A DNA stretch of 64,000 nt from Geothrix sp. (GTDB taxonomy: Bacteria; Acidobacteriota; Holophagae; Holophagales; Holophagaceae). Below are positions 1 to 64,000 of the stretch, one piece after another. Location of the stretch: the NCBI RefSeq assembly GCF_020622065.1, contig NZ_JAHRYQ010000001.1, positions 1,860,001 through 1,924,000 of the forward strand, read 5' to 3'. The position numbers were made by a program, and so were the translations under genes. The notes beneath the pieces are model-generated. The model saw only the letters and a list, made by a program, of their open reading frames with translations. It made no database searches and was not told the DNA's origin. How positions within the stretch are numbered: the first letter of the stretch is position 1; the number at the start of each line of letters is the position of its first letter.

Positions 1-390
1 GCCGGATGGGACCTCGAGGGCGGCCTGAGCGGGTGGTGGGACTTCACTCCCACCCAGACCCTCTACGCCGGGGCCGCCTACACCCACCGGGGGCGCGGCA
101 ACGAGGCCTACAACGATCTGGATTACACCTCGGACCTGGGGGCCCACCTCACCTGGCAGGGACGGCGGAATCGGGCCGTGCAGCCCTTCGTCCAGCTCTA
201 CTTCCTAAGTGGGTTCAGCACGCCTCGGCCCTTCGCCAAACTCCACGAGGGCAGCCTTCAGCATGATCTGGGCGTGCATGTCCACCTTGACCGCCGCGCC
301 ACCCTGACCTTCCGCTACATCAACAACATCACCCACCATGAAAACACCGACGACGCCTCCTTCGCGGGCAGCCTCACCTGGCGGTTCTGA
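1..390 (+). CDS. Outer-membrane beta-barrel protein, C-terminal fragment
   Basis: The reading frame is open from the first base of the window to a TGA at 388-390, so only the last 129 residues are present and the start lies outside. The sequence alternates polar and aromatic or hydrophobic residues in short strands and ends in Trp-Arg-Phe; a terminal Phe is the usual recognition signal for the BAM machinery. An outer-membrane barrel is therefore likely. The specific family cannot be told from this fragment. The 3' end overlaps by 17 bases the end of the convergent DUF1697 gene. Confidence 0.7.
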   Translation, partial: AGWDLEGGLSGWWDFTPTQTLYAGAAYTHRGRGNEAYNDLDYTSDLGAHLTWQGRRNRAVQPFVQLYFLSGFSTPRPFAKLHEGSLQHDLGVHVHLDRRATLTFRYINNITHHENTDDASFAGSLTWRF

Positions 391-925
391 GCCCCGCCTT
401 CGCCGCCAGCCGTTGCAAAGTATTGAACCCGCGGAAGGTCGCCCGCACTCCGAGGGCCCGCTCGAAGACCGCGTTCGAGAAGGTGGATTCGCTCTGCTTC
501 ATCCGGCAGAGCCACCAGACCTCACGGCCGCGGACCTGGAAGTCATCGACCGGTGTCCGCAAGGCCGCGAGCGCCGCTGCTTCAGCCGGCCCCAGCGGCG
601 CCTTGAGGAAGGCCACATTCATCGCCTTCGCCGCCGCCTGATCGGCTTCTCCAAACGGACAGCCTGCCACCAGGGACGCCAGTTCGCCCTCGGAACGGAG
701 GAAGACGATCACCTCGTACCCCAGGGCCTCCTCCAGGCCCGCTTCCAGGCGCTTGGTAAGGGTGGCCTCGCCTTCCCGGCCAGCCTCGAAAAACAGGTTC
801 CCGCTGGCGATGAAGGTCTCGACGCCCCGGAGCCCGAAGCCCTCGAACAGGTCCCGCAGCTTCGTCATGGTGACCGTGTGGCCACCCACATTGATGGCGC
901 GGAGGAAGGCGAAGGTCTTCCGCAT
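374..925 (-). CDS. DUF1697 family protein
   Basis: This 183-residue cytoplasmic protein has the DUF1697 layout: an N-terminal motif RKTFAFLRAINVGG, then TKLRDLFEGFGLRGVETFIASGN and a conserved Trp/Arg-rich centre. Family members are about 180 residues, which is why the ATG at 925 is preferred over an upstream in-frame ATG at 988. The biochemical role of the family is unknown. The start is 8 bases after the stop of the gene at 934-2262, so it is probably the last gene of that minus-strand block. Confidence 0.8.
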   Translation of the reverse strand: MRKTFAFLRAINVGGHTVTMTKLRDLFEGFGLRGVETFIASGNLFFEAGREGEATLTKRLEAGLEEALGYEVIVFLRSEGELASLVAGCPFGEADQAAAKAMNVAFLKAPLGPAEAAALAALRTPVDDFQVRGREVWWLCRMKQSESTFSNAVFERALGVRATFRGFNTLQRLAAKAGLRTAR

Positions 926-933
926 CCCAGCCC

Positions 934-2262
934 CTATCGGCCCTGCCCCAGGGCGCCCCACTGGGCCGCCAGGTGGGGCTGGCCGCACCGCAGGGCCAGG
1001 GACTCCGCCCGCTTCGGCAGGCCCGTCCAGGGATGTTCAGAGAACCGGCTGCGCACCAGGTCATCGGCCAGCCCCGTATCCCCAAGCCGGATCAGAGCCT
1101 CCACCAGCGGCTCCAAGGTGCCGCGCCAGTAGTCCCCGGTCTCCGTGACCTCCTGGATTTTGCCGTCCCTCTTGAACACGAATTCCGTCTTTCCCTGCGC
1201 CGCTTCCCAGAGCTTGTTGGATTCAATCTGGGGGAGCAGCAGGTCCCGGATGGCCATCCAGTCCTTCCGCTGGCGGGCATCCTTCACATAGGCGTCGCGC
1301 ACGGGATAGGGCGGCCACGCCAGGGGGGAGTAGGTCGGCAACGGAACCAAGGTGTCCAGAAGGGGGCGGATCGGCTTTCCCCCATCGGTCCGCGTCAGTC
1401 CCAGCCAGATCTGCCAGAGGTTCCAGGTCCCGGGGTTGCGCGCCAGGGCCCGCTCCACTTCGGGGATCACGGCCCGGCTCATGCTTCGCATGAGGGGGCT
1501 GTGGACCGCCGTCTCGTCGGGCACGATGGACCAATTCGTCATTTCGAGCCAGTCTCCGCTGCGGAAGGTCCGCCCCAGCAGGTCAGCCAGTTCCCCCCAG
1601 ATGGCCCGGTCCTCCTCCGGCTCCAGCTGAACCGGCGGTTTCTCTTCCTGCGAGTCCTGCGCCTTGGCCTCCTCTTTCGCCTCCCGCTCCCGTTGGAACT
1701 GGGCGAAGTCGAACGGCTCATCTGCCGACCGGAGGGGATCCACCTTCCCGCCGGTGCGCACCAGCGTCCGCTTCGCGGCCCTGGACCGCAGCTCCGCGCA
1801 CAGGGCCTGCCGCGCCTCGAGGTGCTCCGGGTTGCGCCGCGCGAACTCCCTCAGAATCTGGATGGTGGAGCGGATGCCGCTTTCCTCGACGGCCTTGGCC
1901 AACGCCTTGGCCTCAGGAACGCCGCCCCCCGTGGCCACCACCCGCGGCCCCGCGCCGAACAGCACCCATTGGGGACGGGGCCCTGCCAGGTATTTCTGCC
2001 GCAGGAGCGCCTCCACCTCCGCCGCCTTCGATCCGTAGTAGGCCAGGCCGAGATCCAGCTCGAGCCAATCCGGATCGGCGTTCAGGGCATCGACCTTGGC
2101 TTTCCATTCCCCCTTGGGGCCGTCCACCACCACCAGCAGGCCACCCTTGATGTCGCGCAGCCGCCGGTCCAGCACCTGCGCGGTGGGACCCCCGGAGGAG
2201 GGGATCTGCGCCGACATTACGGCACCGAAACCGACGAAGGCCAGGCCGAGGGTCGAACGCAT
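934..2262 (-). CDS. Exported protein of unknown function
   Basis: A 442-residue protein. The ATG at 2262 follows a GGGAG ribosome site and opens a signal peptide (MRSTLGLAFVGFGAVMSAQ). Residues about 30-130 (GGLLVVVDGPKGEWKAKVDAL and following) have an alpha/beta look reminiscent of a thioredoxin-like fold, but no Cys motif is visible. A charged stretch rich in Glu and Lys lies near residues 215-240. The C-terminal half is helical with many Trp. I do not recognise a family. The longer frame reaching 2688 only runs through the neighbouring gene and has no support. Confidence 0.65.
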   Translation of the reverse strand: MRSTLGLAFVGFGAVMSAQIPSSGGPTAQVLDRRLRDIKGGLLVVVDGPKGEWKAKVDALNADPDWLELDLGLAYYGSKAAEVEALLRQKYLAGPRPQWVLFGAGPRVVATGGGVPEAKALAKAVEESGIRSTIQILREFARRNPEHLEARQALCAELRSRAAKRTLVRTGGKVDPLRSADEPFDFAQFQREREAKEEAKAQDSQEEKPPVQLEPEEDRAIWGELADLLGRTFRSGDWLEMTNWSIVPDETAVHSPLMRSMSRAVIPEVERALARNPGTWNLWQIWLGLTRTDGGKPIRPLLDTLVPLPTYSPLAWPPYPVRDAYVKDARQRKDWMAIRDLLLPQIESNKLWEAAQGKTEFVFKRDGKIQEVTETGDYWRGTLEPLVEALIRLGDTGLADDLVRSRFSEHPWTGLPKRAESLALRCGQPHLAAQWGALGQGR

Positions 2263-2317
2263 CAAAGCTCCCGGGGAATCCCGATGAGGATAGCGACCCG
2301 CTCCGGAGCCTGGGGAA

Positions 2318-3670
2318 TCATTCCGTCCCGGCGCGGAGCCCCCTCCCCCCCGCGAGCGCCCGGTCCGCCAGCCGGCCCAGATCACCGCTGCCCTGGCTGT
2401 TGGCGAGGTTCTTGGCCAGGGCCACCAGCACGGCTTCGCCGACCTGGCCTGGCAAGGCGGGCAGCAGGTCCGCGGCGGAGGCCACGGCAAGCAGGTGCGA
2501 GGCATGGTTGAAGCTGGGGTCGTTGAAGGTGGCAGCCGCCGCCAAGGTCCGGAGGGTTGCTTCGGCCTGCCCCAGGCGGCAGAGGCCCTGGGCTTGGCCC
2601 ATGGCCTCGGGGACCTCCGCGTCCAGCACGGCATTGAGAAGGCCCTCGGCGCTGGGCGCGGCGGCGGACCGGGGCTGCATGCGCTCATCCGCCTCGTCGG
2701 TGGGAAAGAGGTTCACCAGGGCCGCCGCCTGGGCCCAGGTGCGGGGGTCCTCCGCATGGGTCTCCACCAGCATGGCCAGGTACCCGAAGATCCAGGCCGT
2801 CTTGCCCTCCAGGTCGCGGCGGGCGTCGCGCACCTTTTCCGCGGCCGCCAGGGCGAGCGCGGCCAGCAGCTCTTCCGCAGGAGTCCCCCGCTTCAAGCGA
2901 TCCGTGAAAGCCGCCATGAGCCCCACCAGCCCCAGATCGCAGATCTCGCGGACGGCCGCCTCCAGTTCCCCGGCATCCAGCTCCCGGGAATCCCGTTCTC
3001 CGGCGGCCCCCTGCGCGGAACCGGAAGCCACGCGAGGCTCGGCGCCCTCCAGCCGCTTGGCCGCACGGCGGCACCAGAAGGTGTCCTCCTGCGTGGCGGC
3101 CAGCCAGGCCACCAGCCCGAACAGGCGCCGTCCCGTGGCCCGGGGGCGCTCCAGGCGTTCATGGAGATCGCCGAGGTGCCACGCGAAGATGCCCTTGTGT
3201 CCCACATTGGCCATGTCCGCCTCGACCAGCGCTCCGAGACGCTGGAAGTCCGCGGCCTCCGGCAGGTCGAAGCCCTGGGCTTCGGCATACGCCAGGCTGG
3301 GCTTCCGCGCCTGGATGAAGGCCTCCAGGTTCCGCCAGCTGCCGCTGCCCTTGGCCGCGGCCACTTGCGCAGTGGCGGCGGCGGAGCGCCGCCCCTCGTG
3401 TGCCGCCATGTGCAGCTGGGTGGCCAAGGCCCGGAGGAAATTCGCCTCGTCCAACAAGGGCCTCAGCCGCAGCACGGACCTCAAGCCCAGGATGCCGTGC
3501 GGCACATGGGGCTGGTAGGTTTCCCAGTCGATGCGAGGAATGAGCGCCTTCACGGCCTCACGCACCCCGTCGCGCACCCCGTCGGGAGCAGCCACTTGGG
3601 CCGCGAAGGCCTCGAAGAACCCCGCCGTGGGGGTTTCCAGTTCCTGCGGCCAGCGGGCCTCGACGGTCAT
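2318..3670 (-). CDS. Protein of unknown function, helical
   Basis: A 450-residue, Ala/Leu-rich, mostly alpha-helical protein without signal peptide or membrane segment. The ATG at 3670 lies within the last codons of the upstream gene (ATGA overlap at 3667-3670), which fixes the start and indicates translational coupling. An early HGILGL segment and many His residues (HMAAHEGRR, GHKGIFAWHLGDLHERL) leave open a metal- or cofactor-binding role; a remote questin-oxidase-like relationship is possible but not established. Codon use is typical of the host. Confidence 0.6.
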   Translation of the reverse strand: MTVEARWPQELETPTAGFFEAFAAQVAAPDGVRDGVREAVKALIPRIDWETYQPHVPHGILGLRSVLRLRPLLDEANFLRALATQLHMAAHEGRRSAAATAQVAAAKGSGSWRNLEAFIQARKPSLAYAEAQGFDLPEAADFQRLGALVEADMANVGHKGIFAWHLGDLHERLERPRATGRRLFGLVAWLAATQEDTFWCRRAAKRLEGAEPRVASGSAQGAAGERDSRELDAGELEAAVREICDLGLVGLMAAFTDRLKRGTPAEELLAALALAAAEKVRDARRDLEGKTAWIFGYLAMLVETHAEDPRTWAQAAALVNLFPTDEADERMQPRSAAAPSAEGLLNAVLDAEVPEAMGQAQGLCRLGQAEATLRTLAAAATFNDPSFNHASHLLAVASAADLLPALPGQVGEAVLVALAKNLANSQGSGDLGRLADRALAGGRGLRAGTE

Positions 3671-4290
3671 GCACCCTCCAGCGGCAGGCCCCAGGCGGCG
3701 GCCACGAGGCGGGCCCAGTGGTGGGACCACGCGCGCTTCCACACCAGACCGCCTTCCTTCATGTCGGAGGCCTCGAGGCGATGGCGAAGCTCACCGCGCA
3801 GGGGCTCCGCGGCAGAACCGAGCGCCGCCTCGGCCAGCGCCAGCAACGCTGTGCGGGCCTCCCGCTCCTGGTCGTGGTGGGCCAGATAGCCCGCAGATTC
3901 CGGGGAGGGCGCGGCGGCCCGGAGGCGCTGCCAGGTCTCGAAGGCGGCCTTGGCGGCGGGATCGTCCCGCAGCGGCGCCTTCACCTGCGCCCAGCCCTGG
4001 CCCAGGTCCAGTTCGGGGCCCGCCCTCAGCAGGGATTCCCGGAGCTTCACGGCCTTGGCCACATCGCGGTCCAGGTGCTTGAGGGCCACGAAGGTGCGCG
4101 GCTTTTCGCGCTGATCGCGGCGGTCGAAGAAGGCGTTGAGGGCCGACACCACCAGATCCATGGGCACACCGGCGGCCTCCCAGGCCAGCACCTGGCGGTA
4201 ATCGTCCGTGGACAGCAGGCCGGCACGGCCCCAGGCCCGGAAGGCCCACTCGCGCTCCAGCCAGTCCTTCTCCTCCCGGGTATAGGGCAT
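3667..4290 (-). CDS. Protein of unknown function
   Basis: A 207-residue, helical, charged, presumably cytoplasmic protein (N-terminus MPYTREEKDWLEREWAFRAWG). It overlaps the next gene by four bases and the preceding lipoprotein gene by one base at 4290, so the three are almost certainly co-transcribed. The start at 4290 matches the end of the lipoprotein frame; longer versions of this frame are low-complexity readings through the neighbour. No known family recognised. Confidence 0.6.
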   Translation of the reverse strand: MPYTREEKDWLEREWAFRAWGRAGLLSTDDYRQVLAWEAAGVPMDLVVSALNAFFDRRDQREKPRTFVALKHLDRDVAKAVKLRESLLRAGPELDLGQGWAQVKAPLRDDPAAKAAFETWQRLRAAAPSPESAGYLAHHDQEREARTALLALAEAALGSAAEPLRGELRHRLEASDMKEGGLVWKRAWSHHWARLVAAAWGLPLEGA

Positions 4291-4622
4291 CAGGGCTTTT
4301 CCGGCACCAGCCAGGTGCCGTCCTTCAGCTGCAGGGCCCCGTTCTCCCAGGCCAGCACCTCGTCGGGCACGATCTCGGCCTTCGCGAAGCCCCTCAGGCG
4401 GAAAGGCCCGGCCCCCAGGACCTTCCCCTTCCGGTCCCAGACTTCCAGCTGCCAGAGGGTGCCCTGATGGGTGCCGACCTTGAGGAAGACGCCCCGGCGG
4501 CCCTCGCCGGCCCACTGGGCCTCGGCGGGCACCGCGGCGGGCCGGGCAGGAACGCCCCGGCAGGCCACCAGGAGCCCCAGGGAGAAGGTTGTCATCACCA
4601 GGATCTGCGAAGGTCGCGCCAT
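4290..4622 (-). CDS. Small lipoprotein of unknown function
   Basis: A 110-residue protein whose first 21 residues form a lipoprotein signal (hydrophobic MTTFSLGLLVAC, Cys21 as probable lipidation site). The mature part is short, beta-rich (LWQLEVWDRKGKVLGAGPFRLRGF) and resembles no family I can name. It is the first gene of the minus-strand block running to 374 and is divergent from map, whose start codon is about 40 bases away, so the two genes share a very short promoter region. Confidence 0.6.
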   Translation of the reverse strand: MARPSQILVMTTFSLGLLVACRGVPARPAAVPAEAQWAGEGRRGVFLKVGTHQGTLWQLEVWDRKGKVLGAGPFRLRGFAKAEIVPDEVLAWENGALQLKDGTWLVPEKP

Positions 4623-4661
4623 GCCGACATTCTACCCGTTAGACTGGGGGTCGAGGGGCAC

Positions 4662-5459
4662 ATGGTCCTGATCCGCGAACAGATCCGATACAAGAGCCGC
4701 AAAGAGGTTGAAAAGCTTCGCGAGGCGGGCCGTGTGGCGGCCAATGCCCTGCGCCTGGCCGCCCGCTCCGCGAAGGCGGGCGTGAGCCTGCTGGAGCTGG
4801 ACCGCATTGCCGAGACCTACATCCGCCAGCAGGGCGCCACCCCGAGTTTCAAGGGCTACCACGGCTTCCCCGGCACCCTCTGCACCTCCGTCAACGACAA
4901 GGTGGTGCACGGCATCCCCAGCAAATACATCCTCCAGGAAGGTGACATCATCGCCATCGACTGCGGGGCGAAGCTGGACGGCTACCACGGCGACACCTGC
5001 CTGACCGTGGGCGTGGGCCAGATCACCGAGGAAGCGCGCCGCCTCATCCAGACCGCCCAGCTCGCCATGTTCGTGGGGATCGAACACTGCCGCCCCGGCC
5101 AGCGCCTGGGCGACATGGCCACCGCCGTCCAGACCTTCGCGGAAGAACGCGGCTACTCGGTGGTCCGCGAATACATCGGCCACGGCCTCGGCCGGGATCT
5201 GCACGAGGATCCGCAGGTGGTGTTCGCCGAGCAGCGTCCCGGCACCGGTTTCCGCATGGAGCCGGGCATGACCATCACCATCGAACCCATCCTCAACATC
5301 GGGTCGTACAAGTGCCTGGTAGAGCCCGACGGCTGGACCGTGCGCACCCGCGACGGGGCCTTGTCCGCGCAGTTCGAGCACGACATCGCCATCACCAAGG
5401 ACGGCCCGGACATCCTCTCGATCCCGGATCCCGAATTCGAACTGGAAGACGGGCTGTAA
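4662..5459 (+). CDS. map: Type I methionine aminopeptidase
   Basis: Removes the initiator methionine from nascent cytoplasmic proteins. The 265-residue length is normal for bacterial MetAP. All five metal ligands are visible: Asp100 (DIIAIDCGAKLDG), Asp111 (GYHGDTC), His174 (YIGHGLGRDLHE), Glu208 (TITIEPI) and Glu239 (QFEHDIA); His83 (VVHGIPS) is the conserved substrate-side histidine. The ATG at 4662 is chosen because GAGGGG lies 5 bases upstream and because it begins at the family N-terminus; an in-frame extension to 4467 runs antisense through the lipoprotein gene. A TAGACT box at 4640 could be its -10 element. Confidence 0.95.
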   Translation: MVLIREQIRYKSRKEVEKLREAGRVAANALRLAARSAKAGVSLLELDRIAETYIRQQGATPSFKGYHGFPGTLCTSVNDKVVHGIPSKYILQEGDIIAIDCGAKLDGYHGDTCLTVGVGQITEEARRLIQTAQLAMFVGIEHCRPGQRLGDMATAVQTFAEERGYSVVREYIGHGLGRDLHEDPQVVFAEQRPGTGFRMEPGMTITIEPILNIGSYKCLVEPDGWTVRTRDGALSAQFEHDIAITKDGPDILSIPDPEFELEDGL

Positions 5460-5464
5460 AGCCT

Positions 5465-5959
5465 TCAGCCACCGGCCTCCGGGGTCAGGTAGAGGTTCTT
5501 CCGCTGGATCTGCATGAAGGGCGTGGAGTCAGTCACGGGCGTCCATCCCAGCTTGGCATACAGGCCGTGCGCATCCCGGGTGGCCAGCATCAGCCGGCGC
5601 ATGCCCTGGACTTCCGGCAGGTCCATGAGGGCCTTCACCATCGCTTGGGAGAGGCCGAGCCCACGGTGCTCCTCCAGCACGAACACATCGGCGAGGTAGC
5701 CGAAGGTCGTGTGATCGGTGGCCATCCTCGCGAAGCCCACCTGGGCGCCGCCGGGGCCGTAGGCACCCACGCAGAGGCTGTGGCGGGCGGCCTTCTCGAC
5801 CACCTCCCGGGGGATGCCCGGAGACCAGTAGCTCCTGGATAGGTAGCCGTGGATCACCTCGAACTGCAGGTCGGAGGGGTCCAGGGAAATCCGGTAGGTT
5901 CCAGAGGGGAAGGTCACGACATCCTCGCCAAATGACTTCAAAGTCAGCCCTCGGCCCAC
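5465..5959 (-). CDS. GNAT family N-acetyltransferase
   Basis: A 164-residue acetyl-CoA-dependent N-acetyltransferase. The acetyl-CoA loop appears as LADVFVLEEHRGLGLSQAMVKALM (R/Q-x-x-G-x-G/A type) near residues 90-113, followed by LMLATRDAHGLYAKLGWTPV, the typical C-terminal strand and helix. The substrate is unknown. The annotated start is a GTG at 5959, which overlaps the upstream thioesterase gene by 16 bases; a TTG at 5941 preceded by CGAGGG is an equally credible start. Probably co-transcribed with the thioesterase. Confidence 0.8.
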   Translation of the reverse strand: MGRGLTLKSFGEDVVTFPSGTYRISLDPSDLQFEVIHGYLSRSYWSPGIPREVVEKAARHSLCVGAYGPGGAQVGFARMATDHTTFGYLADVFVLEEHRGLGLSQAMVKALMDLPEVQGMRRLMLATRDAHGLYAKLGWTPVTDSTPFMQIQRKNLYLTPEAGG

Positions 5960-6447
5960 CGGCGGACAGAGTCAGGAAGATCCGGCCGAGGTCCCTCATA
6001 GTCCATCTGCTCGAGGATCTCGGCCACCGGGACATTGCCATTCTTTCCCCGGAAGAGGGCCCTCACCACGCCTTCGGCCGCCAGCTCGCCGCCGTGCTTC
6101 AGGAAGCGCTGCTCCAGGAAGACCCACTTCTCGTCCCACCCCAGCAGCCGCGTGTGCAGCTCATAGCTCTCGAAGGGGTCGAGGCTGCGGCGGTAGCGCA
6201 TGGTGATCGCGCCGACCAGGGGCTTCCAGCGGTTCCGCAGCATGGCCCGACCCAGCTTGGTGCGGAAACTGAGGTCGAAGCGGCCCAGGTCCATGACGCT
6301 CAGGAAGCGCCCGTTGTTCATGTGGACATTCACATCCAGGTCGTTGGGCCACACCCGGAAGCGGAGCACTGAGGCGCCCAGCGGCTCCAGGGGCGCTCGG
6401 CGCCAGAGCGTGAGGGCTTTCCAGAGGGTGCGGAAGAGCAGAACCAT
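5944..6447 (-). CDS. Acyl-CoA thioesterase-like hotdog protein
   Basis: A 167-residue protein with a 4HBT/hotdog fold: FRVWPNDLDVNVHMNNGRFLSVMDLGRFDL carries the Asp-x-N-x-H-x-N-N-x-x-F/Y signature of the acyl-CoA thioesterase and THEM6-like group, and residues 85-140 form the remaining hotdog strands (MRYRRSLDPFESYELHTRLLGWDEKWVFLEQRF). It should hydrolyse an acyl thioester; the acyl chain is not predictable. It is divergent from ispE and overlaps the GNAT gene downstream. Confidence 0.82.
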   Translation of the reverse strand: MVLLFRTLWKALTLWRRAPLEPLGASVLRFRVWPNDLDVNVHMNNGRFLSVMDLGRFDLSFRTKLGRAMLRNRWKPLVGAITMRYRRSLDPFESYELHTRLLGWDEKWVFLEQRFLKHGGELAAEGVVRALFRGKNGNVPVAEILEQMDYEGPRPDLPDSVRRWAEG

Positions 6448-6485
6448 CCAATCAGCCTAGCGGCTCGTTACGCTACCGTGGAGCC

Positions 6486-7322
6486 ATGGTTCCCGCGATC
6501 CAGGCCCCCGCCAAACTCAACCGCTTCCTCGCCGTGCTCGGGCGGCGCGCCGATGGATTCCACGAACTGGAGCTGGTCACCACCGTGCTGGAGGGCGTGG
6601 CGGATTTGACGGATTCGCTGGAGGGCGAGCCCGCCCCCGACCTGACCCTGACCATCTCCGGTCCCATGGGCGAGGGGCTGGTGGCCGATGAGTCCAACCT
6701 GGTGATCAAGGCCTGGCGCCTGCTGGAGGCGGCGGCGCAGCGCCCGCTGCCCGCCGCGCTGCGCCTGGTGAAGCGCATCCCCCATGGGGCCGGGCTCGGC
6801 GGCGGCAGCAGCGATGCGGCGGCGGCCCTGCGGCTGGGGAACCGACTGTTCGCCCTGGGCCTGCAGGAGGACGAGCTGCTGCGCATGGCGGGTCGCCTCG
6901 GCAGCGATGTCCCTCTGTTCCTGCTGGGAGGGACGGTCCTGGGCCTGGGCCGCGGCGAGCGCGTGTTCCCGCTTCGCCCCGTGCCCCTGGAGCCCCTGTT
7001 GCTGGCCCATCCGGGTCTGCATGTGAGTACCCCGAGTGTTTATCGGGCCCTCCAGGATGTCGGTTATCCCTTCCCCGAGGCCCTGGCTTCGCAACCCGGG
7101 GGCACCGCCCCTCCCTGGCGGAACGACCTCACGGGCGCTGCTCTGTGGGTCTGTCCGCCTTTGGCCGAGGTGCGCGACGCCCTGCGCGACACCGGCGGCG
7201 AGCCGCTGCTGTGCGGCTCCGGCAGCTGCTGGGCTGCCCGGTACGACACCATCCAGGCCCGGGATGCCGCGGCCGGGCGGATTGCCAGTGAACGGCCCGG
7301 CTGGGGACTCTGGCGCGTCTGA
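6486..7322 (+). CDS. ispE: 4-diphosphocytidyl-2-C-methyl-D-erythritol kinase
   Basis: GHMP kinase that phosphorylates CDP-ME to CDP-ME-2-phosphate in the MEP pathway of isoprenoid synthesis. At 278 residues it has normal length. Visible signatures are the N-terminal APAKLNRFLAV with the catalytic Lys, the ATP loop PHGAGLGGGSSDAAAALRL (residues about 99-117), the GSDVPLFLLGGT segment and the C-terminal CGSGSCWAA. The start ATG at 6486 sits between the divergent thioesterase and its own short leader. Confidence 0.93.
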   Translation: MVPAIQAPAKLNRFLAVLGRRADGFHELELVTTVLEGVADLTDSLEGEPAPDLTLTISGPMGEGLVADESNLVIKAWRLLEAAAQRPLPAALRLVKRIPHGAGLGGGSSDAAAALRLGNRLFALGLQEDELLRMAGRLGSDVPLFLLGGTVLGLGRGERVFPLRPVPLEPLLLAHPGLHVSTPSVYRALQDVGYPFPEALASQPGGTAPPWRNDLTGAALWVCPPLAEVRDALRDTGGEPLLCGSGSCWAARYDTIQARDAAAGRIASERPGWGLWRV

Positions 7323-7432
7323 ACCGAACACCGGCGAGGGGCGCCGATAAAATGGCCGCGCCCCGGCTCAGACCTCTTTGGCTGTGCCCACAGAGGTCGA
7401 ACCCGGGCATGATGGTCGTTCCGGAGGAATCC

Positions 7433-8353
7433 ATGTCCGCTCCAGCCCTCCGCATCCGCGGCCTGCGAAAGTCCTTCCCCAAAGTCCTCGCGGTGGATGG
7501 CGTGGATCTGGAAGTGGCCCGGGGCGAGGTCTTTGGCCTGCTGGGCCCCAACGGCGCGGGCAAGACGACCACCCTGGAGATCATCGAGGGCCTGACCGAG
7601 GCCGATGCCGGCGACATCGAGATCCTCGGCCTGACCTGGGCAAACCAGGGGCAGGAGATCCGAGCCCGCATCGGCGTCCAACTGCAGAGCACCAGCCTCT
7701 TCAACAAGATCACGCCGCGGGAATCGCTCGACCTTTACGGCAGCTACTACCCCAAGCGGCGGAGCACCGAAGATCTCCTGGAGCTGGTGCAGCTCCAGGA
7801 GAAGGCCGACGCCCACCACATCACCCTCAGCGGCGGCCAGCAGCAGCGCCTGGCGCTGGCCCTGGCCCTGGTGAACGACCCCGAGCTGGTGTTCCTGGAT
7901 GAGCCCACCACCGGCCTCGATCCCCAGGCCCGCCGCAGCCTGTGGGATGTGGTGCGGCGCATGAAGGGCGAAGGCCGGACCGTGGTGCTGACCACGCACT
8001 ACATGGACGAGGCCGAGGCCCTGTGCGACCGGCTGGCCATCATGGATCACGGAAAGGTGATCGCCACGGGCACGCCCGCCTCGCTCATCGCGGATCTGGC
8101 CATTCCCAGCGTGGTGGAGCTCACCTTCGAGGGGGCCGCCCCCGACCCCGCGGCCTTCGCCGCGCGCCTGGGCCAGGCCGTGGAGCCCCGCGCCGATCTG
8201 TGGGAGATCCCCACGCCCGATCCCAAGGCCCTGCTGCCCCGGCTGCTGGAGGCCGCCGAAGCCACCGCCGTCCCCTTCCAGCAGGTCCACATCCGCCGCG
8301 CCACGCTGGAGGATGTGTTCCTGCACCGCACGGGCCGGAGCCTGAGGGAGTGA
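7433..8353 (+). CDS. ABC transporter ATP-binding protein
   Basis: A 306-residue ATPase subunit of an ABC-2 type exporter. Walker A is GPNGAGKTT (38-46), signature LSGGQ (132-136), Walker B LVFLDEP (152-158), switch His in VLTTHYMDEAE. A C-terminal domain after residue 220, as in the drug and multidrug CcmA/NodI-like group, precedes the end LEDVFLHRTGRSL. The ATG at 7433 has GGAGGA 5 bases upstream, which excludes the longer in-frame reading from 7352. The permease gene starts 2 bases after its stop, so the pair is an operon. The substrate is unknown. Confidence 0.93.
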   Translation: MSAPALRIRGLRKSFPKVLAVDGVDLEVARGEVFGLLGPNGAGKTTTLEIIEGLTEADAGDIEILGLTWANQGQEIRARIGVQLQSTSLFNKITPRESLDLYGSYYPKRRSTEDLLELVQLQEKADAHHITLSGGQQQRLALALALVNDPELVFLDEPTTGLDPQARRSLWDVVRRMKGEGRTVVLTTHYMDEAEALCDRLAIMDHGKVIATGTPASLIADLAIPSVVELTFEGAAPDPAAFAARLGQAVEPRADLWEIPTPDPKALLPRLLEAAEATAVPFQQVHIRRATLEDVFLHRTGRSLRE

Positions 8354-8355
8354 CC

Positions 8356-9414
8356 ATGCTGCTATGGAGGCAATTCGCCATGGAATGGCGGCTCTACGGC
8401 CGTGACCGCGTGGCCATGTTCTGGACCTTCGCCTTCCCGGTGATCCTGCTCATGGGATTCGGGACGATTTTCCGGGACGGGGGGGGGCCGAAGCTCTCGG
8501 TGGTGCGGGTGCAGTCCCCGGCCCCCTCCGCCCACGATGCGGCCCTGGATCAGGCCCTCACGGACCTCCAGCTCAAGGTCCAGACCCTGCCGAAAGCCGA
8601 GGCCGAGGCCCGATGGACGCGCGGAGAGACCGCCGCCCAGCTCGAACCGGACGGCGAAGGCTACCGCCTGCGGCTGAACAGCTACCTCATGGCCCAGGCC
8701 GGGGCCACGGCCGGGCTCGTGAACCAGGCCTGGCTGGTGGCCCAGGCCCGCCTGAGCGGAGCGCCCGAGCCCCAGCGCATCCCGGTCCAGGTGGAAAGCC
8801 CCGGCCACAAGCGCTCGACCAACTATGCCTCGTTCCTGCTCCCCGGCCTGCTGGGCCTGAACCTCGTCAGCATGGGCCTCTTCAGCGTGGGCATGGTGAA
8901 TGTCTCCTACCGGGAGAAGGGCAAGTTCCGGCGCCTGGCGGTGACGCCCCTGCCGAAGTGGGTCTTCCTGCTGGGGCAGGTGCTGCACCGGCTCACGGTC
9001 ACCGTGATCCAGGCGGCCATCCTGCTGCTGGTGGGCCGCCTGGCCTTCGGCATCCAGAACCAGGGCTCTTTCCTCGACCTGCTGCTCATCATGACCCTGG
9101 GCACGGGCTGCTTCATGGCCTTCGGATTCGCCCTGAGCGGCTTCGCCGAGACCTCCGAAGGCTACGCCGCCATCTCGAACCTGGTCTTCTTCCCCCTCAT
9201 GCTGCTCAGCGGCGTCTACTTCACGCTGGATGCGGCCCCGGCCTGGCTTCAGCACACGGTGGCGATCCTCCCCCTCGCGCCCTTCCTCCGGGCCCTCCGG
9301 GCCGTCTTCAACGATGGCGGGAGCCTCGTGGGCCACGGAACCGGGCTCGCCATCGTGGCGGCCTGGGCCCTGGCCGCCTTCGCCCTGGCCGTCCGCCGAT
9401 TCCGCTGGGCCTGA
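8356..9414 (+). CDS. ABC-2 type transporter permease
   Basis: A 352-residue membrane subunit partnering the preceding ATPase. One N-terminal transmembrane helix (about 22-40) is followed by a large extracytoplasmic domain (about 45-170) and then five helices from residue 155 onward, the standard ABC2_membrane layout with SYREKGKFRRLAVTPLPKWVFLLGQ before the second helix. It probably exports a small molecule or drug; nothing in the sequence identifies the substrate. The start ATG follows the ATPase TGA by two bases. Confidence 0.9.
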   Translation: MLLWRQFAMEWRLYGRDRVAMFWTFAFPVILLMGFGTIFRDGGGPKLSVVRVQSPAPSAHDAALDQALTDLQLKVQTLPKAEAEARWTRGETAAQLEPDGEGYRLRLNSYLMAQAGATAGLVNQAWLVAQARLSGAPEPQRIPVQVESPGHKRSTNYASFLLPGLLGLNLVSMGLFSVGMVNVSYREKGKFRRLAVTPLPKWVFLLGQVLHRLTVTVIQAAILLLVGRLAFGIQNQGSFLDLLLIMTLGTGCFMAFGFALSGFAETSEGYAAISNLVFFPLMLLSGVYFTLDAAPAWLQHTVAILPLAPFLRALRAVFNDGGSLVGHGTGLAIVAAWALAAFALAVRRFRWA

Positions 9415-9463
9415 CCGTCAGTACGATATTTGTGCAGTTCGGGGGGCCGCCGATAACAAGCCC

Positions 9464-12988
<3,525 letters not shown>

Positions 12989-13028
12989 GACAGACGCTCT
13001 TGGCTACACTGGATGGCTGGAGAACCCC

Positions 13029-14297
13029 ATGCAGTCTTCCAAACGCGCCAGGACGGCGATCTTTCTGACGGTGTTCGTCGACCTCCTGGGTTTCGGCATC
13101 GTCATTCCCATCCTGCCCCTGTACGCACAGGCCATCGCCGACCATCCCAGCCACTGGATGGAGAGCGTCAATCACTTCCTCGGCCTCGGCGGGGGCAGCA
13201 CGACTCCGGGCGCCTTCTGGGCCGGGGTCGCCTTTCTCAGCTTCAGCCTGATGCAGTTCATCGCCTCGCCGATCCTGGGCCGGATCTCGGATCTGTCGGG
13301 CCGCAAACCCGTGCTGTGGATGAGCCTCGCAGGGTCGGCCATCGGCTACATGATGCTCGCCCTCACCAGCCGCTTCGAGTGGATCCTGGCGGCCCGGATC
13401 CTCGACGGCATCACCGGCGGCAACATCTCCGTGGCCCAGGCGGCCATGGCGGACACCTCCGATCCGAGCGAACGCTCCAAGGTCATGGGCATGATCGGGG
13501 CCGCCTTCGGCCTGGGTTTCGTGCTCGGCCCGGCCCTGGCGGGCGTCCTCAGCGGCAGCGCCTTCGGCCACCACCTGCTGGAGACCCGCGGCTGGCACCT
13601 GCCCTTCTTCGTGGCGGCCGGCCTGTCGCTGACGGCCTCGCTGATGGTGCTGCTCTGGCTGCCCGAGACCCTCACGCCCGAAGTGCGCGCCCGGGCCCGG
13701 GCCTCTGAAAGCCGCGGCCACGCCCTGGTGAAGGCCCTGAAGCGCCCCGGCATGCCCCAGCTGCTGGGCGTATCGCTGCTCGCCATGGCCGGCTTCTCCA
13801 TGATGGAAGGCACCTTCGCCCTCCTGGTCCACCAGCGCTTCAACTTCCACCAGCGGGAGGTGGGCTACCTCTTCGCCGGCATCGGCGTGCTTCTCGTGAT
13901 CTACCAGGGCGGTCTGGTCCGCGCGATCTCCAAGCGCGTCCCCGAACGCGCCGCACTCATCACGGGCCTGGTGCTGATGGGCGCGGCCCTGCCCCTGATG
14001 CCCAGGGCGGACTGGATGTGGCCGTTCCTGCTGCTGCTCATTCCCCTGTCCTGGGGTAGCGGCATGGGCAACACCGCCGGCTCCGCCCTCGCCAGCCAGC
14101 TGACGCCGCCCGAGGACCAGGGCAGCCTCTTCGGGGTCATGAATGCCATGACGGGCATGGGCCGCATCATCGGTCCTGCCGTGGGCACCTTCACCTTTGC
14201 CCGCTGGGGCGGCCACACGACCTACGCCGTGGCCGGCTTTACGCTGGCCCTGGCCCTGGCGCTCGCCCTCACGCTCACCCGCAAGGAAACCCGATGA
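13029..14297 (+). CDS. MFS transporter, TetA-like
   Basis: A 422-residue, twelve-helix major-facilitator antiporter. The N-terminus (FLTVFVDLLGFGIVIPILPLYA) and motif A (GRISDLSGRKPVLW, after helix 2) match the TetA/DHA1 drug:H+ antiporter group. It is the first gene of a five-gene operon; its TGA overlaps the hutH ATG (14294-14297). Export of a drug or metabolite is inferred from the family; a link with histidine or urocanate is only suggested by the position. Confidence 0.88.
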   Translation: MQSSKRARTAIFLTVFVDLLGFGIVIPILPLYAQAIADHPSHWMESVNHFLGLGGGSTTPGAFWAGVAFLSFSLMQFIASPILGRISDLSGRKPVLWMSLAGSAIGYMMLALTSRFEWILAARILDGITGGNISVAQAAMADTSDPSERSKVMGMIGAAFGLGFVLGPALAGVLSGSAFGHHLLETRGWHLPFFVAAGLSLTASLMVLLWLPETLTPEVRARARASESRGHALVKALKRPGMPQLLGVSLLAMAGFSMMEGTFALLVHQRFNFHQREVGYLFAGIGVLLVIYQGGLVRAISKRVPERAALITGLVLMGAALPLMPRADWMWPFLLLLIPLSWGSGMGNTAGSALASQLTPPEDQGSLFGVMNAMTGMGRIIGPAVGTFTFARWGGHTTYAVAGFTLALALALALTLTRKETR

Positions 14298-15784
14298 TCC
14301 TGCTGAATGGACGATCCCTCACAGCGCCTCTGCTGGCGCGCATTGCCTCCGGCGAAGCCGTGTCCCTGGACGAAGGCGCGCTGGCGCTCGTGGCCGAGAA
14401 CCGGGCCGTGGTGGATCGCATCGTGGCGGAAGGTCGCACGGTCTACGGCATCAACACCGGCTTCGGCCAGTTCGCCACGGTGGTCATCCCCCCGGACCAG
14501 CTCCAGCTGCTCCAGCTCAACCTCATCCGCAGCCACGCGGCCGGCGTGGGCGAGCCCCTGCCGAAGGACCAGACCCGGGCCCTCATGGCCGCCCGCATCA
14601 ACTGCCTGCTGAAGGCCCACAGCGGCATCCGGCCCGAACCCATCCGCCTGCTGACCGAATGCCTGAACCGCGATGTCGTGCCCGTGGTGCCCAGCCAGGG
14701 CAGCGTGGGCGCCAGCGGCGACCTGGCCCCCCTGGCCCACATGGCGCTGATGCTCGTCGGCGAGGGGCTCGCCTGGTCAGGAAATCAGCACATCCCCGGC
14801 GGCGAGGCCCTGGCCCAGGCCGGCCTGAAGCCCGTGACCCTGCAGGCCAAGGAGGGGCTGGCCCTCATCAACGGCACCCAGCTCATCACCTCCCTGGGCA
14901 ACCTGGCGGTGGAGAAGTTCACCCGGCTGGCGGGCCTGGCCGATGAGATCGCGGGCCTCAGCCTGGAGGCCCTGCGCGGCACCCGCGCCGCCTTCGATCC
15001 GCGCATCCACGCCGCGCGGCCCCATCCCGGGCAGATCGCCGTGGCCGAGCGCATGCGCGACCTCCTGGGCGACACCAGCGCCATCGCCGAAAGCCACCGG
15101 GACTGCCACCGGGTCCAGGACGCCTACAGCCTGCGCTGCATCCCCCAGGTCCACGGGGTGACGCGGGATGCCCTGGCCTTCGCCGGCGCCATCCTGGAGC
15201 GCGAACTCAACAGCGCCACCGACAACCCGATGATCTTCACCGACACCCAGGAGTCCCGCTCCGGCGGCAACTTCCACGGCCAGTACCCGGCCTTCGCCTG
15301 CGATGTGCTCGCCATCGCGGCGGCGGATCTCGCCAGCATCTCCGAGCGCCGCCAGGAACGGCTCGTGAACCCGGCGTACTCGGATCTGCCCGCCTTCCTC
15401 ACCCAAAACGGCGGCCTCGAGTCCGGCTTCATGATGGCCCATGTCACTTCGGCGGCCCTGGTCAGCGAGATGAAGGGCCTCGCCCACCCGGCCTGCGTGG
15501 ACACCATCCCCACCAGCGCGGGCAAAGAGGATCATGTGAGCATGGGCCCCATCGCCGCCCGCAAGCTGCTCCGTGCCGTGGATGCGCTGGAGCAGGTGCT
15601 GGCCATCGAAGCCCGCATGGCCCTCGAGGGCCTCCGCATCCTCGGGTTGGCCCCGGCCGCTGGCCTCCAGCCGCTGATGGACCGCCTGGCGAAGGCTTGC
15701 GCCCCCTGGGCCGACCGCGCCATGTTTGAGGAAATCCACGCCACCCTCGGGGCCCTCCAGGCCCACCAGGAAAGCCACCCATGA
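14294..15784 (+). CDS. hutH: Histidine ammonia-lyase
   Basis: Converts L-histidine to trans-urocanate and ammonia in the cytoplasm. The 496-residue length is usual. The MIO cofactor triad is Ala140-Ser141-Gly142 in SVGASGDLAPLAH; the catalytic Tyr51 lies in VYGINTGFGQF; the HAL-type region RVQDAYSLRCIPQVHG and NPMIF are present. Other hut genes (hutU, hutI) are not found nearby; instead it is embedded between an MFS transporter and an HD protein with four-base overlaps on both sides. A phenylalanine/tyrosine ammonia-lyase is less likely. Confidence 0.9.
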   Translation: MILLNGRSLTAPLLARIASGEAVSLDEGALALVAENRAVVDRIVAEGRTVYGINTGFGQFATVVIPPDQLQLLQLNLIRSHAAGVGEPLPKDQTRALMAARINCLLKAHSGIRPEPIRLLTECLNRDVVPVVPSQGSVGASGDLAPLAHMALMLVGEGLAWSGNQHIPGGEALAQAGLKPVTLQAKEGLALINGTQLITSLGNLAVEKFTRLAGLADEIAGLSLEALRGTRAAFDPRIHAARPHPGQIAVAERMRDLLGDTSAIAESHRDCHRVQDAYSLRCIPQVHGVTRDALAFAGAILERELNSATDNPMIFTDTQESRSGGNFHGQYPAFACDVLAIAAADLASISERRQERLVNPAYSDLPAFLTQNGGLESGFMMAHVTSAALVSEMKGLAHPACVDTIPTSAGKEDHVSMGPIAARKLLRAVDALEQVLAIEARMALEGLRILGLAPAAGLQPLMDRLAKACAPWADRAMFEEIHATLGALQAHQESHP

Positions 15785-16461
15785 CCCAGCCCATCCCCTG
15801 GCGGACCGCCTGCGAGCAAGCGCTGAGGCGATTTTCGGACGCGGATGCGATCCGGTTCTGGGGCATCGGCCACGAGGTGGAGGGCACTTACCGGCCCATC
15901 TTCAACTATCGCTTCGAACACACCTACGCCGCCGTGCTCCTGGCGCGCTGGCTCGCACCCGCGACGGGGGCGGATGGGGAAGTGGTGGAATGCGCCGCCT
16001 GGCTGCACGATGTGGCGAAGCGCCTGAAGGATCCCCACGCGAAAGACACCCATGCCCAGGATGCCTCGGCCCGGGTGGGGGACATTCTTGCGGGCACGGA
16101 TTTTCCACCGGAGAAGATCCCCGCGGTGCGGCACGCCATCGAGCACCATGTGGGCCTGAAGCTCACGAAGCGGCTCGAGCCCCTGGAGACCGCCTGCCTC
16201 TGGGACTGCGACAAGCTCAGCAAGATCGGCGCGGCCAGCCTCATCCACTTCGGGTGCATCAGCGGCGCCTTCCAGCCCATCACCACCGAGGAGATCCTGC
16301 GGCGTGGCGTGGCCTGGCTCGATCTGGCGCAGGCCATCACCGCCAGCTTCAACACGGAACCCGCCCGGGAGGAGGGCCGCCGCCGGCTGGCCTTCCTCCG
16401 GGCCCACTACGATCAGCTCAGCCGTGAATGGTCCGATCCCATGAAGGTGACCCCCGCATGA
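15781..16461 (+). CDS. HD-domain phosphohydrolase
   Basis: A 226-residue protein with an HD-type metal site: FEHTYAAVLLARWL supplies an early His, CAAWLHDVAKRL the His-Asp pair, IEHHVGLK and CDKLSKIGAASL the distal ligands. Such proteins hydrolyse phosphate esters or nucleotides; the substrate cannot be deduced. It starts inside the hutH stop (ATGA at 15781) and its own TGA overlaps the following ATG at 16458, so it is translationally coupled on both sides. Confidence 0.82.
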   Translation: MTQPIPWRTACEQALRRFSDADAIRFWGIGHEVEGTYRPIFNYRFEHTYAAVLLARWLAPATGADGEVVECAAWLHDVAKRLKDPHAKDTHAQDASARVGDILAGTDFPPEKIPAVRHAIEHHVGLKLTKRLEPLETACLWDCDKLSKIGAASLIHFGCISGAFQPITTEEILRRGVAWLDLAQAITASFNTEPAREEGRRRLAFLRAHYDQLSREWSDPMKVTPA

Positions 16462-18824
16462 ACGACTTCCTGCAGCTTGCCCAGAGCCTGACCTTGGCCC
16501 TCAAGGCGCTGCAGATGTACACCGCGGCCCACCCGAGAACCCAGGAATCCCTGGCGGCCTCCCATCGGGTGCTGGACCGCTGGCTCGCCACCCAGGAACG
16601 GCTCCAGTTCATCGTCTCCGGTGCGAAGGCTTTCGCGGATGGCGTCGTGCAGGATGCCCGTAACCCCCATGTCGCCGCCCTGGTCCGGTCGGTCTCGGAG
16701 CGGGGCGTCAGCGGGTTCGTCTTCGAACGGGGCGTGACCCAGGAGGAGTGCCTCACCTTCCTCCAGGGCCTGGCCACCAAACCCCAGAAGCTCGAGGAGG
16801 TGGGCGGATTGGAAGCCTTCCTCTGCCATGCGGGCGTCCTGCATATCCGGGTCTCCCAGACCCGCTACCAGGAAGTGCATGAAGGCGAGGAGGGCGCCCG
16901 GGAGGACCAGGCCCCGGCCTTCAACCCCGCCCCGCCCGCCTCTTCCGAAGATCCCCTGATGAGGGCCATTCGCGAGGCGCTGCTCTCCGCCCTCGCCCCT
17001 CCCGGCAGCGGCCCCCGCGCGCCTGGGGTCAGGGCTGGCCTTGGGGCAGGCCCCGGTCCCTCTGGTGAGGGTGGGGTCGGGTTCCTCCGCAGGCTCCAGT
17101 CCGGCGAGCTGGGCGGACTCGAACCGGCCGGCGAGGAAGGAGCCGGCTTCCTTCGCGGGTTCCAGGCCGCGGATCTGAGCGGACTCGGCCCCCTGGGGTA
17201 CGAGCTGGGCCTGGGAGACGGCCAACCCACGCCCGCCCAGCTCGGCATCCTCCGCCAGGTCCTGATGGGCATGGAACCCGAGATGCAGCTGAGCCTCCTC
17301 GCCGGCCTGGCTTCGCTCCCGGATCACCCCGCCGGCCTGGCCCTGGCCGTGAAGGCCCTGGCGGGCGAGATCCTGGCCGTGGCCACCAGTTCCATTCTTG
17401 CGAAGGGCGCCTCCTGGCACCACCTCCGGGGCCCGCTGGAGGACATCCTCCGGCCCCTGCCGGACCGGGAAGCCCTGGTGCGGGCCCTGTCGTCGCACCT
17501 GCGGAGCTCAGGCCTGGATGCCAGCCAGGCCGAGGCCCTCCTCCGACGGCTGGACTGGGAGGCCCTCTCCATTGAGGCCAAGCTGGTGAAGGTCCTCGAA
17601 GAGGGCCATCTCTTCGAGCTGACCCTCGATCAGCGCTTGGCTTTCCTGCGGGAACTCCTGGACCTTCACCGCTTCGATGCCTTCCTCCGGGTGCAGGAAG
17701 TGCTCCTGGAGACCCTGCGGAACGACCGGGCCGAGATCCGCATGAACGCCGCCCAGACCCTGGCCGGCATCGCCCGCTGGATCCAGGATCCCGGCCTTCC
17801 CCCCGGCGGCGAGGGTCCTCTGGCGGAAGCCCTTCGCGCCCACTTCGCCTGGGAACCGGATCCCCCCGTCCACCGCTGGACCGCCGGGGGACTGGAAGCG
17901 ATGGCCTCGGCCCAGGTCCGGCGCGGGGACCTGCGGCACCTGATCGCCGACATCCAGGCCCTCGAGGGCCTGTGTGCCTTCCTGGAGGAGCAGCAGCCCT
18001 GGCGGAACCAGGCCCTGGAACGCCTGCGCGGCTCCCTCGCGGAACCCGAGATGCTGGCGGCCGCGGCGAACCACATCTTCGACGCCGATCGGCATCGCGT
18101 GGTCCACGAGGTGTATCCCTACCTCGAGTTCGTGGGCGCGCCCATGGCCCGGCACCTCGTGTCCATGCTGGGCGATGAGAACGAGCGCACCCGCCGCGGC
18201 CGCCTGGTAGAGGCAGTACGGAACCTCGGTCCCCTGTCCCTTCCCCCCCTGACCGAGGCCCTGAGCTCCCCGGCCTGGTACCTGGTGAGGAATACCCTCG
18301 CCCTGCTGTCGGATCTGGGGAATGCGGGCTCCGTGCCCGCCATCGCGCCCATCCTCCGGCACCCGGAACCGCGCGTCCGCCGCGCGGCGGTGCGGGCCCT
18401 CTGGAAGCTGGGCGGACCCGCCTCGGAGCCGCACCTGGTGGCGCGCATGAAGGACACGGACCCCGAGACGCTTCAGGAGATCCTCTTTGCGCTGGGCCAA
18501 CTGCGCTCGGAAGGCAGCGTGGCTCCCGTCGCCGAGATCGCCCAGGACAAGCGCATCCTCGAGCCGCTCCGGGTGCAGGCCATCACCACCCTGGGTCAGA
18601 TCGCCTCCCCCAAGGCCCAGCCGGTGCTGGCCGACCTCGTGCGGCGCCGGGGCTTTTTCGCCAGCGTGGAGCCCCACGACATCCGCCTCGCCGCCGCCCG
18701 GGCCCTGTGGTCCCTGGGAACCGCCGAGGCGCAGGAACTCCTCCGCCACATGGTCGAGGCCGAGCCGCGGGGTGAGGACCGGGAGGCCCTCCGGGAAATC
18801 CTCAAGCACCCGGTGACGCCGTGA
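16458..18824 (+). CDS. HEAT-repeat protein of unknown function
   Basis: A 788-residue cytoplasmic protein. Residues 1-140 form a helical domain (LALKALQMYTAAHPRT...). A low-complexity Gly/Pro/Glu linker (about 150-250) contains a roughly 22-residue unit twice (GFLRRLQSGELGGLEPAG and GFLRGFQAADLSGLGPLG). From about 430 to the end run HEAT-like helical repeats, clearest at AIAPILRHPEPRVRRAAVRALWKLG and in the EPLRVQAITTLGQI unit. HEAT arrays act as scaffolds. Being coupled to the histidine kinase gene that follows, it may be its partner. The ATG at 16458 overlaps the HD gene stop. Confidence 0.78.
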   Translation: MNDFLQLAQSLTLALKALQMYTAAHPRTQESLAASHRVLDRWLATQERLQFIVSGAKAFADGVVQDARNPHVAALVRSVSERGVSGFVFERGVTQEECLTFLQGLATKPQKLEEVGGLEAFLCHAGVLHIRVSQTRYQEVHEGEEGAREDQAPAFNPAPPASSEDPLMRAIREALLSALAPPGSGPRAPGVRAGLGAGPGPSGEGGVGFLRRLQSGELGGLEPAGEEGAGFLRGFQAADLSGLGPLGYELGLGDGQPTPAQLGILRQVLMGMEPEMQLSLLAGLASLPDHPAGLALAVKALAGEILAVATSSILAKGASWHHLRGPLEDILRPLPDREALVRALSSHLRSSGLDASQAEALLRRLDWEALSIEAKLVKVLEEGHLFELTLDQRLAFLRELLDLHRFDAFLRVQEVLLETLRNDRAEIRMNAAQTLAGIARWIQDPGLPPGGEGPLAEALRAHFAWEPDPPVHRWTAGGLEAMASAQVRRGDLRHLIADIQALEGLCAFLEEQQPWRNQALERLRGSLAEPEMLAAAANHIFDADRHRVVHEVYPYLEFVGAPMARHLVSMLGDENERTRRGRLVEAVRNLGPLSLPPLTEALSSPAWYLVRNTLALLSDLGNAGSVPAIAPILRHPEPRVRRAAVRALWKLGGPASEPHLVARMKDTDPETLQEILFALGQLRSEGSVAPVAEIAQDKRILEPLRVQAITTLGQIASPKAQPVLADLVRRRGFFASVEPHDIRLAAARALWSLGTAEAQELLRHMVEAEPRGEDREALREILKHPVTP

Positions 18825-19906
18825 CCCACCTCGAGGCGCACCCCGATCCCCGCCAGCTCCTGGAGGCCTTCGAGGCCTTTACCGCCGCCTCGGAACACCT
18901 GCAGGCCCGCTACGAAGCGCTCCAGGTTCAGCTCGGCCAGCTCCAGGGCGAGCTGCAGACCGTGCTGGAAGCCGTCCCCTTCGCCATCTGGGTGCTGGGG
19001 GAGGATGGCTCGCTCCGCTTCACCAACCGGCCGCAGGGACTCGACGGCCGCTTCCTCCAGGGCCCCATGCCCTGGGAACCCGGCAGTCCGGGCGGGCAGC
19101 GGCGCTTCAAGACGGCCGAGGGGCGGGAGCAGATCTTCGAGGAGGAGCGCCGTTCGGCCCCGCACGGCGGCGCCATCGTCACCCTGCGGGATGTCACCGA
19201 AGCCGTGTTCCGCGCCCAGCAGGCCACCCGGGAGGATCGCCTCGCCGCCATGGGTCGGATGGCCGCCGAGCTCGCCCACGAGATCCGGAACCCCCTGGGG
19301 AGCCTGGCCCTCTTTTCCGGAATGCTCGTCGAGGACCTCCAAGATCAGGAGGGCCCCCTGGAGCTCGCCCGCAAGATGCAGGAGGGCGTGGGCCGCCTGA
19401 ACCGCGTGGTGGGGAACACGCTCGCGTTCAGCCGGGATCTCCAACCCAAGCGCGTGTCCATCCCGCTCCGCGCCTTCTGGGAGGAGGCGCTGCGGAGTGC
19501 GACGCTGGCCGAAGCCGTCCCCTGGGACAACCGGATCCCGGAGTCCGCCACCTGGGAGGGGGATTCCGACCTGCTGCGCCAGGTCGCCCAGAACCTGCTC
19601 CAAAACGCCACCCGGGCTCTGGAGGACGCCGAGCATCCCCGGCTCACCCTCGCCGCCTTCGAGGAGCCCCTGGAAGGGCGCCACTGCTGGCACCTGACCC
19701 TGATGGACAATGGCTGCGGCATCCCAGCGGAGACCCTGTCGCGGGTATTCGATCCCTTCTTCAGCACCTTTGGCGGGGGCACGGGTCTGGGTCTCGCGGT
19801 CTGCCATCGCATCGTCGTGGCCCATGACGGCCTGCTCTTCATCGAGAGCCAGGTGGGCCGGGGCACCACGGTCCATCTGAGGCTGGCGGCGGCCACTCTT
19901 CCGTGA
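18821..19906 (+). CDS. PAS-containing sensor histidine kinase
   Basis: A soluble 361-residue kinase with an N-terminal coiled coil (about 20-50), a PAS-like domain (50-130), HisKA with phospho-acceptor His153 in AAELAHEIRNPLGS, and a HATPase with NLLQNATRAL, DNGCGIP and GGTGLGLAVCH boxes. Its GTG start at 18821 overlaps the stop of the HEAT gene. No response regulator follows; ppa begins 48 bases downstream. This resembles kinases of the NtrB/AtoS type, but the partner is unknown. Confidence 0.88.
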   Translation: MTHLEAHPDPRQLLEAFEAFTAASEHLQARYEALQVQLGQLQGELQTVLEAVPFAIWVLGEDGSLRFTNRPQGLDGRFLQGPMPWEPGSPGGQRRFKTAEGREQIFEEERRSAPHGGAIVTLRDVTEAVFRAQQATREDRLAAMGRMAAELAHEIRNPLGSLALFSGMLVEDLQDQEGPLELARKMQEGVGRLNRVVGNTLAFSRDLQPKRVSIPLRAFWEEALRSATLAEAVPWDNRIPESATWEGDSDLLRQVAQNLLQNATRALEDAEHPRLTLAAFEEPLEGRHCWHLTLMDNGCGIPAETLSRVFDPFFSTFGGGTGLGLAVCHRIVVAHDGLLFIESQVGRGTTVHLRLAAATLP

Positions 19907-19954
19907 CGGATGTCACAGGGCATGCGAAAATCAAGGCTTTCGCGGAGCGCCCCC

Positions 19955-20482
19955 ATGTCATCCCTGGTCCACCTTGATCCTGGAAAGCAGGCGCCCGAGA
20001 TCGTCAACGCCATCATCGAGATTCCCACGGGCTCGCGGATCAAGTACGAGATCGACCACCATACGGGCTTGGTGCATGTGGACCGTGTGCTCTTCTCCCC
20101 CTTCCACTACCCCGCCGAATACGGCTTCATCCCCGGCACGCTGGCCGACGACGGCGATCCGGCCGACATCCTGGTGCTCATCAACGGGTCGACCTATCCC
20201 GGCGTGGTGATCCGCGCCCGGCCCATCGCCCTGCTGCGCATGACGGACGACAAGGGCCATGACGCCAAGATCCTGGCCGTGGCCACGGACGACCCCACCT
20301 ATGCCCATGTGACCTCCCGCACGGACCTGCCCCCGCACTTCCTGCTCGAGGTCGAGCACTTCTTCCTCACCTACAAGGACCTGGAGCGCAAGAGCGTGGC
20401 CAGCGATGGGTGGGGGGGCAAGGCCGAGGCCCACGCCTTCGTGCAGGCTTCCATCGAGGCCTACAACAAGCAGATGAAGTAG
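19955..20482 (+). CDS. ppa: Inorganic pyrophosphatase
   Basis: Cytoplasmic family I pyrophosphatase hydrolysing PPi to two phosphates. At 175 residues it has the normal size. The active-site region EYGFIPGTLADDGDPADILVL carries the conserved Asp residues binding Mg2+, and KYEIDHHTG and YKDLE are also typical. The ATG at 19955 gives the family N-terminus; two earlier in-frame ATGs would add residues with no homology to it. Confidence 0.95.
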   Translation: MSSLVHLDPGKQAPEIVNAIIEIPTGSRIKYEIDHHTGLVHVDRVLFSPFHYPAEYGFIPGTLADDGDPADILVLINGSTYPGVVIRARPIALLRMTDDKGHDAKILAVATDDPTYAHVTSRTDLPPHFLLEVEHFFLTYKDLERKSVASDGWGGKAEAHAFVQASIEAYNKQMK

Positions 20483-20488
20483 CGGGCG

Positions 20489-21196
20489 ATGGAAGATCCG
20501 ACCGGGGCCCCGGGCCTCGTCTGCTTCGACCTGGACGGAACCCTGGTGGATCCCCTGCTCGGCGTCCGCAACTGCCTGCGGAAGACCTGCGAGGCCTTCC
20601 ACCTCGACATGCCCGACGAACCGACAATCCACAACTGGATTGGCTTCGGCATGCGCGAGTCCCTGGCCACCCTGAAGGGCCTGGAGGATCCGGCGCGGCT
20701 GGAGGCGGCCCTGGACTTCTACTGGGAGCGCTACCGCGAGGACGGCGTCTTCGAGCACGAGCTGTACCCCGGCGTCTTCCACCTCCTGCACCGGCTGAAG
20801 CGCCAGGGCCACCGCATCTATGTCGTGTCCGCCAAGCCCAGCCTCTTCGCCCGCCGCATCGCGTACCAGTTCGATCTGAACCTGATCTTCGACGACATCT
20901 TCGGCAGCAGCCTGAAGGGCCGGTGGCAGCCCAAGACCGAGGTGCTGGCGGGCCTGGCGGAACGGGGCACCATCTGGCCCGGCGGCGTCTTCATCGGCGA
21001 CCGCGGCGTGGACATGACCGCCGCCCACAACCATGGCCTCGAAGCCATCGGCGTAGGCTGGGGGTACGGCAGCCATGAGGAGTTGCAGAGGGCCGGAGCG
21101 GACCACCTCTTCGACACGGTGCCGGAGCTGGATGCCTGGCTTCGGCTGCGCTTCCCCCAAGCCGAAGTCTTCGACGCCTTCAGCCGCTCGGAGTAG
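20489..21196 (+). CDS. HAD-family phosphatase, Gph-like
   Basis: A 235-residue haloacid-dehalogenase hydrolase. Motif I is CFDLDGTLVDP (nucleophile Asp), motif II VVSAKPS, motif III the Lys in GRWQPKTEVL, motif IV FIGDRGVDMTAAHNHG. The cap domain is of the helical phosphoglycolate-phosphatase type. It follows ppa by only 6 bases, so co-transcription is likely. The substrate could be phosphoglycolate or another small phosphate ester. Confidence 0.85.
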   Translation: MEDPTGAPGLVCFDLDGTLVDPLLGVRNCLRKTCEAFHLDMPDEPTIHNWIGFGMRESLATLKGLEDPARLEAALDFYWERYREDGVFEHELYPGVFHLLHRLKRQGHRIYVVSAKPSLFARRIAYQFDLNLIFDDIFGSSLKGRWQPKTEVLAGLAERGTIWPGGVFIGDRGVDMTAAHNHGLEAIGVGWGYGSHEELQRAGADHLFDTVPELDAWLRLRFPQAEVFDAFSRSE

Positions 21197-21200
21197 GCCT

Positions 21201-21782
21201 TCAGCCGTTGGGCGTCGCCCAGCGCGTGCCCGCCGGCACCTGGGGCTTGAAGATGCCGGGTGCAACCGAAGCGGGGGTCTTCGGATCCAGCAGCTCCAGC
21301 CGCTGCTGGGCCCCGGTGGGATCGGTCCATTCGAGGGTGCGCAGCAGGCCCTTGCGGCCCGTGGCCTTCAGCCCGGGCAGACCCGATTCCCTGGGTACCA
21401 GCTTCACGGCGTCGTTCCCGATGGATTCGGCGCGGTAGAGCTGGTTAATGCGGGCGGGATCCAGGAGGAGGCCCAGCAGGGGGAAATCGCGCACGGCCCT
21501 GGCCAGTTCAACGCGCTGGGCGGTGCGGGTGTCGGGATCGTACTGCACGAGGTGGCGGCCATCCGAGGTCACCCTCAGACCCGAATCGTAAGCCACGCGC
21601 AGCTTTCCGCCGCGGGCCAGCAGCAGCTCCCCTTCCCTCGCCAGCTTCCCGAAAACCGCGCTGTCGCTCTCCTGGCGGAACCGGCTGGCGAGGATGGGGA
21701 CCTTGGGCAGGGCCGTCCACCACGCAGGCAGGGCCGCCGACAGCGGGGTCATCAACACGGCGACGAGGGCGAGCGCACGCAT
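21201..21782 (-). CDS. LolA-like periplasmic lipoprotein carrier
   Basis: A 193-residue protein with signal peptide MRALALVAVLMTPLSAALP. The mature part has the LolA/outer-membrane-lipoprotein-sorting pattern: ILASRFRQESDSAVFGKLAREGELLLARGGKLRVAYDSGLRVTSDGRHLVQYDPDTRTAQRV. It probably ferries lipoproteins or another lipid ligand across the periplasm. It starts one base after the stop of the MglA-like gene, which suggests an operon. It may be a LolA paralogue rather than LolA itself. Confidence 0.75.
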   Translation of the reverse strand: MRALALVAVLMTPLSAALPAWWTALPKVPILASRFRQESDSAVFGKLAREGELLLARGGKLRVAYDSGLRVTSDGRHLVQYDPDTRTAQRVELARAVRDFPLLGLLLDPARINQLYRAESIGNDAVKLVPRESGLPGLKATGRKGLLRTLEWTDPTGAQQRLELLDPKTPASVAPGIFKPQVPAGTRWATPNG

Positions 21783-21783
21783 C

Positions 21784-23148
21784 TCAGCCCCGCTTGAGCT
21801 CGACGCTGAGCTTGGCGGTGCTGCCCTTGGCGGGAGCCGGACGATGGATCTGGCCTTCCGCCACCATCTGCCCCTTGAGGCGCACCTGCACGAAAATCTC
21901 GACCTCCTGGCCATCGGTCTCGGGGGGAACCTCGAGCCGCAGCACCGAAGGCGCGCCCTGGCGCCCCACCTGTGTCAGCTCACCCATCAGGGAGGAGATG
22001 GCGTCCTTGGAATCCGCAGCTTTGGGCCGGAGCGTGGGGCGCCGGGCCTCCACCTTCAGCGAGGCGAGGGCCGCCAACGGATCCACCTTCGGGGCGGGAC
22101 GGGCCGTGGAATGGGCCGCCGGACGAACGGGGACGGGCTGAGCCGGAGCTTCAGGAGCCGGTGCCATCTCAGGAGCCGGCGGCATCTCGGGAGTCGGTGG
22201 AACAGGCTCGGAGGCCGGCAAGGCTTCGATCTCGGGAAGGACTTCCATCTCCTCCTCATCCAGGACCAGAGAGGAAGGAGACAGGTCATCCGCCTCATCC
22301 CCTGACAGGAAGGTGATGCTGTCATCCGCCGCGGGCGGCTCCGCCGGCGGGGGGGCGTCGAGGAAGTGGGGCGCCTCGATGTAAAGGCCCGTGTCGTCGT
22401 CTTCGTCGGGCAGCGGCACGCTTCCAGAGGCTGAAGCCTGGGCGGGGGCCTCCATGTCGAGCAGGTCGGTGACCGAGGGCAGGTCCGACAGGGTCAGCGC
22501 CTCCACGCCCGGCTGGGCCAGCGAGACCGGCGCGGGGGCCTTGGGCGCCTGGGCCTCGCCCAGCACATGGGTCTTGATGTGCGACAGGGCGAGCTTGGTG
22601 ACGCCGCGCAGGGTCTCGAACACACCGGTGCCATCCGAAGCCACCGACTGGAAGCTGGGGAGTCCGCGGGAATTGAAGACCGATTCCAGCTGCTCGACGG
22701 ACACCACATTCTTCAGGTCCCGCTTGTTCCACTGGAAGACCACGGGGATGTCGTGGAGATCCAGGCCCAGCTCCCGGAGGTTCTCCTCCAGGTTCTGCCA
22801 GCTCTCCCGGCAGGCATCCAGCATCGGCACCTGGCTGTCCACCACGAAGACGATGCCATCCACGCCCTTGAGCACCAGCTTGCGGGTGCTGTTGTAGAAC
22901 ACCTGCCCGGGCACGGTGTAGAGCTGGAGCTTGGTCTTGAAGCCGCCCACCATGCCCACATCCATCGGCAGCAGGTCGAAGAACAGGGTGCGGTCCGTCT
23001 CGGTGTTGAGGCTCACCATCTCGCCGCGCGCCTTTTGGCTCGTCTTGCCGTAGATGGTGTTGAGGTTGGTGGTTTTTCCGCACAGGCCGGGCCCGTAGTA
23101 GACGATTTTCGCCGTCATCTGCCGGGTGGCGTGGTTGAAGAACACCAT
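21784..23148 (-). CDS. mglA: MglA-type small GTPase with long C-terminal extension
   Basis: Residues 1-195 are an MglA GTPase: P-loop YYGPGLCGKTTNLN, the MglA-specific TVPGQVFYNSTRKLVLKGVDG in place of the usual DxxG, and NKRDL for guanine. MglA controls cell polarity and gliding or pilus-based motility. Unlike the usual 195-residue MglA, this protein continues through an acidic then Pro/Ala-rich linker (about 200-375) and ends in a small beta-rich domain (about 390-454, LRLEVPPETDGQEVEIFVQVRLKGQ). The role of the extension is unknown. No roadblock/MglB gene is adjacent. Confidence 0.88.
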   Translation of the reverse strand: MVFFNHATRQMTAKIVYYGPGLCGKTTNLNTIYGKTSQKARGEMVSLNTETDRTLFFDLLPMDVGMVGGFKTKLQLYTVPGQVFYNSTRKLVLKGVDGIVFVVDSQVPMLDACRESWQNLEENLRELGLDLHDIPVVFQWNKRDLKNVVSVEQLESVFNSRGLPSFQSVASDGTGVFETLRGVTKLALSHIKTHVLGEAQAPKAPAPVSLAQPGVEALTLSDLPSVTDLLDMEAPAQASASGSVPLPDEDDDTGLYIEAPHFLDAPPPAEPPAADDSITFLSGDEADDLSPSSLVLDEEEMEVLPEIEALPASEPVPPTPEMPPAPEMAPAPEAPAQPVPVRPAAHSTARPAPKVDPLAALASLKVEARRPTLRPKAADSKDAISSLMGELTQVGRQGAPSVLRLEVPPETDGQEVEIFVQVRLKGQMVAEGQIHRPAPAKGSTAKLSVELKRG

Positions 23149-23224
23149 TCTTGAACCTCTTGGTAGAAAAAAGTTTAGCCCGGAAATCCATCCGGGCTCA
23201 ATGCAAATGCAGGATTTCCCGGCC

Positions 23225-23737
<513 letters not shown>

Positions 23738-23807
23738 GCGAGCCTCCAGGAAGATGGTGGAGTGTGGCACCATCGGCTCTTCGATGGGAGTTCTGGCCTT
23801 GGACAAG

Positions 23808-24830
23808 ATGGTTCGCATCGCCCTCATCCCCGGCGACGGCGTCGGCCGAGAGGTCATGGCCGAGGCCATTCCCTGCCTGGCCTGGGCCCGATCCCGGGGG
23901 CGGAACCTCGAGACCCAGCCCCTCCCCTACGGCGCGGACCACTTCCTCCGCACGGGAGAGACCCTCCCGAGCTCCGCCTTTGCCGAACTGCGCGATGGCT
24001 GCGACGCCATTCTCTTCGGGGCCGTGGGGGATCCGCGGGTGCCAGACGGCCGCCATGCGGAGGAGATCCTGCTGCGCCTCCGCCAGGGCCTGGACCTGAC
24101 GGTGAACTTCCGCCCCTGCAAGCCCTGGGTGCCGGGAAGCGGCCCAACCCTCGACATTGAGGTCTTCCGCGAGAACACGGAGGGTCCCTACTGCCTGCAG
24201 GGTTCCACGGAGCCGGGCCGGGCCATCGACCTGGCCGTGCACACGGAACCAGCCGTTCGGCGCCTCCTGGAAGCCGCCTTCGCCCGCGCCCGCACCCGTG
24301 GCTGCGCCCTGACCCTGGCCCACAAGGCCAATGTGCTGAAGCACGGCCATGGACTCTGGGTGCGCGTCTTCCAGGACCTGCAGAAAACCTTCCCAGAGGT
24401 GCCCGCCAAAGGCATGCATGCAGATGCCCTGCTCTGTGCGCTGGTGCAGGATCCAGGCCCCTTCGGCGTGATCGCGGCGGACAACTACCTGGGCGACCTC
24501 ATCAGCGACCTCACGGCGGCCTTCGTCGGCGGCATGGGCGTGGCGCCTTCCCTGAGTTGGGCCCCGCACCGGCCCCACCGCTGCGCCGCCCTGGCCGAGC
24601 CGGTGCACGGCTCGGCTCCCGACCTTGCCGGGCAGGGCCTGGCCAATCCCGTGGGCATGCTCCTCAGTACCGCCCTGCTCTTCCGGCACCTGGGCTGGGA
24701 GCCGGAAGCAGGTGCGCTGGAAACGGCCGTGGCGGGTGCCCTCGAAGCCGGCGCCCGAACCCGGGACCTCGGGGGTGACCTGGGCACGGCGGCGATGGGC
24801 GCAGCCATCCGCGATCGCCTGCCCCGGTAG
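23808..24830 (+). CDS. Isocitrate/isopropylmalate dehydrogenase family protein
   Basis: A 340-residue beta-decarboxylating dehydrogenase. IALIPGDGVGREV is the N-terminal signature; VFRENTEGPY matches isocitrate/homoisocitrate enzymes rather than LeuB (which has RELTGGIYFG); HKANVLKHGHGLW, the metal-binding Asp region DALLCALVQDP and HGSAPDLAGQGLANP with Asp (favouring NAD+) are visible. The substrate is therefore more likely isocitrate or a homologue than 3-isopropylmalate. The ATG at 23808 fits the family start; an in-frame ATG at 23784 is possible. It is divergent from the peroxiredoxin gene. Confidence 0.8.
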   Translation: MVRIALIPGDGVGREVMAEAIPCLAWARSRGRNLETQPLPYGADHFLRTGETLPSSAFAELRDGCDAILFGAVGDPRVPDGRHAEEILLRLRQGLDLTVNFRPCKPWVPGSGPTLDIEVFRENTEGPYCLQGSTEPGRAIDLAVHTEPAVRRLLEAAFARARTRGCALTLAHKANVLKHGHGLWVRVFQDLQKTFPEVPAKGMHADALLCALVQDPGPFGVIAADNYLGDLISDLTAAFVGGMGVAPSLSWAPHRPHRCAALAEPVHGSAPDLAGQGLANPVGMLLSTALLFRHLGWEPEAGALETAVAGALEAGARTRDLGGDLGTAAMGAAIRDRLPR

Positions 24831-24889
24831 CCAGCATCAAGGCTCCGCCGGCCGAGTATTGCCGGTAGCGTTTCGTCGGGGGCGTTTCG

Positions 24890-25543
24890 TCAACAGCTGC
24901 GCATGACACCCACGAGCAGCCCCTGGATGTCGATGCGCTGAGGCGGATAGCAGTGGGGCTGGAGCTCGGGGTTGTGGGGGATCAGCCACACGCCCTTGGC
25001 ATCCCGACGGAATTCCTTGAGGGTCACTTCCTCGCGGTCGATGAGGGCCACCACCCGATCCCCGTTGCGGTACTCGCCCTTGCGCTGCAGGACCACCAGG
25101 TCGCCGTCCAGGATGGCATCGTCCACCATAGAGTCGCCCCGGACGCGCAGGACGAAGAGTTCATCCCGCTGGCGGTGGATGCTGTTGGGCACCTCGATGG
25201 GCAGAGCCCGGCTCTCCGGCAGGATGGGCGAGCCGGCGGCCACATCGCCGCAGAAGGGGAAAATCTTCATGGCGGGTACCGGCTCGGGGCGCTCGCTTCG
25301 CGGCGCGGGCCCCTCGGTCCCGGTGCCCGCGGCCACCACGAGGTTGTTGCCCTTGCCGTGGCTGCGGACGAGGAAACCCTTGTCCATGAGGTGCTGGACA
25401 TGCTTGTGGATGGTGGACACCGCACTGGAACCCACCCCCTTGGCGATTTCCGCCAGCGTGGGGCTGCGTCCTTCCGCCTGTACGAAGGTGCGGATGAACT
25501 TCAGCACGGCCTGCTGTCGCTTGGTGAGGTCACTGGCTTTCAT
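24890..25543 (-). CDS. lexA: LexA repressor
   Basis: SOS repressor of 217 residues. Residues 1-70 form the winged HTH (LTKRQQAVLKFIRTF, PTLAEIAKGVGSSAVSTIHKHVQHL). The self-cleavage Ala-Gly bond is in CGDVAAGSPI; the catalytic Ser is in VRGDSMVDDAI and Lys in EEVTLKEF. Together these show a full, cleavable LexA. No classical SOS box could be recognised by eye upstream. The -10 box ends only about seven bases before the ATG, so the mRNA may be leaderless. Confidence 0.93.
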   Translation of the reverse strand: MKASDLTKRQQAVLKFIRTFVQAEGRSPTLAEIAKGVGSSAVSTIHKHVQHLMDKGFLVRSHGKGNNLVVAAGTGTEGPAPRSERPEPVPAMKIFPFCGDVAAGSPILPESRALPIEVPNSIHRQRDELFVLRVRGDSMVDDAILDGDLVVLQRKGEYRNGDRVVALIDREEVTLKEFRRDAKGVWLIPHNPELQPHCYPPQRIDIQGLLVGVMRSC

Positions 25544-25549
25544 GGCTCC

Positions 25550-25578
25550 AAGGTAAGAGCCGATCCCTGGGTCGTCAA
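25550..25578 (-). promoter_or_regulatory. Predicted sigma-70 promoter of lexA
   Basis: Read on the minus strand, TTGACG (25578-25573) and TACCTT (25555-25550) are separated by 17 bases. Transcription would begin at or next to the A of the lexA ATG at 25543. Confidence 0.5.
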
Positions 25579-25734
25579 TCCCTTTTTTTTCGCTTTATTT
25601 CAGACCCGTCCGATCCTCCCTTTCATTACCTTTCCTGGATGGCCCTGGGAGCGTCTGCCATACTGGACGATGGCGTGGCGGGCCAAGCATTTACGCCCTC
25701 TTCGTCGCCATTGCCCCGATGAGAAAGGAGTCCT

Positions 25735-27558
25735 ATGACTGCCACCCTCGCCGCCCCTGCCGCCTCCGGAGGAGCGAAAACCAGGATCAATGATTTTTCC
25801 ATCCAGGTGGCCACGGTCAACGGATCGGGTTCACAGACGGCGAACACGGTTCTGCTGCGCGCCATCTTCCAGATGGGCGTGCTCGTCAGTGGCAAGAACC
25901 TCTTCCCCTCGAACATCGCGGGCCTGCCCACCTGGTTCACCATCCGCGCCAGCGCCAAGGGCTATGTGGCCCGCAAGGCCAGCAACGAAATGCTGATCCT
26001 GATGAACCCCGAGACCGCCAAGGACGACATCGCCAAGGCCGATCCCGGAGCGCTGGTGATCTACGATGAGCCCCTGCAGCTCGACAAGCTCCGCGGCGAC
26101 CTGGCCTACATCCCCGTGCCCTTCCAGAAGCTCGTGACGGCCTCCTGCCCCGAGCCCAAGCTGCACAAGCTGGTGAAGAACATGATCTATGTGGGCGTGG
26201 CCGCCCGCCTGCTCGGCATCGACATGGAGGAGGTCAAGAAGGCCATCGCCAAGCAGCTGAAGGGCAAGGCCAAGGCCGTCGAACTCAATCAGACCGCCTG
26301 CACGGCCGGCTACGACTGGGCCATGGAGAACCTCGAGGACCAGGACCACATCAAGGTCATCCGCGACAACAAGACCCAGGGCCTCATCATCGTGGACGGC
26401 AACGAGGCCTGCGCCCTGGGCGCGCTCTTTGCCGGCGTGACCGTGGTGGGCTGGTATCCCATCACGCCCGCCTCCAGCCTGGTCGAGACCTTCATCGAAT
26501 ACGCCGAGGAGTACCGCAAGGACCCCAAGACCGGCAAGTCCACCGTGGCCATTGTGCAGATGGAGGACGAGCTCGCCTCTGCGGGCGTCGTGCTCTCGGC
26601 GGGATGGGCCGGCGCCCGATCCATGACTTCCACCGCGGGCCCCGGCATCTCGCTGATGAGCGAGTTCATCGGCATGGGCTACTATGTGGAGGCCCCGGGC
26701 GTGTTCTTCAATGTGGCTCGCACGGGCCCCAGCACCGGCCTTCCCACCCGCACCCAGCAGTCCGATGTGGAGCTCTGCGCCAAGGCCAGCCACGGGGATA
26801 CCCAGCACATCAACCTCTACCCCGGGACCATGGAGGAGTGCTTCCAGTTCTCCTACGACGCCTTCGATCTGGCCGAGCGCTTCCAGACGCCGATCTTCGT
26901 CGTCACCGACCTCGACCTCGGCATGCAGAACTGGTCCTCCAAACCCTTCGCCTACCCCACCAAGCCCTATGACCGGGGCAAGGTGCTCAACCAGCAGCAG
27001 CTGGCCGACATGCAGGACTGGGGCCGCTACAAGGATGTGGACGGCGATGGCATCTGCTACCGCTCCCTGCCCGGCACGCCCGGCGGCAAGGGGGCCTACT
27101 TCACCCGCGGATCGGGGCACAACGCCTACGCCCAGTACTCCGAGAAGCCCGAGGACTACCTCGCCGTGGTGGACCGCCTGAAGCGGAAGTACGAGACCGC
27201 CAAGACCCATGTGCCCGGCCCTGTCTTCCGCAACCTGGGATCCGACAAGGGTGTCCTGGCCTTCGGCTCCAGTGATCCCGCCGTCATCGAGGCCCAGGAC
27301 ATCCTGGCCGAAACCGGTCTGAAGACGGACTACCTGCGCCTGCGCGCCCTGCCCTTCACCGCCGAGGTCGATGCCTTCGTGAAGGAGAAGAAGGTCATCT
27401 ACATCGTCGAGCAGAACCGCGATGGCCAGATGGCCAACCTCTTCCGCGAAACCTATCCCGAGTACGCCACCAAGTTCAAGAGCGTCCTCCACTACGACGG
27501 CCACGCCATCGACGCCAAGTGCATCGTGGATCAGATCACCGCCTTCGAGCAGAAGTAA
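25735..27558 (+). CDS. korA: 2-oxoacid:ferredoxin oxidoreductase, fused gamma-alpha subunit
   Basis: A 607-residue subunit. Residues about 20-200 are the gamma domain (IQVATVNGSGSQTANTVLLRAIFQMGVLVSGKNLFPSNIAGLPTWFTIR) and the rest the pyrimidine-binding alpha domain (GNEACALGALFAGVTVVGWYPITPASSLVETF). With the beta subunit it oxidatively decarboxylates a 2-oxoacid, most likely 2-oxoglutarate, to the acyl-CoA with reduction of ferredoxin. The ATG has AAAGGAG upstream. The beta gene starts 10 bases after its stop. No separate delta/ferredoxin subunit is encoded here. Confidence 0.9.
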   Translation: MTATLAAPAASGGAKTRINDFSIQVATVNGSGSQTANTVLLRAIFQMGVLVSGKNLFPSNIAGLPTWFTIRASAKGYVARKASNEMLILMNPETAKDDIAKADPGALVIYDEPLQLDKLRGDLAYIPVPFQKLVTASCPEPKLHKLVKNMIYVGVAARLLGIDMEEVKKAIAKQLKGKAKAVELNQTACTAGYDWAMENLEDQDHIKVIRDNKTQGLIIVDGNEACALGALFAGVTVVGWYPITPASSLVETFIEYAEEYRKDPKTGKSTVAIVQMEDELASAGVVLSAGWAGARSMTSTAGPGISLMSEFIGMGYYVEAPGVFFNVARTGPSTGLPTRTQQSDVELCAKASHGDTQHINLYPGTMEECFQFSYDAFDLAERFQTPIFVVTDLDLGMQNWSSKPFAYPTKPYDRGKVLNQQQLADMQDWGRYKDVDGDGICYRSLPGTPGGKGAYFTRGSGHNAYAQYSEKPEDYLAVVDRLKRKYETAKTHVPGPVFRNLGSDKGVLAFGSSDPAVIEAQDILAETGLKTDYLRLRALPFTAEVDAFVKEKKVIYIVEQNRDGQMANLFRETYPEYATKFKSVLHYDGHAIDAKCIVDQITAFEQK

Positions 27559-27568
27559 GGAGCCGACC

Positions 27569-28624
27569 ATGACCACCGCCACCCCTTCCGCTCCCAACCC
27601 TCCGGCCACTCCGACCAACAAGCTCGGCTTCACCAAGCAGGACTATGTGGGCTCCAAGTCCACCCTCTGCGCGGGCTGCGGCCACGACGCCATCACGGCC
27701 CAGATCATCAACGCCGCCTTCGAGTCCAACCTCGAAGGCTACCGTGTCACCAAATACTCCGGCATCGGCTGCTCGTCCAAGACACCCGCCTACTTCATCA
27801 ACCAGGGCTGGGGCTTCAACAGCGTCCACGGCCGCATGCCCTCCATCGCCACCGGTGCCTCGCTGGCCAACCGGAACCTCATCAACATCGGCATCTCCGG
27901 CGACGGCGATTCCATGTCCATCGGCATGGGCCAGTTCGTCCACGCGGTGCGGCGCAACATTCCGATGATCTACATCATCGAGGACAACGGCGTCTACGGC
28001 CTCACGAAGGGACAGTTCTCCGCCACTGCCGACAAGGGTTCCCACCTCAAGAGCGGCGCCGTGAACGACCTGCCGCCCATCGATCCCTGCACCCTGGCCA
28101 TCGAGCTGGGCTGCGGCTTCGTGGCCCGGTGCTTCTCCGGCAACCCCAAGCAGCTGAACACCATCCTCAAGGCCGCCTTCGCCTACGAAGGCACCGTGGT
28201 GCTCGACATCATCAGTCCCTGCGTCACCTTCAACAACCACGATGCTTCGACCCGTTCATACAAGCATGTGAAGGACCACGATTTTCCCCTCCACGACCTG
28301 GGCTTCATCCAGTACTCCGAAGTCGAGGATGTGGAGATCCCCGCCGGACAGACCGAGATCGTCACCTTCCCCGACGGCTCCAAGGTCGCCATCAAGGCGA
28401 CGCACGAGGGCTACGACCCCACGGATCGCTTCGGCGCCATGAAGGCCGTCCACGAGTCCATGGCCAAGGGCGAGTTCCTCACGGGCCTGCTCTACATCAA
28501 CCCCACCCAGCCCCCCCTGCCCCAGGTGCTGAACCTGGTGGACGAGCCCCTGAACAGCCTCGGCGAGGCCCAGCTGAAGCCCAGCGAGGCCACCCTCAAC
28601 GAGATCATGCAGTCCCTGATGTAG
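27569..28624 (+). CDS. korB: 2-oxoacid:ferredoxin oxidoreductase beta subunit
   Basis: A 351-residue TPP- and Fe-S-binding beta subunit partnering the preceding gene. LCAGCGHDAI holds the CxxC cluster ligands; GISGDGDSMSIGMGQFVHAVRRNIPMIYIIEDNGVYGLTKGQ is the TPP-binding GDG...N motif. The ATG at 27569 follows AAGGAG at 27557-27562. The C-terminal 60 residues are longer than in minimal beta subunits. A strong hairpin follows the stop. Confidence 0.9.
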   Translation: MTTATPSAPNPPATPTNKLGFTKQDYVGSKSTLCAGCGHDAITAQIINAAFESNLEGYRVTKYSGIGCSSKTPAYFINQGWGFNSVHGRMPSIATGASLANRNLINIGISGDGDSMSIGMGQFVHAVRRNIPMIYIIEDNGVYGLTKGQFSATADKGSHLKSGAVNDLPPIDPCTLAIELGCGFVARCFSGNPKQLNTILKAAFAYEGTVVLDIISPCVTFNNHDASTRSYKHVKDHDFPLHDLGFIQYSEVEDVEIPAGQTEIVTFPDGSKVAIKATHEGYDPTDRFGAMKAVHESMAKGEFLTGLLYINPTQPPLPQVLNLVDEPLNSLGEAQLKPSEATLNEIMQSLM

Positions 28625-28636
28625 GTCCCCGTGCCC

Positions 28637-28667
28637 ATGGCCGGCCGGCACCCCGCCGGTCGGCCAT
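28637..28667 (+). terminator. Hairpin after korB, possible terminator
   Basis: ATGGCCGGCCGGC pairs with GCCGGTCGGCCAT across a five-base ACCCC loop (13 pairs, one G-T wobble). There is no T tract, so it may be a weak or Rho-assisted terminator. Its right arm touches the -35 box of the tRNA promoter. Confidence 0.45.
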
Positions 28668-28694
28668 TGACGCCGAATGCCGGCCCGTTAGACT
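28667..28694 (+). promoter_or_regulatory. Promoter of tRNA-Ala
   Basis: TTGACG at 28667-28672 and TAGACT at 28689-28694, spacer 16 bases. The tRNA begins 10 bases after the -10 box. Confidence 0.65.
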
Positions 28695-28704
28695 AAAGGT
28701 TCAT

Positions 28705-28780
28705 GGGCCTGTAGCTCAGCTGGGAGAGCGCTGCGTTCGCAATGCAGAGGTCGTCAGTTCGATCCTGATCAGGTCCACCA
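28705..28780 (+). tRNA. tRNA-Ala (anticodon CGC)
   Basis: A complete 76-base cloverleaf with encoded CCA. The acceptor arm GGGCCTG pairs with CAGGTCC, the D arm is GCTC/GAGC, the anticodon stem CTGCG/TGCAG closes loop TTCGCAA with anticodon CGC at its centre, and the T arm is GTCAG/CTGAT around TTCGATC. It decodes GCG alanine codons. The gene is the integration site of the element that follows; its 3' 45 bases are repeated at 35120. Confidence 0.95.
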
Positions 28781-28781
28781 A
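28736..28781 (+). repeat. Left attachment site (attL), 46-bp direct repeat
   Basis: Identical to 35120-35165; begins TTCGCAATGC and ends GGTCCACCAA. It forms the intact 3' half of the tRNA-Ala gene, so integration restores a functional tRNA. Confidence 0.92.
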
Positions 28782-28782
28782 A

Positions 28783-28816
28783 AGCCCCTTGAGAAATCAG
28801 GGGGCTACTTGTTTTT
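28783..28816 (+). terminator. Rho-independent terminator after tRNA-Ala (element copy)
   Basis: AGCCCCTTGA and TCAGGGGGCT pair (one G-T) around GAAA, followed by ACTTGTTTTT. The sequence closely resembles the host terminator at 35168-35200, although it lies beyond the 46-bp core and belongs to the element side. Confidence 0.75.
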
Positions 28817-28847
28817 AAGCGGCATCATTTTTTTGAGCGCGGCCTCC

Positions 28848-28867
28848 TGCTCAAACGGTGCTCAAAA
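28848..28867 (+). repeat. Left copy of 20-bp arm-type repeat
   Basis: A 20-base sequence identical to 34992-35011, containing GCTCAAA twice, 11 bases apart. It lies 67 bases inside attL. The symmetric placement at both element ends suggests integrase or excisionase arm sites. Confidence 0.65.
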
Positions 28868-28938
28868 CCCGGTCCCAGATCGACGCGGATGGTGCCGGGT
28901 GACTTCGGGCATATCCTGTTCACCAAAGGGGGGGCAGA

Positions 28939-29142
28939 GTGTCGAACCAAGGGGCCACGAGAGAGCGCACCGGGCAGGAGATGGAAGCCCTGATGCAGGC
29001 TTACGAGGCGCGGTTCGCCTGCCTGTTCTACCCCTGGGGCTTCGTCTCGTGGGACGGCGGCCTTTGGGATCGGGTGGAAGCGGCCATCAGGACAGGCGAG
29101 CCCCTGCCCTACTCTGGGGTGCCTGAAGGGGCCATTCTCTAG
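28939..29142 (+). CDS. Small protein of unknown function
   Basis: A 67-residue frame from a GTG at 28939, with a run of G (28927-28933) as possible ribosome site; an ATG at 28981 is an alternative start. The product (GQEMEALMQAYEARFACLFYPWGFVSWDGGLWDRVEAAIRTG) has a plausible amphipathic helix and no biased composition, which favours a real gene. It is the only plus-strand gene of the element. No family recognised. Confidence 0.5.
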   Translation: MSNQGATRERTGQEMEALMQAYEARFACLFYPWGFVSWDGGLWDRVEAAIRTGEPLPYSGVPEGAIL

Positions 29143-29337
29143 GCCAAACCCGCGCCGATGCTGGGTCTAGGTGTTCCCGCAAGATGGCGGAACATGGCGG
29201 AATTATGCCCAGGAATGGGCCTAGCAGGCGATTTAAGGCCAGTTGACCCCATCGGGGCCACCATCACACCCCAAGAGGGTGAGACACGGCAAATTGACGC
29301 AGGGGGGAAGGTCCGCTGGGGCCTCTGGATGCCTACA

Positions 29338-29375
29338 AAGAGAAACCCCCCTCCAGGGGCAGGTCTGGAGGGGGG
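29338..29375 (-). terminator. Rho-independent terminator of the element's minus-strand operon
   Basis: A perfect 11-bp stem (29346-29356 with 29365-29375) and 8-base loop; on the minus strand it is followed by TTTCTCTTTGT. It lies about 40 bases after the stop of the last minus-strand gene at 29417. Confidence 0.75.
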
Positions 29376-29416
29376 CACGGTTCCTGGGCAGGGCTCACGA
29401 TGCCCAGGGCCGATGG

Positions 29417-29734
29417 TCAGGTGGTAGCGGCGAAGTGAATCACAGACTTGAGCCCATAGACGGCCTGGACACGGCGAACGGTGTCCCCACCAAGTTCCGG
29501 GGGGTGGGCTGGGCAGAGCAGGCGCGGCCCATGCTGAACCACAAGGCGCAAGGTTTCAGGGAACCCGTTCGAGCGTTTGAACCTCAAGAAGATCAAGTCT
29601 CCCGGCTCGGCATCCTCCCGAATGATCTGGATGAGGGCCAGGGCAGCGCGGTCCACCTGTTCGGCGTGGTTCCCGCCTTCGGCTTCCAGCTTCCAGGATC
29701 GCCGGATGGAAAGTTCGCAGGGCGGATAGGTCAC
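29417..29734 (-). CDS. Unknown protein of the integrated element
   Basis: A 105-residue protein (MTYPPCELSIRRSWKLEAEGG...) with no signal or membrane segment. Its start overlaps the stop of the upstream gene by four bases (29731-29734), supporting both frames. It is last in the minus-strand operon, ahead of the terminator at 29338. No family recognised. Confidence 0.6.
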   Translation of the reverse strand: MTYPPCELSIRRSWKLEAEGGNHAEQVDRAALALIQIIREDAEPGDLIFLRFKRSNGFPETLRLVVQHGPRLLCPAHPPELGGDTVRRVQAVYGLKSVIHFAATT

Positions 29735-30036
29735 GGCATCACCTCTTCGGGTTCCGGGTCGGGGTCGGGTTCGGGGTCCATGAAGCCCCCCTGCATCACA
29801 GCGGCGAAGGCGCGGGCCATGAGATCAGCGCGGCGAAGGTCTGCCCCTCTGGACTGGAGGCGGCCCCGGAAGGCTTCCACAGACTCACCATCGGCGCGGG
29901 TGAATGACTCGTGGCGTTGCTTCCCATCGAAGGCGTGGGCACTCGTGGGCTCGGCACTCCCAGCGGGAAAGAAGGCGCAAACCCAGACGGGGCGGGTGAT
30001 GGTCTCCAGGCGATGAAGGCGGGCGCGGTAGGTCAC
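29731..30036 (-). CDS. Unknown protein of the integrated element
   Basis: A 101-residue protein with an acidic Pro-rich tail (DPEPDPDPEPEE). It contains DGESVEAFRGRLQ, which resembles GESAAAFQCRLQ in the 157-residue product of the next gene upstream; the two may derive from a common ancestor. It overlaps neighbours by four bases at each end. Confidence 0.6.
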   Translation of the reverse strand: MTYRARLHRLETITRPVWVCAFFPAGSAEPTSAHAFDGKQRHESFTRADGESVEAFRGRLQSRGADLRRADLMARAFAAVMQGGFMDPEPDPDPEPEEVMP

Positions 30037-30506
30037 GGCTCATCCTCGTGGCAGGAGAACCGGGCCAGGGCCTCGATAAAGGCATCCTGTGGGATCAGGG
30101 CGTTGTGTTCGGCCTGGAGGCGATTGAGGAACCCATACAGGCCCCCAATCTCATCCATGCCGCGCATCATCACCTCGAACGAACGGCCATTCGGCCCCAG
30201 CGTTCGCAGGCGGGCACCCTGGATGGCGTTGAATCCGTTCCGAATCCAGCCTTCCACCTTGCAGACGGGCGCGGTGGGGATTGAAGGGGTTTCCCCGCCG
30301 AAGTCCCCTTCGGGCATCGGGGCCAGGGGCTCATGCTCCCGGTGGGCCTCCATGACCGCGCCGAAGTCCCTCTGGAGCCTGCATTGGAAGGCGGCGGCAC
30401 TCTCACCAGGGCGGCGATGCACCTTGATCGAGGCGGCGATGATGGCCCCGGTGGGACCACGGCGAAGGGTTGCACGGGGGCGCGGGGTGAAGGTCTCAGA
30501 AGGCAT
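30033..30506 (-). CDS. Unknown protein of the integrated element
   Basis: A 157-residue protein. The N-terminal part is basic (TPRPRATLRRGPTGAIIAASIKVHRRPGES); the C-terminal part is helical (GLYGFLNRLQAEHNALIPQDAFIEAL). The start overlaps by 11 bases the end of the upstream gene and the end overlaps the downstream start by four bases. Function unknown. Confidence 0.6.
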   Translation of the reverse strand: MPSETFTPRPRATLRRGPTGAIIAASIKVHRRPGESAAAFQCRLQRDFGAVMEAHREHEPLAPMPEGDFGGETPSIPTAPVCKVEGWIRNGFNAIQGARLRTLGPNGRSFEVMMRGMDEIGGLYGFLNRLQAEHNALIPQDAFIEALARFSCHEDEP

Positions 30507-30741
30507 CGGGGTTCTCCAGCTTGGCGAGTTCTTCCAGTCGGTTCAGGCGGCCTTCAATGTCGGACACTTCCAGGGCCTTCAAGAGAATCCCAACCCCTCG
30601 GAAGTAGGACGCGGCGGCGGTAGGGGTGATCTTTCGGGCTTCCAGGGACCGCAGAGCCCAGGCGGTGGCCTTCATGGCGTCTTTGGCGGTGGCCAGCTTG
30701 CGGCCCCGGATGGGTTGCTTGGGCGCTGGGGTCCGTGTCAT
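30496..30741 (-). CDS. Small basic helical protein of the integrated element
   Basis: An 81-residue protein with a basic N-terminus (PAPKQPIRGRKLATAKDAMKATAWALRSL) and a leucine-heptad-like C-terminus (VSDIEGRLNRLEELAKLENP), which could dimerise. It is the first gene of the lower minus-strand set, downstream of a repeat-rich gap. Function unknown; a DNA-binding role is possible. Confidence 0.55.
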   Translation of the reverse strand: MTRTPAPKQPIRGRKLATAKDAMKATAWALRSLEARKITPTAAASYFRGVGILLKALEVSDIEGRLNRLEELAKLENPDAF

Positions 30742-30923
30742 TTGGGGGCCTCCAAGGGCGGTTTGAGTGCAGAAACGCGACAGCTAAGGGCGGTTTGATG
30801 CAGTCCCAAGGGCCGAAGATCCAGGCGGGGCGGGCGTTTCGGCCCTTGGGTGCATGTTTTCAAGCGTTCGGACTTTGAAGAGAGGGCGCGGCCCCCTCGT
30901 GGGCAAGTGGGGGCAAGTGGGGG
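30742..30923. other. Repeat-rich intergenic region in the element
   Basis: 182 bases without a credible gene. They hold a 13-bp direct repeat AAGGGCGGTTTGA (30754-30766 and 30786-30798), a perfect 13-bp inverted repeat (30805-30817 with 30838-30850, 20-base loop) and a tandem 10-mer GGGCAAGTGG at 30901-30920. It could be an operator, a replication origin or a processing site. Confidence 0.6.
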
Positions 30924-31580
30924 TCAGTTGCCACTCAGGACGGCCTGGGCAGCCACCATGCGGTTGATTCGGCGGGCTTCCCCGATGGCGGCGTTATGGC
31001 TGGGCAGGTTCACGCCAGAGGTGTTCGCATCCATGAGGCTGGTTTTCACCATGCGGAAGGCGCGTTCAACGATGGCGACATGCCCGTCAATGAGTTCGAG
31101 CAGGGCCATGGCTTCGCGGTTGGCAGTCGGGAAGAGTTCGGCGGCCTGGGGCTCACGGATGGAGAGAGCCCAGACGCGGAGCCAGCTTTCGGTATCGGCA
31201 GCATCACGGGCATGGAGCATGAGGGCGTCAGCGGGCAGGGAAGCGGCTTCCTGCTGGAGAGCCAGGACGAGGGTGGGGTTCTTGAACAGGGCCTCTTCGA
31301 TGAATACCTTGCGGAAGGCAAGGGCCTTGTTCAGCCAGAATTCGCGCTCCGGCTCGGCCTCGGCCTTGAGTTCCTGGACCTGCCCCAGCATGAAGCCCAG
31401 CTTGTCGCGGGTGGGGCCGCACAGGTTCTCAAGCTGGGAATTCTTGCCCAGGGTGGACAGGTTGTTGTTGTTCTTGATGACTTCGGCCTGCCCCTGCACG
31501 GTGCCGTAGAGTTCTTCGGCTTGCAGGGCCAGCTTGTTTGCGGCGGCGCGGATGGCCTGGAGGAAAGAGAGTGACTTCAT
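30924..31580 (-). CDS. Helical protein of unknown function
   Basis: A 218-residue, mostly alpha-helical protein with an Ala/Gln/Glu-rich character (AIRAANKLALQAEELYGTVQGQAEVIKNNNNLSTL in its first 45 residues) and no signal peptide. A ribosome site AAAGGAA precedes the ATG at 31580. Helical bundles of this sort occur in many phage proteins, but no family is recognisable. Confidence 0.65.
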   Translation of the reverse strand: MKSLSFLQAIRAAANKLALQAEELYGTVQGQAEVIKNNNNLSTLGKNSQLENLCGPTRDKLGFMLGQVQELKAEAEPEREFWLNKALAFRKVFIEEALFKNPTLVLALQQEAASLPADALMLHARDAADTESWLRVWALSIREPQAAELFPTANREAMALLELIDGHVAIVERAFRMVKTSLMDANTSGVNLPSHNAAIGEARRINRMVAAQAVLSGN

Positions 31581-31619
31581 GGGGTGTTCCTTTCGGTGAT
31601 GGCGCGGGGTTGCGCCGGG

Positions 31620-31799
31620 TTAGGGTTTGGGCTGACGGGCAGCGTGCGCGGCGTTGACGGCGGTTTCCTTGGCCTCGATCTGTGCCAACAGTTCAGGGCG
31701 GCGGGGGTGATTCAGTGGCAGGGCTTCCACCTCGGATCGAGAGAGGATCAGGGGGGCGGGTTCTCGGCAGACTCGAACGGGTGTTCCGGTGCTTCGCAT
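31620..31799 (-). CDS. Small protein of the integrated element (59 aa)
   Basis: An ATG at 31799 has a strong AAAGGAG site five bases upstream and opens a 59-residue frame ending in TAA at 31620. The product begins MRSTGTPVRVCREPAPLILS and continues as a helix (RRPELLAQIEAKETAVNAAH). It starts 11 bases after the stop of the replication-like gene. The good ribosome site and spacing argue that it is real; function unknown. Confidence 0.6.
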   Translation of the reverse strand: MRSTGTPVRVCREPAPLILSRSEVEALPLNHPRRPELLAQIEAKETAVNAAHAARQPKP

Positions 31800-31810
31800 G
31801 GCGGCTCCTT

Positions 31811-32692
31811 TCAGGGCATGGCGGATTCGGGTTGGGGCGCGGCCTGTTGATGTTCAAAGGCCCGGAGAGTTCGCAGACCTTCGGCCCAACGGCCACCGGC
31901 AGGTGCAAGGAAGGTGCTGACGTGCTGAACAAAGCCTTCGGCCACCTTGGGGTGCTTCGTGACGTAGAGTTCGGCCACCCGGCGAAGCTGATCAGGCGTG
32001 GCCTCTCCTGAATCAACGATGGCCTGCCAGCACTTTTCAGCGGCCATGCGATCCCCGCGCTTCACTCGCATGGATTCGTTGCCGTCACGGTCAACGTGCT
32101 TTGAAGCTGGCCAGGACTTCCAGGTCGTCTCGAAAGCAGAAGCGGATTCATCCCCTCGGAGGAAGGTGACGATCACCTCACCCTTCCGGGTGCCCCTGGG
32201 GGCCTTTGGGGGATTCTTTTTCTTTTCTTCTTCTTCGTTCTTCTTATTGGAAACCGCTTGGGTTTCACCACAGGAACCCACTGGGTTTTTCCGTGGGCGG
32301 CCACCTGTTTTGCCGTTTTCCCTGTTGGCACCACACTTTTTGGCGTATGCGGCCACCTCGGAAAGGACGCTTGGGATCAACAGGAAGCCCGGTCTAGATG
32401 GATCTTCAGCGAAGAGGAAGGCCACCCTAGACAGGCTCTTAAGGGCATGATCAGAGCGCCTTGAGAGCAGCCTTCCAAGCGCCTTCCCATCGGTTGGGAT
32501 GAATCCCCCGCTCCGGGCGGCAACGCACTTGCAGCGGATGAGGAAGCCCAAGTCTGCGTCTGTCATGGCCTGAAACGCTGGATCACCCTGGACTTCAAGT
32601 GTCCAGACTTTGAAGAAGGCAAGAGGGGTGGTCGGTCCCGAGGTCGTCGCGTCGTTCTGTTGCGCCTCCTGCCCAGTCGGCGCGGGGGTCAT
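31811..32692 (-). CDS. Putative phage-type replication initiation protein
   Basis: A 293-residue protein. Residues about 22-110 (TPLAFFKVWTLEVQGDPAFQAMTDADLGFLIRCKCVAARSGGFIPTDGKALGRLL) resemble the N-terminal winged-helix region of phage replisome organisers (DUF1376-like). A Lys/Glu/Asn-rich linker (about 120-165) follows, then a helical C-terminal domain with three Trp residues. The position next to the excisionase supports a replication role, but the match is by eye only. Confidence 0.45.
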   Translation of the reverse strand: MTPAPTGQEAQQNDATTSGPTTPLAFFKVWTLEVQGDPAFQAMTDADLGFLIRCKCVAARSGGFIPTDGKALGRLLSRRSDHALKSLSRVAFLFAEDPSRPGFLLIPSVLSEVAAYAKKCGANRENGKTGGRPRKNPVGSCGETQAVSNKKNEEEEKKKNPPKAPRGTRKGEVIVTFLRGDESASAFETTWKSWPASKHVDRDGNESMRVKRGDRMAAEKCWQAIVDSGEATPDQLRRVAELYVTKHPKVAEGFVQHVSTFLAPAGGRWAEGLRTLRAFEHQQAAPQPESAMP

Positions 32693-32695
32693 GGC

Positions 32696-32911
32696 CTACC
32701 CTTTCTTCAGGGTGCCGATGTAGCGGGCATATTCAGTTGCACGGACACGGGCGGCCTTGGCCCCGACCTTCACCACTTCAAACTCGCCACGGCCTCGCAG
32801 GACGTAGACAGTCGAAAGGGTGACTCCGAGCCCGTCTGCAACCTGCTTCAGGGTCATCAATCGTTCGGGAACCAGGGACGGCTCAGGGGTTGGGACGGTA
32901 GCGGCTTTCAT
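32696..32911 (-). CDS. AlpA-like excisionase / MerR-type HTH protein
   Basis: A 71-residue protein with one helix-turn-helix: LMTLKQVADGLGVTLSTVYVLRGRGEFEVVKVGAKAARV, the HTH_17/excisionase pattern in which the second helix is followed by a short wing. Such proteins bind att arms and direct excision or activate integrase genes. Its stop lies 3 bases before the replication-like gene, and the integrase is two genes upstream. Confidence 0.75.
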   Translation of the reverse strand: MKAATVPTPEPSLVPERLMTLKQVADGLGVTLSTVYVLRGRGEFEVVKVGAKAARVRATEYARYIGTLKKG

Positions 32912-33014
32912 GTGTTCCTCCGGGCGGTAGCGGTGTCATCCGCGATGCTCAGAGGTTGTGTTCCGCCGTCTGTCTCTGGAAGTGTCGAAACCTGCGATCA
33001 GAGGCGAGGTTCCG

Positions 33015-33638
33015 TCACTTGACGGACTGCCTACGCTTCGCAGATCGGCCCCAGTCCTCACCCTTGGGGGCCTTGCCCGTGCTGGCCTCGAACGCGAGGC
33101 GGGCCAGTTGAAGCCCCTTTTCTTGGCTCACCCTGCACCGCTTGGCCAGGGCCAGGGCTTCCCGCACGAGGGCGGCATCCGGGGTCTCCGGCTTGTGCTG
33201 ACGGGCGATGCTCCCCCGCAGGTGTTCAGCTCTGTCCCGTGCGATGCCCTCCAGTGCCTCCAGGCCACCCGTCAGGGCAGCGGGAAACGCAGGGGCGGCC
33301 TGTGCCCATTGGGCCAAGGTGGCACCCTCTCTGCCACCTGTGCGGCCCTCCCACAGGCCCGCGATGGAGCGTTGAAGGTCTGGGCCTGCATCCTGGAGGG
33401 CTTCCCGTAGATCACGGGCAAGGCGGGCCACCTTCGCGGCCTCATCACGCTCCAGGCGCGGGGGCTCCCCGGCATCCTGGGCAGCATCTTGGCGGGCGTG
33501 GCGGCGGGGAAGCTCCAAGGCAGCGAAGGCACGGGCCTGGGTCTCTCCAAAGTCTGTCCAGGCGCGGGGATCGGCAGGGATGCCCAGGATGGCCAGGGCT
33601 TGCGGGAAGTAGGCTTCAAGGCGCTGCTCAGGGGTCAC
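33015..33638 (-). CDS. Unknown protein coupled to the integrase
   Basis: A 207-residue helical protein rich in Ala, Arg and Glu. Its start overlaps the integrase stop by four bases (33635-33638), so it is translated with the integrase. No signal, membrane segment or recognisable domain. The C-terminus is basic (GEDWGRSAKRRQSVK). Confidence 0.6.
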   Translation of the reverse strand: MTPEQRLEAYFPQALAILGIPADPRAWTDFGETQARAFAALELPRRHARQDAAQDAGEPPRLERDEAAKVARLARDLREALQDAGPDLQRSIAGLWEGRTGGREGATLAQWAQAAPAFPAALTGGLEALEGIARDRAEHLRGSIARQHKPETPDAALVREALALAKRCRVSQEKGLQLARLAFEASTGKAPKGEDWGRSAKRRQSVK

Positions 33639-34972
33639 GAGGCACCCCCCGTCTTGATCTTCAGGCCCGCAACCTTCGGGCGCTTCACCAAGCCCAGGTC
33701 TGGCATCAGCTTTCGCACGGCATCAGCAAGGGCATTCGGGGCCAAGTGCCCATAGTGCTTTTCGACCATCCGGGTATCAGCGTGGCCAAGCTGGGCAGCG
33801 ACATAGACCAAGGGGCATCCAGCGTTCACGAGCATGGAGGCATAGGTGTGTCTGAGTTCATGGAAGCGCACCGATCCGACCTTAGCGGCCTTGCAGGAGA
33901 CCTCCATGAAGGTTGCGGCGTCTGAGTGCCCCCAGGATGAGCCCAGATCCTTCCGAAGTGTCCGCTTCCAGGTGTCGCGCTGGAACACGGCTGCATCGGC
34001 TACCTTCCCGGCACACAGCCCGTCGAGTAGGGATCGGCCTTCATCCGTCAGGACGATCTGACGGGACTTCCCGCTTTTCGATTCGGCAATGAGGATGGTT
34101 CCCGCCGTGGCGTTGTAGTCCCGCACCTGAAGCCTTGCCAGTTCGGAGTATCGGGCTCCCGTCAGGAGGGCACCTTGCACAAGGCTTTTGAAGTCTGGGG
34201 GGCAGGCATTCACAAGGCGCTGGGCCTCTTCCTGACTCAGGAACCGGACGCGAGACTTCACCACGGACTCAAACGGGGCAACGTGAATCCACGCTCGATG
34301 GCTCGAAACCTTGGTGTTTCTGAGGGCGAGATTCAAGGCGGCCTTCAGGATCGAGAGGATTCGATTCGCCGTGTTCTTTCGGGCTCGAAGCTGATCCTCG
34401 GTCGGTTTCTTGGCCCAGGTCTCAGTGGCCTCGCTCATCCCGAATCCGGTTTTCATTCGAGGCTTCGCGGCCACCGATGAAAGCCAATCTTCCAATTTGC
34501 GCTTGTTCAGCTTCGCCAGGGGGATCTCACCCAGGGCAGGAATGATGTGTGTTTTCGCGTAGCTCTCCGAGGTGGCAATGGACTTGCGCCCCTTGTTCTT
34601 CATCTCCCGCAGGTAATCGGCGACGGCCTGGGCCACGGTGTAGGGGCCTTTTTGAATGGTGATGCCCTCACCTTCAAGGGCCTGCTCTGTCCGTTCCTGA
34701 AACCACTTCTTCGCCTTATCCTGCGCTTCTTTGTAGCTCAGGATCGTCTCCCCATCCGAGGCGTGGTGATCATCGGCTGCGCCCAGCTTGGTCTGGAGGA
34801 TCTGCCCCTCATACCGCCACCGGGCAGACCAGGAACCAGCGGCCCCGCTCTCCGGTTTCCGGTAGCAGAGATACTGCCCATCCTTCAGGGGCTCCTGATG
34901 CACCTTCCCACGAGCCAATTTTTTGCGGGCGGTTGAAGTGTCGAATTTGGCGCTGCGCTTGGTCTTAGCCAT
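33635..34972 (-). CDS. int: Tyrosine recombinase / site-specific integrase
   Basis: A 445-residue integrase. The N-terminal part (about 1-105) is a DNA-binding domain of the arm-binding kind, about 110-215 the core-binding SAM-like domain, and 245-415 the catalytic domain with Arg274 (TGARYSEL), Lys299 or Lys302, His371 and Arg374 (FHELRHTYAS), His397 (LGHAD) and the nucleophile Tyr407 (EKHYGHL). It catalyses integration at tRNA-Ala. The promoter region contains the right-hand arm repeat, so integrase may repress its own synthesis. Confidence 0.93.
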   Translation of the reverse strand: MAKTKRSAKFDTSTARKKLARGKVHQEPLKDGQYLCYRKPESGAAGSWSARWRYEGQILQTKLGAADDHHASDGETILSYKEAQDKAKKWFQERTEQALEGEGITIQKGPYTVAQAVADYLREMKNKGRKSIATSESYAKTHIIPALGEIPLAKLNKRKLEDWLSSVAAKPRMKTGFGMSEATETWAKKPTEDQLRARKNTANRILSILKAALNLALRNTKVSSHRAWIHVAPFESVVKSRVRFLSQEEAQRLVNACPPDFKSLVQGALLTGARYSELARLQVRDYNATAGTILIAESKSGKSRQIVLTDEGRSLLDGLCAGKVADAAVFQRDTWKRTLRKDLGSSWGHSDAATFMEVSCKAAKVGSVRFHELRHTYASMLVNAGCPLVYVAAQLGHADTRMVEKHYGHLAPNALADAVRKLMPDLGLVKRPKVAGLKIKTGGAS

Positions 34973-34991
34973 CCTGAGCCCTCCCGTTCCG

Positions 34992-35011
34992 TGCTCAAAC
35001 GGTGCTCAAAA
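34992..35011 (+). repeat. Right copy of 20-bp arm-type repeat
   Basis: Identical to 28848-28867, with two GCTCAAA motifs 11 bases apart. It lies 20-39 bases upstream of the integrase start and about 108 bases from attR. Confidence 0.65.
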
Positions 35012-35119
35012 GGTAGTCCCAAACCGTATAATATGCAAACGGAAGATAAACTACTATGTTCCTGTTTTATCTGTTTCTTAAGCCTTCCGACATTATTCGC
35101 CTATCACCTTTTTTTCGCT

Positions 35120-35165
35120 TTCGCAATGCAGAGGTCGTCAGTTCGATCCTGATCAGGTCCACCAA
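35120..35165 (+). repeat. Right attachment site (attR), 46-bp direct repeat
   Basis: A copy of the 3' 45 bases of tRNA-Ala plus one base. The 5' half of the tRNA is absent, so this is a displaced fragment and not a second tRNA gene. An AT-rich tract (about 35012-35119) lies between it and the integrase. Confidence 0.92.
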
Positions 35166-35167
35166 TG

Positions 35168-35200
35168 AGCCCCTTGAGACATCAAGGGGCTTTTTGTTTT
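35168..35200 (+). terminator. Original terminator of tRNA-Ala (host side)
   Basis: AGCCCCTTGA and TCAAGGGGCT form a perfect 10-bp stem around GACA and are followed by TTTTTGTTTT. Before integration this followed the tRNA gene directly. Confidence 0.85.
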
Positions 35201-35281
35201 CCATCGGCGCGCTCCCAAAAAAGCGGGCAGGGGAGAAATCCCCCTGCCCTGTCCGGTTCGTGCCTGTCGATGCCAGGATCC

Positions 35282-35737
35282 CTAGTGGTCGCGCTGGCGG
35301 TCGTCCCGCCCGCGATCCCGGTCATGATCGCCGTGCTTTCCATGCCCACGGCCGCGCTCATTGCGCCAGCGGCTGTAGTCCTCGCCCTCTTCCATGCGCT
35401 GGTGGGACCAGTGTCCGGGCTCGTAACGGTAGGCTCCAGATTCGGGCTGGTACCGGGGCTTGACCCACCTGGAACCGCGCTGACCCGGCTGTTCCCAGCG
35501 GCCGGGGGCCCAGGCCCAGCGGTCATCCTGGCGATCCCAGTAGCCCGCGATCCAGATATGGTTCCGGCTGGGTCGCTCCATCCGGATTTCCCGCTGAGGC
35601 GGAGGGGGAGCATCCGGGGCGACCCGAATGCGGATGGCTCCGAGATCCACGCCGATCCTGATCTGGGCAGACGCGGGCATGCAACTGAAGGCCGCGAGCA
35701 CGGCGGGTAGAGCCAATCTTGCCAAACGGTTGTTCAT
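35282..35737 (-). CDS. Exported Trp-rich YXWGXW-type repeat protein
   Basis: A 151-residue protein with signal peptide MNNRLARLALPAVLAAFSCMPASA. Residues about 60-125 carry repeats of the BcpO-type WxxGxW kind (IWIAGYWDRQDDRWAWAPGRWEQP, YRYEPGHWSHQ), and the tail is a His/Arg/Asp-rich stretch (GKHGDHDRDRGRDDRQRDH). Such proteins are periplasmic or surface proteins of unknown role. The ATG at 35737 has GGAGG upstream. An 11-bp direct repeat CAGGTTGATGG (35755 and 35850) lies in its upstream region. Confidence 0.75.
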   Translation of the reverse strand: MNNRLARLALPAVLAAFSCMPASAQIRIGVDLGAIRIRVAPDAPPPPQREIRMERPSRNHIWIAGYWDRQDDRWAWAPGRWEQPGQRGSRWVKPRYQPESGAYRYEPGHWSHQRMEEGEDYSRWRNERGRGHGKHGDHDRDRGRDDRQRDH

Positions 35738-35939
35738 GAAGGCCTCCTTGGCCACAGGTTGATGGTGCAGGTGCCGTGTTGTCGTCCTGACCTGAACGAT
35801 TCACGGGTCTTGTCCCGGTTGCGTGAGGGCCCGAGGCGACGGGACTCATCAGGTTGATGGGGTGTTCCCATCCCATTCGCGCTCCCTCGGGCCGCCGTGC
35901 CGTGGCTTCTCAGCCATGGCTGCGTGTCTCGGGCAGGGT

Positions 35940-36665
35940 CTAGTTGATGAACACCGTGAGCGCCATTCGATCTCGGGGATGCGTGCGATTGCGCAGGTAG
36001 TAGCCGCCCCCGTAGTACTCGATGTACAGATAATCGCGGCCGTACCAATCCTCGGACCAGTATTCGGGCCAGGGATCCAGGACGCTGAACCACAGTCCTC
36101 CGAACTGGAAGCGGGGGTAGCCGCCGACCACCACCAGGGGGAAGCTGAACATCCGGAACCCATGGCGGGAACCGAAATAGCTGCGGTACCGATCCTCGGG
36201 AATCCGGTAGCCGGAGTAGCCGCCCCGCTGCTGCCAGCTGCGGTGCTCGGCCCGCCAATCCTGCGCACGACGGTCGCCCCAGGCTCCCCGGTGTTGACTC
36301 TCGTAGCCGCCCCGACTCTGGGGAGCCGGTGAACGGCGCGGTTCATCGGGACGGACGGGTGTACCCGCTCGAGGCCGTCGATCAGGGATGGGATCCACCG
36401 GACGCCGGGGGTTTTCCTGCGCCATGGGTCTTGGTTGCGGCTGCGCTCGCTCCGGTCGGGACTCCTGCGGCTGCCGCTCCGGCCTCTGGCGAGAGGATTC
36501 CCTCGCGGCCGCAGGCTGCGGTCGCTGCTTGTCGGGCCTGGCTTCCTGTTCCTGATTGGGCCGCCGGGGCTCCTGTTCGCGCGGTTCCCGCTGGGCATAG
36601 ACCGGCGTCATGGCTTCGAGGAGCAAGGGCAGGATCCCGATGTTGATGAGCCCGAATGCCTTCAT
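35940..36665 (-). CDS. Exported Arg/Pro/Gln-rich protein with Tyr-rich C-terminus
   Basis: A 241-residue protein starting with a signal peptide (MKAFGLINIGILPLLLEAMTPVYA). Residues about 25-140 are low-complexity Arg/Pro/Gln/Glu; residues 160-241 are aromatic (SFPLVVVGGYPRFQFGGLWFSVLDPWPEYW, DYLYIEYYGGGYYLRNRTHPRDR). It is likely a cell-surface or periplasmic protein of unknown function. The ATG follows GGGAGG, and a sigma-54-type promoter ends about 32 bases upstream, with an enhancer-like element further up. Confidence 0.7.
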   Translation of the reverse strand: MKAFGLINIGILPLLLEAMTPVYAQREPREQEPRRPNQEQEARPDKQRPQPAAARESSRQRPERQPQESRPERAQPQPRPMAQENPRRPVDPIPDRRPRAGTPVRPDEPRRSPAPQSRGGYESQHRGAWGDRRAQDWRAEHRSWQQRGGYSGYRIPEDRYRSYFGSRHGFRMFSFPLVVVGGYPRFQFGGLWFSVLDPWPEYWSEDWYGRDYLYIEYYGGGYYLRNRTHPRDRMALTVFIN

Positions 36666-36696
36666 GGTCTTCACCTCCCATATGCCCCCAGACAAG

Positions 36697-36712
36697 AGCG
36701 CGATTCGTGCCA
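36697..36712 (-). promoter_or_regulatory. Predicted sigma-54 promoter (-24/-12), site A
   Basis: On the minus strand TGGCACG then four bases then GCGCT: the -24 element is perfect and the invariant GG and GC are exactly ten bases apart. Transcription would begin near 36685, just upstream of the ribosome site of the 241-residue exported protein. Confidence 0.65.
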
Positions 36713-36777
36713 GTTGTTTAGTCTTTATATAACTTGATTAATGCCAACAATGGCAGCGCGACGCGCGGGGCTACTCC

Positions 36778-36811
36778 ATCAAGTTGAAGGATGGTGACCT
36801 TCAAAGTGAAG
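36778..36811. promoter_or_regulatory. Upstream activator element, copy A
   Basis: ATCAAGTTGA (36778-36787), ten bases, CCTTCA (36798-36803), four bases, GAAG (36808-36811). It comprises the palindrome TCAA-G-TTGA and the inverted repeat CCTTC-N5-GAAG. It starts 66 bases above the -24 T of sigma-54 site A, with an AT-rich tract (36713-36755) between. Copies B and C have the same layout. Confidence 0.6.
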
Positions 36812-36843
36812 AAGCGATATGGGCATCTGGAACCCCGCCCGCC

Positions 36844-38292
36844 TCAGAGCCAGTAGGCAAAGAGGCGCGCAAACCACTCCTTGAATCGCTGCCCCCGGGG
36901 CCGGTCGTTCCACTGCACCAGGGTGATCTCGCGGGAATCCCGCAGGTCCTCGCGGAAGGCATCCTCCATCTCCCGCCCGAAGCCGTCTCCCAACACGATG
37001 ATGTTCACCTCCTTGTTGTGGAGAAAGCTCCGCATGTCCATGTTGGTGGATCCCACCGTGGACCAGCCGCCGTCGATCACCGCCGTCTTGGCATGCAGAA
37101 CCGAGCTCTTGAGCTCGTGGACCCGGATGCCGGCCTTCAGCATCGGGGCGTAGAAGGAACGCCGGGCATGGCTGGAGAGCCAGCTGTCGGAGATATTGGG
37201 CAGGATGATCTTCACCTCCACGCCCCGTTTGGCAGCGCCCAGCAGCGCCTTCAACATCTGGGCGTCCGGGATGAAGTAGGCCGCGGTGATGTGGATGGAT
37301 TTCGTCGCGCCCTGGATGGCCAGGAGATACGCCTTGAAGATTTCATGGTTGCTGCCCGGTTGGCTTTTCAGCACACGCAGGACCTTGTCCCCCATGGACG
37401 GCAGCTCGGGGAAATAGTCCCGCTCGGGCAGATTCCCTTCCTGCTGGCTGGCCCAGTTGTCCAGGAACATCCACTGCAGGGCGGCCACGGCCGGGCCCTC
37501 GATCTGGATATGGGTGTCCCGCCACCCCGCCGCCACGATGGGCCGGGAACGGGACCGGAAGGACGACCCCCGTGAATAGGCCTCGGTGATGTTCACACCC
37601 CCGGCAAACGCCACCTTCCCGTCCACCACCAGGATCTTCCGGTGGTCGCGGTTGTTGATCCGCCAGCGCCATGGACGGTGGAGAGGGCTCACGGGCTGGA
37701 AGGGAAGCAACCGGATGCCCGCTTCCTGCATGCGGTCGAAAAAGGCCTGGGGCGTTCCCAGGGTGCCCACGCAGTCGTAGATGATGCTGACCTGGATGCC
37801 GGCCTTCTGCTTGGCGATGAGCAATTCCGCGAACTTCATCCCCAGGGGGTCCTGGTCGAAGAGATAGGTTTCCAGGTTGATCGAGTCTTTGGCTTCGGAT
37901 GCAGCCGCCATCATCGCCGAGATGGTCTTGGGACCGTCGAAGAGAAGCGTCACCTTGTTGCCCGCGATGAGCGGCCGCCCCGTGGCGGCCTCCTCAAGCC
38001 CGGCCAACACCCTGGCATTCACCCGCGAGTGCCCGAGACGCCGGGCGAGCACCGAAGCAGCGTCCTTGTCGCTGAGGGTCCCCTGGCCGTCGACGACACT
38101 GGGCGTGGCCGGGGCCTCGAGCGGCGCCTTGCGGTAGTTCACTTCAGGCAGGCGTGCGCAGCCCGAGAGGAGGAGGCCGGTCACGAGGAGGAGTCGCGCC
38201 CAAGACGGCGGACGAACGCTGTTCCCCACATGGCTCCGGCCCCGAGGCACCTCCCAGGCCGCGGCCTGCGGTGGGTAGACCGCCATGGTCAT
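36844..38292 (-). CDS. Phospholipase D / cardiolipin synthase-like lipoprotein
   Basis: A 482-residue phosphatidyl-transferase of the PLD superfamily. It has two HKD motifs: NRDHRKILVVDGKVAFAGG near residue 215 and LHAKTAVIDGGWSTVGSTN near 405. A hydrophobic segment ending in a lipobox (RLLLVTGLLLSGC, Cys about 45) suggests anchoring to a membrane; this is unusually far from the ATG at 38292, so a later GTG start is possible. The ATG is chosen because it overlaps the DUF1003 stop by four bases. The probable role is cardiolipin synthesis or lipid remodelling at the envelope. Confidence 0.85.
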   Translation of the reverse strand: MTMAVYPPQAAAWEVPRGRSHVGNSVRPPSWARLLLVTGLLLSGCARLPEVNYRKAPLEAPATPSVVDGQGTLSDKDAASVLARRLGHSRVNARVLAGLEEAATGRPLIAGNKVTLLFDGPKTISAMMAAASEAKDSINLETYLFDQDPLGMKFAELLIAKQKAGIQVSIIYDCVGTLGTPQAFFDRMQEAGIRLLPFQPVSPLHRPWRWRINNRDHRKILVVDGKVAFAGGVNITEAYSRGSSFRSRSRPIVAAGWRDTHIQIEGPAVAALQWMFLDNWASQQEGNLPERDYFPELPSMGDKVLRVLKSQPGSNHEIFKAYLLAIQGATKSIHITAAYFIPDAQMLKALLGAAKRGVEVKIILPNISDSWLSSHARRSFYAPMLKAGIRVHELKSSVLHAKTAVIDGGWSTVGSTNMDMRSFLHNKEVNIIVLGDGFGREMEDAFREDLRDSREITLVQWNDRPRGQRFKEWFARLFAYWL

Positions 38293-38846
38293 GGTGAAGG
38301 CGTCCCGCCGGGCGTCATCTGGGCCAGGAGCTTGAGCTGCTCCTTCTGGAGGTCCAACAGCTCCTCCCATTGCTTCTCCCGGAGCAGATCCATCTTTTCG
38401 TGCAGCAGCATGATGTCGAGCTCGGCCTTCAGGTTCACCTCGTAGTCGTGCTCGGCGTGGATCCGGTCCTTCTCCGACTGGCGGTTCTGGGACATGAGGA
38501 TCACCGGGGCCTGGATGGCCGCCAGCATGGACAGGAAGAGGTTGAGGAGGATGAAGGGATAGGGATCGAAGGTCTTGCCGCGGCTCATCAGAAGGAAGGC
38601 GTTGAGCCCGACCCAGAGGAGCATGATGGCGGCAAACAGGCCGACAAAAGTCCAGGAGCCTCCAAAGGTCGCCACGGCGTCGGCGGCCCGCTGGCCGAAG
38701 GTGCTGCCAGACTCCAGCTCATCCGAAATGTTCCGGACGATGTGCTTTCGACCAGCCACATGCTTCGCCACCTTCTTGGCCCGCTCGTCCAGGGCCTCGA
38801 AGGACACTCCCATCAGGCGAGAGGCGATCTCGCGGGGTTCATGCAT
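38289..38846 (-). CDS. DUF1003 membrane protein
   Basis: A 185-residue protein with two central transmembrane helices (WTFVGLFAAIMLLWVGLNAFLL and PFILLNLFLSMLAAIQAPVILM) followed by a cytoplasmic coiled coil (AELDIMLLHEKMDLLREKQWEELLDLQKEQLKLL). This matches DUF1003, including the QNRQSEKDR motif after the second helix. Function unknown. It is coupled with the PLD gene by a four-base overlap. Confidence 0.9.
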   Translation of the reverse strand: MHEPREIASRLMGVSFEALDERAKKVAKHVAGRKHIVRNISDELESGSTFGQRAADAVATFGGSWTFVGLFAAIMLLWVGLNAFLLMSRGKTFDPYPFILLNLFLSMLAAIQAPVILMSQNRQSEKDRIHAEHDYEVNLKAELDIMLLHEKMDLLREKQWEELLDLQKEQLKLLAQMTPGGTPSP

Positions 38847-38912
38847 GGTGCCTCCGATGGATCGAAAGGATGCCCAGCGGGCACACCGGGTCCCTGGAAA
38901 AGGCTCTCGGAA

Positions 38913-39707
38913 TCACTGGGTGGCCTTCTCGGAGGTCAGCCAGTTGCTCAAACCCGCGTTGAAGGCCTCGGCCTGCTCGAAGGCCACGAGGTGACCGGCT
39001 TTCGGAATGGATTGGAGCTTGGCGCCAGGAATGGATTGCGCCAGGGCTGCGGATTCGCTGGGCGGGATGATGGCATCGTCGGTGCCGGTGATTACGAGGG
39101 TGGGAACTCGGATCTGCTCGAGCCAGGCGGTCGCGTCGGGCCGATCCGCCATCCCCTGCAGGGCCCCGATGACCCCCTCGGGCCTGGAGCCGGCCATGAA
39201 CCCGCGGACCAAGGACACCATGGCCGGATCGTCATGGCCGGGGGAGAGCATCTTGGGGGCCATGGCATCCACCACCACTGAAACGCCTTCCGCCCGTACT
39301 TTTTCTGCCGTGGCACGCCGCGCAGCGGCCGCCTCGGGCGAATCCTTGCCAGCCTTCGTGCCCACCAGCACCAGTCCCCGCAGCGCCTTGGGGTAGGCCT
39401 TCGCGAACGCCAGGGCCACATAGCCGCCCATGGAGTGGCCGACGAGGACGACCGGCCCCGTGGCCAGTCGCTGCATCAGGGCGTAAAGGTCCTCGGCGAA
39501 GCGGCTCATCGCCACCGGTCCCGGGCTCGAGGCACTTTCTCCCAGACCCCGCAGGTCCGGTGCGATCACCCGGTGATGGGCCTTGAAGCCTGCCACCTGC
39601 TTCGACCAGGTCCCCCGGCTGAGGGGGAAGCCGTGGACGAAAAGCAGAGGGGACCCCTCCCCCACATCCGTATAGGCGATCTGGATGCCATTGATTTCCT
39701 TGAGCAT
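38913..39707 (-). CDS. Alpha/beta hydrolase
   Basis: A 264-residue serine hydrolase. The nucleophile elbow is VLVGHSMGGYVAL (Ser), the oxyanion HG is in LLFVHGFPLSRG, the acid is likely the Asp of ITGTDDAIIP and the base the His of KAGHLVAFEQ. It belongs to the haloperoxidase/3-oxoadipate enol-lactonase-like group, with no signal peptide. ATG at 39707 with GGGAGG upstream. The DUF1003-PLD pair follows after 66 bases and may be co-transcribed. Confidence 0.85.
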   Translation of the reverse strand: MLKEINGIQIAYTDVGEGSPLLFVHGFPLSRGTWSKQVAGFKAHHRVIAPDLRGLGESASSPGPVAMSRFAEDLYALMQRLATGPVVLVGHSMGGYVALAFAKAYPKALRGLVLVGTKAGKDSPEAAAARRATAEKVRAEGVSVVVDAMAPKMLSPGHDDPAMVSLVRGFMAGSRPEGVIGALQGMADRPDATAWLEQIRVPTLVITGTDDAIIPPSESAALAQSIPGAKLQSIPKAGHLVAFEQAEAFNAGLSNWLTSEKATQ

Positions 39708-39842
39708 GGGTCCTCCCTGCGGTCCTTCACGCACCAGGGCGTGGTCTCATTGATGGTTGGTGAGATCGTTCAAGAGCAAGGCCCCGTCGGATGGTTCAGA
39801 GACGCATCCCGGATGAATGCGGGGCCCAGAGGTAAGGTGCGT

Positions 39843-39885
39843 CCACCCGTGAAGCCATGCCAGTCGCCTGGATCTTCACGGGTGG
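39843..39885. repeat. 12-bp inverted repeat between hydrolase and OmpA genes
   Basis: CCACCCGTGAAG (39843-39854) and CTTCACGGGTGG (39874-39885) form a perfect stem with a 19-base loop. It lies downstream of the minus-strand OmpA gene but has no T tract, so it is either a Rho-assisted terminator or a regulator site of the hydrolase gene. The remaining part of the 39708-39932 gap shows nothing else. Confidence 0.55.
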
Positions 39886-39932
39886 GTCGGAGGGAGGGTG
39901 AATGACTTGGATCCGGAAGGGACCCGCGGAAC

Positions 39933-41393
39933 CTAGAGGCCTGCGCTCTTCTGTCCGGTAATGCCGTCGCCGGATACGACCAGTTCCACGCGCCGGTTTT
40001 CCTGCCGGCCCGCAGCCGTTTCATTGGTGGCGATGGGGCTTTCCTTCCCAAATCCCTTGAAGGTGATGGAATCGCTGGCGACACCTTGGCTCACGAGGAA
40101 ATCCATCGTGTTCTTGGCGCGCTGTTCCGACAGATGCTGATTGAGGGCATCGCTGCCGTTGCTGTCCGTGAAACCGTCCGCTTCGACCTTCAGCCCCTTG
40201 TGGGTGGACAGGATCCCCGCGATCTTCGACAGCTTCTCCCGCGCGGCGGGCAGCAGGGTGGCTTTCCCGTTCTGGAAGAGGACGCCGGACATGTTGACGA
40301 TCAATCCGCGGGCCGTAGCCCGGGTCTGAAGCACCGCATTGAGCTGCTCCATCAGCTTGGCCCGAAGACCCTCGTTATTGGCCCGGAGCCCCTCGTTCCT
40401 GGCCTTGAGCCCAGCATTCTCCAGCTCAGCCTGGCGGGTCTTCTGAAGGGCGGCATCCTCGGCGGCGGCAGCCATGGCGGTCTCCCGCTTGGACGCATCC
40501 AGCTTGTCCTGGGCACCCTGTCGCTCCAGGGCCAGCCGTTCCACATTCTGCTTCTGGACCGAGATCAGGCGGGCATCCTCAGCCCTCTGCACGGCTTCCT
40601 TCGCCGCCATGACTCGGGCCTTCTTGCCGCCCTCCTTGATTTCAGCCTGGGCGAGGTAGCTCTCGGACTTGCCGAACGCCTCGGAGGCATAGGCCTGGGC
40701 CCCGGTGGCACGGGCGATCCGCACGGCATTGCGGGCCTGGAAGACATGGAACGGCGTCTTCTCATCCATGGCCAACGGCGCCATGGCGTCGAGGTTCAGG
40801 GTGTACTGACCCCGCTTCAACAGCTCGAATTTGGCGTCGATGAACTCGAACTGCTCCTTCGAGCCCTTGCGGATCGCATTCTCCATCACGACCACATTGC
40901 TGGGCTGGCTGACGGCGAAATAGGGTTCGGCGGTCACGATGAGACCGAAGGTCTGAAGCTTCTCGGTGACCTTGATCTTGCCCTTACCCCTCTCCAGGAG
41001 GAGCTCTCCCAGATTCGTGGCGTTGCCCTCGGGGGAGATCCCCCACACCACATAGGTGAGGAACTCGCCGCCGAAGCTCGAGGCCGGAGGGAGATTCTTG
41101 AACTTGGCGGTGATCTGGATCGCCCCGTCTTCACTCTTCACCCGGGCCTCGCCGGAGGCGTTCGCGACGAGCACCGTGCCCAGGAGGTCGATCTCCGTGG
41201 AGTGCTTCAGGTTCCGGTAGTTGATGGCCTTGGCGGAACCCTGGACGACCGTCACCCGGTACAGGGGCACCGTCGTGGACTGGGCCTGCGGAGAGGGGGC
41301 GGCATTGAGGTAAGGAGTGGGCGCCGCGGTCGGAGTGCCCGCTTGGGCCACCAGGAGCGCGGTCATGAATGGGATCGTTTTCCACATGATCAT
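39933..41393 (-). CDS. OmpA-family outer-membrane / peptidoglycan-binding protein
   Basis: A 486-residue protein. A signal peptide (MIMWKTIPFMTALLVAQAG) leads into a beta-rich N-terminal domain (about 40-200), a DUF4398-like helical hairpin and coiled coil (about 230-350, SESYLAQAEIKEGGKKARVMAAKEAVQRAEDARL), and a C-terminal OmpA domain with the peptidoglycan motif DGFTDSNGSDALNQHLSEQRAKNTMDFL. It tethers the outer membrane to the wall or acts as a periplasmic spacer. An AAGGA site lies seven bases before the ATG at 41393; a second ATG at 41387 is possible. Confidence 0.85.
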   Translation of the reverse strand: MIMWKTIPFMTALLVAQAGTPTAAPTPYLNAAPSPQAQSTTVPLYRVTVVQGSAKAINYRNLKHSTEIDLLGTVLVANASGEARVKSEDGAIQITAKFKNLPPASSFGGEFLTYVVWGISPEGNATNLGELLLERGKGKIKVTEKLQTFGLIVTAEPYFAVSQPSNVVVMENAIRKGSKEQFEFIDAKFELLKRGQYTLNLDAMAPLAMDEKTPFHVFQARNAVRIARATGAQAYASEAFGKSESYLAQAEIKEGGKKARVMAAKEAVQRAEDARLISVQKQNVERLALERQGAQDKLDASKRETAMAAAAEDAALQKTRQAELENAGLKARNEGLRANNEGLRAKLMEQLNAVLQTRATARGLIVNMSGVLFQNGKATLLPAAREKLSKIAGILSTHKGLKVEADGFTDSNGSDALNQHLSEQRAKNTMDFLVSQGVASDSITFKGFGKESPIATNETAAGRQENRRVELVVSGDGITGQKSAGL

Positions 41394-41481
41394 GTGTAGG
41401 TCCTTCAAAGGGTCCATGAATGGGTCAGCCCACGCCTCCGGACCCGGATGGCGAGGGCCATGCGGCAGAATGTTCGATCGA

Positions 41482-41757
41482 TCAGCCCCGCAGGTCGCTG
41501 GCCGCGTCAGCCACGCCACGCTTCAGGTCATTGGCCGCCAGGGTCGTCCTGCCCTTCAGGTCATCCCAGGTATCGCCCGCCTCATCGGCCAGCGCCCCTG
41601 CCTTGCATTTCGCGCGGGCGGCGAGGTCCTTCAGGTTCCCGCGGAGTTCGGGACCGGTCTTGGGCGTGGTCAGGGCCACCACCACGGCGCCGACGGCAGC
41701 ACCGGCGAGGAATGTGAGAAGCGTGGGGCCGTAGGAAGAAGTCTTGGATTCGGTCAT
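41482..41757 (-). CDS. YtxH-domain small protein
   Basis: A 91-residue protein with an N-terminal Gly/Ala-rich membrane segment (YGPTLLTFLAGAAVGAVVVALTTPKTG) followed by an amphipathic helix with KDLAARAK and DDLKGRT. The pattern GxxxGAxxALLxAPKTG is typical of YtxH (stress-related) proteins. AGGA precedes the ATG at 41757; an ATG at 41763 is the alternative. It starts 11 bases after the DUF948 gene, so the two are in one unit with dps. Confidence 0.82.
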   Translation of the reverse strand: MTESKTSSYGPTLLTFLAGAAVGAVVVALTTPKTGPELRGNLKDLAARAKCKAGALADEAGDTWDDLKGRTTLAANDLKRGVADAASDLRG

Positions 41758-41767
41758 GGTCATGGTC

Positions 41768-42157
41768 CTAGTCAGGTTCGTGAGAGGTTGGCTTGCTCTT
41801 GAAGAAGGCCAGCACGGTGCTGAGCCCTCCGATGACGCCGCCGATGGTGCGGGAGGCGGATTCCAAGGTGGTGCGAAAGCGGGCATGCCATTCCTTCACG
41901 GTTCCCCCCACTTCTCCGAGGGACTTCGTGAAGGCGGACAGATCGCCCAGGGAAACAGCCAGGGATCCGGCCAGGTGATCCATGCGCAACCTGGAGGCGT
42001 GCACATCCTCAGCGATCTGGGCCAGATCCTTCCTCGTGGACGAGAGGAAGAGATCCAGGCCCTTGGCCGTGCGGCGCAGTTGGATGAGCAGCGGCACCAG
42101 TCCCACCGCCAGGGCGAGCAATACCAGGATGAGCGTGATCTCAAGGGCGAGGGGCAT
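41768..42157 (-). CDS. DUF948 membrane-anchored protein
   Basis: A 129-residue protein with one N-terminal helix (ALEITLILVLLALAVGLVPLLIQL), then a long amphipathic helix (LRRTAKGLDLFLSSTRKDLAQIAEDVHASRLRMDHLA) and a hydrophobic C-terminal segment. This is the DUF948 arrangement, commonly found beside YtxH. Function is unknown; a stress-envelope role is inferred from the neighbourhood. Confidence 0.85.
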   Translation of the reverse strand: MPLALEITLILVLLALAVGLVPLLIQLRRTAKGLDLFLSSTRKDLAQIAEDVHASRLRMDHLAGSLAVSLGDLSAFTKSLGEVGGTVKEWHARFRTTLESASRTIGGVIGGLSTVLAFFKSKPTSHEPD

Positions 42158-42175
42158 GGCAGCCTCCGGAACGGG

Positions 42176-42667
42176 TCAGACTTCCTGATGGGCCGTGAGC
42201 ATCCAGAGCGCCTTGTCCATGGCGCGGCTCACGGAGGTGTATAGATCCGCGGTGTCGGGATCGCCCAGCTTCTCGGCTTTGCGGATGGCCTGGCGTACCC
42301 GGCTGGTGTACTCACCGTAGCGGTCCACCAGGGCATCCACATGGGCCTTGCTGCCCAGGGCATCCAAGGGGTACTCGTCGAGCTGGGATCGGCTGCTGGC
42401 AGACCGGAGGGTGCCCAGGGCCTGGCCGCCGATCGTGACGGCTCGTTCGGCAAAGTCATCCACATAGGTGCTCAACTGACCGTAGAGGTTGTCGAACAGC
42501 AAATGGAGCCCGTAGAAGTTGTAGCCCTTCACATTCCAATGGGCCTGCTTGGTCTGATAAGCCAGATCGAGCGTGTCCGCCAGGGTCTGGTTCAGCAGGA
42601 CCACCAATTCATCCGTGGTCTTTTCATCGAACATGATGTGTCTGGCTCGCGCTTGATGCTTGCTCAT
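42176..42667 (-). CDS. dps: Dps ferritin-like DNA-protection protein
   Basis: A 163-residue Dps that sequesters iron by peroxide-driven oxidation and shields DNA. The ferroxidase ligands His43, His55, Asp59, Asp70 and Glu74 occur in AHWNVKGYNFYGLHLLFD and DDFAERA with the same spacing as in E. coli Dps. A GGAG site lies upstream of the ATG at 42667. It heads the unit dps-DUF948-YtxH. A poor sigma-54-like sequence (42700-42715) lies upstream but is not annotated as a promoter. Confidence 0.93.
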   Translation of the reverse strand: MSKHQARARHIMFDEKTTDELVVLLNQTLADTLDLAYQTKQAHWNVKGYNFYGLHLLFDNLYGQLSTYVDDFAERAVTIGGQALGTLRSASSRSQLDEYPLDALGSKAHVDALVDRYGEYTSRVRQAIRKAEKLGDPDTADLYTSVSRAMDKALWMLTAHQEV

Positions 42668-42761
42668 GTCTGGCTCCGTGGGGAGGTCATCCAGGTCGGG
42701 GCGAACGGAGCCCCACCTTGGCGATGACCGAGGGGGTGGGTGCGGATTCGAAGGTTGGATC

Positions 42762-43022
42762 CTAGAGCGCCTTGTATTCCATCCAACCTGTTTCAGTGCT
42801 GGCCTTCACGCTCTGCCAGGCGCCATCACTGGCACCCCTCAGGCTGCTCAGGTGATAGCTGGCCGTATCGTGCTGGTGCTGAATGGCAGCGATGGATTCC
42901 TCGTACTGGGCGGGATCGGTTCCCACCCGGCTGGCCTTGGCCCTGAGAAGCGCCAGGTCATCCTTCCACTGTTCCAACTGGGCTTCCAGGCTGCCTTCGT
43001 AGGTTCGGCGGTTCTCGGGCAT
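42762..43022 (-). CDS. sll1863-like stress-response coiled-coil protein
   Basis: An 86-residue, all-helical protein (SLEAQLEQWKDDLALLRAKASRV ... GAWQSVKASTETGWMEYKAL). The pattern of an EAQLxxWxxxLxxLxAKA helix followed by a second helix with spaced Trp residues matches the sll1863 stress-response group often clustered with BON, YtxH and lmo0937-type genes. The ATG at 43022 has GAAGGAA upstream; a longer frame runs antisense over the adjacent small gene. Confidence 0.7.
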   Translation of the reverse strand: MPENRRTYEGSLEAQLEQWKDDLALLRAKASRVGTDPAQYEESIAAIQHQHDTASYHLSSLRGASDGAWQSVKASTETGWMEYKAL

Positions 43023-43033
43023 GCAGGTTTCCT

Positions 43034-43183
43034 TCAGAGAACTCGTCGACCCTGGATGACCCGGACGAGGACGACGACGATGGCCAGCACCAGCAGGATG
43101 TGGATGAAGCCCCCCATCGTGTAGGCACTGACGAGGCCAAGGGCCCAAAGAACGATCAAAATGACGGCGATGGTCCACAGCAT
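43034..43183 (-). CDS. Small hydrophobic membrane protein (lmo0937/DUF5670 type, 49 aa)
   Basis: An ATG at 43183 preceded by a perfect AAGGAGG opens a 49-residue frame ending in TGA at 43034. The product has two transmembrane helices (LWTIAVILIVLWALGLVSAY and IHILLVLAIVVVLVRVIQG) joined by TMGG, exactly the lmo0937 family layout (about 50 residues). These tiny proteins are commonly near stress genes; the role is unknown. It lies 11 bases before the sll1863-like gene. Confidence 0.85.
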   Translation of the reverse strand: MLWTIAVILIVLWALGLVSAYTMGGFIHILLVLAIVVVLVRVIQGRRVL

Positions 43184-43213
43184 GGTTCCTCCTTCTGAGG
43201 GGGTGAAGCCCGA

Positions 43214-43233
43214 TCCCCCGCGGTGGCGGGGGA
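43214..43233 (-). terminator. Hairpin after the BON gene, possible terminator
   Basis: TCCCCCGC and GCGGGGGA form an 8-bp stem with a four-base loop, 20 bases downstream of the BON gene stop on the minus strand. No T tract follows. Confidence 0.4.
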
Positions 43234-43252
43234 CCGGGGTTGAAGGCCCGGA

Positions 43253-44008
43253 CTACTTGACGGTCATCCGGTTGTGGACGCTCTTCACGCCGTTGATGTC
43301 TTCGGCGAGCTTGCTCACCAGATCACGCTCAGCGGCATTCTTGGCTTCCCCGTGGAGGGTGACGATGCCGTCCTTGGTGGTCACCTTGGTCGCCAGGGCA
43401 TGGGTGGACTTGTGGAACAGCAGGGCCGTCTTCACCTGGGTCGTGATGGAGGTGTCATCCACCTTGGCCCCCAGCGTCCGATGGGCCCCCTTCGATACGA
43501 CGAGGTTGTTGCGGACCTCCGTGACGCCTTCCACATCCATGGCGTATTCGGTGGTCAGCTGCTTCTGGGCTTCGGAGTCGGCCTTGCCGCTGAGGGTGAC
43601 AACGCCGTTGTTGGTGTTCACCTCCGTGGCGCTGGCGCTGACATTCTTGTGGAAGGCCAGAACCCCCTTCACCTTCATGGTCACCCAGCCATCGGAGCGC
43701 TCGGGGGGCTGATCGCCCACCACCATGAGGTTGTTGACCACGCTCTTGACGCCAGCGAGGCCTTCCACGGTGTCCTGAGCCAGGGCCTTGTGGTACCCCT
43801 GGGAAACCGTGCCCGTCAGGGTGACCACGCCCTTGCTGGAGGCCACCTTGATGTTGTCGTCCTTCAGGTAGGTCATGAAGTTGTAGCTGCTCCTGGCGGA
43901 GGACTCGATCTTGTGGTCCTGGTCGGCGGCCCGGAGGGGGAGGCCGACCGCAGTCAGCGCGATGGTGGCCATGAGGGCCGCGCGGGGATTGAGTTGGATG
44001 TGTCGCAT
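43253..44008 (-). CDS. Periplasmic BON-domain protein (three BON domains)
   Basis: A 251-residue OsmY-like protein. A signal peptide (MRHIQLNPRAALMATIALTAVGLPLRA) precedes three BON units (about 30-97, 103-170, 180-251), each with a VxxxxGVVTLxGxV core and an ending GVxxVxNxLxV. BON proteins bind phospholipid and stabilise the envelope under osmotic or other stress. It is downstream of the OmpA gene on the same strand. Confidence 0.9.
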   Translation of the reverse strand: MRHIQLNPRAALMATIALTAVGLPLRAADQDHKIESSARSSYNFMTYLKDDNIKVASSKGVVTLTGTVSQGYHKALAQDTVEGLAGVKSVVNNLMVVGDQPPERSDGWVTMKVKGVLAFHKNVSASATEVNTNNGVVTLSGKADSEAQKQLTTEYAMDVEGVTEVRNNLVVSKGAHRTLGAKVDDTSITTQVKTALLFHKSTHALATKVTTKDGIVTLHGEAKNAAERDLVSKLAEDINGVKSVHNRMTVK

Positions 44009-44065
44009 GGTTCGTTCTCGTTTCTGCCCCTTGGGGCGTGGCGGTTCAATGATCCCGGCCTGCTT

Positions 44066-45562
44066 CTAGCGCTTGGTGGTGTTGGGGTAGTTGATGATGA
44101 TGTTGACCCGGCGGTTCTCCTGCTGACCCTCAAGGGTCGTGCTGTAGGCGAAGCGCCTCGTCTTTCCGAAACCCTCGGCCGTCAGGCGTGATCGCTCGAC
44201 ACCGAAGTTGTCGACCAGGTAATTCACCACGTTCTGGGCCCGGCGCTTGGAAATGGCCATGGCCTCGGCATCAGTAGCCGCGACCTTGCCGGCGTGCCCT
44301 TCCACCGTCGCTGTGACAGAGGGATTGGCCTTGAGGAAATTGGCCGCCCGGCGAAGATCCTCGCGATGCTGCGGCGTGACTTCGTCTTTCAAGGGGTCGA
44401 ATTCGATTTCCATGGCCATGGTCATCCTGGCGGGGGCCACCTTCAGGCCCTCGATGTCCGTGACGCAGGAAACCACGGCGTTGATGCGCCGATTCTGCCG
44501 CTTACCTTCCTCCGTGCTGTTGTCCGCCACGGGGCGGGTATCCCCGTATCCGACGGCGGTCAGCCGGGAGCGATCGATGTGGTTCTGCTCGACCAGGTAG
44601 GTCACCACATTCTCCGCTCGGCGCTTGGACAGCGCGAGGTTGTGATCCGTCGCTCCGATGTTGTCGGTGTGGCCCTCGATGACCACCGTGGTGTCGGGGT
44701 ATTTCGCCAGGAAGGTCCCGATCACGGCGAACCGTTCGGATTCTTCGCGTTGGATATCGTCCTTGTTGATCTCGAACTGGATATCGAGGATGGTGCAGTA
44801 CTGCTGGGTCCGGGCCACCGGGGCGGGGACGACCACCGGGACCGGAGCCAGGTAGGGCTCAGGCGCGTAGGCGGTGGGCTCAGGCGCCGGCACATAGGGG
44901 GCAGCGGCATGGGAGCCCCGGCCGAACCGGAAGAGGAACCCGATCGAAGCCATGTCGATGTCACCCTTGTTCCCGACGGCATCGTTGATGCGGTAGCGCT
45001 CCACTTCGGCGCGCATCCCGAAGGACTTGGTGAAATCGTACTGCAGGCCCCCGCCGAATTTGATATTGGTGGCCCGTTCACTGGGATTGGGTTTCAGCAC
45101 GATCACCGCGCCCGTTCCGGAGAAGGCGTCCTTGGCTTCGGCATTGGTCACGCCGACCCGGCCGAACACGGAGAACTTCTCCGTGAAGGGCAGGCTCAGC
45201 ACGGCATCGAAGTTGAAGCCTTTCAGTTTGATCTCGCCGTTCAGCGTGCCGACCGGCAGGGTCGTCGCCTTGTAGCCGAACTTGCCCAGATCAAAGTAGC
45301 CGCCTTCAAAGGCGAAGTAGCGGTTGAACTGATACCCGCCCAGGACCTTGAAGCCCGTGCTGCTGTCGTCATCGTGGATGGAAGTAACGACGAACCCGGC
45401 CGGTACGATGCCCTTGATGATCCTGGCATCGTCGATTTTCGCCTTGCTCTGGCCGACATTGAACCCGGCATACCAACCCGAATCCTGAGCCATGGCCTGC
45501 GGGCTGGCCACGATCGCGAGTGCCACCAGGCCCAGCATCCCTGAGATTTTAGATAACTTCAT
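44066..45562 (-). CDS. OmpA/OprF-like outer-membrane protein with two tandem OmpA domains
   Basis: A 498-residue protein. It has a signal peptide (ending SPQAMA), an eight-stranded barrel of the OmpA/Surface-antigen type (about 25-205, DSGWYAGFNVGQSKA, ... GGGLQYDFTKSFGMRAEVERYRI), a Pro-rich linker, then two OmpA C-terminal domains (about 240-365 and 366-495). The first keeps the Asp/Arg peptidoglycan motif (EGHTDNIGATDHNLALSKRRA); in the second the Asp is lost (EGHAGKVAATDAEAMAISKRRA). It starts 40 bases after the DUF3494 gene and is probably in the same operon. Confidence 0.87.
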   Translation of the reverse strand: MKLSKISGMLGLVALAIVASPQAMAQDSGWYAGFNVGQSKAKIDDARIIKGIVPAGFVVTSIHDDDSSTGFKVLGGYQFNRYFAFEGGYFDLGKFGYKATTLPVGTLNGEIKLKGFNFDAVLSLPFTEKFSVFGRVGVTNAEAKDAFSGTGAVIVLKPNPSERATNIKFGGGLQYDFTKSFGMRAEVERYRINDAVGNKGDIDMASIGFLFRFGRGSHAAAPYVPAPEPTAYAPEPYLAPVPVVVPAPVARTQQYCTILDIQFEINKDDIQREESERFAVIGTFLAKYPDTTVVIEGHTDNIGATDHNLALSKRRAENVVTYLVEQNHIDRSRLTAVGYGDTRPVADNSTEEGKRQNRRINAVVSCVTDIEGLKVAPARMTMAMEIEFDPLKDEVTPQHREDLRRAANFLKANPSVTATVEGHAGKVAATDAEAMAISKRRAQNVVNYLVDNFGVERSRLTAEGFGKTRRFAYSTTLEGQQENRRVNIIINYPNTTKR

Positions 45563-45602
45563 GACTTTCTCCTAGGAAGGATGAATGTTCTTGGAAGGCC
45601 CA

Positions 45603-47420
45603 TTAAGGCGCGGGGACATTGACGGTGTTGGTGTCCAAGGCGATGGTTCCAGCGAGCGTCGCACCGGCCAGAATCCGGCCGTTGATCACGGAGCCGGTCT
45701 TGGCGGTGACATCCCGGCCCGACACGATGGTTCCGTAGAAGATGGTTCCAACGCCGACCGTCGCATCCAGGGTGGGTACCCAGAACACATTCTTGGCCTG
45801 AGCCCCATTGGCGAGCGACACGCTGGCCGTGGTGGTCAGCGAGGAGCCGATCTGGAAGACCCAGACGGCATTCGCGTTGCCACCCGCATCGAGAATCAGA
45901 GGCGTCGAGACCAGGATCGTGCTGCCCGAGGTGTAGGTTCCGGGGGGCACGCCGAGAGGATAGACGGCCGCCAGGTCGGCACCGGCCGAGATGGTGGTTC
46001 CGGGAGGCAGGTTCTTGGCGAAGTTGTAGGCGACCAGGAGGTCGATACGAGCCTGATGCGAGACGGTGTCATTGATGTGGATGGTGCCGTTGACCTGAAC
46101 GGGCAGCAGCCCATTGGAGGTTCCGGGTTCCAGAGACACATCCCCATTGATGAGCGTGCCGGCACCGGTATTGGTGATCGCTGCAGTCGCCATGATGCCG
46201 AAGGTGCCGGCCGAACCCAGCGCAACGCCACCGGGTGCTGCGACTGTACCCGTGGTGAAAGTCCAGGGATTGGAGGCGAGTCCAGCGACCAGGGCATTGC
46301 CGGACAGGTCCTTGGCACCCGTGATCGTGGCCGTATAGGAGGTGCTGGCGGCCAGGGGGCTGGTGGGAGTGAAAGTCGCGATCTGGGTGACCGCATTGTA
46401 GGTGAGCGCACCCACCACCAAAGAACCCAAGGGCGGGCCGGTGGGCTGGACCGTGAAGGTGGCCGTGGTGAGGGTCAAGGGGTCCATGGCCTTGCTGAAG
46501 GTGGCATTGACCGAGCTGTTGACCGCCACATTCGTGGCCAGGTTCGCGGGGTTGGTCAGGGTGATGGTCGGCGGCGGCGTTACGAGGGCCGCGGTGGTGA
46601 AGGTCCAGATGTAGTTGCTGGCGGCAGGTAAAGCGGCCTGGTTGCCCGCGAGGGCATTGCCGGCCAGATCCGTGGCGGCCGTCGTGATGGTCGCCGTGTA
46701 GGTGGTACCGGCGACCAGCGTCGTCGGCGTGGAAGGCGTGAAAGTCGCGGTCCGGGCACCCACGGCATAGCTCACGCTGCCGGCGGGGGATACACCAGGC
46801 GCAGCCGTCGTCACCGTGAAGCTGGCGGCGCTGATCGAAGCCGGAGCCATGTCTTCAGTGAAGGTGGCGGTGATGGCCGTATTCGTGGGAACGGCGGTCG
46901 TCGGACCCGGGATGGTCGTCGCGGGAACGGTCAGCGTCACCCGGGGGCGGGTCGCATCCACCGCGATCCCCGTGGTGAAGCGCCAGACATAGGGGCTCGC
47001 CAACGGAAGGCCCGTCGCGAGGCTCTTGGCGCCGGTGATCGTCGCGGTATAGACCGTCAGGTTTGCCAGCGTGGTGGCGGGCGCCAGCGTGAAGGTGGCG
47101 ATCCGGTTGGTGGCGTCCAGCGCCACGGTGCCCGTGGGAGACACCGCCGGGCTGGCGGCGGTCACCGTGAAGGTCGCCGTTCCCGTGATCGGGGCCATCG
47201 GTTCGCTGAAGCTGGCCGTGATGACCGTATTGTTGACCGGCACGGCCGTGGCGTTATTGACGGGGGCCACGGCAGTCACGGTGGGCGCAGCCTGGAGATT
47301 GGCAGCCAGGCTGCCACCGCCCAGGATGGGGTCGCCCCCTCGGCATCCCGCCGCCAGCGCGATCAGCAGCAATCCCATGGGGACCATCGACCGCGTCAGT
47401 AGACTTTCGACTCTGTTCAT
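45603..47420 (-). CDS. DUF3494 ice-binding-like lipoprotein with Ig-like repeats
   Basis: A 605-residue surface protein. Its signal ends in a lipobox (LLLIALAAGC). Three Big_5/SbsA-type Ig-like domains follow (about 45-155, 165-285, 290-395), each starting with a PxNxATxVPVN-like motif and ending with WRFTTG, WTFTTA or WTFTTG. The C-terminal 200 residues are a DUF3494 domain (LGSAGTFGIMATAAITNTGAGTLINGDVSLEPG ... GTYTSGSTILVSTPLILDAGGNANAVWVFQIGSSLTTTAS), the fold of ice-binding proteins and adhesins. It is probably an adhesin or matrix protein. AAAGGAG precedes the ATG at 47420. Confidence 0.85.
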   Translation of the reverse strand: MNRVESLLTRSMVPMGLLLIALAAGCRGGDPILGGGSLAANLQAAPTVTAVAPVNNATAVPVNNTVITASFSEPMAPITGTATFTVTAASPAVSPTGTVALDATNRIATFTLAPATTLANLTVYTATITGAKSLATGLPLASPYVWRFTTGIAVDATRPRVTLTVPATTIPGPTTAVPTNTAITATFTEDMAPASISAASFTVTTAAPGVSPAGSVSYAVGARTATFTPSTPTTLVAGTTYTATITTAATDLAGNALAGNQAALPAASNYIWTFTTAALVTPPPTITLTNPANLATNVAVNSSVNATFSKAMDPLTLTTATFTVQPTGPPLGSLVVGALTYNAVTQIATFTPTSPLAASTSYTATITGAKDLSGNALVAGLASNPWTFTTGTVAAPGGVALGSAGTFGIMATAAITNTGAGTLINGDVSLEPGTSNGLLPVQVNGTIHINDTVSHQARIDLLVAYNFAKNLPPGTTISAGADLAAVYPLGVPPGTYTSGSTILVSTPLILDAGGNANAVWVFQIGSSLTTTASVSLANGAQAKNVFWVPTLDATVGVGTIFYGTIVSGRDVTAKTGSVINGRILAGATLAGTIALDTNTVNVPAP

Positions 47421-47444
47421 TTGGGTACTCCTTTTGGTGGATTC

Positions 47445-47470
47445 GCGTCCTGCATGCATTGCATGGACGC
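47445..47470. promoter_or_regulatory. Imperfect 26-bp palindrome upstream of the DUF3494 gene
   Basis: GCGTCC and GGACGC flank a 14-base TGCAT-rich centre. It lies 25 bases above the DUF3494 start, inside the predicted leader, and could be an operator or leader structure. Confidence 0.35.
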
Positions 47471-47589
47471 GTCGTGCACGACTTCAGTCAGGCGCCCCAC
47501 CCCCGCCAGCGGGCGGGAGTCATCGACGCGATGGATGGATGTCATTCGGGGGGTTCGGTCTCAGCCGTTCAGACCGACAGCCATGACGG

Positions 47590-47730
47590 CTACCGGGGCG
47601 ATGGGAGTCCCGGGGCTGGTAAGTGCGTGTGCAGGCGGGCGCATCCGGACTGGGAACCCACAAGGGCAGCGCCCGTCAACATGCCGGTCCAGAAAACGAC
47701 GCCTCGAATCAATGCCTCTAGAAGGCTCAA
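47590..47730 (-). CDS. Possible small secreted or membrane peptide (46 aa)
   Basis: A TTG at 47730 with GAGGAG seven bases upstream opens a 46-residue frame ending in TAG at 47590. The product has a hydrophobic N-terminal region (LIRGVVFWTGMLTGAALVGSQSGC) followed by a Pro-rich tail, resembling a signal or lipoprotein peptide. It begins about 20 bases after the expected start of transcription from sigma-54 site B, exactly where a first gene should lie. The non-ATG start and short length keep this tentative. Confidence 0.4.
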   Translation of the reverse strand: MSLLEALIRGVVFWTGMLTGAALVGSQSGCARLHTHLPAPGLPSPR

Positions 47731-47759
47731 TAGGGAACTCCTCATCTGAAGTTCTTCTG

Positions 47760-47775
47760 GGCAGGTTTCGAGCCA
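47760..47775 (-). promoter_or_regulatory. Predicted sigma-54 promoter (-24/-12), site B
   Basis: On the minus strand TGGCTCG, four bases, CTGCC: GG and GC exactly ten bases apart. It would transcribe the small peptide frame at 47730 and, after a leader of about 330 bases, the DUF3494-OmpA genes. Confidence 0.6.
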
Positions 47776-47840
47776 ATTGCTTACATCAATTAATTCAGCC
47801 TTTAAATTATTTCGATTTGATAAGCGTGCTAACCTTCTCC

Positions 47841-47873
47841 ATCAAGATGAACGACTGCTCCTTCAGTCCGAAG
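47841..47873. promoter_or_regulatory. Upstream activator element, copy B
   Basis: ATCAAGATGA (47841-47850), nine bases, CCTTCA (47860-47865), four bases, GAAG (47870-47873). It starts 66 bases above the -24 T of sigma-54 site B and ends 14 bases before the activator's own ATG, so it could serve both activation of the surface operon and autoregulation. The AT-rich tract between (47776-47829) contains ATCAATTAATT, close to an IHF core. Confidence 0.6.
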
Positions 47874-47887
47874 GATGAAGGGCACCC

Positions 47888-49549
47888 ATGCGCGCCGATG
47901 ATCTGGACCACAAGGAACTGCTGGAGCTGCATCCAGAGAGCGGGGTGATCCGCTTTGCGGGGCAGCGGGCGATCCTCCTCGATGCCGTGGCCATGGGGCT
48001 CCTCCGCAAGTACCTCGTCGAGAACTTCGGCCTCATGGCCGCGCGCGTGGTCCTCACCCAGTTCGGCTTCGCCCACGGCTGGCGCATGGCCGAAGCCCTC
48101 CAGACCGAATTCAAGTGGGACGACGATGACCAATGGCGGCGGGCCGGCAACCGCATCCACACCTTGGGGGGCCTCTTCGGCGTCGGGTCCGAAAGCAGGG
48201 ATCCCCTTTCCAAGGAGGGGATGATGCTCCTGACCTCCTACGAGGCGGAACAACACCTCCTGCACTTCGGCCGCGCCGATGCCCCCATGTGCTGGACCAT
48301 CTGCGGTCTCATCAGCGGGTACTTGAGCCGGATCGCGGGCCAGGAGGTCTTCGTCCTCGAAGACCGCTGCCAGGGCAAGGGGGACGCGGGTTGCCACCTC
48401 TTCGGGCGCACCCGGGAGGAGTGGGGTGACGCGCGGGCCGAAGAACTGCGCTTCTATGACAAGAATCGCCTGTCAGATTGCCTCGATGTGTCGATCCACC
48501 GCGTCACCGAGACCTTGAAGGCCGCCGAGCGAAAAATCAAAGAGCATCGCCGGGCGCTGGTCGCGGTGGCCCAAGAGGGGGATGAGCCGATCCTCGGGAT
48601 CGTCGCCAAGAGCCTGGCCATGAGGCAAGTCGTGGATCTGGCCCGGCGCGTGGCCAAGGTCGATTCCACGGTCCTCCTCACGGGAGAAAGCGGATCGGGC
48701 AAGGAGCGGGTCGCCCGCCTCGTCCATGAGGAGTCCACGCGGGCGGCCGGCCCCTTCATCGCAGTCAACTGCGGCGCCATTGCCGAAACGCTGCTGGAAA
48801 GCGAGCTCTTCGGCCATGCGCGCGGCGCGTTCACGGGGGCGACCCACGACCGGCCGGGCCTCTTCGAGTCGGCCAACGGCGGCACCCTGCTGCTGGATGA
48901 GGTCGGCGAAGTCTCTCCCGGCATGCAGGTCAAGCTGCTGCGCGCGCTCCAGGAACGGGAAATCCGGCGGGTCGGCGAGAACAAGAACCGGAAGGTGGAT
49001 GTGCGCATCATTGCCGCCACCAACCGGGATCTGGCTTTGGGCGTCATGGATGGCAACTTCCGCCAGGACCTCTATTACCGGCTCAAGGTCGTGGAGCTGC
49101 ATGTGCCGCCCCTCCGGGAGCGCCGGGATGACATCCTGCCTCTGGCCCGGGTGCTGCTTGCCGGTTCCGCGCTGTGGATGAAGCGCAAGATCTCGGGCCT
49201 GACCCCGGCCGCGGCCGATCAGCTCCTCCGCCATGCGTGGCCCGGCAATGTGCGCGAGCTCGAGAATGTCATGGAACGGGCCGTCGCACTTTCGCCGGGG
49301 CCCCGCGTGGAGCTCGAGGACTTGCCTGAGGAGATCCGGCGGGCCTGCCCCATTCCCGTGGCCCTCGATGGCTCCGTCAAGCCGCTGGAGGAGGTCGAGA
49401 AGGAATACATCCTCGCGGCCCTGGCCCTGAATGCCGGGAATCAAACCCGGACCGCCGAGCAGCTTCAGATCGGCTCTGCGACGCTCTACCGCAAGCTCAA
49501 GAGCTACGGCCTGATCGGAAGCAGCCGCTCGGCCCAACACGGCAGCTGA
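47888..49549 (+). CDS. V4R-domain sigma-54-dependent transcriptional activator
   Basis: A 553-residue XylR/DmpR-like enhancer-binding protein. Residues 1-190 form the XylR_N plus V4R sensor, with Cys161 and Cys169 in [16 protein letters not shown]. The AAA+ domain has Walker A GESGSGKE (266-273), the sigma-54 contact loop GAFTGA (313-318) and Walker [11 protein letters not shown] (332-341). A Fis-type HTH ends the protein ([25 protein letters not shown]). V4R domains bind small hydrophobic ligands; the ligand is unknown here, and no aromatic catabolism genes are nearby. An enhancer-like element ends 14 bases before its start. Confidence 0.93.
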
Positions 49550-49594
49550 TCCCGGTACACCTTGAGGGGCGCCGCAGGGCTGGGTCGGGCCCTT

Positions 49595-50506
49595 TCATAG
49601 GTCGTAGGTGACCTTGCGGCTGCTGACGGTGCTGGAGACCTCTGCGCCGAGGTCGAGGCCGATGCGCAGCTTCAGCTTGTACCGGCTGTGCGCGTTGAAG
49701 TGATCCACGGCCTCGACGATGCTCAGGGCCTTCCGCGAGGCCTTGATCGTGTGTTCGGCCACGGCATCCGACAGCCCGACGGAGGCGAGATAGGCGTTGC
49801 CGATGGTCCTGCCCTCGTCCAGGCGGGACCGCCCGTCCGGATCATCAAAACGGGTGGAGAGGTCCTCGAGTACTCCCAACAGGACCTCGGCGCCCACCCC
49901 CTCGGCGAACTTGGTGAATTCCAGGATGTCGGCGAACAGCACCGTCACTTCCGCGTAGCTCTCCGTGACCAGCTCCGCGAAGGTCCCTGATGTGGCTTCG
50001 GGATGCGCCGCCAGCTGAGCTGCCAGGGCCGTGGGCAGCACATTCATCAGGAGCCGCTGCGAGACCTTCTGCTCCGCAGCGATCCGGTCGTACAGCCGCT
50101 TCGACTCCTGATGCAGGAGGCGGACTTCAAGCATGTTGTGGACCCGCAACAGCACTTCGGCGAGGTCGAACGGCTTGCTGACGAAGTCCTTGGCGCCGGA
50201 CTTGAGGGCCCGCAGCTTATGGGCCGGCTGCGCCGTGATCACGAGCACAGGCAGATAGCTGTCCCTCTCGATCTCCTTCAGGTTCTCCATCACCTGGAAG
50301 CCATCCATTCCGGGCATCTGGAGATCGAGCAGGATCAAGTCGTAGCGGTGGATGAGGTGGAGCTCACAGACCTTGCTCGAATCCATGGTGGAGGAAATGG
50401 AAGTGTACCCCGCGCTCCGCAGCATCTGCTCCAGCAGCAGCACATTGGCCTCCTGATCGTCGACGATCAGGAGCTTGCCGTGGAGGATGTCCCTGGGAGT
50501 GATCAT
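49595..50506 (-). CDS. Response regulator with truncated, probably inactive nucleotide-cyclase domain
   Basis: A 303-residue protein. The receiver domain (about 10-130) has Asp61 in LILLDLQMPGMDG and Lys in VSKPFD. A linker helix leads into a class III adenylate/guanylate cyclase domain (about 183-303). The first metal Asp is present (Asp193, FADILEF), but the second is Asn237 (TIGNAYLA in place of TIGDAY), and the protein stops at RKVTYDL, before the usual WGDTVN segment and everything after it. It probably no longer makes cyclic nucleotide. It overlaps the kinase gene by four bases. Confidence 0.85.
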   Translation of the reverse strand: MITPRDILHGKLLIVDDQEANVLLLEQMLRSAGYTSISSTMDSSKVCELHLIHRYDLILLDLQMPGMDGFQVMENLKEIERDSYLPVLVITAQPAHKLRALKSGAKDFVSKPFDLAEVLLRVHNMLEVRLLHQESKRLYDRIAAEQKVSQRLLMNVLPTALAAQLAAHPEATSGTFAELVTESYAEVTVLFADILEFTKFAEGVGAEVLLGVLEDLSTRFDDPDGRSRLDEGRTIGNAYLASVGLSDAVAEHTIKASRKALSIVEAVDHFNAHSRYKLKLRIGLDLGAEVSSTVSSRKVTYDL

Positions 50507-53500
50507 GAGTGCCTCGGTCGGGTTGATGCGTGGTCCAGGGCCTCATCAATCGTCGCCATGAACTCTGTGACATTGATGGGTTTCGTGAGGTAGCGGAAGA
50601 ATCCCGCCTCCAGGCCCTTGGCGATATCCCCGAGCATGGCATTGGCACTGATGGCCACCACCGGGATGTGCCTGGTTTCGCGGTCTTCCTGAAGGATCTT
50701 CAACGCCTGAATGCCGCTGATGCCCGGCAGGTTGATGTCCATCAGAATCACGACCGGTTGATCCTTCCGCGCCAGTTCGATGCCGAGGGTGCCATTCCCC
50801 GCGCTCACCATGCGCAGGTCGGGCCGACGCGCGATGATCTGCTCCACCAGGCTCAGGTTCGCGGGGTTGTCCTCCACATACAGCAGCGTCCGCAGGGGCG
50901 CTTCAGGGTGGATCGGGGCCCGCACCACGGTTCCCGGACCGGTCTTGCCCTCCTCAAGGCGGGGCGCCGCGACGGAATCCAGCTCACACCAGAACAGGCT
51001 GCCTTCCCCCACCCGGCTTTCCACGCCGATTGAACCCCCCATCAGTTCGACCAGCAGCTTGCTCATCACGAGGCCGATGCCGGTGCCCTCTTCGCCGCCC
51101 TGTTCCTGCCCCAGACGGTTGAACGGCTGGAAGAGCTGCCTCAGCTTGTCCGGGGGCAACCCGAGCCCCGTGTCCCTCACGCTGATGCGGGTGCGGCCGG
51201 GGGTGGTCGTCGTGCACACCACGGTGACCGTTCCGTCTGGACGATTGTATTTGATGGCATTCGAGAGAATGTTGATGAGAACCTGCTTCAATCGAATTCG
51301 ATCGGCCTGAACGAAGGCCGGAGCCTCGAACTGGGGGAAGGTCATCTGGAGGCCCCGCTTCGCCCCCTGTGGCTCGATCATCGCCTGGCAATCCAGCATG
51401 ACCTCGGCCAGTGAAACGGGCTCCTCTGAGAGCGACAGTTTCCCGGATTCGATCACGGCCAGGTCGAGAATCTCGTTGATCAACTCCAGAAGGTACCATC
51501 CCGCGTGCAGGATCTGGTCGATGCTGGCCTTCTGGCGCGGTGTCGCCGGGGGGGTTTCGGAATCCATCAGCTGGGCGAAACCCAGGATCGCGTTGAGTGG
51601 GGAGCGCAGCTCATGGCTCATGCTGGAAAGGAATTCGGATTTCGCGAGGTTGGCCTTGTCCGCGACGATCTTGGCACTCATCAGCTCGGCGTTCTTGTCC
51701 TGAAGCACCTGATCGAGCAGGGCCCGCTCGGCCTCGACCCGCTGGCGCGCCGTGTTGTCGGTGCCGATGAGCAGGTAGCCGATGATGGCATCCTGGGCAT
51801 CCCGCAGGGCCGTGACCGAGACCAGCGCCGGGAACCGGCTGCCATCCTTCCGGATGTACGACAGCTCGTAGATGTCTTCGATGCCGCGCGAGGCTTTGAA
51901 CACCAGGGCCTCGAAGCCGGGTGAGATCGGGGTGCCCAATTCCAGGCTCAACGCCTCGGCGCGGGCGATCACTTCCTTGGGATCCGAGATGTCGGCCGGG
52001 GTGATCTTGTTCATGACCTCCGTAGCCGAGAAGCCCAGCATCCGTTCGGCGCCGACATTGAAGATCTGGATGACGCCCTTGGCGTCAGTGGCGATGCTTG
52101 AGAAGTTGGCGCTGTTGAAGATCGCATTCTGCAGGGCTCCGGCCTTCAGCAGGGCTTCTTCCGCCTGCTTCCGGGTGCTGATGTCACGCAGGATGCCCGT
52201 GAAATACCGCTGACCGCCCAGCTGCATCTCGCTGACGGCGATTTCCAGCGGGAAGAGTTGCCCATCCTTCCGCCGCCCCAGGACCTCCCGACCGAGGCCG
52301 ACGGCCCGGGCCTCGTGGCTGGCACTGAAATACTCCAGGGAGCCCGAGGGCTGATCCCGATCCAGCTCGGGGATCAGCACGCTGATGGTCTGGCCGATGA
52401 GTTCGCTGGCGGCATACCCGAACATCCGCTCGGCGGCTGGGTTCACCGTCTCGATGATCCCGCCCCGGGCCTTAAGGGTGATGATGCCGTCCACCACGGC
52501 GTTCAGGATCGTCTGGATCAGGGCCGCGGAATCGTGCAGGGATCGCTGCACGGCATATTCTTCGGAGACATCGCGAAACACCAGCACGGCGCCCACCACC
52601 CGCCCATCGCGGTCGCGGATGGGCGCGCAACTATCGGCAATGGCGCATTCCCCGCCGTCCCGGGCGATCAGCAGGGTGTGGTTGGCCAACCCCTGCACCG
52701 TGCCATGCGCCAGGGTTTCCAGGACCGGCGCCACCGAGGGCTGGCGGGTCTCCTGGTTGATAATGTGGAAGACTTCATCCACCAGATGGCCGACGGCCTC
52801 GGCCATGGTCCAGCCGGTGAGCTGTTCGGCCACGGGGTTGAGGACCCGGACCCGGGCTTCGGCATCCGTGGCGATGACCGCGTCGCCGATGGAGTTGAGG
52901 GTGACGACGAGCTTCTCCTCGCTCTCCTGCAAGGTGGCATTGACCTGCTGCAGTCGGTTGTTCGCATCGACCTGTTTTTGGAGCAGATGTCTTGTTTCAA
53001 GATGAACGAGCCCCTTGATCCGCTGCTGTGTCTGCCGATGCACCGCCACCACCAAGGCAAGGACCGCCAGGATCATGAAGAGGCTGACGAGAACCAGGAG
53101 GACGAAGAGGGCGGCCAGGCCGGATTGGAGTTCCGCGTCATGGGTCGCCACTTCGCCTTCCTCGAGTTGGAGGTAGGCCCTTGCTTCGGAGCGAAGGGCA
53201 TCTGTCCACCGGGTGCCCGGGCCGCTGCCTGCGACGGCCCCAGTCCGCCCCCTGCGGTGGTCCCCGCCTCTTGCGGCCGCTTGGGAGGGCTCGGCCCAGG
53301 GGGCCTCGACCGAGGCCAACGCCGCCTCCAGGTGGGCCAGGGCCGCGGGGGCCCGAGTCAGCCCGCGAAGGACCCCCAAGCGGCCGCGAAGATCCTCGCG
53401 AACGGCCTTCTGCAGCTCTGACGAGGCCCCGGCACCCGCCGGCAGACCCCTGCGCACATCGGTGTCGACCTCGCCCAGGGTCGTCAGCAGCTTCTCTGCG

Positions 53501-53649
53501 TGGACGACAGCCTGGTGGGCCTGGCTTCGGGCACGGGTGGCCGCCTTGATCTCACGGAACGCCCAGAAGGAAGGTACCACCAGCAGCGCCACCAGCAGGC
53601 TCGCGCCGGCCAGGGAAAGAAGGGTTCTCATCGTCCCTTTCAGAGGCAT
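50503..53649 (-). CDS. Membrane-bound hybrid sensor histidine kinase with three PAS domains
   Basis: A 1048-residue kinase. Two transmembrane helices (about 9-30 and 176-204) enclose a periplasmic domain. Three PAS domains follow (about 245-365, 375-495, 505-640), then HisKA with His679 (SSMSHELRSPLNA), HATPase (NILSNAIKYN, DTGLGLP, EGTGIGL) and a receiver with Asp971 (VILMDINLPG). The ATG at 53649 is preferred because GGAGG lies five bases upstream; ATGs at 53715 and 53631 are alternatives. It is coupled with the response regulator and lies convergent to the V4R activator. Confidence 0.9.
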   Translation of the reverse strand: MPLKGTMRTLLSLAGASLLVALLVVPSFWAFREIKAATRARSQAHQAVVHAEKLLTTLGEVDTDVRRGLPAGAGASSELQKAVREDLRGRLGVLRGLTRAPAALAHLEAALASVEAPWAEPSQAAARGGDHRRGRTGAVAGSGPGTRWTDALRSEARAYLQLEEGEVATHDAELQSGLAALFVLLVLVSLFMILAVLALVVAVHRQTQQRIKGLVHLETRHLLQKQVDANNRLQQVNATLQESEEKLVVTLNSIGDAVIATDAEARVRVLNPVAEQLTGWTMAEAVGHLVDEVFHIINQETRQPSVAPVLETLAHGTVQGLANHTLLIARDGGECAIADSCAPIRDRDGRVVGAVLVFRDVSEEYAVQRSLHDSAALIQTILNAVVDGIITLKARGGIIETVNPAAERMFGYAASELIGQTISVLIPELDRDQPSGSLEYFSASHEARAVGLGREVLGRRKDGQLFPLEIAVSEMQLGGQRYFTGILRDISTRKQAEEALLKAGALQNAIFNSANFSSIATDAKGVIQIFNVGAERMLGFSATEVMNKITPADISDPKEVIARAEALSLELGTPISPGFEALVFKASRGIEDIYELSYIRKDGSRFPALVSVTALRDAQDAIIGYLLIGTDNTARQRVEAERALLDQVLQDKNAELMSAKIVADKANLAKSEFLSSMSHELRSPLNAILGFAQLMDSETPPATPRQKASIDQILHAGWYLLELINEILDLAVIESGKLSLSEEPVSLAEVMLDCQAMIEPQGAKRGLQMTFPQFEAPAFVQADRIRLKQVLINILSNAIKYNRPDGTVTVVCTTTTPGRTRISVRDTGLGLPPDKLRQLFQPFNRLGQEQGGEEGTGIGLVMSKLLVELMGGSIGVESRVGEGSLFWCELDSVAAPRLEEGKTGPGTVVRAPIHPEAPLRTLLYVEDNPANLSLVEQIIARRPDLRMVSAGNGTLGIELARKDQPVVILMDINLPGISGIQALKILQEDRETRHIPVVAISANAMLGDIAKGLEAGFFRYLTKPINVTEFMATIDEALDHASTRPRHS

Positions 53650-54297
53650 GTCGCCCTCCCCCGGGAGTCGGGCGACCCGATTTCGGCCCTCCAGGCGGGC
53701 TTCTGCCACGCCCACGCACCGTTGGACCTGGACAGCCGCTTCATCCGTGCCTGCGCCAAGCCCTCAGCCAAGGGAATGACCAGGCTCGGGAAAATGGGTT
53801 CATGGCGGGTAATGCGCACGGCCGACCTCGGGGAAACCGCGAAATGTCTTGCGGATCGCGAGACCGAAGGTGCGAGCGGCACCTCACCGACTCATACCCC
53901 TTTCCCACAGCCCGTCTCCGTCGCCGCAGAGAGAACCGGAAAGAGTCATCGGTGAGTGCGGCAAGACCTGGTGCCTCGATTTCCGGGACATTGGCTTGCC
54001 TGTTTGGGATTCGCCAGATAACCACAGTGCGTGGAGGCCCGACCCCGGTAGTAAAGCAGGTTCCATTCCTTGATGTAAAAACTGATTAATAAAGATTTAT
54101 ATTATTTACATCAACACGGGCCCGCTGCGGAGCGACCAAAATGACCGCCCAGCCGATCAATCTGACGCGACGACTCAGCTCCAGGCCGACCATCCATCGT
54201 CGTTCGCAGATCCGACCGGGAACCGACCTCGCGAACAGACCGGGACCGTGGATCAGACCTTGGCAGGCCAACCGCGATCCCGGTCCATCCGATGCGC
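53650..54297. other. Intergenic region with AT-rich inverted repeat
   Basis: About 650 bases without a convincing gene; the open frames are Arg/Pro-rich and lack ribosome sites. The main structure is a perfect 10-bp inverted repeat, TTGATGTAAA (54070-54079) and TTTACATCAA (54105-54114), enclosing a 25-base AT-rich loop. It may hold the promoter of the hybrid kinase or a terminator of the lipoprotein gene upstream. Confidence 0.6.
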
Positions 54298-54570
54298 CTA
54301 GTGTCGATCCCAGCCGCGGTGGCGGGTCTCTTTCGGCCAATGGGACCGGGGCAGTTCCCGCCGCTCGCCATTCCGGGAAGACGCGTAGTACCAGCGGTCA
54401 CTGGTGTAGAAGTAGTGGTATCCGCCCTGGGCGTAGTAGTTGTCGGAATCGACTTCCACGACCACCGGCAGGATGGGAACGATCTCCAATCCACCGCCCT
54501 GCCTGGGCGCCACCATGCACCCCGTAAGCACGAGCAATGAAAACGCAGGAACCAGCACATGGTTACTCAT
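54298..54570 (-). CDS. Small Tyr/Trp-rich lipoprotein
   Basis: A 90-residue protein with lipoprotein signal MSNHVLVPAFSLLVLTGC (Cys18). The mature part is rich in aromatic and charged residues (YYAQGGYHYFYTSDRWYYASSRNGERRELPRSHWPKETRHRGWDRH), in style like the Tyr-rich tail of the 241-residue exported protein at 35940. Function unknown. A GAGGAG site precedes the ATG. A sigma-54-type promoter (54703-54718) would give a 120-base leader with a strong hairpin at 54605-54628. Confidence 0.7.
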   Translation of the reverse strand: MSNHVLVPAFSLLVLTGCMVAPRQGGGLEIVPILPVVVEVDSDNYYAQGGYHYFYTSDRWYYASSRNGERRELPRSHWPKETRHRGWDRH

Positions 54571-54702
54571 CGCTTCTCCTCGGTAGTTTGTCCACTTGGA
54601 ACACCTCCTCCTGCCGCGCAGGAAGGAGGGTCATGGGAGCGATCATGCGATCCACGCCCACCGGATGCCTCCGCTCTTTGCAGAAGATCCGCACCTTGGA
54701 GT

Positions 54703-54718
54703 CGCACGATTTGGGCCA
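54703..54718 (-). promoter_or_regulatory. Predicted sigma-54 promoter (-24/-12), site C
   Basis: On the minus strand TGGCCCA, four bases, GTGCG: GG and GC exactly ten bases apart. It points toward the 90-residue lipoprotein gene. Confidence 0.6.
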
Positions 54719-54784
54719 CATCATAATTTATTTATTATAAATACCTTATATGATACAAATCTGCTCCATCCCGGGCTCGGTCCA

Positions 54785-54818
54785 ATCAAGTTGATGGGTA
54801 GCCTCCTTCAAGACGAAG
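54785..54818. promoter_or_regulatory. Upstream activator element, copy C
   Basis: ATCAAGTTGA (54785-54794), ten bases, CCTTCA (54805-54810), four bases, GAAG (54815-54818). It starts 67 bases above the -24 T of sigma-54 site C; the interval includes an AT-rich tract (54719-54768). Confidence 0.6.
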
Positions 54819-55217
54819 GATCTCCCCCATCGGAACCATCAGGCCACGGAGCGCACGGCCTTGCCCTTCGAATTGAGCGGAAGGCCCTTCCAATTTGATG
54901 GAACTGACGCCCTGGCACACCTCGGCCGGACTCTCGAATATGCGGATTAGCACCGCCCTTCCAACCAGTTACAAGGCTCCTCGAGTTCGGAACGGAAGCT
55001 GCTTTGAACTCCATGGAATCCGGCGGATTCGAGGAAATCCCGTGTGAACCCTTTTCGGGTCATCGGGCGCGCCTCCCCCGCCCAACGAGGGCTTCGTGAC
55101 CGACATCCACCCCGCGGGTTTGATCGCCTTGCGTTTCCATGAGAACGCCAGGACCTGGCTTGGCCGGGCACGGCCTCCGCGAGAGGCACCCTCCATCCTC
55201 GTTCTGTCTGTGACGCC
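54819..55217. other. Intergenic region upstream of AI-2E transporter
   Basis: About 400 bases with no supported gene. Near 54863-54902, on the opposite strand, lies a degenerate relative of the activator element (CCATCAAATTGG with CCTTCC). A TGGCAC at 54913 looks like a -24 box, but the GG-GC spacing is one base short. No clear promoter for the transporter gene was found. Confidence 0.5.
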
Positions 55218-56426
55218 GTGAGTGCATCGGACCCCAAGCCGTCACCGGGACCCGGGCCGCGCATCCTGCGCCTGGAGGTTTCTTCGACCACCCTGCTGAA
55301 GCTCGTCCTCCTGGGCCTTTCGTGCTGGGGATTGATCCGGCTGTGGCCCGTCATTCTCGTGCTGGTCGTCGCCCTGCTCATCATGGGGACCCTCAGCCCT
55401 GCCGTGCAGTGGCTGGAATCCAGGCGGGTCAGGCGCGGCCTGGGCATCGCAATCGTCTTCACGGCGCTCTTCACGGTGGGCGTCCTCGTGGTGACCCTGA
55501 CGATCCCGTCGCTCGTGGCCCAGGCCACGGAGCTCCTTGAGCGGGAGCCGGCCTTCCGCGCGAGCCTGGCGGACCACCTCGCCCAATACCCTTTGAGCGC
55601 GTCCTTCGCGACCTGGTTGAGGAACCTGAATTACGGCGCGCCTTGGAGCCAGGTGGGCGCCACCGCGCTTTCCTACTCGCTGCGTCTCTTCGAGATCGCG
55701 GCCTACGGCATGAGCGCCCTCTTCCTGGCGCTCTACATGATGGTCGACCGGGATCGCCTGCGGGGCGGCCTGTTCGCGATGGTGCCCCGGACGCATCACA
55801 TCCGCCTCTCCCGGGTCATGCTGAACCTGGAAACCATCGTTGGCGCCTACATCCGCGGACAGCTGGTGACTTGTCTGCTCATCGGCGCCTTCACCTTCGT
55901 CCTGCTGACGGCCTGCGGCGTGAAGAATGCGATGGCCCTCGCGGTCTTCGCCGGGATCGCCGATGTCCTGCCCTATATCGGCGCCATCCTCTCCGTGGTC
56001 CCGGCGGTCCTCGTGGCCCTCAGCCACAGCCCAACGGCCGCGGTCATCGTACTGGTGATGATGCTCGCCTACGAGGAATTCGAGGGCCGCGTGCTCATCC
56101 CCCGCATCTATGGCCAGGCGCTCCGCCTGCCCTCCTCCGTCGTGTTCTTCGCGCTCATGGCCGGGGGAACCTTGATGGGGCTGCTGGGGGCGCTGCTCGC
56201 GCTGCCCGTGGCCGCGACCGTCATGATGCTGATCGAGGAACTGCGCGTCGAGTTGCCAGGTGAGCAGGAACAAGACGCTGATGTGGTGCTCCGCGCCCGG
56301 GATGACCTTGCCGAAGAGGAATACGAGCGCCGGACCGAGGGCGTGGCCGCCCAGGAGGCCGCCGCCATCGCCGTCGAGATCTCGGTCGATCGGAGGAAGG
56401 AAGAACGATCGCCCCCCGCGCCCTGA
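55218..56426 (+). CDS. AI-2E family transporter
   Basis: A 402-residue membrane protein of the AI-2E (PerM/YdiK/TqsA) family. About eight helices are visible: two close together at the N-terminus (LLKLVLLGLSCWGLIRLWPVILVLVVALLIMGTLSPAV), a third after a short loop, a long extracytoplasmic segment, then a cluster ending in GGTLMGLLGALLALPVAATVMMLIEEL. The C-terminal cytoplasmic tail is charged. Substrates in the family include autoinducer-2 and ions; not predictable here. The GTG start at 55218 lacks an obvious ribosome site, so the start is uncertain. Confidence 0.88.
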   Translation: MSASDPKPSPGPGPRILRLEVSSTTLLKLVLLGLSCWGLIRLWPVILVLVVALLIMGTLSPAVQWLESRRVRRGLGIAIVFTALFTVGVLVVTLTIPSLVAQATELLEREPAFRASLADHLAQYPLSASFATWLRNLNYGAPWSQVGATALSYSLRLFEIAAYGMSALFLALYMMVDRDRLRGGLFAMVPRTHHIRLSRVMLNLETIVGAYIRGQLVTCLLIGAFTFVLLTACGVKNAMALAVFAGIADVLPYIGAILSVVPAVLVALSHSPTAAVIVLVMMLAYEEFEGRVLIPRIYGQALRLPSSVVFFALMAGGTLMGLLGALLALPVAATVMMLIEELRVELPGEQEQDADVVLRARDDLAEEEYERRTEGVAAQEAAAIAVEISVDRRKEERSPPAP

Positions 56427-56429
56427 AGG

Positions 56430-57206
56430 TCAACCGAAGCGCACCTGAGGGGTTCCCGGCTTCTCTCCGACCAGCAGGCAATTCCCCGATCCATGGTCGC
56501 CTCCCCCGGGCGCCGGAAGGATGGATAACCCGGCCTCCCGGAGGTCCCCGTGGACCTCGGCCAGGGAACGCCAGTGCACGCTCGGCGCCTGATTCCATCC
56601 GAACCCGACCGCCAGCTGTTCGCAGAACCTCGTCACCCTCGCCATCCCCCCGGCACGGCCATCCATCACGCGAAGCAGCAGCCGGCCACCCGCGGGGAGG
56701 TGCGCGCCGATGCGGAGCAGCAGCGCCCGTTGCCGCTCCGGAGCGAAGTAATGGAGGACATCCAGCGCCGAGACCACGGCGCATTCGGGCCACGCTTCCG
56801 TCCACAGGTCGCCGCACACGACCCGGATCGCAGGTTTCCCTTCGGCCAACCGCCGGGCGAACCGGGCTTTGGGTCGGTCCCACTCGATGCCGAAGGTTTC
56901 GTTCCCCAATCCCCGCGCCTCCAGCAGCAGGCCCAGGAGGCCCACGCCGCAACCCAGATCAAGGACCTTCGTCCCCGCAGGTATCAAGGGCAGGGCCGCT
57001 TCATAGAGGTGATCCATCCGGACCTTCCTCCCCGCATACCCGCCCAGCCAGCGTTCGCCTGCCCTCCCCGAACGGGCCAGCCCCGCCACCACCGCGGCGA
57101 TGGAATCGCGGGTGCGATCCGGCGCGGGAAGGATGGGGTCGAGGGGGTCGGCAGCCTGCGGTCGGTTCACGGGTGGGTTCCTGTCAGGGAGAAGGGCCTG
57201 CTCCAT
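56430..57206 (-). CDS. Class I SAM-dependent methyltransferase
   Basis: A 258-residue protein with the Rossmann methyltransferase motif I VLDLGCGVGLLGLLLEARG near residue 90, acidic motif FGIEWDRPK, and motif IV VVSALDVLHYFAPERQ. The substrate is unknown. The ATG at 57206 begins 12 bases after the stop of the P-type ATPase gene; the frame above it only reads through that gene. It is convergent with the AI-2E gene with three bases between stops. Confidence 0.85.
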   Translation of the reverse strand: MEQALLPDRNPPVNRPQAADPLDPILPAPDRTRDSIAAVVAGLARSGRAGERWLGGYAGRKVRMDHLYEAALPLIPAGTKVLDLGCGVGLLGLLLEARGLGNETFGIEWDRPKARFARRLAEGKPAIRVVCGDLWTEAWPECAVVSALDVLHYFAPERQRALLLRIGAHLPAGGRLLLRVMDGRAGGMARVTRFCEQLAVGFGWNQAPSVHWRSLAEVHGDLREAGLSILPAPGGGDHGSGNCLLVGEKPGTPQVRFG

Positions 57207-57217
57207 CCGAACATGGA

Positions 57218-59815
57218 TCAGCCTCCTGCCGGGGATGCGGCGAGTCCCCGGTGGCGGAACCATTTGAACGCCTCGAACCAGAGGATGCTGGCGAAACCTG
57301 CCGCGCAGGCCAGCCACAGGTCCCTGCCGTGGGTCGGAGCGAAGTGGAACAGGCGCTGGGCCAAGGGCCAGGTCAGCACCAGGAGCAGGAATGCGCTCGT
57401 GCCTCCCATCACCCACCATAGGGCGGGATTGGGGTTTCGCAGGCTGCCGAGGAGGCTGAGCGTCCAGGATCGGTTGGCCAGGATGATGGCCAGGAAGGAC
57501 ACCACCAGGGCGGCGAAGGTCAGGGCACGGGCGGCCCCCTCGCCATGGCCCAGACGGGCGAGGAGATACACCATCAGACAGGCCGCCAGGGCCGTGCCTC
57601 CCTGCAGCACACCGAGGCCGATGGATGTCAGGCTGAACAGCCGCTCCTGGGGATCCCTGGGTGGGCGTTGCATGACATCGGCTTCCGCCTCCTCAGCCTC
57701 GAACACCAGGGAGCAGGAGGGATCGATCACCAGTTCCAGGAACACGATGTGCACCGGCAGCAGGAGCAGCGGCCAGCCGGGAAGGAACGCCGGCAGCATG
57801 GACAGCCCGGCGATGGGGATGTGCACGGCGAGGATGAAGGCCACCGCCTTGCGGATGTTGTCGAAGATGCGCCGTCCGAGCTTGATGGCGGCCACGATGG
57901 ATGAGAAATCGTCGTCCAGCAGCACCAGCGACGCGGCCTCCCGCGCCACATCGGTGCCGCGGCCCCCCATGGCGATCCCGATGTGGGCGGCCTTGAGGGC
58001 GGGGGCATCGTTCACGCCATCCCCGGTCATGGCCACCACCTCGCGGTTGGTCTTGAGGGCAGTGACCAGCCGGAGTTTCTGCTCCGGCACCACGCGGGCA
58101 AACACATCCACATCCCGGATCCGCTCCGCCAGCGCCTCATCACTCATCTGGTTCAGCTCGGGCCCGGTGATGACCTTCTCGGAGTGGGCGAGGCCCGCCT
58201 GCCGGGCGATGCTTTGGGCGGTGGCAGGGTAATCACCCGTGATCATCACCACGCGGATGCCCGCTGTCCGGCATTCCGCCACCGCGGCCCGCACCGCGGG
58301 CCGCACGGGATCCTCCAGGCCCAGCAGGCCGATGAAGGCGAGTTCCAGGTCGTGGTGACCTTCCGGCAAGTCCGCCGCCCCGTAGCGGCCGCGGGCCACG
58401 CCCAGGACGCGCAGTCCCTGGGAAGCCAGGTCCGCCACCCAGCCCTCGATCTCAGTCCGCCGCTCCGCGGGGAGGTGGCAGAGGTCCACCACGGCCTCGG
58501 GGGCGCCCTTGGTCGCCACCGTGACCTGGTCTCCGCCGCAGTGCCAGGCGTGGGTCACGGCCAGGAGCCCCGGCGTGAGGGGGTATTCCTTCGCCAGGGA
58601 CCAGTCGGGGTGCAGGTGCTCCGTCTCCATGAGCCACTGCTTCCCCGCGGCGTGGAGGGCGCGCTCCATGGGGTCGAAGGGATCCTTCTTGCTGGCCAGG
58701 ATGGCGTATTCCATCAGCTCGTGAACCGACTCCGGGAGCTGGGACCCTGCTCCGGCCAGGTCCTGGGCCTGGCCGTCCACACTCAGGCATTTGAGGGTCA
58801 TCTGGTTGAGGGTCAAGGTTCCGGTCTTGTCCACGCAGAGGACGGTGGCCGCGCCGAGCATCTCGATGGCGGGCATGCGCCGGGTCAGCACCCGGCTGCG
58901 GGAGATGCGCCAGGCGCCGAGGGCCATGAAGACCGTCAGCACGACGGGGAACTCCTCGGGGAGCATGGCCATCGCCAGGGCGATGCCCGCCAGCAGGCCC
59001 TCCTTCCACACCTGGGAAGTGCCGCCCCGGGTAAGGGCGTAGAGGATCACCACCAGGGTGCAGGCGCTCAGTCCGACCAGGGCGAAGGTCCGGACCAGGC
59101 GGCCCGTCTCCTTCTGCAGGAAGGTCGCCTCCGGCTCCACCTGCTGCAGGACCTTGCCGATCTTCCCGAGTTCCGTGCGGGGGCCGGTCGCGAGGACTTC
59201 CACCACCCCCTGCCCCGCCGTCACCAGCGTCCCGGAGAAGAGGGATGATGAGTCGTCCCCACCCGGAGGGTCCAGGCTCTGGGCATCCGCGGACGCGGCT
59301 TTCCGCACGGGGACGGATTCCCCTGTGAGCAGGGACTCGTCCACCGCCAGGTTGATGCCGGCGCGCAGGAGGCCGTCCGCGGGAATCCGGTCCCCTTCCG
59401 CCACCACCAGGATGTCGCCAGGCACCACTTCGCGGCCGGGGATTCGGCGCTGCTGGCCCCCCCGGATCACCAGCGCCCGCGGGCTGGAGAGATCGCGGAG
59501 GGCTTCCAGGGCATGCTCCGTCCGCCGCTCCTGGACGATGGTGATGCCCATGACCACGAAGACGAAGCCCAGGAGCATCAGGGCATCCTGGGGCTCTCCC
59601 ATCAGCAGGTAGAGGATGCCCGCCGCTGCCAGCATGAGGAACATGGGCTCGCGCACCACCTCGAAGACGATGGCGAGGAGCCCCCGCTTCTCGCGCGACG
59701 GCAGCTCGTTGGGTCCGAGGCGCTGCAGGCGGAGCATGGCTTCCGCCTCGGTGAGGCCGGTGAACCCATCGAGATCGAGGTCGGATGGCGGATGGGTGGG
59801 AGGTACAGGAGGCAT
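57218..59815 (-). CDS. P-type cation-transporting ATPase (P2 type)
   Basis: An 865-residue ion pump. It carries the actuator motif LLTGESVPV, the phosphorylation site Asp329 in CVDKTGTLTLNQ, the nucleotide-binding KGAPEAV region and the hinge MTGDGVNDAPALKAA. N-terminal cation_ATPase_N (LTEAEAMLRLQRLGPNEL) and a six-helix C-terminal domain place it with Ca2+/Mn2+-like P2 pumps. No N-terminal Cys metal domain is present, so heavy-metal P1B transport is unlikely. The exact ion is not resolved. Confidence 0.92.
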   Translation of the reverse strand: MPPVPPTHPPSDLDLDGFTGLTEAEAMLRLQRLGPNELPSREKRGLLAIVFEVVREPMFLMLAAAGILYLLMGEPQDALMLLGFVFVVMGITIVQERRTEHALEALRDLSSPRALVIRGGQQRRIPGREVVPGDILVVAEGDRIPADGLLRAGINLAVDESLLTGESVPVRKAASADAQSLDPPGGDDSSSLFSGTLVTAGQGVVEVLATGPRTELGKIGKVLQQVEPEATFLQKETGRLVRTFALVGLSACTLVVILYALTRGGTSQVWKEGLLAGIALAMAMLPEEFPVVLTVFMALGAWRISRSRVLTRRMPAIEMLGAATVLCVDKTGTLTLNQMTLKCLSVDGQAQDLAGAGSQLPESVHELMEYAILASKKDPFDPMERALHAAGKQWLMETEHLHPDWSLAKEYPLTPGLLAVTHAWHCGGDQVTVATKGAPEAVVDLCHLPAERRTEIEGWVADLASQGLRVLGVARGRYGAADLPEGHHDLELAFIGLLGLEDPVRPAVRAAVAECRTAGIRVVMITGDYPATAQSIARQAGLAHSEKVITGPELNQMSDEALAERIRDVDVFARVVPEQKLRLVTALKTNREVVAMTGDGVNDAPALKAAHIGIAMGGRGTDVAREAASLVLLDDDFSSIVAAIKLGRRIFDNIRKAVAFILAVHIPIAGLSMLPAFLPGWPLLLLPVHIVFLELVIDPSCSLVFEAEEAEADVMQRPPRDPQERLFSLTSIGLGVLQGGTALAACLMVYLLARLGHGEGAARALTFAALVVSFLAIILANRSWTLSLLGSLRNPNPALWWVMGGTSAFLLLVLTWPLAQRLFHFAPTHGRDLWLACAAGFASILWFEAFKWFRHRGLAASPAGG

Positions 59816-59965
59816 GCGCTCGCCCTCGGGGGGCCGGGCTGCGAGGCTCGCTGTGGGCCATGGCCGGTCGATGCCGGTCGATGCACCGCGCCGCGAGCCG
59901 GAAAGCCCGCCAAGTCATCATCAAACAAACGGACGCCGCTTGTCGCCCTTTTGTATGCTGAAGGC

Positions 59966-60553
59966 ATGATTGGACGCCTGCGCGGAGAACTCATCCAGAA
60001 GCTGCCGAACCTGGCCCTCGTGGAATGCGGGGGGGTGGGCTACGCCGCCGCCATCAGCCTGTCCACCTATGGGTTGCTCCCGGAGGCTGGGGCTCAGGTG
60101 GTGCTGCACACCGAACTCCTGGTGCGCGAGAACGAGATCGGGCTGCTGGGCTTCGCCTCGCCCCAGGAGCGGGAACTCTACCGGATGCTGGTGAAGGTCG
60201 ATGGCGTGGGCCCCAAGATGGCCCTGGCGGCCCTGGGCGCGCTGTCCCTCGAGGATCTGGTGCAGGCCCTGAGGGGCCGGGATGTGAAGACCCTCACCCG
60301 CATTCCCGGCGTCGGCAAGAAGACCGCCGAGAAGATGTGCTTCGAGCTGTCCGAGAAGATGGGCGGCCTGACGGGCCTGGACGGCCTCGTGGGCACGCCC
60401 TCGGGCGATCCCTGGGAGGGGAGCCTGCGTTCGGCCCTGACGAACCTCGGGTTCAAGGAGGAGGTGGTGCTGCCGGTGGTGGCGGACCTCCGCGCCTCGA
60501 AGCCCGCCCTGCCCGAGGCCATCCGGCAGGCCCTCAAGGCCCTGCAGCGATGA
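59966..60553 (+). CDS. ruvA: Holliday junction branch migration protein RuvA
   Basis: A 195-residue RuvA that binds four-way junctions and loads RuvB. The N-terminal OB domain (MIGRLRGELIQK...VECGGVGY), two helix-hairpin-helix motifs (KVDGVGPKMALAAL, RIPGVGKKTAEKM) and the C-terminal RuvB-binding domain (SALTNLGFKEE) are present. The ATG at 59966 matches the family start. ruvB and ruvC are not in the window. The stop overlaps the next start by four bases. Confidence 0.95.
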   Translation: MIGRLRGELIQKLPNLALVECGGVGYAAAISLSTYGLLPEAGAQVVLHTELLVRENEIGLLGFASPQERELYRMLVKVDGVGPKMALAALGALSLEDLVQALRGRDVKTLTRIPGVGKKTAEKMCFELSEKMGGLTGLDGLVGTPSGDPWEGSLRSALTNLGFKEEVVLPVVADLRASKPALPEAIRQALKALQR

Positions 60554-61476
60554 AGCCCCGCCTCCTTGCCACGCCCTCGCTGACCGGCCCGGCCCTGGCC
60601 GAACTCCAAGCCCGCTTTCCCGGGCTGCAGCTGGCACCCTTCCGGTCGCCGGAGTGGAACGCAGCCCTGCCCGAAGCCGAAGCCCTGGTCGTGGTGCTTT
60701 CCGAGCCCATCACCGAAGCCGACCTGGTGGCCGCGCCCAGACTCAAGGTGATCGGAACCTACTCCGTGGGCGTGAACCATCTTCCGGTGGCCGCCTGCCA
60801 GGCCCGCGGCATCCCCGTGGCCAACACGCCGGGCGTGCTGACGGATGCCACCGCTGACCTCGCCCTGGCCCTGCTGCTGGCGCTGACCCGCCGCTTGGCG
60901 GAAGGCGAGACGCTCGTGCGATCCGGAGCCTGGCAGGGCTGGGCCCCCGATCAGCTGCTGGGTACCGGCCTCGCGGGCAAGGACTGCGGCATCCTCGGTA
61001 GCGGCCCCATCGGTCTGGCCTTCGCGCGTCGGGTCCAGGTCCTGGGCATGACGCCCCTCTTCTGGAGCCGCGATGGCCACGGCGGCCAGGTGGACTTCGG
61101 CACGGGCCAGGCTCCGCGCCTGCCCCTGACAGACCTGCTGCCCCGCAGCGCCGTGCTGTCCCTCCACTGCCCCCTGACCGAACAGACCCGCGGACTGCTG
61201 GATCGCGCCGCGCTGGAACAGCTGCCCGCCGGCGCCGTGATCCTCAACACGGCGCGCGGCGGGATCCTCGATGAGAACGCCGCCATCGATTTGCTCGAAA
61301 CGGGCCGCCTCGGCGGCGTGGGCCTGGATGTCTACGACGGCGAACCCCAGGTCCATCCCCGCTGGCTGACGGCGCCCCGGACCGTGCTGCTGCCCCACCT
61401 CGGATCCGCCACCGTGGAGACCCGCGAGGCCATGGCGCGTCAGCTTTGCGACGGACTCGCCGCTGCCCTTGGGTGA
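60550..61476 (+). CDS. D-2-hydroxyacid dehydrogenase
   Basis: A 308-residue NAD(P)-dependent dehydrogenase. The dinucleotide motif is GILGSGPIGLAFARR; catalytic Arg lies in NTARGGILDENA, Glu in LDVYDGEPQVHP and His in LLPHLGSATVETR. It is most like glyoxylate/hydroxypyruvate reductases. Its ATG at 60550 overlaps the ruvA stop, so the two are co-translated although functionally unrelated. Confidence 0.9.
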   Translation: MKPRLLATPSLTGPALAELQARFPGLQLAPFRSPEWNAALPEAEALVVVLSEPITEADLVAAPRLKVIGTYSVGVNHLPVAACQARGIPVANTPGVLTDATADLALALLLALTRRLAEGETLVRSGAWQGWAPDQLLGTGLAGKDCGILGSGPIGLAFARRVQVLGMTPLFWSRDGHGGQVDFGTGQAPRLPLTDLLPRSAVLSLHCPLTEQTRGLLDRAALEQLPAGAVILNTARGGILDENAAIDLLETGRLGGVGLDVYDGEPQVHPRWLTAPRTVLLPHLGSATVETREAMARQLCDGLAAALG

Positions 61477-61504
61477 TACCCTGGACTCCCTCACGAGGCA
61501 TCCC

Positions 61505-63046
61505 ATGGTACGCCCTTGGCTCAAGCTGCTGGACCCCGGCCTGACGGCCCTCAAGACCGCCATCGGGACCGGTTTCGACGAGCGCATGGCCCTGGCGCGC
61601 GCCCTGAACGGACGCGCCCGCCACGAGGAGGCCCGGGAGATCCTGGACCAGCTCCTGGCCGAGGATCGTTCCCATGCCGAAGCCTGGTTCGAGCGGCTCC
61701 TCTGCCTGAGCGACCACACCAATGAAGAAGAGGGGCTCGAGCTGCTGGGCCAGCTGGAATCCCTGCGGGACGAGCACCCGGGCCACGCGGGCCATCTCCG
61801 CAACCTCGGGTACCTGCGCCTGCTGCTCCAGGATCTCGATGGCGCCGAACTCGCCCTACAACAGGCCCTCGCGCAGAAAGGCGAGGATCCCAAGTCCCTC
61901 GAACTTGCGGGGCTGGTGCAGCTGCACCGCAACCACCCTGCGGAGGCCAAGGGCTGGCTCCTGAAGGCCCTCAGCCTGAAACCCCGGGATCCGCGCACCC
62001 TCCGTCTCCTGGCCATCGCCATGGAGCAGCTGGGCGATTGGACCGGCGCCGAGGCCCAGCTGGTGGCGGCCCTCCAGGCCGAGGACGCCTACTACTGGGG
62101 CTGGCATGCCCTGGGTGAACTGCTCCTCAAGCGCGGCGATCTCGCCGAAGGTCTCCGCTGCATCCAGCGGGCCCGCAGCCTGCATGTCTGCGATCCCGCC
62201 AGCTACTTCATCCTCGCGGAGATCTTCAGCGAGCAGGGGCACCTGGAGCTGGCCCAGGGCCAGCTGCACACCCTCATGCTCCTGGCGCCGCCGGCCCCGG
62301 TGATGGCCGAGGCCCAGGCGCTGCTCGGCGAGCTGAAGCGCGACATGGGCGACCGCGATGGCGCGCTGTCCTACTTCTCCCTCGCCACGGAGACCGACCC
62401 CGACGCCTCGAATCCCTGGGCCGCCCTGGGCGACATGGCCCGCGAGGACGCGCGCTGGGAGGATGCCCTCCGCTGCTACCGCGAGGCCCTCATGCGCGAG
62501 CCCGACGCCGCGGACCTCCAGGTCCAGCTCGGCTACGCCCTCCTGGAGACGCGGCAGGGCCCGGCCGCCGAGCAGGCCTTCCTCCAGGCCCTCGAGCTCG
62601 ACCCCAGCGAGTACAGCGCCTACCTCGGCCTCTCCGAGGTCTACCGCTTCGCCAACCGCCGCGAGGATCAGGTGAAGATGGTGGATCAGGCCATGGCCCT
62701 GGCCCCCGAGGATTCCGATGTCTGGAACGCCCGGGGCGTGGCCCTGGAAGTCACGGATCGCTGGAAGGAGGCCACCGAGGCCTACGAGAAGGCTCTCTCG
62801 CTTGAGCCCCAGCACCGCAAGGCCGCCAACAACCTGGGCTTCGTCCTCGAGAAGCGCATGGACAACGGCGAACCGGAGCTGCGCAGCCGGGCCATCGAGG
62901 CCTGGAAGCAGCGCCTGCTCATCTGCAGCGACGAAGGCCAGAGCCTGAAGATGGCCACCGAGCACCTCGCCAGCCTCGGCGTCGGAGAAGAGACGCTGCG
63001 GGAATGGCTGAGGCCGGAATTCCTCGCAGCCGGCATGGAAGGCTGA
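61505..63046 (+). CDS. TPR-repeat protein
   Basis: A 513-residue cytoplasmic protein built almost entirely from tetratricopeptide repeats, for example HAEAWFERLLCLSDHT, DPRTLRLLAIAMEQLGDWTGAEAQL, SNPWAALGDMAREDARWEDALRCYREAL and SDVWNARGVALEVTDRWKEATEAYEKALSLEP; at least ten units can be seen. It probably acts as a scaffold. The ATG at 61505 is preferred, with GAGG six bases upstream; a TTG at 61469 would overlap the dehydrogenase gene. Confidence 0.85.
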   Translation: MVRPWLKLLDPGLTALKTAIGTGFDERMALARALNGRARHEEAREILDQLLAEDRSHAEAWFERLLCLSDHTNEEEGLELLGQLESLRDEHPGHAGHLRNLGYLRLLLQDLDGAELALQQALAQKGEDPKSLELAGLVQLHRNHPAEAKGWLLKALSLKPRDPRTLRLLAIAMEQLGDWTGAEAQLVAALQAEDAYYWGWHALGELLLKRGDLAEGLRCIQRARSLHVCDPASYFILAEIFSEQGHLELAQGQLHTLMLLAPPAPVMAEAQALLGELKRDMGDRDGALSYFSLATETDPDASNPWAALGDMAREDARWEDALRCYREALMREPDAADLQVQLGYALLETRQGPAAEQAFLQALELDPSEYSAYLGLSEVYRFANRREDQVKMVDQAMALAPEDSDVWNARGVALEVTDRWKEATEAYEKALSLEPQHRKAANNLGFVLEKRMDNGEPELRSRAIEAWKQRLLICSDEGQSLKMATEHLASLGVGEETLREWLRPEFLAAGMEG

Positions 63047-63368
63047 TCCAGTTTCGTCACGCTGCTGTCACACGAGCTTTTCCAGCTAGTTACGAAGCTG
63101 TCTCGAGGGCCTGTGGAAAAGCCTGTGGATTGGGGCCTTCCGGAGGGTCTAAATCCAGTCGAAAGACGGATTTCCCTAGCCCGGAAAGCGAAAATACAAT
63201 CTATTCATCTTGTTTATATTCAATACTTATATTGACGACATTAGCAGAATCTGCCGAGCGAACCGGAACCGGGGTTTTCCACATTTTCGCTTTCTTTCGC
63301 ATTGACAGCCAAAAAGCCCTTGAGCGGCGTGGAAAGAGGGGCGAAAGCGCCCCAGCACAAGCGTTTCG
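63047..63368. other. AT-rich intergenic region with DnaA-box-like sites
   Basis: No gene is visible. There are two TTTTCCACA sequences (63275-63283, and 63112-63120 on the minus strand) and a 7/9 match TGTGGATTG (63124-63132), all close to the DnaA consensus TTATCCACA. An AT-rich stretch lies between them (63187-63243). A GGGGCG-AAAG-CGCCCC hairpin (63338-63353) close to the smc end may be its terminator. The set resembles a small replication-origin region, but dnaA and dnaN are not adjacent. Confidence 0.5.
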
Positions 63369-64000
63369 TCACACCAGCGCCTCGGCCTCCCGCAGCTGCA
63401 CGCTCACCAGCCGGGAGCAGCCGGCTTCTTCCATGGTGACGCCATAGAGGGTGTCCGCGGCGACCATCGTGGGCTTCTGGTGCGTGATGACGATGAACTG
63501 GGTGTCGGCTTTCATCTTCTGCACCATGGCGGCGAAGCGGCCCACATTGGCCTCATCCAGGGGCGCGTCCACCTCGTCCAGCACACAGAAGGGGCTGGGC
63601 TTGAAGTGGAAGATGGCGAAGAGCAGCGAGATGGCCGTGAGGGCCTTCTCGCCGCCGCTCAGCAGGGTGAGCGCCTTGGCGGTCTTGCCGGGGGGCTGGG
63701 CCGTGATCTCGATGCCGCACTCCAGCAGGTTCTTCGGATCCTCCAGGCTGAGATGGGCGTTGCCGCCGCCGAAGGCCTCCCGGAACACTTCCTGGAAGCG
63801 GCTGTTCACGAAGTCGAAGGCCTCGCGGAAACGGTCCTCGCTGGTGGCATTGATCTCCTGGATGGTGGATTCCAGGTTCCCGATGGCGGCGGTGACATCC
63901 GCCCGCTGCTCATTCATGAAGGTCAGGCGGGTCTCCGCCTCTTCCAGTTCCTGGATGGCCAGGGGGTTCACGCCGCCCAGGTCCATGCGCCGGCCGTGCA
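63369..64000 (-). CDS. smc: Chromosome segregation protein SMC, C-terminal fragment
   Basis: The frame is open to the window edge, so only the last 210 residues are present. GGVNPLAIQELEEAETRLTF is the exit of the second coiled coil; LLSGGEKALTAISLLFAIF is the ABC signature and FCVLDEVDAPLDEANVGRF the Walker B/D-loop of the SMC head; QFIVITHQKPTMVAADTLYGVTM follows. SMC dimers with ScpA/ScpB organise and separate chromosomes. Confidence 0.95.
   Translation of the reverse strand, partial: HGRRMDLGGVNPLAIQELEEAETRLTFMNEQRADVTAAIGNLESTIQEINATSEDRFREAFDFVNSRFQEVFREAFGGGNAHLSLEDPKNLLECGIEITAQPPGKTAKALTLLSGGEKALTAISLLFAIFHFKPSPFCVLDEVDAPLDEANVGRFAAMVQKMKADTQFIVITHQKPTMVAADTLYGVTMEEAGCSRLVSVQLREAEALV

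Follow-up and report, generated by a model that had tools for sequence, protein, structure and literature searches.

Sigma-54 activators of the XylR/DmpR type have tandem upstream sites, and bacterial lipoproteins, the substrates of signal peptidase II, carry a canonical lipobox with a Leu-type residue at −3, a small residue at −1 and then Cys; RskA_C (PF10099) is the C-terminal domain of anti-sigma-K factors. Features resembling each of these occur at, or in relatives of, a small-gene locus in a 64,000-nucleotide stretch of Geothrix sp. DNA, the whole of which is termed the window here. From upstream to downstream the locus contains:

47888–49549, plus strand: divergent sigma-54 activator with XylR_N, V4R, AAA+ and Fis-type HTH domains (Pfam)
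47860–47872, minus strand: putative activator half-site 1, TTCGGACTGAAGG, with similar sequence (by eye) in most of 15 upstream regions
47839–47851, minus strand: putative activator half-site 2, TTCATCTTGATGG, with an exact TTCATYTTGAT in 12 of these 15 regions
47761–47775, minus strand: sigma-54-like promoter site B, TGGCTCGAAACCTGC, the best GG-N10-GC site, at the equivalent place in all 15 regions, although weak in L012
47738–47743, minus strand: ribosome binding site GAGGAG, its AGG invariant in a 10-sequence alignment
47590–47730, minus strand: small gene with TTG start, 46 codons plus stop, recognised from homologues, aligned start codons and codon constraint in relatives
45603–47420, minus strand: next gene, encoding a protein with Big_5 repeats and DUF3494/Ice_binding (Pfam E values 8.4e-56 and 1.8e-38, respectively), likely ATG at 47420

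The TTG start codon of the small frame occupies 47730–47728 and its TAG stop 47592–47590 on the minus strand, and the predicted product, MSLLEALIRGVVFWTGMLTGAALVGSQSGCARLHTHLPAPGLPSPR, has a signal-like hydrophobic stretch, then Cys30, then a short tail. The original prediction of a 46-residue frame with a hydrophobic segment and a Cys, following GAGGAG and a TTG, is an accurate description when the minus strand is read directly, and the distance it gave of about 340 bases from site B to the DUF3494 start is borne out (−12 element to ATG 47420). OmpA and BON envelope genes (Pfam) lie downstream of the DUF3494 gene. The small frame is quite probably the first gene of a sigma-54 operon, in a reading that allows for the window copy being a minimal lipopeptide as well as for its being an early relic.

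The promoter is assigned to sigma-54 from its sequence, by GG/GC elements at −24/−12 spacing together with a conserved upstream activator-site motif. A loose sigma-54 pattern, TGGCNCGNNNNNTGC, has two matches in the window vs 1.93 expected. When the best GG-N10-GC site was sought 90 to 135 nt from the activator start in 15 loci, the window included, it was found at 112–114 nt in 13 of them and at 121 nt in L009 and L012. The TTCATYTTGAT motif upstream of the sigma-54 site is inexact in L038, L009 and L012 only, and in the window 65 nt separate the core of half-site 2 (TTCATCTTGAT) from the sigma-54 TGG. Whole-length relatives of the activator, 75–89% identical, are present in 10 of 36 other genomes of the genus, with a further copy in pieces (81–84% identical) in G028. 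In two assemblies the activator reading frame ends early, at L033:5001–6542 (514 residues) and L035:5001–6452 (484 residues), which may be real or an assembly error.

The 15 loci compared are all divergent from orthologues of this XylR_N/V4R sigma-54 activator. A homologous small frame is present in 12 of them, and in every one of the 12 a start codon stands at the aligned position, 30–34 nt downstream of the sigma-54 C (31 nt in the window), the interval containing a purine-rich ribosome site. The start is TTG in eight (the window, L031, L003, L033, L035, L005, L074 and L070), GTG in L032 and L036, and ATG in L038 and L046. There is also an ATG at the start position in L034, L009 and L012, but the body that follows is frameshifted, diverged or without the Cys. 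The frame is open through the Cys, at about codon 30, in 10 of the 15 loci, the window among them; relatives with an intact Cys have products of 71–146 residues, except for L033 at 51, and at 46 residues the window frame is the shortest intact copy at the site-B promoter among the loci compared. On this comparison of sequences, the small frame belongs to a real, conserved gene family in Geothrix. A sixteenth locus, L055 (G082:C46), outside these counts, has a long form below what appears to be the same divergent activator. No such frame was seen by eye in the other activator loci displayed, including L037, L010, L011, L041 and the Myxococcales records. The small proteins tested gave no Pfam or NCBIfam match at cut-off, a profile search of the PDB yielded a single match (E 0.44), and a literature search returned no title or abstract opening on this small gene family.

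Codon-level comparisons indicate that, on balance, the small frame is a coding gene in the relatives. Over whole frames dN/dS is 0.31 for L005–L070 (120 codons, Fisher p 5e-7), 0.33 for L035–L036, 0.44 for L005–L036 and 0.50 for L074–L032; for L005–L074 it is 0.88 over 99 codons, which is not significant. In all eight pairs tested, four of which include the window, pN/pS is lower in the proposed frame than in any of the other five, and the ratio pooled over 12 frames (first 33 codons, 29 in L003) is 0.71 in the proposed frame vs 0.90–1.14 in the other five. Single-pair ratios spread widely over these few codons, some exceeding 1; over the first 32 codons dN/dS is 0.95 for window–L032, 1.25 for L031–L033 and 1.81 for L031–L003. 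Purifying selection at the codon level is seen in several pairs of relatives, but the branch leading to the window gives no clear sign of it.

At the site-B promoter of L046 the frame is 146 codons long, and the gene after it is of the DUF3494 type. An RskA_C-like domain is found in L046 and in proteins at other places in other Geothrix genomes; the RskA_C model matches all seven members of a set (A2) comprising L046 and these related proteins (best E 2.7e-7), and the NCBIfam 'anti-sigma factor' model matches three of the seven (best E 3.6e-5). The L046 protein itself scores 20.3 bits against PF10099, below the Pfam gathering cut-off of 29.4, with E values of 7.1e-4 for the full protein and 0.023 for a 130-residue piece, and a structure model made from its single sequence has a mean pLDDT of 42.6. 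No RskA_C match was obtained for the window frame in the Pfam scan. When a profile was built from the small frames, L046 and L003 being left out, the N-termini of all ten long-form proteins, L046 and L055 among them, matched it with E values of 1.3e-8 to 0.012, the best shuffled control being 0.18; the signal/Cys part is thus common to the small gene and to a wider family of proteins. Whether the RskA_C-like domain was lost or gained is a direction that we infer.

Long RskA_C-like Cys proteins are also encoded at L056, L057 and L059–L063, each under a TGG-N10-GC sigma-54-like site, with TTCATTTTGAT upstream in L057 and L062 and ATCATTTTGAT upstream in L056 and L059. Within the cluster downstream of the window's small frame, the OmpA-like gene at 39933–41519 (minus strand) has a weak RskA_C-like stretch (E 1.7e-5 vs the long-form protein).

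A pattern of activator site, gap and TGG-N10-GC, composed after viewing the two window copies and relatives, is found three times in the window's own genome and, in reversed control form, not at all; the third copy was not used in composing it. These copies are:

Copy 1, in the window, minus strand: site B
Copy 2, 36698–36788, minus strand: TGGCACGAATCGCGC, activator site, 65 nt and sigma-54 site
Copy 3, C2:1021419–1021509 (locus L098:3420–3996), own genome: preceding a 55-codon TTG-start paralogue

At 32 nt below copy 2 stands the ATG (36665) of a signal-bearing gene that is uncharacterised. The paralogue below the C2 copy, MSVPTTLVRRVAFGLAWLTGLALFSLQFACRSTREGRQASHRVDTSMHPPNPTPF, has a stop overlapping the following gene's likely ribosome site, with further small genes downstream, and had been matched earlier by the small-frame profile A1 (E 3.6e-5). 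A search with its 55 residues gave confident matches in its own genome only, the next best (E 1.7e-4) being to the site-B family in G066. Across the class, a related pattern is present in 40 of 93 genomes and the control in none, although some of these matches, those with other spacing, are probably due to chance. The elements are 63–67 nt apart at 40 of 41 sites inspected (40 picked by eye plus the C2 locus; up to two frames considered per site, eight sites being without a frame). Among the frames listed, a family-like Cys frame, judged by eye, occurs only at the C2 locus and at L155 in G. limicola, where a 49-codon frame with an ATG start stands at another promoter; L159 has a family-like frame without the Cys, and the kinship of a 33-codon frame at L170 is uncertain. 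Genes of other kinds follow most of the remaining sites, four of them DUF3494/Big_5-like by eye (L171, L175, L188 and L189).

An open frame of this size is not in itself remarkable: of 5000 mononucleotide-shuffled leaders, 1603 (32%) contain one that begins within the first 40 nt and runs for 46 codons or more, and in 48 of the 5000 GGAG is also suitably spaced from it. The case for the gene thus rests on conservation. That the frame arose by chance in a GC-rich leader is nonetheless extremely unlikely, being contradicted by cross-species homology, conservation of the start and codon constraint. Only slightly more credible is the view that the conserved leader is a regulatory RNA element in which the frame is incidental. 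The leader is long, its ribosome site and start codon persist even where the body has decayed, and for six of the 15 predicted consensus pairs one sequence or more has changes on both sides, but there is no Rfam match at gathering score, the leader folds no better than its shuffles (z −0.80; 5′ ends, z −0.29 to 1.48), the covariation term, 0.06, is unfavourable, and there is a third-position excess in the proposed frame. The RNA-element reading was rejected given the lack of an Rfam match, of unusual folding and of favourable covariation. Translation might alternatively begin at an in-frame ATG at 47745 (51 codons), which overlaps the ribosome site and was absent from the earlier description. 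ATG is the stronger start and this one is also in frame in L031 and L005; however, its use would leave a leader of only about 4 nt with GAGGAG overlapped, and it is absent in L032, L033, L035, L070 and L074, out of frame in L003 (by one inserted base) and stopped after five codons in L036. With the upstream ATG unusable in these seven relatives and a start codon at the position of 47730 in 12 of 12 homologous frames, TTG 47730 is favoured, and initiation at the ATG is improbable.

A more substantial challenge concerns the window copy itself, which may be a pseudogene remnant reduced to the promoter-proximal stub, with the rest of the decayed gene lying in the 310 nt that separate TTG 47730 from the DUF3494 start. 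This is a serious possibility, if short of an even chance, and it overlaps the preferred reading, such that the two likelihoods do not add. Consistent with it, the copy has only 46 codons and no clear tail homology, its branch is without constraint (changes are spread 3/3/3 over the codon positions, five nonsynonymous and four synonymous), and the copies in L034, L009 and L012 are broken or diverged. Furthermore, the window clusters with L003 and L031 in the activator tree (support 100), and both of these sister lineages have lost the Cys, L003 having a stop at that codon and L031 a Gly; stops in close relatives, which the original prediction had named as counting against a gene, are in part what is seen. 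Against decay, the window frame, Cys, ribosome site and start are all intact, in-frame pN/pS is 0.43–0.64 vs four relatives (a value confounded by shared history), and short forms recur, as in the 55-codon paralogue in the same genome, the 49-codon frame in G. limicola and the 51-codon L033. Core first and second codon positions of the window differ from those of L031, L003 and L005 by 0.23–0.27, vs 0.29–0.39 at the activator fourfold sites, whereas the more distant L038 shows no such deficit (0.47 vs 0.41); the lower divergence is a weak sign of constraint, shared history included.

No clearly homologous tail was found beyond codon 46 of the window copy, comparison of the following sequence with relatives' tails giving a shuffle p of 0.044 in one of seven comparisons and at least 0.17 in the other six. 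The tails of L005, L070, L074 and L032 are mutually related (L005–L070, L074–L032 and L005–L074 being the matches used among those listed, the rest of which, from a search at high E value, are mostly noise), and relatives' tails overall fall into unlike groups. A nonsense-mutation origin of the window stop, which by eye seems to fall opposite a Trp codon of L005, is not claimed because similarity beyond codon 46 is not significant vs L005 or L070. In L031 (Geothrix campi; L031:4568–4843) the frame continues, by eye, into the apparent C-terminal end of the OmpA gene, as though a deletion had removed the DUF3494 gene and the greater part of the OmpA gene. The window copy is a short and possibly eroding member of a real gene family. 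The proposal of a real first gene of the operon stands with respect to descent, in that promoter, ribosome site and start are kept and several of the related frames evolve as coding; it stands less well with respect to a useful protein from the 46-codon copy, given its tail, its branch changes and its sister lineages.

On the reading of a first gene in a sigma-54 operon, the divergent XylR_N/V4R activator, sensing some signal, would bind the two putative sites some 65–100 nt upstream and fire the sigma-54 promoter (47775–47761), with a transcript beginning near 47749. Ribosomes would use GAGGAG and initiate at TTG 47730, giving a 46-residue signal-anchored protein, presumably exported and lipidated at the Cys in the lipobox position, with the DUF3494, OmpA and BON envelope genes following on what may be the same transcript. 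The relatives with an intact Cys would make 71–146 residues (51 in one case), with the RskA_C-like domain in one lineage. Since only the signal/Cys part and a short tail are left in the window species, the product would be a minimal lipopeptide or an early relic. It may even be, though we consider this rather unlikely, that a V4R-activator sigma-54 envelope regulon in Geothrix has as its lead product a minimal signal/Cys peptide of some 46–55 residues, begun at a weak TTG and repeatedly shortened to its membrane-targeting part as the functional unit. Were this so, that part might act, for example, as a membrane-stress lipopeptide or as a feedback signal to the regulon. The promoter code obtained here, an activator site followed after about 65 nt by a sigma-54 element, is concrete enough to open a Geothrix envelope regulon to direct testing, and reading a promoter and an unusual start in raw sequence can expose a real small gene family.

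In comparison with RskA_C proteins, the long form L046 and its relatives are alike in matching the domain model, whereas the window frame is without the domain and has only the signal/Cys part that precedes it. The window frame resembles bacterial lipoproteins in having a hydrophobic stretch and a Cys that follows a small residue, but at the lipobox position it reads Q-S-G-C, of which −1 fits the general rule and Gln at −3 does not, making this an atypical putative lipidation site. The putative activator sites have a sequence of their own, different from those of XylR/DmpR-type systems; by contrast, the XylR_N, V4R, AAA+ and HTH domains of the activator, the divergent promoter and the two putative sites 21 nt apart are all similar to that type.
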